From Acidimicrobiia bacterium (lineage in GTDB: Bacteria; Actinomycetota; Acidimicrobiia; IMCC26256; JADLDD01), in the NCBI GenBank assembly GCA_020846855.1, contig JADLDD010000029.1, positions 1-37,875 of the forward strand: DNA of 37,875 bases. The letters run 5' to 3'. Positions 1-37,875 of the stretch are shown one piece after another. Within the stretch, counting starts at the first letter, position 1. Every line of letters starts with the position of its first letter. Below the pieces are notes generated by a model that did not search any database, had not been told where the DNA came from, and was given only the letters and a program-made list of their open reading frames with translations. Made by a program: the position numbers and the translations under genes.

Positions 1-1142
1 ACTGCCGGCCCGACGATCTCTCCGCAACGATCGTGAGGGCAGCGCTCGAGAAGGTGCCGAACCTCGACCCCGAGCTCGTCGAAGACGTCCTCTGGGGCAC
101 GGCGCAGCCCGCCGGTGAGCAGGGCTACAACCTCGCCCGGGTGGTGAGCATCCAGGCCGGCCTCGGCGACGTGCCCGGCACCACGGTCAACCGCTACTGC
201 GCCAGCTCGCTCCAGGCCGTCCGGATGGCCGCCCACGCCATCCGGGCCGGTGAGGGCGACGTGTTCGTCGCCGCCGGGGTGGAGTGCGTCAGCCGCTTCG
301 AGCACGGCAAGGCCGACGGCATGCCCGGAACCCACAACCCGATCCACGCCGACGCCGAGGCCCGCACGGCCGCGCGGTCGGCGGCCGGTGCTCCCCCCTG
401 GACCCCGTTCGACGGGCTCCCCGACGTCTACATCTCCATGGGGCAGACGGCCGAGAACGTGGCCCAGTACGCCGGCGTGAGCCGCGAGGACCAGGACGAG
501 TTCGCCGCGCTCTCCCAGCAGCGGGCCGTGGCGGCCCAGGAGCGGGGCTTCTTCGAGCGCGAGATCACCCCGGTGACGCTCCCCGACGGCGCCGTGGTGG
601 TGGCCGACGACGGGCCGCGGCCCGGCACCACGGCCGAGAAGCTGGCCCAGCTCCGGCCGGTCTTCCGTCCCGACGGCACGGTCACCGCCGGCAACGCCTG
701 CCCCCTCAACGACGGCGCGGCCGCGGCGGTGGTGATGAGCGACCGGCGCGCGTCGGAGCTCGGGATCGCCCCGCTCGCGCGGGTGGTGTCGAGCGCGGTG
801 TCGGCCGTCGATCCGGAGATCATGGGGCTCGGGCCCATCGAGGCCAGCCGCCGGGCGCTGGCCCGGGCGGGGCTGGCCATCGACGACATCGACCTGGTGG
901 AGATGAACGAGGCCTTCGCGGCCCAGGTCGTGCCCTCGGCCCGCGAGCTCGGGATCCCGTGGGAGAAGCTCAACGTGAACGGCGGCGCCATCGCCCTGGG
1001 ACATCCGTTCGGCATGACGGGCGCCCGCATCCTGGCCACCCTGCTCAACGGCCTCGACGACCGCGACGGCCGCTACGGGCTGGAGACGATGTGCGTGGGC
1101 GGGGGCCAGGGCATGGCCATGGTCGTCGAGCGCCTGACCTGA
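1..1142 (+). CDS. Acetyl-CoA C-acyltransferase (thiolase), 5' partial
   Basis: A biosynthetic/degradative thiolase that would cleave a 3-ketoacyl-CoA with CoA, or run the reverse condensation. The reading frame is open to the left edge (first whole codon at base 3) and reads like a thiolase N-terminal region there, so the gene starts upstream and an internal GTG at 33 is not the true start. Visible motifs: the nucleophilic cysteine in NRYCASS (bases about 198-218), NEAFAAQ, the histidine motif GGAIALGHPFG, and the C-terminal CVGGGQG cysteine. All three catalytic residues are present, so it should be active. It converges on the minus-strand SDR, with 40 bp between stops. It is distinct from FadA6 at 2563-3711 and closer to general FadA-type thiolases; its substrate is not readable from sequence. 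Confidence 0.93.
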   Translation, partial: CRPDDLSATIVRAALEKVPNLDPELVEDVLWGTAQPAGEQGYNLARVVSIQAGLGDVPGTTVNRYCASSLQAVRMAAHAIRAGEGDVFVAAGVECVSRFEHGKADGMPGTHNPIHADAEARTAARSAAGAPPWTPFDGLPDVYISMGQTAENVAQYAGVSREDQDEFAALSQQRAVAAQERGFFEREITPVTLPDGAVVVADDGPRPGTTAEKLAQLRPVFRPDGTVTAGNACPLNDGAAAAVVMSDRRASELGIAPLARVVSSAVSAVDPEIMGLGPIEASRRALARAGLAIDDIDLVEMNEAFAAQVVPSARELGIPWEKLNVNGGAIALGHPFGMTGARILATLLNGLDDRDGRYGLETMCVGGGQGMAMVVERLT

Positions 1143-1182
1143 GCCGACACCGGGTGGTCCGGCGCCGCGGCGAGTGACGGGG

Positions 1183-2091
1183 TCAGCCCGCCCCGTAGAC
1201 CGGCGCCGGCGCCGGCGCCTCGGCTAGGAGGCGCTCCACCACCGGCCCGAGCTCGGCCGGGTCCCAGCGGGCCCCCTTGTCGACCTCCCGGCCGTGCTGC
1301 CAGCCGTCGGCGACCGACACCTTCCCGCCCTCGACCTCGAACACCCGTCCCGTCACCGCGGCCGCCTCGGGGCTGGCCAGCCACGCCACCAGCGGTGAGA
1401 CGTTCTCGGGGGCCATGGCGTCGAACTCGCCCGGCGCCGGCGCGGCCATCGTCTGGGCGAAGACCTCCTCGGTCATCCGGGTGCGGGCGGCGGGGGCGAT
1501 CGCGTTGGCCGTAACCCCGTAGCGCCCGAGCTCCGCCGCCTGTACGAGGGTCAGGGCCGCAATCCCGGCCTTGGCCGCCGAGTAGGTGGCCTGACCGACG
1601 CTGCCCATCAGGCCCGCACCGCTGGACGTGTTCACGATCCGGGCGTCGACGGCCTCACCCGCCTTCGAGCGCTCGCGCCAGTGGGCGGCGGCGTGGCGGG
1701 CGGGAGCGAAGTGGCCCTTGAGGTGCACGCGGATGACGGCGTCCCACTCGTCCTCGGAGGTGCCGAAGAACATCCGGTCGCGCAGGAAGCCGGCGTTGCA
1801 CACCAGGGCGTCGAGGCGGCCCCACTCCTCGACGGCCGCCCGGATCATGCGCTCGGAGCCCGCCCAGTCGGCGACGTCGTCGCCGTTGGCGATCGCCTCG
1901 CCGCCCGCGGCCCGGATCGCGTCGACCACCTCGCCGGCCGGCCCGGAGCTCGAGCCGGTGCCGTCGAGCTCGGCCCCGAGGTCGTTGACCACGACCCGGG
2001 CGCCCTGCCGGGCGAGCTCCAGCGCGTGGGCCCGGCCGAGGCCGCGCCCCGCGCCCGTGACGACGACCGTCCTGCCATCGCAGATGCCCAT
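1183..2091 (-). CDS. Short-chain dehydrogenase/reductase, Rv3548c-like
   Basis: A 302-aa NAD(P)-dependent oxidoreductase with the Rossmann motif TGAGRGLGRAHA near residue 12, CNAG near residue 98, and the catalytic Ser (NTSSGAG) and YSAAK motif in the middle. The C-terminal extension ending RWDPAELGPVV...PVYGAG is longer than in plain FabG proteins and matches the remembered Rv3548c protein, a member of the KstR2-controlled ring C/D steroid cluster. It probably oxidises or reduces a hydroxy/keto group on a CoA-bound steroid fragment; the exact step is not assigned. ATG start with GGGAGC about 6 nt upstream. A perfect palindrome at 2120-2136 sits in its leader and probably controls it. Confidence 0.9.
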   Translation of the reverse strand: MGICDGRTVVVTGAGRGLGRAHALELARQGARVVVNDLGAELDGTGSSSGPAGEVVDAIRAAGGEAIANGDDVADWAGSERMIRAAVEEWGRLDALVCNAGFLRDRMFFGTSEDEWDAVIRVHLKGHFAPARHAAAHWRERSKAGEAVDARIVNTSSGAGLMGSVGQATYSAAKAGIAALTLVQAAELGRYGVTANAIAPAARTRMTEEVFAQTMAAPAPGEFDAMAPENVSPLVAWLASPEAAAVTGRVFEVEGGKVSVADGWQHGREVDKGARWDPAELGPVVERLLAEAPAPAPVYGAG

Positions 2092-2119
2092 GGAAGCTCC
2101 CGGCTCGGCTCGCGTGACA

Positions 2120-2136
2120 CCTGACGCACCGTCAGG
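2120..2136. promoter_or_regulatory. Palindromic operator CCTGACG-N3-CGTCAGG
   Basis: A perfect 7+3+7 inverted repeat (CCTGACGCACCGTCAGG) 29 bp upstream of the SDR start at 2091. A minus-strand TAGGGT hexamer at 2149-2154 could be its -10 element, which would put the palindrome just downstream of the transcription start, a normal place for a TetR-type repressor. The core TGACG-N3-CGTCA recurs at 13654-13668 in front of echA20. The regulator is unknown and no candidate is encoded nearby. Confidence 0.6.
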
Positions 2137-2200
2137 TCGAGGAGGCGAACCCTAGCCCGACGGACCGTTGCCGCCCGGGGCCGAGCACGGCCCGGGGCGC

Positions 2201-2434
2201 TCAGGCGCGGGCCAGCAGGCCGGCCTCCATGGCGAGGACGTGCTCGGCCGGGGTCCCGTAGAACTCGCCGAGTTGCTCCGCGAGGTCGCGGATGGTCCGG
2301 AGGAGGTTGGTCATCAACGCCAGCGAGTCGCCGCCGCACGCGGCGTACGCCATGCGTCTCAGGGTCATCTCGTCGATGTGCCCGTCGGGCCCCATCGCGG
2401 TGTAGAGATCCATCCAGTGCTTGCTACTCGTCAC
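2201..2434 (-). CDS. Small conserved-looking protein of unknown function (77 aa)
   Basis: A GTG-initiated 77-aa frame with AGGGGTGG upstream as a possible ribosome binding site. The sequence begins VTSSKHWMDLY and looks like a real soluble helical protein (balanced composition, no arginine/proline shadow bias), with internal Asp, Lys and Met that chance frames in this GC-rich DNA usually lack. No signal peptide, membrane segment or metal motif is visible. It sits between fadA6 and the Rv3548c-like SDR on the same strand, so it may be co-regulated with steroid catabolism. I do not recognise the family and assign no function. Confidence 0.6.
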   Translation of the reverse strand: MTSSKHWMDLYTAMGPDGHIDEMTLRRMAYAACGGDSLALMTNLLRTIRDLAEQLGEFYGTPAEHVLAMEAGLLARA

Positions 2435-2505
2435 CGTCCACCCCTAGCTCAACACCCCCGTCCGGGGGATGTTCTCGCGCGTCGCATCGGCGCGAGGCAA
2501 GTGGT

Positions 2506-2520
2506 GTCACGGTCCGTCGG
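2506..2520. promoter_or_regulatory. Degenerate copy of the TGACGGTCCGTCA motif (tentative)
   Basis: GTCACGGTCCGTCGG matches the 15-bp palindrome at 13654-13668 at 12 positions, and lies 72 bp upstream of the 77-aa gene in the 128-bp gap after fadA6. Symmetry is imperfect, so it may be a weak site or chance in GC-rich DNA. Confidence 0.25.
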
Positions 2521-2562
2521 GATTTCGCGCCGCCGCTCGCGCGGGCGGTGGCGCGGGACGCT

Positions 2563-3711
<1,149 letters not shown>

Positions 3712-3757
3712 GATGACTCCTCGGTTCTCGGGCGGGCGTGCCTTCCGCGGGGTGTGG

Positions 3758-4711
3758 TCAGAGGATCGCGCGGGCGACGCGCTCGCGGTGCCACGAGGCG
3801 TCGCCGCCCGCCGCGGCGAGGGCCCAGGCCCGCTTCATCCACATGTGCAGGTCGTGCTCGTCGCTGTAGCCGATCGCCCCGTGGCACTGGAGCGCGTGGC
3901 GGGCGACCAGCTCCGCGGCGTCGGAGGCCTGGGCCTTGGCCATGGAGACGTGCACGGGCGCATCGGGGTCGCGGTGGGCCAGCGAGTAGGCGGCGCGGTA
4001 CACGAGCGGAGCCGCGAACTCCAGCGCGATCCGGCTGTCGGCGAGGTGGTGCTTGAGCGCCTGGAACGACCCGATCGGGACGCCGAACTGGCGGCGCTCG
4101 GAGACGTAGGCGACGGTCGTGTCCAGCATCCGGGCCGCCAGGCCCACGAGCTGGGCCGCGTAGCCGAGCGCGAGGCGATCCGCGGTGAGGTCGCGCTCGG
4201 TGGGGTCCAGCGTCCGGAGCGGCGGTGCCCCGGCGACCTCCACGGCGGCGAGGCGGCGGGCGCCGTCGACGGCCGGACGCGGGTCGACGGCCGCGGTGCC
4301 GCGCTCCACCACGACGCCGCCGACCACGAGAACGTCGGCGGAGTCGGCCCAGGGCACGAGATCTCGGCCCGAGGCCGCGGTGACGGTCACTGCTCCCGAC
4401 GCGGCTTCCTCCGTGGCCACGAGCGGGGCTCCGGCGAGGGTGTGCTCCACGAACGGGTCGGGCAGCGCGGCCCGGCCGGCCTCCTCGGCGAGCAGCACGG
4501 CGTCGAGCTCGGTGAGGCCCAGGCCGCCATGCTCCTCGGCGACCATCACCCCCAGGGCGCCCATCTCGCCGAGGGCCTTCCACGCCCCGCCGCTGCGGCC
4601 GTCGGCGTTCGACCACGCCGCCCGCACGACCCCGGGCGGGCACTCGCGGGTGAGGAGGTCGCGCACGGCGTCGCGGAAGGCGAGCTGGTCGTCGGTGAAG
4701 GCGAAGCGCAC
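3758..4711 (-). CDS. Acyl-CoA dehydrogenase small subunit, FadE32/FadE33-like
   Basis: A 317-aa acyl-CoA dehydrogenase-fold protein, shorter than the usual 380-400 aa, as for the beta partner of the two-subunit dehydrogenases of actinobacterial steroid degraders. The C-terminal helical domain is clear (SERRQFGVPIGSFQALKHHL near residue 225; CHGAIGYSDEHDLHMWMKRA near 285), while the middle beta domain is shortened. GTG start, 18 bp after the FadE31 stop, so the two are almost certainly co-translated and assemble as a heterotetramer on FAD. FadE32 and FadE33 cannot be told apart by eye. The expected role is desaturating a CoA thioester after rings C and D are opened. Confidence 0.85.
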   Translation of the reverse strand: MRFAFTDDQLAFRDAVRDLLTRECPPGVVRAAWSNADGRSGGAWKALGEMGALGVMVAEEHGGLGLTELDAVLLAEEAGRAALPDPFVEHTLAGAPLVATEEAASGAVTVTAASGRDLVPWADSADVLVVGGVVVERGTAAVDPRPAVDGARRLAAVEVAGAPPLRTLDPTERDLTADRLALGYAAQLVGLAARMLDTTVAYVSERRQFGVPIGSFQALKHHLADSRIALEFAAPLVYRAAYSLAHRDPDAPVHVSMAKAQASDAAELVARHALQCHGAIGYSDEHDLHMWMKRAWALAAAGGDASWHRERVARAIL

Positions 4712-4729
4712 GGCTGCTCTCGGTCCTCG

Positions 4730-5872
4730 CTACTTGCGGGGCAGGCCGAGCACCCGCTCGGCGATCACGTTGCGCTGGATCTCGTTGGTGCCGGCGTAGA
4801 TCGGGCCCGACAGCGCGAACTGCCAGCCCTTGGTCCAGGGGCCGTCGAGGGCGGAGTCGGGGCCGAGGAGGCGCCGGGCCGTGTCGTGGAGGCGCACGTC
4901 GAGCTCGGACCAGAAGACCTTGGTGAGGCTCGATTCGGCGCCGGGCCGCTCGCCCTCGGCGATGCGGGTGACGGTGGAGAGCGTCTGGAGCGCGTAGGCC
5001 TCGGCGTCGATGCGGGCCTGGGCCACGGCGTGGCGCAGCCCGGGGTCGGAGGCGCCGGCACCGCGCTCGGCGTAGAGGGCGGCGAGCCGCTCGGCGGTGG
5101 CGAGGAAGCGGCCCGGGCTGCGCAGTGTGAGGCCCCGCTCGGAGCCGGTGGTGGCCATGGCCACCGACCAGCCCTCGCCCACGCCACCCAGCACCATCTC
5201 GTCGGGAACGAAGGCGTCGTCGAAGAACACCTCGGCGAAGCCCTCGTCGCCGTCGAGGCGGCCGAACCCCCTCACGGTCACGCCCGGCGTGTCGAGGGGG
5301 ACGAGGAAGTACGTGAGCCCGCGGTGGCGCTGGGCCTCGGGGTCGGTGCGGAACAGGCCGAAGAGGTGGGTGCAGAACGCCCCGCGGGTGGTCCAGGTCT
5401 TCTGGCCCCGCAGCCGCCAGCCGCCGGCTTCGTCGTCGCGGACGGCCCGGCTGGAGATACCGGCCAGGTCGCTGCCGGCGTCGGGCTCCGACCAGCCCTG
5501 GCACCACGTCTCCTCGCCGCTGGCCATGGGGCGCAGGAAGCGGTCCTGCTGGGCCGGGGTCCCGAACTCGAAGAGGGTGGGGGCGAGGAGGAAGATGCCG
5601 TTCTGGGTGACCCGCTGCGGCGCCCCGGCCCGGTAGTACTCCTCCTCGAAGATCAGCCACTCCCACAGCGAGGCCTCGCGCCCGCCGTAGGCCTCGGGCC
5701 ACGACACCACCGACCACCGGGCGTCGAAGAGCCGGCGCTCCCACTCGAGGTGGCGGGCGAAGCCCTCGCGGGTGTCGCCGCTGGGCAGCGGCTCGGCCGG
5801 CACGTTGGCTTCGAGCCAGGCCCGCACCTCGACCCGGAACGCCTCCTCGGCGGGGCTCCACGTCAGGTCCAT
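4730..5872 (-). CDS. fadE31: FadE31-like acyl-CoA dehydrogenase (large subunit)
   Basis: A 380-aa flavin acyl-CoA dehydrogenase with the full three-domain layout: N-terminal helical domain, WCQGWSEPDAGSDLA flavin-binding strand near residue 133, RHRGLTYFLVPL near 190, and C-terminal IYAGTNEIQRNVIAERVLGLP. SERGLTLRSPGRFLATAERL matches remembered FadE31 (Rv3562). The position that holds the catalytic Glu in typical enzymes (IYEGT) is Ala here, consistent with an alpha subunit whose active site is completed by a partner chain. The partner is the gene directly downstream. ATG start; TAGCCT 10 nt upstream may be a -10 element giving a very short leader. Confidence 0.9.
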   Translation of the reverse strand: MDLTWSPAEEAFRVEVRAWLEANVPAEPLPSGDTREGFARHLEWERRLFDARWSVVSWPEAYGGREASLWEWLIFEEEYYRAGAPQRVTQNGIFLLAPTLFEFGTPAQQDRFLRPMASGEETWCQGWSEPDAGSDLAGISSRAVRDDEAGGWRLRGQKTWTTRGAFCTHLFGLFRTDPEAQRHRGLTYFLVPLDTPGVTVRGFGRLDGDEGFAEVFFDDAFVPDEMVLGGVGEGWSVAMATTGSERGLTLRSPGRFLATAERLAALYAERGAGASDPGLRHAVAQARIDAEAYALQTLSTVTRIAEGERPGAESSLTKVFWSELDVRLHDTARRLLGPDSALDGPWTKGWQFALSGPIYAGTNEIQRNVIAERVLGLPRK

Positions 5873-5950
5873 CCGGCCGGCGAGGCTACCAGCGCCCCTC
5901 CACGGCTCCCCGAGCCGGGTGGGCCGTCACCGCGGTCCACGCGCCCGCGG

Positions 5951-6580
5951 TCACGACGCCACGGCGAGGAACGTCGACCAGCTCCCGTCGTCACGGTCGA
6001 TGGGGCCGCCGTCGGACATCGCCACGTCGGCGAAGCCGGCGGTGCGCAGGTGGGCCGCGAGCTCGTCGCGGTCGAAGCCGTGGTGGCCGGTGAAGCCCTC
6101 GCCGTGGAAGCTGCCGTCCTCGGCGTCGAGGTCGACGATGCAGAGGTGCCCGCCGGGGTCGAGCAGCCTGCGGAAGCGGCCGAGGACGCGATCGAGGTCG
6201 GTCACGTGGTGCATGACCATGACCGTGATGATCAGGTCGAAGCGTTCGTCGGGCAGCGCGGCGTCGTCGGCCGTGAGGTCGAGGTCGGTGATGCGGGCGT
6301 CGCGGAGCCGGCCGTCGGCGATCTTGGCCGCCATGACCTCGCGCAGGCCGGCCGACGAGTCGGCCAGGAGCGCCGGGCCGACGCGCTCGCCGAGGGCCTC
6401 GGTCACGAGCCCGGTCCCGGCCCCGTACTCGAGGACGCGGGTCCCGGGGTCCGGCGAGGTGGCCGCCGCGATGGCGTCGGCGACGCGTCGCGACCGCTCG
6501 ACCTTGGTCGGGTCGTCCCAGGTGGCGGCCCGTTCGTCGAAGTTCGGGTTGTAGCGGCCGTGATCATGGTCGTGGGTCAT
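5951..6580 (-). CDS. Class I SAM-dependent methyltransferase
   Basis: A 209-aa protein with the glycine-rich SAM-binding motif VLEYGAGTGLVTEAL near residue 50, an acidic strand end (LLADSSAG) near 73, and the FDLIITVMVMHHV core near 113, followed by LDPGGHLCIVDLD. This is a UbiE/Methyltransf_11-type fold. The N-terminus is His/Asp-rich (MTHDHDHG). It sits between fadE31 and the fadD19-like gene on the same strand, but 78 bp from the former and 196 bp from the latter, so its link to steroid catabolism is only positional. Substrate unknown. Confidence 0.85.
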   Translation of the reverse strand: MTHDHDHGRYNPNFDERAATWDDPTKVERSRRVADAIAAATSPDPGTRVLEYGAGTGLVTEALGERVGPALLADSSAGLREVMAAKIADGRLRDARITDLDLTADDAALPDERFDLIITVMVMHHVTDLDRVLGRFRRLLDPGGHLCIVDLDAEDGSFHGEGFTGHHGFDRDELAAHLRTAGFADVAMSDGGPIDRDDGSWSTFLAVAS

Positions 6581-6741
6581 GTCGTGTCCTCATCAGGCGG
6601 TGGCCGGCGTCGCCCGTCGGCGCGCCCCCGGGGCACGCGACGCGACCACGCGCGGTCGATCATCGCGCCCCGGGCCGGGGCGGGTGGCCGCGCCGATCCC
6701 GGCGCCCGTACCACGTCCGTGCCCACCGGCCGGTCCGCGGG

Positions 6742-6756
6742 CGCCCCGCCGGGGCG
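6742..6756 (-). terminator. GC hairpin downstream of the fadD19-like gene (tentative)
   Basis: A perfect CGCCCC-N3-GGGGCG stem lies 20 bp past the acyl-CoA synthetase stop, within a 196-bp gap that holds no gene I can support. No U tract follows, so termination is only a possibility. Confidence 0.3.
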
Positions 6757-6776
6757 GGCTCTTGCCGCACGGGTGG

Positions 6777-8387
6777 TCAGGTTCCGGCACCCTCGAGGGC
6801 CACCTTCTTGGCCCAGCGGTAGTCGGCCTTGCCCGAGGGGCTGCGGACGACGGAGTCGACGACGTGGATCTCACGGGGGGCCTTGTAGGAGGCGATCACG
6901 TGGCGGGTGTGCTCGGCCAGCGCATCGAGGGTCGGCCGGGCGCCGTCGCGGGGCTGGACCACGGCGACGACCCGTTCGCCCCAGCGCTCGTCGGGGACGC
7001 CCACGACCACTACGTCGAAGACGTCGGGATGCGACTTCAGGGCGCTCTCGACCTCTTCGGGGTAGATCTTCTCGCCCCCGGAGTTGATGCTCACCGAACC
7101 ACGCCCGAGCAGGGTGATGGTGCCGTCGGCCTCGACGGTCGCCATGTCGCCGGGCACGACCCACCGGCGCCCGGCGTGCTCGACGAAGATCGAACGCGTC
7201 TTCTCCTCGTCCTTGTAGTAGCCGAGGGGCACGTAGCCGCCCCGGGCGAGCCGGCCGACGACCCCCGACCCCGGCTCGACGGCGTCGCCGTGCTCGTCGA
7301 GGACGGCGGTGTCGTCGCCGAGGCGGAAGGTGGGGCGGCCCTCGGCGTCGGTGCCGGTGACCGAGCCCTGGTAGCCGGTCTCGGATGCGCCGAAGGAGTC
7401 GACGATCATCGTGTTCGGGAGCACCTCGCCGATCTTCTCCTTGACGGCGGGGGAGAGGATCGCCCCTCCCGAGCCGATGACGAACAGCGACGAGAGGTCG
7501 TAGTCGGCCCCGGGCGCGGCGAGCGCCTCGACCAGCGGCCGGGCCATGGCGTCGCCGACCACGGCCAGGCTGACCACCTTCTCGCGCTCCACCGCCCGCC
7601 AGATCGAGTCGGGATCGAGGCGGCGCCCCCGGGTGAGCACGAGGACGTTGCCGCCCATGATGATCATCGTCGCCAGCCAGAGCGCCGCGCCGTGCATGAG
7701 CGGCGCGATCGGGAACATGACCAGGCCTCCACCCTCCGCCTCGGCCTTCTTGACCACCTGTTCCGGGCTCTCGGGCTGTGGCCCGCCGAGGGTGAGGATG
7801 GGGGCGATGGTGGAGAGGAAGTAGTCGCGCTGGGTCCACATCACGCCCTTGGGCATGCCGGTGGTCCCGCCGGTGTAGAGGATGTAGAGGTCCTCCTCGG
7901 AGCGGGGCCCGAAGTCGCGCTCGGCCGACGCCGCGGCCAGGGCCGCTTCGTAGTCGGTGGCGCCGATGGTGGCGAGGTCCTCGGTGGTGCCGTCGTCGAC
8001 GGAGACGAAGGTGCGCAGCTTCGGGGCGTCGGCGGCGACGGCGGCGATGCGGGGGATGAACTCGCGACCGTGGACGAGCGCCACGAGGTCCGCGTTGTCG
8101 AAGAGGTAGCGCAGCTCGCCCTCCACGTAGCGGAAGTTGACGTTGATGGGGACGGCCCGCAGCTTGTAGGCCGCGAAGGTGGCCTCCATGTACTCGTTGC
8201 CGTTGTACAGGTAGAGGCCGACGTGGTCGCCGCGGCCCACGCCCTGGGCGGCCAGGTGGTGGGCCAGCCGGGTGGCGCGCTCGTCGAGCTCGCGGTAGGT
8301 GAGGGCGCGGCCGTCGCAGACGATCGCGCGGCGTTCGGCGACCGCGTCGCACACGGCCTCGAACATGTCGGCGAGGTTCCATTCCAT
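6777..8387 (-). CDS. fadD19: FadD19-like steroid side-chain acyl-CoA synthetase
   Basis: A 536-aa ATP-dependent acyl-CoA ligase. Adenylation motifs are intact: YTGGTTGMPKGV near residue 172, SFGASETGYQG near 336, PGDMA near 426, GRGSVSINSGGEKIYPEEVE near 440, and the C-terminal catalytic lysine region SPSGKADYRW. The stretches NVNFRYVEGELRYLFDN and GRGSVSINSGGEK match remembered FadD19 (Rv3515c), which activates the C26 carboxylate of 3-oxo-cholestenoate; FadD3, the HIP ligase, looks clearly different. In Rhodococcus, FadD19 is needed for C24-branched sterols. It is unusual to find it in the ring C/D block, 76 bp after the thiolase/DUF35 pair, rather than beside echA19. Confidence 0.88.
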   Translation of the reverse strand: MEWNLADMFEAVCDAVAERRAIVCDGRALTYRELDERATRLAHHLAAQGVGRGDHVGLYLYNGNEYMEATFAAYKLRAVPINVNFRYVEGELRYLFDNADLVALVHGREFIPRIAAVAADAPKLRTFVSVDDGTTEDLATIGATDYEAALAAASAERDFGPRSEEDLYILYTGGTTGMPKGVMWTQRDYFLSTIAPILTLGGPQPESPEQVVKKAEAEGGGLVMFPIAPLMHGAALWLATMIIMGGNVLVLTRGRRLDPDSIWRAVEREKVVSLAVVGDAMARPLVEALAAPGADYDLSSLFVIGSGGAILSPAVKEKIGEVLPNTMIVDSFGASETGYQGSVTGTDAEGRPTFRLGDDTAVLDEHGDAVEPGSGVVGRLARGGYVPLGYYKDEEKTRSIFVEHAGRRWVVPGDMATVEADGTITLLGRGSVSINSGGEKIYPEEVESALKSHPDVFDVVVVGVPDERWGERVVAVVQPRDGARPTLDALAEHTRHVIASYKAPREIHVVDSVVRSPSGKADYRWAKKVALEGAGT

Positions 8388-8463
8388 GGGCGGCGAGTGA
8401 ACCAGCCGCCCCCGGGGGTCGCAAGTCAGGGTCGCCGCGACCTCGGCCGCATCGCGTCCGGGC

Positions 8464-9657
8464 TCAGCGGGTGAGGATCACGCAGCTCCCGTGGCCGAAG
8501 AGACCCTGGTTGACGGTGAGGCCGGTGCGCGCGCCGTCGACCTGCCGGTCGCCGGCCCGGCCCCGGAGCTGCCAGGTGACCTCGCACACCTGCGCCAGGG
8601 CCTGTGCGGGCACGGCCTCCCCGAAGCACGCCAGCCCGCCGCTCGGGTTGACCGGGACGCGACCCCCGAGCGTGGTGGCGCCGTCGCGCAGGAGCTTCTC
8701 GGCCTCGCCGGGCCCGCACAGGCCGATGTTCTCGTACCAGTCGAGCTCGAGGGCGGTGGAGAGGTCGTAGACCTCGGCCAGGTCGAGGTCGGCCGGGCCG
8801 AGCCCGGCCTGCTCGTAGGCCGCCGCCGCGATCGAGTCGCGGAACGGCAGGTCGGGGGCCGCCACGGCCAGGCTCGAGTCGGTCGAGAAGTTCGGCATCT
8901 CGATGACCGTGTTCGGGAACCGCGGCGTGACCGTCGAGACGGCCGCCACCCGCACCGGCGAGCCGGCTCCGTGCCGGGCGGCGAAGTCGAGGCTCGAGAT
9001 CACCACCGCGGCCGCGCCGTCGGAGGTGGCGCAGATGTCGAGGAGGCGCAGCGGGTCGGAGACGACGGGCGACGCCATCACCTCCTCCTCGGTGACGGCC
9101 TTGCGGTAGCGGGCGTACGGGTTGGACAGCCCGTGGGCGGCGTTCTTCACCTTGACCCGGGCGAAGTCGGCCCGGGTGGCGCCGTAGAGGTCCATCCGCC
9201 GGCGGGCGTAGAACGCGAAGTAGGTGGGGTTGGTGGCACCGAGGAGGCGGAACCGCAGCCAGTCGGGGTCGTCGCCGCGCTCGCCCGCGACCGGCGCCAG
9301 GAATCCCTTGGGCGTGGTGTCGGCACCGACGACCAGCGCCACGTCGCACAGGCCGGCGAGGATCCGGGTGCGGGCGACCTCGAGGGCGGTGGCCCCCGAC
9401 GCGCACGCCGCGTACGAGCTGGCGACCGGGGCGCCCTGCCACCCGAGAGCCTGGGAGAAGGTGGCCCCGGCCACGTAGCCCGGGTACCCGTTGCGCATCG
9501 TGTCGGCGCCCGACACGAACTGCACGTCGGTCCAGGCCAGGCCCGCGTCGTCGAGCGCGTCGCGGGCGGCGGCGATCCCGTACTCGACGAAGTTGCGGCC
9601 CCACTTGCCCCACGGGTGCATGCCGACCCCGAGGACGGCTACGTCGTGAGCGCCCAT
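8464..9657 (-). CDS. Thiolase-fold acyltransferase/aldolase (SCP2-thiolase-like)
   Basis: A 397-aa thiolase-superfamily protein. It keeps the nucleophile-like Cys85 in SYAACASGATAL, has an internal ATSDGAAAVV segment, and ends in FGHGSCVILTR. Where classical thiolases have GGxxxxGHPxGA with the active-site His, it reads NPSGGLACFGEAVPAQ, with Glu in place of His; remembered Ltp2-type retro-aldolases show the same change. It overlaps the stop of the DUF35 gene by one base (TGATG), the standard pairing for SCP2-thiolase/DUF35 complexes. Downstream of ipdC it may act on a CoA intermediate of ring breakdown, but no mycobacterial equivalent at this position comes to mind; function is inferred. Confidence 0.85.
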   Translation of the reverse strand: MGAHDVAVLGVGMHPWGKWGRNFVEYGIAAARDALDDAGLAWTDVQFVSGADTMRNGYPGYVAGATFSQALGWQGAPVASSYAACASGATALEVARTRILAGLCDVALVVGADTTPKGFLAPVAGERGDDPDWLRFRLLGATNPTYFAFYARRRMDLYGATRADFARVKVKNAAHGLSNPYARYRKAVTEEEVMASPVVSDPLRLLDICATSDGAAAVVISSLDFAARHGAGSPVRVAAVSTVTPRFPNTVIEMPNFSTDSSLAVAAPDLPFRDSIAAAAYEQAGLGPADLDLAEVYDLSTALELDWYENIGLCGPGEAEKLLRDGATTLGGRVPVNPSGGLACFGEAVPAQALAQVCEVTWQLRGRAGDRQVDGARTGLTVNQGLFGHGSCVILTR

Positions 9658-10121
9658 CACACCCCTTCCGTCACGCCGCCGGTCGGAGCGTTCGGGCCCG
9701 GCTCCACCGGCCGCCACTTCCACACCACGTACTCGTGCTCGTCGTCCTCGTAGAGCGTGTCGAGGACGAGCTCCACCTCCTGGCCCACCCGCAGCCCGGG
9801 TCCCTCGCCGGCGACCTGCCCGAGCACGACCAGCTTCTCGTCGGGGAGCTCCACCGCGGCCACCGTGTAGGGGACGAACGGGTCGGGCGACACGTAGGGG
9901 GCCGGCGGTGCGTAGTGGTTGGTGGAGAAGCTCCACACCCGGCCCCGGCGCCCCAGGCGGTGCTCCTCGAAGTCGAGGCCGGTGCAGCCCGGGTTGCGGC
10001 ACGCGGTGCGCTCGGCGGGGAAGAACACCGTCCCGCACCCGGTGCACCGGCTGCCGACGAGGTGCGGTTCGTCGTCGAGGGTGAACCACCCCTCGACGGC
10101 GGGGATCCGGGTCTTGGTCAT
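9657..10121 (-). CDS. DUF35 OB-fold protein with rubredoxin-like zinc ribbon
   Basis: A 154-aa accessory subunit: zinc ribbon with Cys26, Cys29, Cys41 and Cys46, then an OB-fold that begins near RRGRVWSFSTNHY (residue about 59) and contains PYTVAAVELPD. DUF35 proteins bind thiolase-fold partners and are thought to present the CoA substrate. Its ATG overlaps the ipdC stop (ATGA) and its stop overlaps the thiolase start (TGATG), so all three are translationally coupled. In Rv3541c-3542c the DUF35 domain is joined to a MaoC domain; here it stands alone. Confidence 0.9.
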   Translation of the reverse strand: MTKTRIPAVEGWFTLDDEPHLVGSRCTGCGTVFFPAERTACRNPGCTGLDFEEHRLGRRGRVWSFSTNHYAPPAPYVSPDPFVPYTVAAVELPDEKLVVLGQVAGEGPGLRVGQEVELVLDTLYEDDEHEYVVWKWRPVEPGPNAPTGGVTEGV

Positions 10122-11224
10122 GGTGCCGTCCCTCCGGTGGGGGTCTCGTCGGTGGGGACGCCGGCAAGGCGGGCCAGCGTGGCCTCGGCGCCGTCGATGA
10201 TGCCGCCGACCACCTCGGCGACCGTCGGCAGCTCGTCGATCACGCCGACGACCTGGCCCGTCGGCAGCACGCCGGCGGCGAGGTCGCCGTCGACGAGGGC
10301 GGCCTTGGTGAGCATCGCGGCGTTGGCCGCCATCGCCACCTGGGCCCAGGTCAGGCCCTGGCTGCGCTTCATGGCCCGTCCCTCGCGCGCCAGGGCCGTC
10401 ATCGAGGTCCCGGTCAGCGACCGGAACCGCCACGCGTTGGCCAGCGCGCGGGGGAGCGCGGTGAGACGGCCCGAGCCCTCGAGGTGCTCGACGAGGTCGG
10501 TGCGGACCACACGCTGCGGGTAGCCGTCGATGCTCTTCGTCACCACCGTCCCGGTCACCGGCGTGCCCAGGTAGACCGACTTCACGGCCTCGGGGACGGT
10601 CGACTCGCGCGTCAGCAGGAAGCGGGTCCCCATCGCCACCCCGGCCGCGCCCCAGGCGAGCGCCGCCACCAGGCCGCGGCCGTCGAAGAAGCCGCCCGCC
10701 GCGATGACCGGGACGTCGACGGCGTCGACGACCTGGGGGACCAGCAGGCTGGTGGGGACGGTGCCGGTGTGGCCGCCGCCCTCCGCGCCCTGCGCGATGA
10801 CGGCGTCGACGCCCCACGCCGCGACCTTCTCGGCGTGGCGGCGGGCGCCGATGGTGGGCATCACCACCACGCCGGCGTCCTTGAGGCTCTTGACCACCCG
10901 CTCGCCGGGCGCCTGGGCGAAGCTCGCGACCTTGACCCCCTCGCGCACCAGCAGCGCGATGCGGTCGTCGACGTCGGGGGAGTCGGCCCGCAGGTTCACG
11001 CCGAAGGGTCGGTCGGTGCGATCCCGCACGGCGGCGACGGCGTGCCCGAGCTCGGCGACGGTCATGGTGGCCGAGGCGATGATCCCGAGGCCGCCGGCGG
11101 CGCTGGTGGCGGCGGTGAGGCGGGCGCCGGCCACCCACCCCATGCCGGTCTGGACCACGGGGTGCTCGACTCCGAAGAGGCGGCAGGCCCGGGTCCGCAG
11201 CGCCGGGTGGGTGCCGGCGGTCAC
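10118..11224 (-). CDS. ipdC: IpdC, flavin-dependent oxidoreductase (nitronate monooxygenase family)
   Basis: A 368-aa TIM-barrel FMN protein with VQTGMGWVAGARL at the N-terminus, AQGAEGGGHTG near residue 165 and VIAAGGFFDGRG near 194, typical of the NMO/2-nitropropane dioxygenase family. Gene order with ipdA, ipdB and echA20 identifies it as the Rv3553 (IpdC) equivalent, which oxidises a 5-hydroxy-indanone carboxyl-CoA intermediate so that EchA20 can open ring D. GTG start overlapping the ipdB stop (GTGA), so it is coupled to ipdB. Confidence 0.93.
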   Translation of the reverse strand: MTAGTHPALRTRACRLFGVEHPVVQTGMGWVAGARLTAATSAAGGLGIIASATMTVAELGHAVAAVRDRTDRPFGVNLRADSPDVDDRIALLVREGVKVASFAQAPGERVVKSLKDAGVVVMPTIGARRHAEKVAAWGVDAVIAQGAEGGGHTGTVPTSLLVPQVVDAVDVPVIAAGGFFDGRGLVAALAWGAAGVAMGTRFLLTRESTVPEAVKSVYLGTPVTGTVVTKSIDGYPQRVVRTDLVEHLEGSGRLTALPRALANAWRFRSLTGTSMTALAREGRAMKRSQGLTWAQVAMAANAAMLTKAALVDGDLAAGVLPTGQVVGVIDELPTVAEVVGGIIDGAEATLARLAGVPTDETPTGGTAP

Positions 11225-11997
11225 GACGGGGGGACCTCACGGTCCCGCAGGCCCTGCGGGTCGATCACCTCGCGGATCAGGCGGAGCGCCTCGGCGCCGG
11301 GTTCGGCCGTGGTGGGCACGTCGCCGTCGATCGCGAGCTCGAAGCCGGTGGCGGCGACGACGTCGTCGACGCTCGCCCACGGGTGCACCGAGCGCAACCG
11401 CATGCGGTGCTCGGGCGTGTCGAAGTCGAGGACGGCCAGGTCGGTCACGACCAGGCCGAGGCGGTGGAAGCGCCCGGCGGGCCCGAGCGCCGCGGCCCGG
11501 TCGTAGCCGAGACCGGTGACCACGTCGACCCTCTCCACGAAGCAGCGCGTCGAGTGCCCGGGGATCCAGTAGCTCGTCTTGTGGTTGACGGTGTTCCCGG
11601 GCGCGCCGCGGAAGCCGAGGAGCTGCGCCTTGGGCTTCGCCGGATCGCCGATGAGGGCGAAGTTCTGGTTGCCGTACGCGTCGATCTGGCTGGCGCCCAT
11701 GATCACGTGGCGCCGCCCCGACCACACCACGTCGAACATCTTTCGGAACGGGATCCACGCCGCGACGGTCTTTCCGGCGTCGGGATCGCCGACGGGCGGG
11801 GTGCCCTCGATGAGCGCGGGTGGGTCGGCGACTAGCAGCGCGGGTTCGAAGGTGGCGCGGGCCAGGCGCCCGGCGATCACCGGGACGGTGCCGATCGGGT
11901 TGGCGACGACCTCGCCGTCGCCGCGGAACGTCTCGGCCAGGGCGGCCACGCAGACTTCGGCGCGGGTCGCGGGCGTGGTGGCGCCACCGCCGCTCAT
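11221..11997 (-). CDS. ipdB: IpdB, beta subunit of the ring-C-opening COCHEA-CoA hydrolase
   Basis: A 258-aa family I CoA-transferase-fold protein. With IpdA it forms IpdAB, which hydrolyses the cyclohexenone ring of COCHEA-CoA and so opens steroid ring C. Recognisable segments are HVIMGASQIDAYGNQN near residue 96, NTVNHKTSYW near 135, and VTDLAVLDFDTPEHRMRL near 184. Length compares with about 250 aa for Rv3552. The ATG overlaps the ipdA stop (ATGA) and the stop overlaps the ipdC start, so production of the two subunits is coupled. Confidence 0.95.
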   Translation of the reverse strand: MSGGGATTPATRAEVCVAALAETFRGDGEVVANPIGTVPVIAGRLARATFEPALLVADPPALIEGTPPVGDPDAGKTVAAWIPFRKMFDVVWSGRRHVIMGASQIDAYGNQNFALIGDPAKPKAQLLGFRGAPGNTVNHKTSYWIPGHSTRCFVERVDVVTGLGYDRAAALGPAGRFHRLGLVVTDLAVLDFDTPEHRMRLRSVHPWASVDDVVAATGFELAIDGDVPTTAEPGAEALRLIREVIDPQGLRDREVPPS

Positions 11998-12845
11998 CGC
12001 CCGACCGCCCGGCGGTACTCGTCGTGGCTCGCCACGTCGACGTATCGGGCGCGGAACGCCTGCCACGCGTCGGGGTCCTTGGCCGAGGCGGCGTACTCCT
12101 TCTGGAACGCCTCGTCGCGGCCGTAGTCGGGCGGGCACTCGGTGAAGTGCGCCCCGAACGGGGCCTCGACCACACCGTCGACGAAGACCCGCGGGATCAG
12201 CTGGCTCTGCGGTGGCCCACCGGCGGCGAGGTCGTCGGTGGCGACGACCTCCTCGACCGACATGAAGGTGCGCCGGGCGGCCTGGGCCATCAGGTCGTCG
12301 AAGTAGGGGTCGAGGTTGAGGTACTGGCCGTTGCCGGCGGCGTCGGCGCGGTGCATGTGGATCAGGGCCACGTCGATGTCGAAGGCCGGCATGGCGATCA
12401 GCTCCTCGCCGTCGTCGTAGGGGGAGGTGACGGTGCGCAGGCCGGGGAACATGCTCGGCACGTCGGTGCCGAGGCCCGCCCGGGTGGGTAGGAACGGCAC
12501 CCGCCACGCCGCGGCCTGGAGGCCGAGGAGGAACATCCCCTCGTCCATCTCCGTGGTCGTGACGACCCCGGACTGGCGGGCGGCCCGGAAGTGGGGCTCG
12601 AGCGGGATGGTGTCGAGCGACACGAACGAGAACACCACCCTCGACACCTTGCCGGTGGCGCAGAGCAGGCCCACGTCGGGGCCGCCGTAGCTCACGATCG
12701 TGAGGTCGCGCAGCGGGGAGCGGGCGATCGCCCGGATCAGGCTCATCGGCTTGCGCCGGGAGCCCCAGCCGCCGACGGCGATCGTCATCCCGTCGCGCAG
12801 CTCGGCGACTACGTCGTCCTCGGTGACGCGCTTGTCGAGGGTCAT
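11994..12845 (-). CDS. ipdA: IpdA, alpha subunit of the ring-C-opening COCHEA-CoA hydrolase
   Basis: A 283-aa CoA-transferase-fold alpha subunit: GMTIAVGGWGSRRKPM near residue 19, VSYGGPDVGLL near 51, and TTEMDEGMFLLGL near 97, whose glutamates (Glu99, Glu102) lie where the catalytic Glu of IpdA is expected. It acts with IpdB as a hydrolase, not a true CoA transferase. The arrangement echA20-ipdA-ipdB-ipdC is the same as Rv3550-Rv3553. ATG overlaps the echA20 stop by four bases (ATGA). Confidence 0.95.
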   Translation of the reverse strand: MTLDKRVTEDDVVAELRDGMTIAVGGWGSRRKPMSLIRAIARSPLRDLTIVSYGGPDVGLLCATGKVSRVVFSFVSLDTIPLEPHFRAARQSGVVTTTEMDEGMFLLGLQAAAWRVPFLPTRAGLGTDVPSMFPGLRTVTSPYDDGEELIAMPAFDIDVALIHMHRADAAGNGQYLNLDPYFDDLMAQAARRTFMSVEEVVATDDLAAGGPPQSQLIPRVFVDGVVEAPFGAHFTECPPDYGRDEAFQKEYAASAKDPDAWQAFRARYVDVASHDEYRRAVGR

Positions 12846-13603
12846 GTGGTGGTGTCGGTCTCCCGCTTCTCGACGAAGGCGTCGCGGTGCTCGTCGGCGA
12901 CGCCGGAGAGGTTCAGCTCGAAGGTGAAGCCCTGCTCGAAGCGGTAGGAGCGCTTCACGTCGACGGGGTCGATCCCGTTGAGGCTCTCCTTGGCCGCCCG
13001 GATGACGGTCGGGCTCTTGGCCGCGATCTCCCGGGCCACCTCGAGCGCCGTGTCGCGCAGGTCGGCGCGGGGCACCACCCGCAGAACCGATCCGTACGCG
13101 TGGAGCTCGGCCGCGGTGGCGGTGGCGCTGGTGTAGACCATCGCCCGCATGCGGTGCTGGGGCACCAGCCGGGCGAGGTGGGTGGCGGCGCCCAGCGCGC
13201 CCCGGTCGACCTCGGGCAGGCCGAAGGTGGCGTCGTCGGAGGCCACGATCACGTCGGCGTTGCCGACCAGGCCGATCCCGCCGCCGAGGCAGTAGCCGTG
13301 CACCGCCGCCACGACCGGCACCGCGCACTCGTACACCGCGGCGAACGCCGCGTAGCAGCCCCGGTTGGCGCCGATCAGGGCGTCGAAGCCCTCGGTGGCC
13401 TGCATCTCCTTGATGTCGACGCCGGCGTTGAAGCCCCGCCCCTCGGCCCGCAGCACCACCACCCGGACGGCGGGGTCGTCGCCGAGGGAGCGGACGGTCG
13501 AGGCCAGCTCGAACCACCCGGCGACGGTGAGCGCGTTGACGGGCGGGTTGTCCATCACCACCTCGGCCACGCCGTCGCCGTGAACCTCCGCCGTGATGCC
13601 CAT
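12842..13603 (-). CDS. echA20: EchA20, crotonase-fold ring D hydrolase
   Basis: A 253-aa crotonase-family enzyme that opens ring D of the indene carboxyl-CoA intermediate to give COCHEA-CoA. Oxyanion-hole segments GRGFNAGVDIKEM (near residue 56) and GYCLGGGIGLVGN (near 103), and the catalytic-glutamate segment LPEVDRGALGAATHL (near 129), are visible. The C-terminus FTFELNLSGVADEHRDAF is very close to remembered EchA20 (Rv3550). ATG start with GGAGCACG upstream. First gene of the echA20-ipdA-ipdB-ipdC-DUF35-thiolase chain; a palindrome 51 bp upstream (13654-13668) probably controls it. Confidence 0.95.
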   Translation of the reverse strand: MGITAEVHGDGVAEVVMDNPPVNALTVAGWFELASTVRSLGDDPAVRVVVLRAEGRGFNAGVDIKEMQATEGFDALIGANRGCYAAFAAVYECAVPVVAAVHGYCLGGGIGLVGNADVIVASDDATFGLPEVDRGALGAATHLARLVPQHRMRAMVYTSATATAAELHAYGSVLRVVPRADLRDTALEVAREIAAKSPTVIRAAKESLNGIDPVDVKRSYRFEQGFTFELNLSGVADEHRDAFVEKRETDTTT

Positions 13604-13653
13604 CGTGCTCCGTTCGCTGCGGGACCGCGCTCCCGAGGGCGGGTCAACGGTTT

Positions 13654-13668
13654 CTGACGGTCCGTCAG
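13654..13668. promoter_or_regulatory. Palindromic operator CTGACGGTCCGTCAG between echA20 and an SDR
   Basis: A perfect 7+1+7 inverted repeat in the 87-bp divergent gap between echA20 (minus) and the SDR (plus). Its TGACG-N3-CGTCA core and spacing equal those of the site at 2120-2136. In mycobacteria the same gene gap is a KstR2 control region, but the canonical KstR2 motif (AnCAAGnnCTTGnT) is absent. This palindrome is the best candidate for the local repressor's site. Confidence 0.65.
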
Positions 13669-13690
13669 GTGAGGTGCCAAACTTAGCCCC

Positions 13691-14473
13691 ATGGCCGATC
13701 CCTTCGACATGTCCGGGCGCGTGGTGATCGTCACCGGCGGCTCGCGCGGCCTGGGCCGCGGCCTCACCGCCGGGTTCCTCGAGCGGGGCGCCGACGTGGT
13801 GATCTGCGGGCGGCGCGAGCCCGAGTCCCCGGTGGCGGCGGCGGGCCGCGAGGCGCTCTTCGTGGCCGCCGACGTGCGCCGCCCCGACGACGTGCAGGCC
13901 GTGGTCGACGCGGCGACCGGGCGCTACGGCCGCCTCGACGTGCTGGTCAACAACGCCGGCGGGTCGCCCCCGGCCGACACCGCCACCGCGTCGCCGAACT
14001 TCTCCCGGGCGATCATCGAGCTGAACCTGCTCGCGCCGCTCGTGTTCTCCCAGGCCGCCAACGCGGTGATGCAGGCCCAGGAGGCCGGTGGCAGCATCGT
14101 GAACATCGGCAGCCTCAGCGGCGTGCGCCCGTCGCCCCACACCGCGGCCTACGGCGCGGCCAAGGCCGGCCTGCTCAACCTCACCGAGACCATGGCCCAG
14201 GAGTTCGCGCCCAAGGTGCGGGTCAACGCGCTGGTGCTCGGCTACGTGCGCACCGAGCAGGCCGACCTCTTCTACGGCGACGAGGAGGGGATCGCCGCGG
14301 TCGGCGCCACCCTGCCCATGGGCCGCATGGCCGAGGCATCCGACGTCGGCGACCTCTGCGCGTTCCTCGTCTCGCCCCTGGCGTCGTACCTCACCGGCGC
14401 GTCGATCGCCGTCCACGGCGGCGGCGAGCAGCCGCCCTACCTGCGAGCCGCCTCCGGCACCCGCGAGCCCTGA
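13691..14473 (+). CDS. Short-chain dehydrogenase/reductase, Rv3549c-like
   Basis: A 260-aa SDR with TGGSRGLGRGL near residue 16, NNAGGSPPADTATASP near 86, catalytic Ser in NIGSLSG near 139, and AAYGAAKAG with catalytic Tyr/Lys near 151. The ATASPxx and KVRVNALVLGYVRTE segments match remembered Rv3549c, the neighbour of echA20 in M. tuberculosis. It probably handles a hydroxy/keto group on a ring C/D intermediate; the exact step is not established. Divergent from echA20 with a shared palindrome. The ATG is 23 bp downstream of the palindrome. Confidence 0.92.
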   Translation: MADPFDMSGRVVIVTGGSRGLGRGLTAGFLERGADVVICGRREPESPVAAAGREALFVAADVRRPDDVQAVVDAATGRYGRLDVLVNNAGGSPPADTATASPNFSRAIIELNLLAPLVFSQAANAVMQAQEAGGSIVNIGSLSGVRPSPHTAAYGAAKAGLLNLTETMAQEFAPKVRVNALVLGYVRTEQADLFYGDEEGIAAVGATLPMGRMAEASDVGDLCAFLVSPLASYLTGASIAVHGGGEQPPYLRAASGTREP

Positions 14474-14491
14474 GCCGGGCCGGTCCGGCTC
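14472..14491. terminator. Hairpin at the convergent SDR / HTH gene junction
   Basis: GAGCCGG-N6-CCGGCTC, a 7-bp GC stem that starts in the SDR stop codon and precedes the 3' end of the minus-strand HTH gene at 14516. It could act in both directions; no U tract. Confidence 0.4.
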
Positions 14492-14515
14492 TCCGGCCTT
14501 CGGTGCCGCCCGCCG

Positions 14516-14944
14516 TCATCCGGCCGAGCGTTCGATCCTCACGAGCATCGCGGCGGACGGTGTGACCCGGCCGCTGGCGTAGGTGCTCATGCGCGACGCG
14601 CTGGTGCCGACCAGCTCGGCGAACCGGGCCATGGTGAGGCCGGATCGGGCGATGGCCGCCCGTACCCGTGCCGCGACCTCGGCGCGATCGTCGCCTTCCG
14701 CTCGACTCCGCGCCCGGTCGACGGCGAGCGCGAACAGGCGGGCCGCGGCGTCGCCATCGTGTTGCGCGGCGTAGCCCTCGACGCGCCGTGCGACCTCGCC
14801 CCACGGCGAGCGGCGGATCTCGGCGAGGACCGGTTGCCAGTCGGCCACCAACCCGCGCTCGATGGTGGCGACGAGCGCCTCGTGGGGCCAGGTCCGGACG
14901 TCGTCGTGGGGGGATGCGTCCACGTTGCGGAACCGGACCGTCAT
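14516..14944 (-). CDS. HTH protein, probable antitoxin/regulator of the adjacent nucleotidyltransferase
   Basis: A 142-aa protein that starts MTVRFRNVDA; its ATG overlaps the upstream nucleotidyltransferase stop by four bases (ATGA). Residues about 1-90 are helical without a recognised domain. Residues about 95-142 form an XRE/Cro-type helix-turn-helix (VRAAIARSGLTMARFAELVG, then SRMSTYASGRVTPS). Toxin first and regulator second is a common layout for AbiEii-type nucleotidyltransferases with an HTH partner. It probably binds the palindrome at 15641-15662 and limits the toxin. A longer frame upstream (to 15013) runs through the nucleotidyltransferase gene and is not preferred. Confidence 0.72.
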   Translation of the reverse strand: MTVRFRNVDASPHDDVRTWPHEALVATIERGLVADWQPVLAEIRRSPWGEVARRVEGYAAQHDGDAAARLFALAVDRARSRAEGDDRAEVAARVRAAIARSGLTMARFAELVGTSASRMSTYASGRVTPSAAMLVRIERSAG

Positions 14945-15639
14945 CCGAGCGCTCCCCCCAGGCGGAGGGAGAGCTCCTCGCACACCCCCACCACCGACGA
15001 CCAGTCGTGCCACGCCGGATCGAGGTTCTTGTAGCGGGGGAGCTCACGGGTGACGGCCTCGTCCCGTGGCTCCGGGCGGGCCAGGCGCAGGACGAGCGAG
15101 GTCAGCACCGAGCCGGCGTCGCCCGATCGGTCGGCGTAGTAGGCATCGATATCGGACAGGATCTCGACGGCCCGGTCGAGGCCGAGGTGGGTGGTCAAGG
15201 CCGCGACGTCGAGGTAGTCGCGTACCACGTTCCGCTGCACGACGAGGTACGCCTTTACCCGCAGGATCTCCGCCTCGGTCGGTACGACGACCCGGGCGCT
15301 GCCACCGAGGTCGACCTGCTCGGTCTCGAGCGGGCGCGTCCGGCGCATCTGGCGGAGCCCGGCCTCGACGCCGCCGAGCGTCCCCATGATCGTGAACGGT
15401 GGCTTCGACGCCCGGACCGAAGTCGCCCACCCGTCGGTGGCCTCGACGGCTTCCAGCACCGCCTCGTAGCGCTCGGCGAGGTCGGCGAGCACGTGGTCGT
15501 GGTCGAAGGAGTCACGGTGGCCGGCGTGGAGCGCCGCGGCCGAGCCGCCGACGAGGACGGCATCGGGCACCGCCTGCTGCAACTCGGCGGCCGACGCCAG
15601 CACCTCGCGCAGGACCCCACTCCGCGCCTTGGCGACCAT
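14941..15639 (-). CDS. AbiEii-like nucleotidyltransferase (toxin-antitoxin toxin candidate)
   Basis: A 232-aa protein with the minimal nucleotidyltransferase signature VLVGGSAAALHAG followed by SFDHDHVL (near residues 29-52; DxD-type metal site) and a second motif VKAYLVVQRNVVRDYLDVAAL near 128-148, as in AbiEii/DUF1814 proteins. Members such as MenA transfer nucleotides to tRNA acceptor ends; others serve in phage abortive infection. That activity here is inferred from family. The ATG is immediately downstream of a perfect AT-rich inverted repeat. The pair interrupts the steroid genes between the Rv3549c-like SDR and ipdF, which suggests insertion by transfer. Confidence 0.75.
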   Translation of the reverse strand: MVAKARSGVLREVLASAAELQQAVPDAVLVGGSAAALHAGHRDSFDHDHVLADLAERYEAVLEAVEATDGWATSVRASKPPFTIMGTLGGVEAGLRQMRRTRPLETEQVDLGGSARVVVPTEAEILRVKAYLVVQRNVVRDYLDVAALTTHLGLDRAVEILSDIDAYYADRSGDAGSVLTSLVLRLARPEPRDEAVTRELPRYKNLDPAWHDWSSVVGVCEELSLRLGGALG

Positions 15640-15640
15640 G

Positions 15641-15662
15641 GTGTTATCGTATCAGATAACAC
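15641..15662 (-). promoter_or_regulatory. Operator/promoter palindrome of the toxin-antitoxin-like pair
   Basis: GTGTTATC-N6-GATAACAC, a perfect 8+6+8 inverted repeat 2 bp upstream of the nucleotidyltransferase ATG. It is strikingly AT-rich for this DNA. On the minus strand it contains TACGAT about 10 nt before the ATG, a plausible -10 element, so bound regulator would block transcription. Likely the autoregulatory site of the HTH partner. Confidence 0.65.
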
Positions 15663-15683
15663 CACCCGACGGTACGGACCAGG

Positions 15684-16505
15684 TCACGGGTGCTGGCTGC
15701 TGACGCTCACCACCTCGCCGGTCATGTAGGTGGAGTAGTCGCTGGCGAGGAACACGATCACGTTGGCCACCTCCCACGTCTCGGCGGGACGGCCGAACGC
15801 CTCGCGGCGGGTGAGCTCGTCGAGGAGCTCGTCGGTGGTGACCTTGGCGAGGAACGGGTGCATGGCCAGGCTCGGGGCCACCGCGTTGACCCGCACCCCG
15901 GCGGGCGCGGCCTCCATCGCCGCGCAGCGCGTCAACGCCATCACGCCGGCCTTGGCGGCCGCGTAGTGGGCCTGGCCGGGCTGGGCCCGCCAGCCCAGCA
16001 CCGACGCGTTGTTCACGATCACGCCGGCGCGGCGGGGGAGGAGGTGGCGCAGCGCGGCCCGCGTGCACCGGAACGTGCCGTTGAGGGTCACGTCGAGGAC
16101 CTTCGACCACTGCTCGTCGGTCATGTCGACGATCGGCGCCTCGCCGCCCAGGCCGGCGTTGTTGACGACCACGTCGAGCCCGCCGGTGGCCGCCACCGCG
16201 CCGTCGAACAGGGCCTGGACCTGCTCCTCGACGGTCACGTCGCAAGCCAGGGCGGCGGCCACGGCGTCGCCGAGGCGCTCCGCGGCCTCGCCGAGGCGGC
16301 GCTCGTGGGCGTCGGAGATCACCACCCGGGCGCCCTCCTCCACGCAGCGCTTCGCGGTGGCGAAGCCGATGCCGGTGCCGGCGGCGGCCGTGACCAGGAC
16401 CGTGCGGCCGGCGAGGAGGCCGTGGCCGGCGGGTTCCGCCGGGGTGTCCGGGCCGGGCCCGGGCGGGCCCGATGCTTCGGGTCCGGAGGGCGACTCCGTG
16501 CTCAT
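15684..16505 (-). CDS. ipdF: IpdF, short-chain dehydrogenase of HIP-CoA degradation
   Basis: A 273-aa SDR with the unusual nucleotide motif VTAAAGTGIGFATAKR near residue 40 (TAAAGTG rather than TGGxxG), VVNNAGLGGEAPIVDMTDEQW near 113, NNASVLGWRAQPGQAHYAAAKAGVMALTRC near 165 containing catalytic Ser, Tyr and Lys, and C-terminal ASDYSTYMTGEVVSVSSQ. These match remembered IpdF (Rv3559c), assigned to the C-5 hydroxy/keto oxidation on the HIP-CoA skeleton. The first 30 residues are Pro/Gly/Ser-rich and probably disordered. The ATG overlaps the fadE30 stop by one base (TGATG), as expected for a coupled fadE30-ipdF pair. Confidence 0.93.
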   Translation of the reverse strand: MSTESPSGPEASGPPGPGPDTPAEPAGHGLLAGRTVLVTAAAGTGIGFATAKRCVEEGARVVISDAHERRLGEAAERLGDAVAAALACDVTVEEQVQALFDGAVAATGGLDVVVNNAGLGGEAPIVDMTDEQWSKVLDVTLNGTFRCTRAALRHLLPRRAGVIVNNASVLGWRAQPGQAHYAAAKAGVMALTRCAAMEAAPAGVRVNAVAPSLAMHPFLAKVTTDELLDELTRREAFGRPAETWEVANVIVFLASDYSTYMTGEVVSVSSQHP

Positions 16506-17692
16506 CACACCACCTTCGGCTCGGGCGGCAGGCCGAGCACCCGCTCGCCGATCACGTTGCGCTGGATCTCGTCGGAGCCGCCGTAGATCGTGTCGGCCCG
16601 GGTGAACAGGAACAACCGCTGCGCGTCGGTGAGGTCGTAGCCCTCGCCGCCGCCCCCCACGGCGCCGGCCGCGCCCGCCACCCGCAGGGCCAGCTCCCCG
16701 AGGTCGCGGTGCAGGCCGGCCCAGAACAGCTTCGACACCGACGTCTCGCGGGTGGTCTCGCCCCGCCCGAGCGCGGTGAGGGAGCGCAGGGCGTTGTAGC
16801 GCATGATCTGGAGGCGCGCCCAGGTGGCGGCCAGCTCCTGGCGCACGGCCGGATCGGCGACGGATCCGCCGGCGCGTGCCGAGGCGGCGATGGCCTCCCA
16901 CTCCTGGGTGAAGGAGAGCTGCTGGCCCAGGGTGAGGGCGCCACGCTCGAACGCGAGCGTTCCCATCGCCACCCTCCAGCCGCCGTTCACCTCGCCCACC
17001 ACGTTGCCGGCCGCCGTGCGGGCCCCGTCGAAGAACACCTCGTTGAACTCCGAGTCGCCGGTGAGCTGCACGATGGGACGGATCTCGATCCCCGGCCCGC
17101 CCATCGGCACCAGCAGGTACGAGATGCCCCGGTGGCGCGGCGCCGAGCGGTCGGTGCGGGCCAGCACGAAGCACCAGTCGGCCCAGTGGGCCAGCGAGGT
17201 CCACACCTTCTGGCCGTGGATCACCCACTCGTCGCCGTCGAGCTCGGCCCGGGTGGCGAGGGCGGCCAGATCGGAGCCGGCGTTGGGCTCGGAGTAGCCC
17301 TGGCACCACAGCTCCTCGCCGGACGCGATCCGGGGTAGGAACCGTCGGCGCTGCTCGTCGGAGCCGAAGTGCAGGATCGTGGGGCCGATCAGGCCCTCGC
17401 CGATGAGGCCGACGCGCCCCGGTCCCCGGGCCCGGGCGTACTCCTCGTAGAAGATCACCTGGCGCAGCAGCGACGCGTCCCGCCCGCCGTACTCCTCGGG
17501 CCAGGTCAGGCACGTCCAGCGGTGGCGCCCGAGCTCCAGCTCCCAGGCTCGCCGCTCCTCGAAGAGGGAGTGCTCGTCGCCCGGCCCGCCGCGCCCCCGC
17601 ACCGCGGCGAAGGGCCCCTCGAGGCGGTCGGTGAGCCACGCCCGGGCGTCGTGGCGGAAGGCTTCGTCTTCGGGGGAGTAGCTCAGGTCCAC
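16505..17692 (-). CDS. fadE30: FadE30-like acyl-CoA dehydrogenase (HIP-CoA dehydrogenation)
   Basis: A 395-aa flavin acyl-CoA dehydrogenase. LWCQGYSEPNAGSDLA near residue 127, GQKVWTSLAHWADWCFVLARTD near 158, RHRGISYLLVPM near 184, FNEVFFDGART near 217, and RADTIYGGSDEIQRNVIGERVLGLP near 365 all match remembered FadE30 (Rv3560c), which carries out the first desaturation of HIP-CoA. The Glu of the usual IYEGT motif is Gly. GTG start with GAGGACCC just upstream. It heads the fadE30-ipdF pair, separated from the other ring C/D genes by the toxin-antitoxin-like insertion. Confidence 0.93.
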   Translation of the reverse strand: MDLSYSPEDEAFRHDARAWLTDRLEGPFAAVRGRGGPGDEHSLFEERRAWELELGRHRWTCLTWPEEYGGRDASLLRQVIFYEEYARARGPGRVGLIGEGLIGPTILHFGSDEQRRRFLPRIASGEELWCQGYSEPNAGSDLAALATRAELDGDEWVIHGQKVWTSLAHWADWCFVLARTDRSAPRHRGISYLLVPMGGPGIEIRPIVQLTGDSEFNEVFFDGARTAAGNVVGEVNGGWRVAMGTLAFERGALTLGQQLSFTQEWEAIAASARAGGSVADPAVRQELAATWARLQIMRYNALRSLTALGRGETTRETSVSKLFWAGLHRDLGELALRVAGAAGAVGGGGEGYDLTDAQRLFLFTRADTIYGGSDEIQRNVIGERVLGLPPEPKVV

Positions 17693-17770
17693 GGGTCCTC
17701 CGGGCGATCCGGCCTCGAACCTAGCGGAGCGCCCCGGGGCGACCCTCGGCCGGAGCGGGGGTGCCCGGGC

Positions 17771-18517
17771 TCAGCCGTCGTCCGTCCGGTCCGGTCCGCG
17801 GCCCTCCGGGGCTCCCGGCGCCGCACCGGCGACCGTCTCCTCCATGGCGAGGAGTGCGAGGCGCTGGAGCGAGCGCTGGTGCACGTACTCGATCACCCGG
17901 CTGACCCGGGGCACGAGCTCGCCGGCCGACTCCGCGGCGTGGTTCCGGAAGCTCTGCAGCTCGTCGGGTTCCCAGTCGCGGCCCCCGCCGTCGGCGAAGA
18001 TCCCCACCACCCGGGCCTGGACGGCCTCCACGCCGGTCACGTAGAGCGCCGCGACCTCGACGATGATCGAATCGGGGATCTCGAGGTCGCGCAGCTCGGC
18101 GACGGCGCGCAGCACGTCGAGGTCGAGGGCGTCGTACGAGTCCCGGCCGAACTCGGCCGGGTCACGCAGGAGTCCGACGCCCCGCAGCGCGTCGACGAGC
18201 GGAGCCGGGAGGCCGGTCGCCGACACCATCTCCTCGAGGGTGTAGGACTCGCCTCCCTCCCGTCCGAACAGCCCCTCGAGCAGGCCGGGGCTCTCGGCGT
18301 CGAAGAACGCCCGGATCGCGGCGAGGGAGAACCGGCGGCGCTGGAGGTCGCGGATCCGGCGGAGTCGGTCGAGGTGCTGGGGGCCGTAGAACTTGGCGCG
18401 CCCCACGCGCCGGGCGGCCGGGAGCAGGTGCTCGCGCTGGTAGAAGCGGATGGTGTCGACCGTTACGCCCGCCATGCGGGCGAGGTCGTCGATCCGCCAT
18501 CCGGATCCCGCGGTCAC
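17771..18517 (-). CDS. MerR-family transcriptional regulator
   Basis: A 248-aa regulator with an N-terminal MerR winged helix (WRIDDLARMAGVTVDTIRFYQREHLLP, residues about 7-33) and coiled-coil region, then a long C-terminal domain without metal-binding cysteines, so it more likely senses an organic ligand or a protein. I place the start at the GTG with GGAGC upstream: the frame stays open to 18697, but that extension runs through three 20-bp tandem repeats (18591-18650) whose unit is not a multiple of three and has shadow-like composition. It is divergent from the 50-aa gene and MFS transporter across a promoter with facing TTGACA boxes. Confidence 0.85.
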   Translation of the reverse strand: MTAGSGWRIDDLARMAGVTVDTIRFYQREHLLPAARRVGRAKFYGPQHLDRLRRIRDLQRRRFSLAAIRAFFDAESPGLLEGLFGREGGESYTLEEMVSATGLPAPLVDALRGVGLLRDPAEFGRDSYDALDLDVLRAVAELRDLEIPDSIIVEVAALYVTGVEAVQARVVGIFADGGGRDWEPDELQSFRNHAAESAGELVPRVSRVIEYVHQRSLQRLALLAMEETVAGAAPGAPEGRGPDRTDDG

Positions 18518-18590
18518 CGAGCTCCGCTCGTCATTCGTCGTCGGCCTCCATGTCGGGCTGCCCGCAGGAGCATCCCCCGACGGCCCCCGG

Positions 18591-18650
18591 CCGCGCCCGC
18601 CGGACCGTGGCCGCGCCCGCCGGACCATGGCCGCGCCCGCCGGACCGTGC
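18591..18650. repeat. Three tandem 20-bp repeats upstream of the MerR gene
   Basis: Three head-to-tail copies of CCGCGCCCGCCGGACCGTGG, the second with A for G and the third ending in C. They lie 74-133 bp upstream of the chosen MerR start. The unit is not a multiple of three, so they argue against a longer MerR protein. They may be slippage products or affect the leader of the regulator's mRNA. Confidence 0.85.
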
Positions 18651-18700
18651 CCCCGCCGGTGCCGGTGCATCCGGGGCCTTCCGGTGACAACCGTCACTGA

Positions 18701-18745
18701 ACTTGACAGCGAATAGACTGAGAGTAAATACTCACAATGTCAAGT
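18701..18745. promoter_or_regulatory. Face-to-face divergent promoter with MerR-type dyad
   Basis: Perfect inverted arms ACTTGACA (18701-18708) and TGTCAAGT (18738-18745) present a consensus -35 box TTGACA on each strand. On the minus strand TCTATT follows after 20 bp, the long spacer typical of MerR targets; on the plus strand TAAATACT follows at 16-18 bp. Inside lies a second dyad, GAGTA-AA-TACTC (18722-18733), a plausible MerR operator. The stretch is notably AT-rich. It should drive the MerR gene leftward and the 50-aa gene rightward, with mutual exclusion. Confidence 0.65.
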
Positions 18746-18788
18746 GGGATCGAGGTCCCCGGGCCTCGGCCGGAGTGTAGGGGGACAG

Positions 18789-18941
18789 ATGGACACGACC
18801 CCGACCACCGAGCTCGACATCCGGACCACCCGGACCACCGAAGAGAAGCGAGCCCTCCGCTGGATGGCACGCCAACTCCGGTGGGAACGCACCCTCGACG
18901 CGCTGCGAGCAGCGCGTCGTTCGTTCCCGAAGGCGGCCTGA
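18789..18941 (+). CDS. Small basic protein of unknown function (50 aa)
   Basis: An ATG-initiated 50-aa frame with AGGGGGA 4 nt upstream. The protein begins MDTTPTTELDIRTT and continues as a basic amphipathic helix (KRALRWMARQLRWERTLDALRAARR). It starts 43 bp downstream of the MerR-type divergent promoter and is followed by a strong hairpin at 18982, so it has its own well-formed transcription unit. I recognise no family. Composition (Thr, Glu, Trp, Lys) differs from shadow frames. It may be the primary MerR target; role unknown. Confidence 0.6.
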   Translation: MDTTPTTELDIRTTRTTEEKRALRWMARQLRWERTLDALRAARRSFPKAA

Positions 18942-18981
18942 CCCCCGCGGGCCGCCACCGAGGCGAGCGTTCCCCCCCAGC

Positions 18982-19015
18982 GATCGACCCGGCTGCCCCC
19001 CCGGCCGGGTCGATC
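18982..19015 (+). terminator. Strong hairpin after the 50-aa gene
   Basis: A perfect 12-bp stem (GATCGACCCGGC / GCCGGGTCGATC) around a 10-nt loop, 40 bp after the small gene's stop and 184 bp before the MFS start. No U tract, as is common in high-GC actinobacteria. Probably ends or attenuates transcription from the MerR-type promoter. The rest of the 258-bp gap shows nothing else I can support. Confidence 0.55.
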
Positions 19016-19199
19016 CGCGTCCGGGGTTGACGGGGACCGGTGGGCGGGGACGCCCCGACGACCGCGAATCACCGGGCCTCCGACGGCCGGGGGCCGCTAG
19101 CGTGAGCCGCTCGGAGGCTGGGCCCGGAGAGCCGACGTGGCGATCGCGCCCGGGGCGCCCGGGCCGCGGTCGGGCACCAAGGAGCCAGGAGGAGGCTGG

Positions 19200-20486
19200 G
19201 TGAGCAGCGTCGAGGGCGTGGCGGCCGTCCCGCCCCAGGGCTCCGCCCACCGGACGCCGGCGCCCGGCCACGTGGGGGATCGGCCCGACGGGCGGCTCCT
19301 CACGGCGCGCTTCTGGCTGGTGGTCGCCAGCGGCACCGCGTACTTCCTCGCCCTGGGGATGGTCCTGCCGGTGCTCCCCGTCTACGTGGAGCACCGCCTG
19401 GGCGGCAGCTCGCTGGTGGTGGGTGTGACGGTCGGCGCGTTCGCCTTCGGGGCCGTCCTCCTCCGGCCGGTCGCGGGGCGGCTCGGCGACCAGGCCGGCC
19501 GCCGGGTCCTCATGGCGGGCGGGGCCGCGGTCGCCGGCGGTTCGATGCTCCTGTACGCGCTGACCGACGCCATCGTCCCGCTCATCGCCCTCCGCGTCCT
19601 GACGGGTGTCGGGGAGGCGGCCTTCTTCGTGGGGGCCAGCACAATGGTCACCGACCTGTCTCCGGCCCACCGCCGCGGGGAGGCGCTGAGCTACTGGTCG
19701 GTCGCCGTGTACGGCGGGCTCGCCTTCGGTCCCGCCGTCGGGGAGGCGATCCTGGGCGACGGCCGCTACGAGGCGGTCTGGATCTCGGCCGGTCTGGCGG
19801 CCCTGGTGGCGGCGCTGCTCGGGCTCGGCACCGTCGACACCCTCCACGATCTCGACCCCCGTGACCGTCCCGATGCGGAAGGCCGGCCCGCCCTGCTCCA
19901 CCGGGGCGCGCTGCGGCCCGGTGCCGTGATGTTCCTCGGCCTCATCGGCCTGGCCGGGTTCGCGACCTTCGTCCCGCTGTACGCGCGCGACGTCGGGCTC
20001 GCCGACGCCCGCTACGTGTTCCTGCTCTACGGCGGGCTGATCCTCGCGGTGCGCGTGCTGGGTGCGCGCCTCCCCGACGTCCTCGGCTCGCGGCGGGGCG
20101 GGAGCCTCGCTCTCGGCACCGGCGCCGCGGGGCTGGCGGTGATGGCGGCGTGGCCGTCGGCCGTCGGCCTGGTGGCGGGAACGGCCGTGTTCGCCGTCGG
20201 GATGTCGCTGCTGTACCCGGCCCTGACCACACTGGCGCTCGACGGCGTCCCGGACCGGGAGCGGGCCTCGGCGATGGGCACCGTCAGCACCTTCTTCGAC
20301 CTCTCGCAGGGTGTGGGCCCGTTCGCCCTCGGGGCCGTGGTCGGTCTCGCCTCCTACCGGGTCATGTTCGGGGTCGCCGCCGCGTTCTCGATCCTGGGGC
20401 TCGGTCTGCTCCGCGGGCGCGTCGCGCGCCCCGGCCCGGGGAAGGCCTCGCCGGCGCGGCCGTCCACGGGGACCGCCGCGGCCTGA
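19200..20486 (+). CDS. MFS transporter
   Basis: A 428-aa major facilitator with about 12 hydrophobic segments and the loop 2-3 signature GRLGDQAGRRVLMAGG near residue 98. FVGASTMVTDLSPAHRRGEALSYWSVAVYGG is typical of drug/metabolite efflux or sugar-exporter-like MFS proteins of actinobacteria. I chose the GTG preceded by AGGAGGAGG; an ATG-frame start 63 bp upstream lacks a comparable site. Eight bases separate its stop from the glycosyltransferase start, so the two are probably co-transcribed; this could mean export of an envelope precursor, but the substrate is not readable. Confidence 0.88.
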   Translation: MSSVEGVAAVPPQGSAHRTPAPGHVGDRPDGRLLTARFWLVVASGTAYFLALGMVLPVLPVYVEHRLGGSSLVVGVTVGAFAFGAVLLRPVAGRLGDQAGRRVLMAGGAAVAGGSMLLYALTDAIVPLIALRVLTGVGEAAFFVGASTMVTDLSPAHRRGEALSYWSVAVYGGLAFGPAVGEAILGDGRYEAVWISAGLAALVAALLGLGTVDTLHDLDPRDRPDAEGRPALLHRGALRPGAVMFLGLIGLAGFATFVPLYARDVGLADARYVFLLYGGLILAVRVLGARLPDVLGSRRGGSLALGTGAAGLAVMAAWPSAVGLVAGTAVFAVGMSLLYPALTTLALDGVPDRERASAMGTVSTFFDLSQGVGPFALGAVVGLASYRVMFGVAAAFSILGLGLLRGRVARPGPGKASPARPSTGTAAA

Positions 20487-20493
20487 TCCGGGG

Positions 20494-21654
20494 ATGGCGT
20501 CCCTTCTCGTCACCAACGACTTCCCGCCCAAGGTGGGCGGCATCCAGTCGTACCTCTACGAGCTCTGGCGCCGGTTGCCGCCGGAGTCCACGACCGTCCT
20601 CACCACGGCGCACGACGACGCCGCGGCGTGGGACGCCCGCCAGCCGTTCCGGGTCGTCAGGTCGGCTTCGAAGCTTCTCCTGCCCACCAAGGGGATGGCC
20701 CGCTCCATCGACGCCGAGGCCGGTCGGGCCGGTGCCGACGTCGTGTTCCTCGATCCCCTCCTGCCGCTCGGTGCGGTGGCGCCCCGGTTGGGAGGGACCC
20801 GGCCGAAGCTCCTCGTGCTCCACGGCGCCGAGGTGACCGTTCCGGGCCGGCTGCCCGTGAGCCGCCCGATCGTCCGGCGCGTCCTGTCGTCGGTCGACGG
20901 GGTGGTGGCGGCCGGGCACTACCCGGCGACCGAGGCGGTCCGGGCCCTCGGGCGCCCCCTCCGCGGCGTGGTGGTCCCGCCCGGAGTCGACGTCGAGCGG
21001 TTCCGGCCCGCGGTCGACCCGGTGGAGCGCGAGGCCCGACGGCGCGACCTGGGCCTCGATCCGGGCCGCCCGCTCGTGCTGGGTGTCAGCCGCCTGGTGC
21101 CCCGGAAGGGCTTCGACGTCCTGATCGACGCGCTCGCCGGCCTCGACGACTCGGTCCAGCTCGCGCTGGCCGGCGGCGGCCGCGACCGGGCGCGCCTGGA
21201 GCGGAGAGCCGAGCGGAAGGGCGTCGCCGGCCGGGTGCGCTTCCTCGGCCGGGTCCCCGACGACTCGTTGCCCGGCCTCTACCGCGGCGCCGACGTCTTC
21301 GCCATGCTGTGCCGCGACCGGTGGGGTGGTCTCGAGGCGGAGGGCTTCGGGATCGTGTTCCTGGAGGCCGGTGCGAGCGGGGTGCCGGCCGTCGCCGGCC
21401 GGAGCGGTGGATCGCACGAGGCGGTCGACGACGGCGCCACCGGCCACGTCGTCGACCCCCGCAGCGTGGCCGAGGTGCGGCGGGCCCTGGAGTCGCTGCT
21501 CGGAGACGACGCGCGGCGGATGGAGATGGGGCGCGCGGCGCGGCGCTTCGCCGAGGGCCTGTCCTACGACACGCTGGTGAGGCGCCTGGCGCCGCTCGCG
21601 GCGGGCGACCTGTCGTCGCTGGCGGTGCTGCCGGAGCCGGGGCTGGGCGGCTGA
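20494..21654 (+). CDS. pimB: GT4 mannosyltransferase, PimB'-like
   Basis: A 386-aa GT-B glycosyltransferase of family 4. The N-terminus LLVTNDFPPKVGGIQSYLYEL has the GGI loop that grips the donor phosphate, then HGAEV near residue 110, VVPPGVDVERFRP near 160, SRLVPRKGFDVLIDAL near 200, and the EAEGFGIVFLEA donor-binding motif near 280. It closely resembles remembered PimB' (Rv2188c), the GDP-mannose-dependent phosphatidylinositol monomannoside mannosyltransferase. ATG start chosen at the conserved N-terminus. Its last 91 bp are also read antisense by the converging acyltransferase gene. Confidence 0.87.
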   Translation: MASLLVTNDFPPKVGGIQSYLYELWRRLPPESTTVLTTAHDDAAAWDARQPFRVVRSASKLLLPTKGMARSIDAEAGRAGADVVFLDPLLPLGAVAPRLGGTRPKLLVLHGAEVTVPGRLPVSRPIVRRVLSSVDGVVAAGHYPATEAVRALGRPLRGVVVPPGVDVERFRPAVDPVEREARRRDLGLDPGRPLVLGVSRLVPRKGFDVLIDALAGLDDSVQLALAGGGRDRARLERRAERKGVAGRVRFLGRVPDDSLPGLYRGADVFAMLCRDRWGGLEAEGFGIVFLEAGASGVPAVAGRSGGSHEAVDDGATGHVVDPRSVAEVRRALESLLGDDARRMEMGRAARRFAEGLSYDTLVRRLAPLAAGDLSSLAVLPEPGLGG

Positions 21655-22886
21655 GCCGAGGGGCCCTCGCCGCCGCCCGTGGCGCTCGGGCGGTCGCCGC
21701 CGCCCGCGGGCGCGAAGCGGGTGCGGATGAACGGTCGTTCCACGAGCAGGTAGCAGGCGACGGACACGGCCACGATCGTGGCGCCCAGCACCGCGACGAC
21801 CGCCACGGCGCCCAGGGTCCCGCCCAGCGGCCCTGTCCGGGTCAGGCCCCACCCGAGGGGCCCCTCACGATCTAGGCCCCAGCGCACGATGGGGTAGTGG
21901 AGGAGGTAGGCGCTGTAGCTGATCATCCCGAGGAAGCGGGCGGGGCGGGAGGAGAGCCACGCCGGGGCCCGACCCCAGCACAGGTGCAGCACGAGGCCGG
22001 CGGCCACCAGGCCGGTCAGCGGGTGGACCGCCGCCGCGGCCAGGTGATCGGGGCGCCGGGCCAGGACCAGACCCTCGGCGAAGCCGAGGCCGACCAGCGC
22101 GACGAGGGCCAGCGCGCCGAAGACCCGGGGGGCCGTGAGGCGCTGGGAGAGCGGTGCGGGCCCCCGGACGCGCCGCGAGGCGTCGGCCATCACCGCCGCC
22201 GCGGCCGCACCGACCGCGAACTGGTCGAGGCGCCCGAGGATCGTGCTCCCCGGGAGGTCTCCCCGCCAGGTGCCGTGCAGGTAGGCGAGGGTCAGCGCGA
22301 TGCAGGTCGCCACCACGAAGCGGCTGCGCACCCGGGCCATCACCACAGCCAGCAGGGGGACGAGCAGGTAGAAGTGGACCTCGGTCGTGAGGCTCCACGT
22401 CGGCAGGTTCAGCGACCCGGGGAGCCCGCGCACCAGGTGCTGCTGGAGCGTCGCGAACGCGGCGATCTCGTGCAGCCGGAACGTGGCCCCCGGCACGCGG
22501 AGGCGCAGCACCACGAACGCGAAGACGAGCGACACCGCGTAGACGGGGAGGATCCGGCGCGCCCGCCGGCCGAAGAAGTCGCGCGCGGCGGCGCCGGGCC
22601 CCGCGGCGCGCGACCGGGCGGCGTGCCAGCTCCGCACGACCAGGAAGCCCGACAGCACGAAGAGCACGTCGACGGCCAGGCGACCCGTGCCCATCCACCA
22701 CCACGGCCAGCCCCGCCGGGCCCAGCCTCCGGGGCCCGGCAGGAGGAGTCCCAGCGCGTGGTAGGCGACGACCGCCACGATGGCCACGCCGCGCAGCCCG
22801 TCGAGCGCGGCCCAGCGGGGCACGTGGTCGAGATCGTGGCGCACCGTGCCGGCCGCGCGCGCCCAGAGCCGGCTGGCGGGGGACAT
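21564..22886 (-). CDS. Integral-membrane acyltransferase (Acyltransferase 3 / OafA family)
   Basis: A 440-aa multi-pass membrane protein with the family hallmark ALDGLRGVAIVAVVAYH near residue 28, DVLFVLSGFLV near 74, RRARRILPVY near 107, WSLTTEVHFYLLVPLL near 163 and YSAYLLHYPIVRW near 325. These proteins O-acylate cell-surface sugars or lipids. The last 60 residues are Gly/Ser/Pro-rich and overlap pimB antisense, so the tail may be non-essential. ATG with GGGAG upstream. Lying beside a mannosyltransferase, acylation of a mannolipid or polysaccharide is a reasonable but unproved idea. Confidence 0.88.
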   Translation of the reverse strand: MSPASRLWARAAGTVRHDLDHVPRWAALDGLRGVAIVAVVAYHALGLLLPGPGGWARRGWPWWWMGTGRLAVDVLFVLSGFLVVRSWHAARSRAAGPGAAARDFFGRRARRILPVYAVSLVFAFVVLRLRVPGATFRLHEIAAFATLQQHLVRGLPGSLNLPTWSLTTEVHFYLLVPLLAVVMARVRSRFVVATCIALTLAYLHGTWRGDLPGSTILGRLDQFAVGAAAAAVMADASRRVRGPAPLSQRLTAPRVFGALALVALVGLGFAEGLVLARRPDHLAAAAVHPLTGLVAAGLVLHLCWGRAPAWLSSRPARFLGMISYSAYLLHYPIVRWGLDREGPLGWGLTRTGPLGGTLGAVAVVAVLGATIVAVSVACYLLVERPFIRTRFAPAGGGDRPSATGGGEGPSAQPPSPGSGSTASDDRSPAASGARRLTSVS

Positions 22887-23002
22887 CTCCCATTTCTACC
22901 CGCTCACGAGCCCCGCGACGCTCCAGGGGTGGCGTAGCCCGTTCGCAGCGACGTGGGGACCGCGCCGGCGATGCCGGCTGATCGGTCGTACCGGGTGGCG
23001 GG

Positions 23003-23008
23003 TACGCT
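23003..23008 (+). promoter_or_regulatory. -10 element (TACGCT) of a probably leaderless transcript
   Basis: TACGCT ends 6 bp before the GTG at 23015, the spacing at which transcription would begin at the start codon. Similar TAnnnT boxes with 7-bp gaps precede the genes at 24190 and 27799. No Shine-Dalgarno sequence is present at this start. Confidence 0.45.
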
Positions 23009-23014
23009 CCCCAC

Positions 23015-23719
23015 GTGAGCATCAGCGACGGCGCCGGCGCGCCCGGCGCACCGGGCGAGCCGGGCCCGTCCGAGAGCCGGCCGGGCCGGGCGATCGTCGT
23101 GGCGTCGTGGGCGTCGAACGCCCTGTTCGCCGCCCTGGCCCTACCGGCGGCCGGGGGGGTCGACGGCCTCGACCGGGCGGCCACCGGGGTCGCCCTCGGC
23201 CTGTTCGCGGTGTCGATCGTCGTCTGGTCGTGGGCCTTCGGCCGGGCGGTCGTCCGCTCGGCGCGGGGCGACGACATCGCCGTCGCGAGCCTCTTCTTCC
23301 TACAGGGCTCGGCGCCGCGTGCCGTCAAGGCGCACCTGCTCGGTGCGCTCGCCGTGTCGGTGGCTGTCGCGGTGGTCACCGCGGCCGCCGATCCCTTCGG
23401 CGTCATGGTCCCGATGCTGCCGCTCGGCCTGGCCGGGCTGTGGGCGGCCCGGCACGGTACGTTCCCCCCTCGACCGCAGCCGGCGTCCGCGGCGCGGCCG
23501 GGGAGCGGGGTCTCGAGCGGATCCGGACGGCGCCGCGTGGCGGAGCGATCCGCCGGGCCGCGGGGCCGCGGTCCGGCCTCCGGCGACGGGGGCTCGGGCC
23601 GGGAGGCCGTCCGCTCGGGTGTCTCCGCGCCGGCCGAGAGCGGGGTCGCCTCCACCAGGTCCCGGGCCGCGAAGGGTGCGGCGAGAGGAAGGAGCAGCCG
23701 TGGCCGACCGAGCCAGTGA
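23015..23719 (+). CDS. Small integral-membrane protein of unknown function
   Basis: A 234-aa protein. After a Gly/Pro-rich start (GTG codon), four hydrophobic segments cover residues about 27-75 and 105-145 (for example IVVASWASNALFAALALPAA and LLGALAVSVAVAVVTAAA). The last 85 residues are a Ser/Gly/Arg-rich, probably disordered cytoplasmic tail. Its 3' end overlaps the start of the SRPBCC gene by 20 bp, so the two are coupled. A hypothetical gene also sits at this place near mycobacterial pimB' (Rv2186c), but I cannot claim homology. It may link envelope synthesis to the membrane. Confidence 0.75.
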   Translation: MSISDGAGAPGAPGEPGPSESRPGRAIVVASWASNALFAALALPAAGGVDGLDRAATGVALGLFAVSIVVWSWAFGRAVVRSARGDDIAVASLFFLQGSAPRAVKAHLLGALAVSVAVAVVTAAADPFGVMVPMLPLGLAGLWAARHGTFPPRPQPASAARPGSGVSSGSGRRRVAERSAGPRGRGPASGDGGSGREAVRSGVSAPAESGVASTRSRAAKGAARGRSSRGRPSQ

Positions 23720-24137
23720 GCGCATCCACATCGACGCGCCGCCCGAGCGGTGCTACGAGGTGGCCACCGACTACGAGCGCTACCCCGACTGGATCCGCGA
23801 CATCAAGAGCGCCGAGATCACCGAACGCGATCCGGACGGGCGGGGGACGCAGGTCGAGTTCCGGGCCGCGGCGCTGGGCCGGAGCATCCGCTACACCCTC
23901 GCCTACGACTACTCGGATGCTCCCGGGTCGTTCTCCTGGTCGCTGGTCGAGGGCGACATGGTGCGGCGGCTCGACGGCAGCTACCGCTTCGAGGCCGCCG
24001 ACGACGGCACCCGACTCCACTACGACCTGACCGTCGACCTCGCGATACCCCTGCCGGGCCTGCTCAAGCGCCGCGCGTCGGGCCTGATCATGGGCAACGC
24101 GCTGCGGGGGCTGAAGAAGGCGGTCGAGGCGGGTTGA
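23700..24137 (+). CDS. SRPBCC (START-like) family protein, Rv2185c/TB16.3-like
   Basis: A 145-aa protein of the SRPBCC/polyketide cyclase fold: HIDAPPERCYEVATDYERYPDW near residue 9 is the classic N-terminal helix-grip signature, and the C-terminal helix (GLIMGNALRGLKKAVEAG) closes the pocket. Length and context match remembered TB16.3 (Rv2185c, 144 aa). The fold binds a hydrophobic ligand such as a lipid. GTG start with AGGAAGGAG upstream; a longer frame (to 23319) runs through the upstream gene and is a shadow. The ATPase gene follows after 52 bp. Confidence 0.88.
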   Translation: MADRASERIHIDAPPERCYEVATDYERYPDWIRDIKSAEITERDPDGRGTQVEFRAAALGRSIRYTLAYDYSDAPGSFSWSLVEGDMVRRLDGSYRFEAADDGTRLHYDLTVDLAIPLPGLLKRRASGLIMGNALRGLKKAVEAG

Positions 24138-24176
24138 GGGGCCGCCGCCACCCGGGGGATCCGGGCGGGTCCGGGC

Positions 24177-24182
24177 TAGCCT
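24177..24182 (+). promoter_or_regulatory. -10 element (TAGCCT) of a probably leaderless transcript
   Basis: GCTAGCCT lies in the 52-bp gap before the ArsA-like gene; 7 bp separate TAGCCT from the GTG at 24190, and there is no Shine-Dalgarno sequence. This would give the ATPase and downstream genes an internal leaderless promoter. Confidence 0.45.
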
Positions 24183-24189
24183 GCCCCCG

Positions 24190-25359
24190 GTGCGGATAGT
24201 CCTCTTCACGGGAAAGGGCGGGGTCGGCAAGACCACCGTCGCGGCGGCGACGGCGGCGCACGCCGCCGCCGCCGGCCTGCGTACGGTCGTGTGCTCGACC
24301 GACGCCGCCCACTCCCTCGCCGACGTCTTCCGCACCCCGCTCGACGACCGGCCCCGGACGGTCGGGGAGCGCCTCGACGCCCTCCAGGTCGACGCCCGCC
24401 GCCGGCTGGAGGAGGTCTGGGGCGACGTCCACGAGTACCTCGTCTCCCTCCTCGACTGGGCCGGCGCCGACTCCATCGAGGCCGAGGAGCTCGCGGTCCT
24501 GCCGGGCCTGGAGGAGGTGTTCGCCCTGGCCGAGATCCGGGCCCTGGCCGACAGCGGCGAGCACGACCTCGTCGTGGTCGACTGCGCACCCACGGCCGAG
24601 ACCCTGCGCCTCCTGTCGCTCCCCGACGTCCTGGCCTGGTACATGGACCGGGTGTTCCCGGCCCAGCGCAACGTGACGAGGGCGGTGCGGCCCCTGCTCG
24701 CCCGGATGGTCAGCATGCCCGTCGCCGGCGACCGGGTCTTCGCCGCCGTCCGCCGCTTCTACGACCGCATCGACGGCGTGCGCGACCTCCTCTCCGACGG
24801 CGCGGTCACCAGCGCCCGGCTCGTGGTCAACCCGGAGCAGCTCGTGGTGGCGGAGGCCCGCCGGACCTACAGCTACCTGGCGCTGTTCGGGTACCACTGC
24901 GACGCCGTGATCGCGAACCGGATCCTCCCCGACCACGTGGACGCGCCGTTCTTCGACGCGTGGAAGCAGGTCCACGCCGAGCAGCTGCGGACCATCGAGG
25001 ACGCCTTCTCGCCCACGCCCGTCCTGCGGGCCGAGCTGGCGCCGTACGAGGTCGTCGGCATCGACCGCCTCGCCGACCTCGGGGCGTCGATCTACGGATC
25101 GCTCGACCCGGCCGCGTGCCTCTGCGACGTCGATCCCTACCGGGTCGACGCGGTGGGGGAGGCGCTGGTGCTGTCGCTGCCGCTGCCGCACGTGTCGCGC
25201 GACGAGCTCGAGCTGGGCCGCGCCGACGCCGAGCTGTACCTCGCGGTCGGTCCGTACCGGCGCGCGATGGTCCTGCCCGAGAGCCTCCGCCGACGCGAGG
25301 TGGGCGCGGCGCGGTTCGCCGGCGACCGTCTCGAGGTCGAGTTCGTGGAGGCGCGGTGA
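24190..25359 (+). CDS. ArsA/GET3-like anion-transporting ATPase, Rv2184c-like
   Basis: A 389-aa deviant-Walker P-loop ATPase: FTGKGGVGKTTVAAA near residue 6 (signature Lys before GVGK), switch I STDAAHSLADVF near 36, VVVDCAPTAETLRLLSLPD near 133 (switch II), and an A-loop-type NPEQLVVAEARRTYSYLALFGY near 217. The C-terminal part (GRADAELYLAVGPYRRAMVLPESL) resembles the HSP20-like domain of bacterial ArsA homologues. No metalloid-binding cysteine triplet is seen, so arsenite export is unlikely; targeting or handling of a hydrophobic client is more plausible. Followed with one-base overlap by the His-rich protein. Confidence 0.9.
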   Translation: MRIVLFTGKGGVGKTTVAAATAAHAAAAGLRTVVCSTDAAHSLADVFRTPLDDRPRTVGERLDALQVDARRRLEEVWGDVHEYLVSLLDWAGADSIEAEELAVLPGLEEVFALAEIRALADSGEHDLVVVDCAPTAETLRLLSLPDVLAWYMDRVFPAQRNVTRAVRPLLARMVSMPVAGDRVFAAVRRFYDRIDGVRDLLSDGAVTSARLVVNPEQLVVAEARRTYSYLALFGYHCDAVIANRILPDHVDAPFFDAWKQVHAEQLRTIEDAFSPTPVLRAELAPYEVVGIDRLADLGASIYGSLDPAACLCDVDPYRVDAVGEALVLSLPLPHVSRDELELGRADAELYLAVGPYRRAMVLPESLRRREVGAARFAGDRLEVEFVEAR

Positions 25360-25877
25360 TGCGTGAGCCCGGCGCCCGGCGTAGGAACCCGCTCTTCGAC
25401 GCCGTCCCCGACGACCACGACCGCGCCGGTGACGGCGGCCACGACCACCACGACGACCACAGTGGTCACGGCGGCCACGACCACCACGACGACCACGACG
25501 ACTCCGGCCACGACCACGGCTGGGGCGCCGAGCATCGCGACCGCGAGGGTGCCGGCGAGGCGATCCGGGGCGCGGGCATCGACTCCGCGGTGGTCGACCT
25601 CGCGCGGGCCCTGCAGGGGGCTCAACCGGAGGCCGCCGAGCACCTGGTGGCGGCCGCGCACGAGTTGGTCCTGGCGGTGAAGACGGTCGTCGACGCCGCC
25701 GAGTCGAGCCTGGCGGCCCAGCGGTCGGCGCTCGCCGCCGCGCGCCGGTCGACCCCCGACCCGCACGCCGATGAGGTCGCGGGCACCGCCGATCCCGACA
25801 CCGCCGGGGGGCCGAGACCCGCTCCGGGAGCGGCGACGACCCGGCGCCCGCGGGTCCGGCCCATCGACCTGGCATGA
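25359..25877 (+). CDS. His/Asp-rich protein of unknown function
   Basis: A 172-aa protein. Residues about 18-60 are extraordinarily rich in His, Asp and Gly (GHDHHDDH repeated), encoded by a duplicated 27-bp segment (25434-25460 and 25470-25496), and should bind divalent metals. Residues about 70-130 form long helices (DLARALQGAQPEAAEHLVAA...), which may form a coiled coil; the tail is basic and Pro-rich. It is tied to the ATPase (TGATG overlap) and the ROK kinase (ATGA overlap), in the place of Rv2183c, a small mycobacterial hypothetical. It could be a metal store or a regulator of the ATPase; this is speculation. Confidence 0.75.
   Translation: MREPGARRRNPLFDAVPDDHDRAGDGGHDHHDDHSGHGGHDHHDDHDDSGHDHGWGAEHRDREGAGEAIRGAGIDSAVVDLARALQGAQPEAAEHLVAAAHELVLAVKTVVDAAESSLAAQRSALAAARRSTPDPHADEVAGTADPDTAGGPRPAPGAATTRRPRVRPIDLA
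25434..25496. repeat. 27-bp direct repeat encoding the His/Asp-rich tract
   Basis: The same 27 bp, starting GGCGGCCACGACC, occurs at 25434-25460 and 25470-25496 with 9 bp between. Both copies are in frame (GGHDHHDDH twice), so the metal-binding tract can expand or shrink by unequal crossover without frameshift. Confidence 0.85.
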
Positions 25878-26911
25878 CCGCACGGAGCTCGGCCCGGTCG
25901 GCGGACCCGGCATCGGGCCCGATGTCGTCGCCCGCACCGTCGCCCGGGTCGACCGGGGCGCCGGGGCCGACCGTGGGGGTCGACGTAGGGGGGACCAACG
26001 TGCGGGCCGCGGTGGTCGGAGCCGACGGCTCGGTGGCCGCCGAGGTGCGAGCGGCGCGCCCCACCGACTGGGGCGCCGCGATCGAGACGGTCGCCGACCT
26101 CGTCCGGCAACTGCGCAAGGAGGGCCCCGAGGTTCCGGCGGTGGGCGTGGGAGTGGCCGGCCTCGTCGACGACGACGGGGTGCTCCGGTACGCGCCGAAC
26201 ATCGCCGGGGTCCTGGGCGCTCCCGTCCGGTCCGAGCTGGAGGCTCGGCTCGACGTGCCCGTCGTGGTCGACAACGACGCCAACGCCGCGGCGTGGGGAG
26301 AGGCCGTCCACGGGGCGGCCCGCGGCGCCGCCCACGCGCTGGTGATCACGCTGGGCACGGGGATCGGCGGCGGGATCATCGCCGGGGGCCGCGTCTACGA
26401 GGGCGCGCACGGCTTCGCCGGAGAGGTGGGGCACTTCCAGGTCGACCGCCACGGCCCGCGCTGCGCGTGCGGCGATTTCGGCCACTGGGAGGCGCGGGCC
26501 TCGGGCCGCGCGCTGGGCCGGATGGGCCGCGAGCGGGCCGCCGGTGGGCGGCTCCCGGCCGTCCTCGACCGCGCGGGGGGCGAGCTCGAGGCGATCACCG
26601 GTGCGATGGTCGGCGACGCCGCCCTCGACGGCGACGCCGACGCGCTCGACGTGATCCGCGACTACGCCGCCGAGGTCGCCGTCGGCTTCGCCGGTCTGGC
26701 CAACATCCTCGACCCGGAGCGAATCGTGGTGTCGGGCGGGCTCGTGCGCCTGGGCGAGGTGCTGTTCGGCCCGCTGCGCGCCGCCTTCGCCCGTCACCTG
26801 GAGGCGAGCGAGCTGAGGCCGCGCATCGAGGTGGTCGCCGCCGAGTTGGGGGAGTGGGCCGGGGTGATCGGAGCCGCCGCCATGGCGCGGGAGCTGGTGC
26901 CGCCCGGGTGA
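25874..26911 (+). CDS. ROK-family sugar kinase (glucokinase-like)
   Basis: A 345-aa ROK kinase: phosphate-binding DVGGTNVRAAVVG near residue 37, catalytic Asp in VVDNDANAAAWGE near 134, LGTGIGGGIIAGG near 157, GEVGHFQV near 182, and the zinc motif CACGDFGHWE near 194. The last differs from the usual CxCGxxGCxE: the third Cys is His, which could still bind zinc. Probably phosphorylates glucose or a related hexose in the cytoplasm. Start ATG overlaps the upstream stop (ATGA); the first 30 residues are Ser/Pro-rich and a later Met17 start is possible. Linkage to the SRPBCC/ATPase genes recurs, as I recall, in other actinobacteria. Confidence 0.9.
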   Translation: MTARSSARSADPASGPMSSPAPSPGSTGAPGPTVGVDVGGTNVRAAVVGADGSVAAEVRAARPTDWGAAIETVADLVRQLRKEGPEVPAVGVGVAGLVDDDGVLRYAPNIAGVLGAPVRSELEARLDVPVVVDNDANAAAWGEAVHGAARGAAHALVITLGTGIGGGIIAGGRVYEGAHGFAGEVGHFQVDRHGPRCACGDFGHWEARASGRALGRMGRERAAGGRLPAVLDRAGGELEAITGAMVGDAALDGDADALDVIRDYAAEVAVGFAGLANILDPERIVVSGGLVRLGEVLFGPLRAAFARHLEASELRPRIEVVAAELGEWAGVIGAAAMARELVPPG

Positions 26912-27723
26912 AGCTGGGGCTCACCCTCCCGTCGTTCGTCGACGACCCGGCCGTGCCGCTCGCGGTGGCGGTGGCGGCCGACCGGGCCGGCGTCGACGCC
27001 GTGTTCGCCTTCGACCACCTGTTCCGCGGCCCGCCGGAGCGGCGGCGACCGGCGCTCGAGTGCACCACGCTGCTGGGGGCGGTGGCGGCGGCGACCCGCC
27101 GGGTGGGACTCGGTTCCCTGGTGGCGCGCAGCACCCTGCGACCTCCGGCCGTCCTGGCCCACGCCCTCGACACCGTCCACCGCATCAGCGGCGGGCGACT
27201 CCTGGTGGGGGTGGGCTCCGGCGACGAGCAGAGCCGGGAGGAGAACGAGAGCTACGGGCTCGACTTCGGGACCGACGACGACCGCCTGGCGTCGTTGCGC
27301 GCCACCGTCGACGTGCTGACCGGGCGGGGCTACCCGGTGTGGGTCGGCGGGCGGGCCGGTCACATGGTCCGGGCCGGCGGCCGGGCCGACGGCTGGAACC
27401 GCTGGGCTGTGACGCCCACGAGGTTGGCCGTCGAGCGTGAGGAGGTGCTGGCCGCCCACCCCGGCGGGCCGGGGCACCTCACCGTCTCGTGGGGCGGACT
27501 GGCCGTGATCGGCGCCACCGAGGCCGAGGCCGAGGCCAAGGCGGCGCGGCTCGCGCCCGGTCCCCGGGTGCTGGTCGGGGGTCCCGAGCGCCTGGCCCAG
27601 GCCCTGGCCGGCTACGCGGCGGCCGGCGCGTCGTGGGCGGTGCTCGGCCCGATCGACTCCTCCGACCCGTCCAACGCGGCGGTGCTCGGGGAGCTGGTGG
27701 CCCCGCTCGTGCGCGACCTCTGA
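26908..27723 (+). CDS. LLM-class flavin-dependent oxidoreductase (short)
   Basis: A 271-aa luciferase-like monooxygenase: LGLTLPSFVDDPAVPLAVAVAADRAG at the N-terminus, FDHLF near residue 31, ATRRVGLGSLVARSTLRPPAVLAHALDTVHRISGGRLLVGVGSG across 63-107, and YPVWVGGRAGHMVRAGGRADGWN near 143. It probably uses F420 or FMN. At 271 aa it lacks part of the C-terminal half of the usual 300-350 aa family, yet the frame is intact. GTG start overlaps the ROK stop (GTGA). Rv3520c, another LLM protein, is linked to the ltp genes in M. tuberculosis, but this one is linked to the sugar kinase, so equivalence is doubtful. Confidence 0.85.
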   Translation: MKLGLTLPSFVDDPAVPLAVAVAADRAGVDAVFAFDHLFRGPPERRRPALECTTLLGAVAAATRRVGLGSLVARSTLRPPAVLAHALDTVHRISGGRLLVGVGSGDEQSREENESYGLDFGTDDDRLASLRATVDVLTGRGYPVWVGGRAGHMVRAGGRADGWNRWAVTPTRLAVEREEVLAAHPGGPGHLTVSWGGLAVIGATEAEAEAKAARLAPGPRVLVGGPERLAQALAGYAAAGASWAVLGPIDSSDPSNAAVLGELVAPLVRDL

Positions 27724-27766
27724 GACGGACGCCTCGTCGCGCCGTCACCCGGGCCGGGCCGGCGCG

Positions 27767-27786
27767 AGGTAGAACGTGTTCCACCT
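27767..27786. promoter_or_regulatory. KstR-type operator upstream of the NMO-like gene
   Basis: AGGTAGAACGTGTTCCACCT is a 20-bp near-palindrome whose core 27770-27783 fits the KstR consensus TnnAACnnGTTnnA at every fixed position. It overlaps the promoter: TACACT at 27786-27791 lies 7 bp before the ATG at 27799, so the transcript should be leaderless and KstR binding would block it. The same 18-bp core recurs at 31966-31983. Confidence 0.85.
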
Positions 27787-27798
27787 ACACTCGCCGTC

Positions 27799-28914
27799 AT
27801 GCGCACACCGATCTGCGACGAGTTCGGCATCGAGTTCCCCATCTTCGCCTTCAGCCACTGCCGCGACGTGGTGGCGGCGGTCAGCCGCGCCGGCGGCTAC
27901 GGCGTCCTCGGGGCTCTCTACTTCACCCCCGACGAGCTCGAGATGGAGCTGGCCTGGATCGACGAGCACGTCGACGGCCGGCCCTACGGCGTCGACCTCG
28001 TCATGCCGTCGACGCTCCTCGACGCCGCGCGCGGCGAGCACGAGGCGTCGCAGCTCGAGGCCGACCTGGAGGCGATGATCCCGGCCGAGAACCGTGAGTT
28101 CGTGGAGAAGGTGCTGGCCGAGCACGGCGTCCCCCCGCTGCCCGCCGACGCTCCCGCCCCCCACCACCTGCTCGGCTGGACCGACACGACGGCGCGGTCC
28201 CAACTCGACGTCGCGCTCGCCCACCCCGTCAGCCTCCTCGTGAACGCGCTCGGTCCCCCGCCCGCCGACGTCGTCGAGCAGGCCCACGAGCGCGGGATCA
28301 AGGTGGCGGCGCTGGCGTCGACCCCGCGCCACGCCCTGAAGCACAAGGCCAACGGCGTCGACGTGATCGTGGCCCAGGGCACGGAGGCCGGGGGCCACAC
28401 GGGCGAGATCTCGTCCGTGGTGCTCTGGCCCGACGTGATCGAGGCCATGGGGCCCGACACGCCGGTGCTCGCCGCGGGCGGCATCGGGCGCGGGAGCCAG
28501 ATCGCGGCCGCCCTCGCGATGGGCGCGGCGGGCGTGTGGACCGGATCGATCTGGCTGACCGTGACCGAGAGCGACATGTCGCCCCTGATCGTGGAGAAGC
28601 TGCTCGAGGCCGGTTCGGGCGACACGGTCCGCTCCCGGGTACTCACCGGCAAGCCCGCCCGCCAGCTCCGCACGGAGTGGACCGACGCGTTCGAGCGCCC
28701 CGACTCCCCGGGCTACCTGCCCATGCCGCTCCAGTTCATGCTGGTCAGCGACGCCTTCGCCCGGATCAGCCGGTCCGGCAACCGGGAGCTCACGGGGATG
28801 GCCGTAGGCCAGGTGGTCGGCACCATGAACGAGGTCCGGACCGTCCGCCAGGTGGTCCAGCAACTCGTGGAGGAGTACGTGGAGGCCGTCGAGCGCATCC
28901 AGAAGCTCGGCTGA
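27799..28914 (+). CDS. NAD(P)H-dependent flavin oxidoreductase / nitronate monooxygenase family, Rv1533-like
   Basis: A 371-aa FMN TIM-barrel protein: IEFPIFAFSHCRDVVAAVSRAGGYG near residue 11, IVAQGTEAGGHTGEISS near 192, VLAAGGIGRGSQIAAALAMGA near 223, GSIWLT near 250. Sequence memory places it with Rv1533, apart from IpdC at 10118-11224. The KstR-type box over its promoter makes a role in sterol catabolism likely; possible reactions are oxidation or double-bond reduction of a CoA-bound intermediate, or detoxification. It converges on the PLP enzyme gene, with two hairpin repeats in the 122-bp gap. Confidence 0.9.
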   Translation: MRTPICDEFGIEFPIFAFSHCRDVVAAVSRAGGYGVLGALYFTPDELEMELAWIDEHVDGRPYGVDLVMPSTLLDAARGEHEASQLEADLEAMIPAENREFVEKVLAEHGVPPLPADAPAPHHLLGWTDTTARSQLDVALAHPVSLLVNALGPPPADVVEQAHERGIKVAALASTPRHALKHKANGVDVIVAQGTEAGGHTGEISSVVLWPDVIEAMGPDTPVLAAGGIGRGSQIAAALAMGAAGVWTGSIWLTVTESDMSPLIVEKLLEAGSGDTVRSRVLTGKPARQLRTEWTDAFERPDSPGYLPMPLQFMLVSDAFARISRSGNRELTGMAVGQVVGTMNEVRTVRQVVQQLVEEYVEAVERIQKLG

Positions 28915-28920
28915 TCCCCC

Positions 28921-28970
28921 CAGCATGTTGCGTTCGACCCACCTCTGACCCGGCCGATCGCAACATGCTG
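28921..28970. repeat. 48-50 bp hairpin element, copy 1
   Basis: CAGCATGTTGCG and CGCAACATGCTG, perfect 12-bp terminal inverted repeats, flank a 26-bp core. Begins 7 bp after the NMO-like gene's stop. Identical over 48 bp to the copy at 28983-29030. Could be a REP-like extragenic palindrome, a tiny mobile element or a bidirectional terminator between convergent genes. Confidence 0.85.
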
Positions 28971-28982
28971 GAGGCCCCGCCG

Positions 28983-29030
28983 AGCATGTTGCGTTCGACC
29001 CACCTCTGACCCGGCCGATCGCAACATGCT
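28983..29030. repeat. 48-bp hairpin element, copy 2
   Basis: AGCATGTTGCG and CGCAACATGCT, 11-bp terminal inverted repeats around the same 26-bp core as copy 1, in the same orientation and 12 bp after it. Ends 6 bp before the stop of the minus-strand PLP enzyme gene. Confidence 0.85.
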
Positions 29031-29036
29031 GGGCGT

Positions 29037-30323
29037 CTAGGTCGACGGGTCGATGGGGGCGTAGTCGGTGGAGCGGTCCTCGGTGCGGCGGTCGCCGACC
29101 GCCTCCACCGCGGCCCGCAGGTCGGCCACGAAGTCGTCGACGGCCGGGGCCGTCCCCGCGGAGACCGTCGCGTGGAGGCTGTCGGGGGGCTTCTGGCGGT
29201 CGAGGTGCCAGCCCTTCGTCGCCAGCTCGTCCATGAGCGCGAACACGTCGACCGTCGCCCCCTCCGCGGCGCTGATCGCCACGCACTGGGCCTGGGGCTC
29301 GCCCAGCACCGTCAACCCCGGGGTGGAGCGGACGCCTTCGATCATCCGGCGGGTCGCCTCGATGGTGGTCGCGGTCAGGCGCCGGTAGCCGTCGCGGCCG
29401 ATGAGGTTCATGACCGCCCACGCCGCCGCCATCGGGCCGGCGGGCTTGCTCCCCGCCAGGCCGGACGACGCGTAGAAGCCGCCCAGCCAGTCGTCGAACA
29501 TGAAGACGTGGTGGTTGCGCAGGGCGACGTCGCGGTGGATCAGCACCGACGCGCCCTTGGGGGCGTAGCCGAGCTTGTGGACGTCGGCCGAGATCGACGT
29601 GACGCCCTCCACCCGGAAGTCCCACGGCGGGAGGTCGTAGCCGAGGTCCTCCATGAAGGGCAGCACGAACCCGCCCATGCAGGCGTCGACGTGGCAGTTG
29701 ATCCCCCGTTCCGAGGCGAGCGACGCGATCTCGGGGATCGGGTCGATGACGCCCTGCGGGTACTGCGGCGCCGAGCCGACGACCAGCACGGTCCGGTCGT
29801 TGACGGCCGAGGCCATGGCGTCGACGTCGACCCGCCAGTCGTCGCGGACGGGGACCACGTTCACCTTCACGCCGAAGTAGCCGCCCGCCTTGTGGAAGGC
29901 GGCGTGGGCGCTGCGGGCCACGACCATCTCGGGCTCGGTGACGCCCCGCTCGTCGCGCCCCCGGTTGCGCGCCGCCTCGACGGCGAGGAGCAGGCTCTCG
30001 GTACCGCCGGAGGTCATGAAGCCCGCGGCCTGGCGGCCGCCGTCGCGGCCGTGGAACATCCCCGACGCCATGTCGACGACGTCCTGCTGCATCCGGCCGA
30101 GGCTCGGGAAGGCGAGCGGGTTGAGCCCGTTCTCCTCGAGGTACATCACCGAGGCGGCCCGGGCCACGGCCTCGACCTCGTCGCCGGCGTGGAAGACCAG
30201 CCCGAAGGACCGCCCGGCCCGCCAGTCGACGTCGCCGGAGCGCATGCCCTCCAGCTCGCCGAGCACGTCGTCGGCGGCGCGTCCCGACGCCGGCAGCTCC
30301 GCCGGCGGCCCGAAGTCGATCAT
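29037..30323 (-). CDS. PLP-dependent lyase/decarboxylase, sphingosine-1-phosphate lyase-like
   Basis: A 428-aa fold-type I PLP enzyme of the group II decarboxylase superfamily. MTSGGTESLLLAVEAARN near residue 103 binds the cofactor phosphate, HVDACMGGFVLPF (Asp213) pairs with the pyridine nitrogen, and SISADVHKLGYAPKGAS carries the Schiff-base Lys250; this last motif is typical of sphingosine-1-phosphate lyases rather than glutamate decarboxylases. No N-terminal membrane anchor, so cytoplasmic. Its ATG overlaps the thioesterase stop (ATGA), placing it third in the KstR-boxed echA19 operon, an unexpected place for an aldehyde-forming C-C lyase. Substrate unknown. Confidence 0.88.
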   Translation of the reverse strand: MIDFGPPAELPASGRAADDVLGELEGMRSGDVDWRAGRSFGLVFHAGDEVEAVARAASVMYLEENGLNPLAFPSLGRMQQDVVDMASGMFHGRDGGRQAAGFMTSGGTESLLLAVEAARNRGRDERGVTEPEMVVARSAHAAFHKAGGYFGVKVNVVPVRDDWRVDVDAMASAVNDRTVLVVGSAPQYPQGVIDPIPEIASLASERGINCHVDACMGGFVLPFMEDLGYDLPPWDFRVEGVTSISADVHKLGYAPKGASVLIHRDVALRNHHVFMFDDWLGGFYASSGLAGSKPAGPMAAAWAVMNLIGRDGYRRLTATTIEATRRMIEGVRSTPGLTVLGEPQAQCVAISAAEGATVDVFALMDELATKGWHLDRQKPPDSLHATVSAGTAPAVDDFVADLRAAVEAVGDRRTEDRSTDYAPIDPST

Positions 30324-31060
30324 GCGTCCTCGCTCCCCTCGTCATCGGTCTGCCCGTGGCCGTGCCGGTCGGCCTCGGCCCCGAAGTAGCGCGCGCGCCG
30401 TTCGGCGTCGATGGCCACGAAGTGCCCCTCGGCCTCCGCCGTGACCCGGCCACCGACCGTCAGCTCGCCGGTCACGACCGAGCGCCGCCCCGAGGCGCGG
30501 GCCACCCGGCCCGAGATCTCGACCGGCTCGTGGAGAGGGGTCGGCCGGCGGTACCGGATCTCGAGTGAGCCCGTCATCGAGCTACGGCCGGAGGCGTAGT
30601 TGGCGATGCCGAACACCTCGTCGAAGGCCAGGGCGATCCATCCGCCGTGCGCGTAGCCCGGCGGCCCTTCGTAGGCGGCGCCGAACACCCCGTGCGCCCG
30701 GACGCCGTCGGGACCGCCCTCCCAGGTGAAGGGCGGGGAGACGGGCGTGGCCGGGCCGATCAGCGGGCTGCGCCCCACGTAGTCGGCCGCCGCACGCACC
30801 GGCTGGACGCGCCTCCCCTGCGGTGGGCCCTCCGACGGGTGGCGGCCGCCCAGGGCCACGGCCATCGCTTCGGCGGCCGCGGCCGCGGCTTCGAGCTCTT
30901 CGTCGTCTACCTCGGTGGTGAGGACGGCGTCGATCACGTGGCGGACCGCGCCGGCCAGGCGGATCCGGGCCGCCGACGACGCGACGGCGCCGGGCCCGAG
31001 GGGATCGGCCGGCCCGCCCGGCCCCCGGGGGTCTTCGGTGGAGGGAAGCGGGGCGGTCAT
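30320..31060 (-). CDS. Hotdog-fold thioesterase (PaaI-like)
   Basis: A 246-aa protein whose residues about 115-235 form a single hotdog domain: GPPGYAHGGWIALAFDEVFGIA near 131 is the catalytic helix with the HGG motif common to PaaI-type acyl-CoA thioesterases, followed by SLEIRYRRPTPLHEPVEISGRV near 167. The first 110 residues are low-complexity and helical without a recognised domain. Coupled on both sides by ATGA overlaps to echA19 and the PLP enzyme. It may free CoA from dead-end sterol side-chain intermediates; substrate inferred from context only. Confidence 0.85.
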   Translation of the reverse strand: MTAPLPSTEDPRGPGGPADPLGPGAVASSAARIRLAGAVRHVIDAVLTTEVDDEELEAAAAAAEAMAVALGGRHPSEGPPQGRRVQPVRAAADYVGRSPLIGPATPVSPPFTWEGGPDGVRAHGVFGAAYEGPPGYAHGGWIALAFDEVFGIANYASGRSSMTGSLEIRYRRPTPLHEPVEISGRVARASGRRSVVTGELTVGGRVTAEAEGHFVAIDAERRARYFGAEADRHGHGQTDDEGSEDA

Positions 31061-31869
31061 CGGCCCTTGAACTCCGGTGGGCGCTTCTCGGCGAAGGCCC
31101 GGGGCCCCTCCTGGGCGTCCTCGGAGGCGAACACCTCCCAGCCGATGGTGTCCTGGACGGCCATGGCCTCCCGGTCGGGCAGGCCCTCGGTCTCCCGCCA
31201 GGCTCGCAGGATGGCCCGGGTGGAGAGCGGCCCGTTGAGGGCGACCTGGCGGGCCACCGCCATCGCGCAGGGCAACGCCTCGCCGTCGGGCACGATCCGC
31301 CCGATGAGCCCGATGTCGAGCGCCTCCCGGGCGCTGACGGCCCGGGCCGACAGGAGGATGTCCATGGCGACGGTGTACGGGATCTGGCGCGGCAGGCGCA
31401 CGGCCGACCCCCCGAGGGGGAACAGGCCCCGCCGCGCCTCCCAGACGCCGAACGTCGCGCCCTCGCCGGCGACGCGGATGTCGGTGCCCTGGAGCATCTC
31501 GGTGCCTCCGGCCACCGCGTACCCCTCCACGGCGGCGATCAGCGGCTTGGAGAGGCGGTAGTCGCGCAGGAGCGCCTTCCAGTGGAGGTTCGGCTCCTCG
31601 GCCATGCGCGAGCGCACGTGCTCGCTCTCCGACGGCTTGCTCATGGCCTTGAGGTCGGCGCCCGACGAGAAGTGGCCGCCGGCGCCGGTCAGGACGGCGA
31701 CCCTCACCTCGGGCGTCTCGTCGACGTAGGTGAAGCCGTCGGCGAGACCGACGAGCATGTCGGGGGAGAGCGCGTTGCGGGCCTCGGGGCGGTCCATGGT
31801 GAAGACGACGACCGGCCCGTCGCGCTCGACCCGGCAGTGCGCGGTCGACATCGGCAGCAGTTCGGGCAT
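31057..31869 (-). CDS. echA19: EchA19-like enoyl-CoA hydratase (sterol side chain)
   Basis: A 270-aa crotonase. HFSSGADLKAMS near residue 66 and EGYAVAGGTEMLQGTDIRVAGEGATFG near 114 form the oxyanion hole and core; PLGGSAVRLPRQIPYTVAMDILLSAR near 150 and the ending SEDAQEGPRAFAEKRPPEFKGR match remembered EchA19 (Rv3516), which hydrates the C22 double bond of cholesterol side-chain enoyl-CoA thioesters. ATG with GGAGG upstream; a second Met (residue 7) is possible. It is transcribed away from the P450 across a KstR-type box, and leads the echA19-thioesterase-PLP lyase operon. Confidence 0.92.
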   Translation of the reverse strand: MPELLPMSTAHCRVERDGPVVVFTMDRPEARNALSPDMLVGLADGFTYVDETPEVRVAVLTGAGGHFSSGADLKAMSKPSESEHVRSRMAEEPNLHWKALLRDYRLSKPLIAAVEGYAVAGGTEMLQGTDIRVAGEGATFGVWEARRGLFPLGGSAVRLPRQIPYTVAMDILLSARAVSAREALDIGLIGRIVPDGEALPCAMAVARQVALNGPLSTRAILRAWRETEGLPDREAMAVQDTIGWEVFASEDAQEGPRAFAEKRPPEFKGR

Positions 31870-31963
31870 CGGTCCTCCAGGGGTCCGGCCGGGCGGCGTC
31901 CGGCCGGAGGGGCGGCGCGTGGGCGACGGGATTCTATTGGCCGGCCCGTCGCGCTAGCCTCGC

Positions 31964-31983
31964 CGGTAGAACGTGTTCCACCT
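31964..31983. promoter_or_regulatory. KstR-type operator between echA19 and the P450
   Basis: CGGTAGAACGTGTTCCACCT contains TAGAACGTGTTCCA (31967-31980), a full match to TnnAACnnGTTnnA, identical to the box at 27770-27783. It lies 95 bp before echA19 (minus) and 80 bp before the P450 (plus), so one site could control both. A CTAGCCT sequence just before it may serve as a promoter -10. Confidence 0.85.
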
Positions 31984-32060
31984 CGACGCATCCGGACGGG
32001 CTCCGGGCGGGGTCGCCGTACCGGCCCCGGCCCCGGCCCGCCGGAACAGGGAGCGCAGCC

Positions 32061-33269
32061 ATGGAGAACCCGGCCCCGGCCGTGAACCTGCTGGACCTCG
32101 ATCTCTACGCCGACGGTCCGCCGCACGACCTCTTCACCTGGCTGCGCAACAACGAGCCGGTCCACTGGCACCCGTCCGACACGCTGGCCGCCCCGGGCTT
32201 CTGGGTCGTGACCAAGTACTGGGACGTGATCAACATCGAGCGCGACGCCAAGCTCTTCTCGTCGGCGGCGCACGGAGCGCTGTTCGAGGAGCCGGCCGAG
32301 GGCACGGATCTGATGCTCATCAATCAGGATCCGCCCCAGCACACCCGGTTGCGGAACCTCGTGGCTCGGGCCTTCACCCCCCGGGTCATGAAGGCCCTCG
32401 AGCCGCACATCCGCGACGCCGCCGGCAGCATCGTCGACCGCGTCCGCGAGAAGGGGGAGTGCGACTTCGTCACGGAACTGGCGGCCGAGCTCCCGCTCGT
32501 CGTGATCTGCGAGCTGATGGGTGTGCCGGTCGAGGAGCGCCACAAGGTCTTCGACTGGTCGAACCGGATGATCGGCCACGAGGACCCTGAGTTCGGGACC
32601 AACGCCGAGGACGGCCGCGTCGCGGCGCTGGAGCTGTACCAGTACGCGCAGGAGCTGGCCGACGACCGCAAGGCCAGCCCCCGCGACGACATCGTCACCA
32701 CCCTGGTCACGGCCGAGCTCGATGGCGAGAAGCTCACCGACGTGGAGTTCAACGCGTTCTTCCTGCTCCTCGCGGTGGCCGGCAACGAGACGACCCGCAA
32801 CCTCATCAGCGGGGGGATGCTCACGCTGTTCGAGCACCCCGACCAGCGGGCGCTGCTCGAATCCGACCTCGACGCCCACCTGCCCGGCGCCGTCGACGAG
32901 ATGCTTCGCTACGTCTCGCCGGTCAAGTACTTCCGCCGCACCGCCACCGCCGACACCGAGGTGCGCGGCGTGCCCATCCGGTCGGGCGACAACGTCACCC
33001 TCTGGTACGGCGCCGCCAACCGCGACGAGGAGATCTTCGACGATCCGCAGACCTTCGACGTGACCCGCAGCCCCAACGAGCACATCGCGTTCGGCGGCCG
33101 TGGCCCGCACTACTGCCTGGGGGTGGCCCTGGCCAAGCTCGAGATCCGCGTGATGTTCGAGGAGATCCTCACGCGCCTCCCAGGCCTCGAGCCGGCGGGT
33201 GGGGCGTCGAGGCTGCGCTCGCTGTTGATCAACGGCATCAAGCACATGCCCGTCCGCTGGGCCGCCTGA
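32061..33269 (+). CDS. Cytochrome P450, CYP125-like sterol C26/27-monooxygenase
   Basis: A 402-aa soluble bacterial P450: I-helix AGNETTRN near residue 240, ExxR in EMLR (Glu280-Arg283), and the heme loop FGGRGPHYCLG with thiolate Cys352. DWSNRMIGHEDPEF, LAVAGNETTRN and the ending LLINGIKHMPV resemble remembered CYP125 more than CYP142, although in M. tuberculosis it is CYP142 that lies next to Rv3521-Rv3523. Expected to oxidise the sterol terminal methyl to the acid that FadD19 activates. ATG start with GGGAG upstream, below a KstR-type box; 7 bp to the DUF35 gene. Confidence 0.9.
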   Translation: MENPAPAVNLLDLDLYADGPPHDLFTWLRNNEPVHWHPSDTLAAPGFWVVTKYWDVINIERDAKLFSSAAHGALFEEPAEGTDLMLINQDPPQHTRLRNLVARAFTPRVMKALEPHIRDAAGSIVDRVREKGECDFVTELAAELPLVVICELMGVPVEERHKVFDWSNRMIGHEDPEFGTNAEDGRVAALELYQYAQELADDRKASPRDDIVTTLVTAELDGEKLTDVEFNAFFLLLAVAGNETTRNLISGGMLTLFEHPDQRALLESDLDAHLPGAVDEMLRYVSPVKYFRRTATADTEVRGVPIRSGDNVTLWYGAANRDEEIFDDPQTFDVTRSPNEHIAFGGRGPHYCLGVALAKLEIRVMFEEILTRLPGLEPAGGASRLRSLLINGIKHMPVRWAA

Positions 33270-33276
33270 GCGACCC

Positions 33277-34296
33277 GTGGATGCCGACACGCTCGTCGAG
33301 CGACATGTCCTCGAGTACCCGGGGGGCTACACGCGGTCGCTCGGGCCCGCCGAGAGCCGGTTCCTCACCGGCTTGCGCGACGGCCGGATCGTCGGCGTGC
33401 GCCTGGGCGACGGGCGGGTCATGGTCCCGCCGGCCGAGTACGACCCGGAGACCGCGCGGCCCGTCGACGAGTACGTGGAGGTGGGGCCGGCCGGGGTCGT
33501 GACGGCCTGGACCTGGGTGAGCGAGCCGAGGCCGGGCAAGCACCCGCTCGAGCGCCCCTTCGCCTTCGCGCTGGTGCGGCCCGACGGAGCCGACACCGCC
33601 ATGCTGCACGTCCTCGACGCCGACGGTCCGGCGTCGCTGCGGGTCGGGATGAGGGTCGCACCGCGGTGGCGGGCCGAGCGCCGGGGCCACGTCACCGACA
33701 TCGAGGCGTGGGTTCCTTTGGCCGAGGGGGAGCCGGTGCCCGCCCCGCCGGCTCCTGCACCTCCGGCTCCTGCACCTCCGGCCGGCGCGGACCCGGGCGA
33801 AGCCGCCGAGGAGCCCGGGCCCGTGACCCGGATGGTCTCGCCGGTCCGCCTCGAGTACGAGATCAACGCGGGGATCGCCCCCACCCGTTACCTCCACGCC
33901 CTGGCCGAGCGCCGGATCGTGGGGCAGAAGGCGGCCGGCTCCGACCACGTCTACGTGCCGCCGCGCGGCTCCGACCCCACGACCGGGGCGCCCACCGAGG
34001 TCGAGGTCGAGGTGGGCCAGGACGGCACGGTCACCACGTTCTGCGTGGTGAACATCCCGGGGCTCTCCGACCTGGCGCCGCCCGTCCCGTACGTGTGCGC
34101 CCAGATCCTCCTCGACGGCGCCGACACGCCCTGGTTCGGGCTGGTGCAGGGCCTCGACGCCGACGACGTCCGCATGGGGCTGCGGGTCCGGGCCGTGTGG
34201 GACGACGACCCGGCGCCCGACGCCCGCAGCATCAAGTGGTTCGAACCCAACGGGGAGCCCGACGCCCCCTACGAGAGCTACAAGGACTACGCGTGA
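33277..34296 (+). CDS. Tandem DUF35 OB-fold protein, Rv3521-like
   Basis: A 339-aa protein built from two DUF35 OB-fold units (residues about 10-145 and 185-335), each with a matching lead-in (GRIVGVRLGDGRVMVPPAEYDP and ERRIVGQKAAGSDHVYVPPRGSDP). The usual zinc-ribbon cysteines are missing from both. A Pro/Ala linker near residues 150-170 is encoded by two perfect 15-bp repeats (33748-33777). Order DUF35-Ltp4-Ltp3 equals Rv3521-Rv3522-Rv3523. It likely scaffolds the two Ltp proteins, one unit per partner. GTG start; overlaps ltp4 by four bases (GTGA). Confidence 0.88.
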   Translation: MDADTLVERHVLEYPGGYTRSLGPAESRFLTGLRDGRIVGVRLGDGRVMVPPAEYDPETARPVDEYVEVGPAGVVTAWTWVSEPRPGKHPLERPFAFALVRPDGADTAMLHVLDADGPASLRVGMRVAPRWRAERRGHVTDIEAWVPLAEGEPVPAPPAPAPPAPAPPAGADPGEAAEEPGPVTRMVSPVRLEYEINAGIAPTRYLHALAERRIVGQKAAGSDHVYVPPRGSDPTTGAPTEVEVEVGQDGTVTTFCVVNIPGLSDLAPPVPYVCAQILLDGADTPWFGLVQGLDADDVRMGLRVRAVWDDDPAPDARSIKWFEPNGEPDAPYESYKDYA

Positions 34297-35351
34297 ACGG
34301 AGAGGTCGCCGTCGTCGCGTTCGCGCAGACGAAGCACGTCGCGCGCGACCGTGAGCGCAACGAGGTGGAGCTCATCATCCCGGTGGTGCGCGAGGCCATC
34401 GAGCGCTCGGGGATCCCGCGCCACGAGATCGGCTTCACGGCCTCGGGGTCGTGCGACTACCTGGCCGGCGGGCCCTTCAGCTTCGTGATGGGCCTCGACG
34501 CCGTGGGCGCGTGGCCGCCGATCCGCGAGAGCCACGTGGAGGCCGACGCCGCGTGGGCGCTCCACGAGGCGTGGGTGGCCATCCTCACCGGCGAGGTCGA
34601 CTCCGCGCTGGTGTACGGCTTCGGCAAGTCGAGCCTCGGCGACGTCCACGAGATCATGACCCTCCAGACCGACCCGTACCACGTGGCGCCGCTGTGGCCG
34701 TCGATGGTCGACCTGGCCGCGCTCCAGGCCAGCGCGCTGCTCGCGGCGGGGGAGGTGACCGAGCGCGACCTGGCCGAGGTCTCGGCGCGCTGCCGTACCG
34801 CGGCTCTCGACAACCCCAACGCCGTCGTCGCCGAGGCGGTCGATGCCGACGAGCTGCTCGCCCGCCCGATCACCCATCCGCCGCTGCGCGACGCCGACGT
34901 CTTCCCCGTCACCGACGGTGCAGCGGCCGTGGTCCTCGCGGCCGGCGACCTGGCCCGCGACGTCTGCTCCCGGCCGGCGTGGATCTCCGGCCTCGACCAC
35001 CGCATCGAACCGCAGGCGCTCGGCGTCAGGGACCTCACCACCTCCCGGTCCACGGCCCTCGCCGGCGCGAACGCGGGCGCGTCCGCCGGCGGCCTCGACG
35101 CCGCCGAGCTGCACACCCAGTTCAGCCACGAGGAGCCGATCCTCCGCCAGGCGCTGGGCCTGGGCGACGGCGTCGACGTCAACCCGTCGGGCGGCCCGCT
35201 CACCGCCAACCCCGTCATGTCGACGGGCCTGATCCGCATCGGCGAGATCGCGGCCCGGATCCACGACGGTCGCATCGACCGGGGCCTCGCCCACGCGAGC
35301 CAGGGCCCGGCGCTCCAGCAGAACCTCGTGTGCGTGATGGAGGCCCGCTGA
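34293..35351 (+). CDS. ltp4: Ltp4-like thiolase-fold protein (sterol side-chain aldolase candidate)
   Basis: A 352-aa SCP2-thiolase-like protein, as long as remembered Rv3522 (about 354 aa). The nucleophile position reads SHVEADAAWAL with no Cys, and the His motif reads NPSGGPLTANPV with Asn in place of His, so it cannot act as a classical thiolase. Other family landmarks (PVTDGAAAVVLAAGD near residue 205) are present. In Rhodococcus, ltp3 and ltp4 are linked to aldol-type cleavage of C24-branched side chains. GTG start, overlapping the DUF35 stop; one-base overlap with ltp3. Confidence 0.88.
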   Translation: MNGEVAVVAFAQTKHVARDRERNEVELIIPVVREAIERSGIPRHEIGFTASGSCDYLAGGPFSFVMGLDAVGAWPPIRESHVEADAAWALHEAWVAILTGEVDSALVYGFGKSSLGDVHEIMTLQTDPYHVAPLWPSMVDLAALQASALLAAGEVTERDLAEVSARCRTAALDNPNAVVAEAVDADELLARPITHPPLRDADVFPVTDGAAAVVLAAGDLARDVCSRPAWISGLDHRIEPQALGVRDLTTSRSTALAGANAGASAGGLDAAELHTQFSHEEPILRQALGLGDGVDVNPSGGPLTANPVMSTGLIRIGEIAARIHDGRIDRGLAHASQGPALQQNLVCVMEAR

Positions 35352-36514
35352 TGGGAGGGGTGAGGACGGCGGTGGTGGGGGTCGGCCAGACCCACCACGT
35401 CGCCGCCCGTCACGACGTGTCGATGGCCGGCCTGGTCCGGGAGGCCGCGGCGGAGGCCCTGGTCGACGCCGGCCTCGACTGGTCCGACGTCGACGCCGTG
35501 GTGGTCGGCAAGGCCCCCGACATGTTCGAGGGCGTGGTGATGCCCGAGCTGTGGCTCGCCGATGCCCTCGGCGCCGCCGGCAAGCCCCTCACGCGCGTGC
35601 ACACGGCCGGCAGCGTCGGGGGGTCCACCGCCCTGGTGGCCGCCGACCTCGTGCGGGCCGGCGTCCACCAGCGGGTCCTGGCCGTGGCCTTCGAGAAGCA
35701 GTCGGAGAGCAACGCCACCTGGGGCCTGTCGGTGCCGATGCCGTTCAGCTCACCGCTGGTCGCCGGGGCGGGGGGCTACTTCGCCCCGCTCATCCGGGCC
35801 TACATGGCCCGGTCGGGGGCGCCCCGCCACATCGGGCACCTCGTGGCGGTCAAGGACCGCCTCAACGCGCTGCGCAATCCGAAGGCGCATCTCCACCTGC
35901 CCGACATCACCCTCGAGCAGGTGGAGGAGTCGTTCCTGCTCTGGGACCCGCTCCGCTACCTCGACGTCTGCCCGTCGTCCGACGGCGCCATGGCCCTGGT
36001 GCTCGCCTCCGAGGACGTCGCCGACGGCCTGCCCGGGCCCGCGGCGTGGATCCACGGCTCGGCGATGCGCAGCGAGCCGACGATGTTCGCCGGTCGTGAC
36101 CAGGTGAACCCGCAGGCCGGGCGCGACTGCGCGGCCCAGGTGTTCGCCGAGGCCGGCATCTCCGACCCGAGGGCCGACCTCGACTGCGCCGAGGTGTACG
36201 TGCCCTTCTCGTGGTACGAGCCCATGTGGCTCGAGAACCTGGGCTTCTGCGAGGCCGGCGAGGGGTGGAGGCTGACGGAGGCGGGGGCCACGGCGTTCGA
36301 CGGCGACATCCCGTGGAACCCCTCGGGCGGGGTCCTGTCGTCCAACCCCATCGGGGCCTCGGGGATGATCCGCTTCGGCGAGGCGGCGCAGCAGGCCCGC
36401 GGCCGGGCCGGCGACCACCAGGTCGAGCCCCGCCGTGGGCTCGTGCTCGGCCACGCGTACGGGGGTGGCTCGCAGTTCTTCGCCATGTGGGTGGTCGGCG
36501 CCGCCAAGCCCTGA
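35351..36514 (+). CDS. ltp3: Ltp3-like thiolase-fold protein (sterol side-chain aldolase candidate)
   Basis: A 387-aa SCP2-thiolase-like protein almost superimposable in memory on Ltp3 (Rv3523): VVVGKAPDMFEGVVMPEL near residue 55, VHTAGSVGGSTALVAADLV near 82, FAGRDQVNPQAGRDCAAQVF near 245, and FSWYEPMWLENLGF near 288. The nucleophile Cys is absent (TAGSVGG) and the His motif reads NPSGGVLSSNPIGASG with Asn, as in Ltp4. Probably an aldol-lyase subunit with Ltp4 and the DUF35 protein. TGATG overlap with ltp4. Last gene of the P450-DUF35-ltp4-ltp3 operon. Confidence 0.92.
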   Translation: MGGVRTAVVGVGQTHHVAARHDVSMAGLVREAAAEALVDAGLDWSDVDAVVVGKAPDMFEGVVMPELWLADALGAAGKPLTRVHTAGSVGGSTALVAADLVRAGVHQRVLAVAFEKQSESNATWGLSVPMPFSSPLVAGAGGYFAPLIRAYMARSGAPRHIGHLVAVKDRLNALRNPKAHLHLPDITLEQVEESFLLWDPLRYLDVCPSSDGAMALVLASEDVADGLPGPAAWIHGSAMRSEPTMFAGRDQVNPQAGRDCAAQVFAEAGISDPRADLDCAEVYVPFSWYEPMWLENLGFCEAGEGWRLTEAGATAFDGDIPWNPSGGVLSSNPIGASGMIRFGEAAQQARGRAGDHQVEPRRGLVLGHAYGGGSQFFAMWVVGAAKP

Positions 36515-36576
36515 CCCCGATCGCCGACCGCGGGCCGCTCCGTGGGGAGGCTCACGGCCGCCCCCAGCCGGGTTCC

Positions 36577-36605
36577 TTGTGCGTCCCCGTGCGTCGCCTT
36601 ACCCT
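36577..36605 (+). promoter_or_regulatory. Candidate promoter of the solute-binding protein gene
   Basis: TTGTGC (36577-36582) and TACCCT (36600-36605) are spaced by exactly 17 bp in the 139-bp gap after ltp3, giving an expected start near 36612. The match to consensus is moderate. Confidence 0.4.
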
Positions 36606-36619
36606 CCTCGGCGGGAAGA

Positions 36620-36640
36620 GCCGCCGGAGGCTCCGGCGGC
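36620..36640 (+). promoter_or_regulatory. 10-bp inverted repeat in the leader of the solute-binding protein gene
   Basis: GCCGCCGGAG-G-CTCCGGCGGC, a perfect palindrome ending 13 bp before the ATG at 36654. As RNA it would form a tight hairpin just ahead of the GGGGG ribosome-binding region; as DNA it could be an operator. It is not followed by a U tract. Confidence 0.45.
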
Positions 36641-36653
36641 GTGGGGGATCGAG

Positions 36654-37875
36654 ATGGGTTCGACGGGAGGGCCGGCGCGGTCCGGACGGCGGGCGGTCCC
36701 GAGCGGATGCGCGCGGTGGCTGGTGGCGCTGTCGGTGGTCGCGCTGGCGACGGCGGCCTGTGGGCGCGACACGTCGGAACCCCGGAGCGCGACCTCCTCC
36801 ACGACGAGGGGTGCGGCCGGCGCCGGCGACTTCGGGACGCTCGAGGGGGTGTGCGGACCGGGTGATCCGAAGGGCTCGACGGACCGGGCGGTGACACCGA
36901 GCTCGGTCACCGTGGGCACGTTCTCGGATCCGGGGTCGAGCATCCGGCCCGGCCTCAACCAGGAGCTCTTCGATACCGCCGAGGTGTTCGCGGCCTGGTG
37001 CAACGACCACGGTGGGATCAACGGCCGCCGGATCGTGGTCGACGAGCACGACTCCGCCCTCTTCAACGTCCGCCCGGAGATGGCGAAGGCGTGCGAGGAC
37101 GACTTCTTCCTGGTGGGCGGCGGCGCGGCGTTCGACCAGGAGGGCGTGAAGCCGCGCCTGGAGTGCCTCCTGCCCGCGATCTCGGGCTTCGCGGTCAGCT
37201 CCGAGGCTCGCGGCGCCGACCTCCAGGTGCAGCCCATCCCGAACGGGATCCGCAGCCAGGTGCTGGGCCCCTACGACTGGCTGGCCGAGGAGTTCCCGGC
37301 CGGCGCGTCCCACGCCGGGATACTGGGGGCCGCGATCCCCGGCGGCCAGGTGACGCTGGCGATGCGCCGGGAGCTGGCCGCCGCGGCGGGGTGGAAGCTG
37401 GTCTACGACGGCTCGGTCCCGGCCACCGGGCCGCCGACGTGGGCGCCGTACGTGGAGGCTCTGCGCTCCAAGGGCGTGAAGGGTCTCGTGTGGGTGGGTG
37501 AACCGGAGAGCCTGGCCGCGCTCGAGAACGCGCTGCGCGACGCGAACTACCACCTCGACTTCGTCCTCACCGACTCGAACCACTACGACCGGAAGCTGAT
37601 CGACCTGGGCGGGCCGGCAGTGGACAACGTCTACGTCGTCGGAGCCCTGGTGCCGTTCGAGATGGCCGGCCGGAACCCCGCGACGCGTGAGTACCTCGAG
37701 CTGTTCGAGAAGTACAAGCCCAAGGGCAAGGCCCGCACCTACCTGGGCCTCCAGGGGATGTCGGCGTGGCTGCTCTTCGCGACCTCGGCCACGAAGTGCG
37801 GCGACGACCTCACCCGCCGCTGCGTGTACGACAACGCGAGACGGGTGACCGGCTGGACCGGCGGGGGCCTCCACG
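36654..37875 (+). CDS. Branched-chain amino acid-type ABC transporter solute-binding lipoprotein, 3' partial
   Basis: The frame runs from an ATG off the window end (407 codons seen). Residues 1-36 are a lipoprotein signal: Arg-rich start, hydrophobic WLVALSVVALATAAC, with lipobox Cys36, then a Ser/Thr-rich tether. From about residue 70 it is a type I periplasmic binding fold of the LivJ/LivK (Peripla_BP_6) family: SVTVGTFSDPGSS, FAAWCNDHGGINGRRIVVDEHDSA, and ALRSKGVKGLVWVGEPESL. Such proteins bind amino acids, acyl-CoA-derived acids or aromatics. Lying behind the sterol side-chain operon with its own promoter, uptake of a sterol-derived acid is possible but unproved. GGGGGATCGAG precedes the ATG. 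Confidence 0.85.
   Translation, partial: MGSTGGPARSGRRAVPSGCARWLVALSVVALATAACGRDTSEPRSATSSTTRGAAGAGDFGTLEGVCGPGDPKGSTDRAVTPSSVTVGTFSDPGSSIRPGLNQELFDTAEVFAAWCNDHGGINGRRIVVDEHDSALFNVRPEMAKACEDDFFLVGGGAAFDQEGVKPRLECLLPAISGFAVSSEARGADLQVQPIPNGIRSQVLGPYDWLAEEFPAGASHAGILGAAIPGGQVTLAMRRELAAAAGWKLVYDGSVPATGPPTWAPYVEALRSKGVKGLVWVGEPESLAALENALRDANYHLDFVLTDSNHYDRKLIDLGGPAVDNVYVVGALVPFEMAGRNPATREYLELFEKYKPKGKARTYLGLQGMSAWLLFATSATKCGDDLTRRCVYDNARRVTGWTGGGLH

Follow-up and report, generated by a model that had tools for sequence, protein, structure and literature searches.

The stretch of DNA analysed here, referred to below as the window, comprises 37,875 nucleotides of a draft genome (G000). The genome falls in the order of Acidimicrobiia strain IMCC26256, which consists of uncultured actinobacteria from soil and freshwater. 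The window carries a gene for a MerR-type regulator and, divergent from it, a gene for a protein of 50 amino acids, here called the microprotein. The two genes are separated by a control region, and the locus has the following features.

17771..18517, minus strand: merR, 248 aa, likely GTG start at 18517; Pfam MerR_1 match with E 3.5e-24; orthologues within the order. In the product, residues 8-74 form the winged helix-turn-helix domain, and the C-terminal half consists of a second winged-helix-like unit plus long helices (AlphaFold model, fold matches).
18703..18708, plus strand: -35 box TTGACA of the rightward (microprotein) promoter, outside the palindrome; at least 5 of 6 matches in 27 of 39 loci.
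18717-18712, minus strand: TCTATT, 20 bp beyond the facing TTGACA (sequence).
18715..18740: predicted MerR operator, a 26-bp palindrome ACnCTGAGAGTA-NN-TACTCTCAGnGT, conserved in 39 aligned loci.
18717-18738: operator core, with its axis between 18727 and 18728.
18727-18732, plus strand: alternative rightward -10 box AATACT with an 18-bp spacer (promoter scan, 10/12).
18729..18734, plus strand: rightward -10 box TACTCA (family TAcTcT) with a 20-bp spacer, within the operator; TAnnnT at this place in 21 of 39 loci.
18738..18743, minus strand: facing -35-like TTGACA toward merR (sequence); kept in 14 of 39 loci.
18779..18785, plus strand: ribosome-binding site AGGGGGA (sequence); purine-rich sites precede most homologous starts.
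18789..18941, plus strand: microprotein gene, 50 aa, MDTTPTTELD...RWMARQLRWERTLDALRAARRSFPKAA; homologues in 42 genomes at the same place, coding bias, helix model.
18982..19015, plus strand: hairpin with a 12-bp perfect stem and a C-rich loop, a likely terminator without T run (fold z -4.2).

The regulator belongs to an ordinary class, and it is the target that is new. The N-terminal MerR winged-helix DNA-binding domain was recognised by MerR_1 in 31 of 31 orthologues, and merR lies on the minus strand to the left of the palindrome, in agreement with the MerR control region that a preliminary description of this DNA had proposed. That description also called it an unusually clear MerR control region in GC-rich DNA; the GC content of the region is 37% in a window of 74% GC. 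The merR leader contains tandem repeats of about 21 bp (ggccgcgcccgccggaccrtg; window 18584-18650), and the merR frame is open up to a GTG at 18697, so that MerR may have an N-terminal extension of low complexity. A leaderless start of merR at a GTG or ATG near the -35 box was considered and rejected, since in many cases this codon is not in frame or a stop codon comes after it. A MerR paralogue encoded in the same genome (contig 87) has no microprotein gene upstream.

The core of the control region (18701-18745, ACTTGACAGCGAATAGACTGAGAGTAAATACTCACAATGTCAAGT) contains the facing TTGACA boxes (18703-18708 on the plus strand, 18743-18738 on the minus strand) and the internal GAGTA-AA-TACTC dyad (18722-18733) that had been described earlier. 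The window has a single copy of the facing pair ACTTGACA-N-TGTCAAGT, and 100 shuffles have none; the same holds for the 22-bp dyad, which deviates from the family consensus at 2 positions and whose single occurrence is at 18717-18738. When 39 loci are aligned, the near-invariant bases make up the 26-bp palindrome AC..T..GAGTA-NN-TACTC..A..GT, of which positions 18, 21-23 and 28-31 hardly vary. The element that is conserved beyond the palindrome is the rightward TTGACA (27/39), followed 20 bp further on by TAnnnT (21/39). Since these rightward boxes are kept and just 14 of 39 loci have the leftward TTGACA, the long MerR-type spacer is assigned to the microprotein promoter. The minus-strand 20-bp spacer of the preliminary description is present, with TTGACA and TCTATT 20 bp apart, but the key A is missing from its -10 box, and as a conserved trait such a spacer is mainly that of the microprotein promoter and not that of merR; no leftward TAnnnT or other -10 box stands out at a consistent position among the 39 loci. 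Two further conserved boxes in the 39 merR loci, GTCAC directly upstream of the rightward -35 box (window 18693-18697) and CACC about 5 bp past the palindrome, are explained by neither promoter nor operator.

Spacers of 19-20 bp are typical of MerR promoters and of MerR activation (PMC9909328), and a 26-bp palindrome at a promoter with a 20-bp spacer, as found on the microprotein side, is in line with this family. The divergent regions of MerR, CueR, ZntR and CadR likewise combine a MerR winged helix-turn-helix protein, a palindromic operator, a 20-bp spacer and a divergent gene. The present locus differs from them in that the dyad lies over the -10 box and away from the spacer centre, no metal-sensor domain was recognised, and the only target seen is a microprotein. 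The dyad axis is placed 9 bp downstream of the centre of the rightward spacer and the operator covers the rightward -10 box; a dyad centred in the spacer, as in the classical arrangement, exists only for the poorly conserved leftward boxes. An operator over the -10 box and off the spacer centre suggests repression, with derepression by a ligand. Classical activation, in which the ligand-bound regulator would undertwist the 20-bp spacer and turn on the microprotein promoter as CueR and ZntR do, is a possible but less probable reading. The conserved 20-bp spacer on the microprotein side favours it, since MerR activation typically has such spacers (PMC9909328). A half-site over the -10 box and beyond, with the axis 9 bp past the spacer centre, would however clash with promoter melting; moreover, classical dyads lie within the spacer, and TTGACA is wholly missing in several lineages.

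MerR orthologues, most with 44-59% identity, occur in about 43 of the 58 genomes of the order, and 44 genomes have an orthologue or a contig-end fragment of one. After omission of one genome (G045) in which the flank lies beyond the contig end, a divergent microprotein gene is found across the same operator in 42 of the 43 genomes with a readable flank. The exception, G001, has an orthologous merR without microprotein, a reductase-type gene in its place and a weak operator. In the first 30 loci that were examined, merR is preceded by a palindrome with this consensus, beyond which an ORF of the small family follows (in L024 the contig ends within the small ORF); because these 30 orthologous loci share the arrangement, it is no chance find. 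A profile search for the microprotein in 100 related genomes detected the family in 43, of which 42 have it at the merR locus, and in no genome outside the order. Among the findings that would refute its proposal, the preliminary description had named a lack of homologues in relatives with the same promoter; the 42 of 43 readable genomes do have such homologues, and next to MerR genes. No conserved gene neighbourhood was found beyond the pair, and no microprotein was found in phages or plasmids. Four loci of the Acidimicrobiia type (L071, L079, L102 and L104) stand in records titled Bifidobacterium breve MAG, names that look wrong.

The microprotein was described beforehand as a basic helical protein of 50 residues that is followed by a strong hairpin, in a compact unit that looked undescribed. 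The analysis supports this: the net charge is +5, a single helix is predicted for residues 6-45 (AlphaFold, core pLDDT about 97), a hairpin with a 12-bp stem and z -4.2 follows at 18982-19015, and searches of Pfam, NCBIfam, PHROGs and PDB sequences gave no credible match for the microprotein. Members of the family are 39-59 aa long and share the consensus A..WI.RQLRWERTL..LR, with invariant W32, E33, L36, R40, A49 and A50 (window numbering). Changes at codon positions 1, 2 and 3 number 116, 117 and 229, and 14 of 15 pairs have a dN smaller than dS, a pattern which indicates that the microprotein is under purifying selection. It is thus hardly credible that the ORF is spurious or encodes a leader peptide. 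It is short and without a match in the family libraries, as such frames would be, but the protein is conserved throughout the order with dN < dS and with the invariant W, E, L, R and Ala-Ala, and it has a ribosome site and a hairpin of its own. A toxin-antitoxin pair seems improbable, given that the two genes diverge, that one of them encodes a full-length MerR regulator which has an operator of its own, and that nothing toxin-like was seen. Literature on MerR regulators of Acidimicrobiia with small proteins was not found, and the merR-microprotein circuit appears to be undescribed so far.

The C terminus of the microprotein ends in Ala-Ala, as it does in 34 of 34 MerR-linked relatives in named genome contigs, and so agrees in sequence with an ssrA-like C-degron; a C-terminal -AA is how ClpXP C-degrons (ssrA-type tails) look. 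Downstream of the gene, most homologous loci have a strong hairpin, in many cases with a C run in its loop. Hairpins of this kind without T run, the loop often being CCCCCC, occur in the window at 18982-19015 and at 32368-32397, and they may be the usual terminator type of the order. A further perfect hairpin of 10 bp lies within the microprotein coding sequence (window 18896-18919).

The genomes were scanned for the core palindrome with up to 3 mismatches, using the backward pattern as control. Matches were obtained in 19 genomes, once each except in G024, and in 18 of the 19 the palindrome is situated at the merR-microprotein pair; the backward pattern matched one genome. In the remaining genome, G004, the palindrome is kept next to a diverged MerR and no microprotein was found there. 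The two matches in G024 result from two copies of the whole MerR-operator-microprotein unit (L118 and L005). As no second target appeared at ≤3 mismatches in the genomes scanned, MerR seems to control only its own locus at that stringency, judged from operator sequences. This bears on the idea that MerR mainly controls neighbouring genes of lipid catabolism and that the microprotein is a by-product. The gene 3' of merR in the window encodes an acyl-CoA dehydrogenase, and acyl-CoA- or fatty-acid-type genes (most named by eye and not by family search) recur near merR in some relatives. Nevertheless, the neighbours vary among genomes and the microprotein is kept, a second operator is absent from the genomes, and the hairpin closes the microprotein unit, which makes this idea unlikely.

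The C-terminal half of MerR may provide the sensor. In the AlphaFold model its second winged-helix-like unit and long helices have the adenylyl cyclase Rv1264 and its regulatory domain among the best Foldseek matches (E 4e-4, with a high whole-model rmsd of about 14-16 A for Rv1264). Weak matches to Pfam Ad_Cy_reg (PF16701) were obtained for 7 of 31 orthologues, with E 1.5e-4 at best and none for the window protein itself. In comparison with Rv1264, where the N-terminal regulatory domain belongs to an adenylyl cyclase, the sensor would here be fused to a MerR DNA-binding domain. The actinobacterial two-domain MerR protein Rv1828/FtsR likewise has an N-terminal MerR domain and a second winged-helix-like domain at the C terminus; VIA-align to the latter gave Z 8.5 over 116 residues at 3.5 A, a Z within the chance range for helical models. 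Orthology of the window MerR to FtsR (NF050798) was rejected, as its score is 35 bits against a curated cut-off of 150, and its gene neighbour is a different one. Rv1264 binds oleic acid (PMC12505454) and Rv1828 is listed as fatty-acid-responsive (PMC9909328). These likenesses, the Ad_Cy_reg matches and the acyl-CoA genes nearby, each weak alone, make a lipid-type ligand the leading guess.

Taken in this way, the locus would be a two-gene circuit in which a lipid-responsive MerR represses its own gene and that of a single short-lived helical microprotein, a model to which we give a probability of about one half. A dimeric MerR would sit on the one palindrome between merR and the divergent gene for a single-helix protein of roughly 40-60 aa. 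Without ligand it would occlude the -10 box of the microprotein promoter, which may already be weakened by its 20-bp spacer, and limit its own synthesis. A fatty acid or an acyl-CoA that binds to the C-terminal half, with its likeness to Rv1828 and Rv1264, would release MerR and lead to a burst of microprotein from a monocistronic, hairpin-ended transcript. The -AA tail would cause fast removal by ClpXP, giving a pulse as output, and the W..RQLRWE..L..L helix would in the meantime dock on a helical partner. The two-gene unit, the operator and its restriction to the locus, the coding nature and conservation of the microprotein, its predicted helix and its tail are observations, and the sign of control, the ligand, the degradation and the partner of the microprotein are what we infer in this model. 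Against it stand the 20-bp spacer, which is the hallmark of MerR activation rather than of simple repression, the retention of merR without microprotein in G001, and the fact that the -AA tail is not general in the TetR-linked relatives described below.

Away from merR, the matches to the microprotein profile lie mostly beside TetR genes of one type, with the motif RRR..TR..LL.AA..VFar.GFhG.SL.eVA..AGFtKGAVYSNF. Ten such loci were collected (L068, L107, L109, L111, L145-L148, L168 and L200); four of them went into later profiles, and the six found afterwards are also TetR-linked. The small genes are divergent from tetR except in L109, where the gene is upstream on the same strand. Pfam TetR_N was recognised in 3 of 3 TetR-linked loci tested, and an ABC ATPase plus permease downstream in the one locus tested. 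The TetR-linked relatives are often the first gene of an ABC-2 transporter operon, and their start codon lies at the likely operator. On the basis of sequence, the TetR- and MerR-linked microproteins are likely homologous, although this is unproven because the shared part is about 20 residues.

The near-perfect co-occurrence of the microprotein with one regulator, in the absence of any other conserved neighbour, and the position of its relatives next to TetR, a second helical regulator family, could also mean that the microprotein is a dedicated partner of the regulator, binding the helical C-terminal half of MerR (TetR in distant relatives) in a feedback loop. We consider this rather doubtful. 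A profile comparison gave no sign that the microprotein mimics the C-terminal helix of MerR, and the versions next to TetR are frequently the first gene of an ABC transporter operon, so that the partner could be a different one.

More widely, profile matches from other classes of the phylum were disregarded as noise when E exceeded 1e-3, with the exception of a resemblance to the C terminus of ArsR proteins. In some ArsR repressors the C-terminal helix W..R.RWE.RLD.LE spaces W, WE and L similarly (A7 profile match at E about 1e-3), but the microprotein is free-standing, 40-60 aa long and without a DNA-binding domain, and the likeness may be convergent. Examples are L190 and L191, apparent ArsR-type repressors whose C-terminal helices (AxWIxxYRxRWExRLDxLE) resemble that of the microprotein. 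Tentatively, one may envisage a new family of regulator-linked microproteins, in which a free helix (W..RQLxWExxLxxLR) encoded across the operator from helical one-component regulators of two unrelated families, MerR and TetR, would be their partner or a general effector of lipid-type signals; the microprotein is possibly the first seen member of such a family.

Most studied MerR regulators have enzymes or pumps as targets. Here the sole target seen is a microprotein that a whole bacterial order has kept, and its operator did not turn up at any other place in the genomes. The locus thereby adds an unannotated protein family, linked to TetR systems, to a poorly cultured group of bacteria, and it offers a small and clean system for studying how a lipid-type signal could become a pulse of a short-lived helix.
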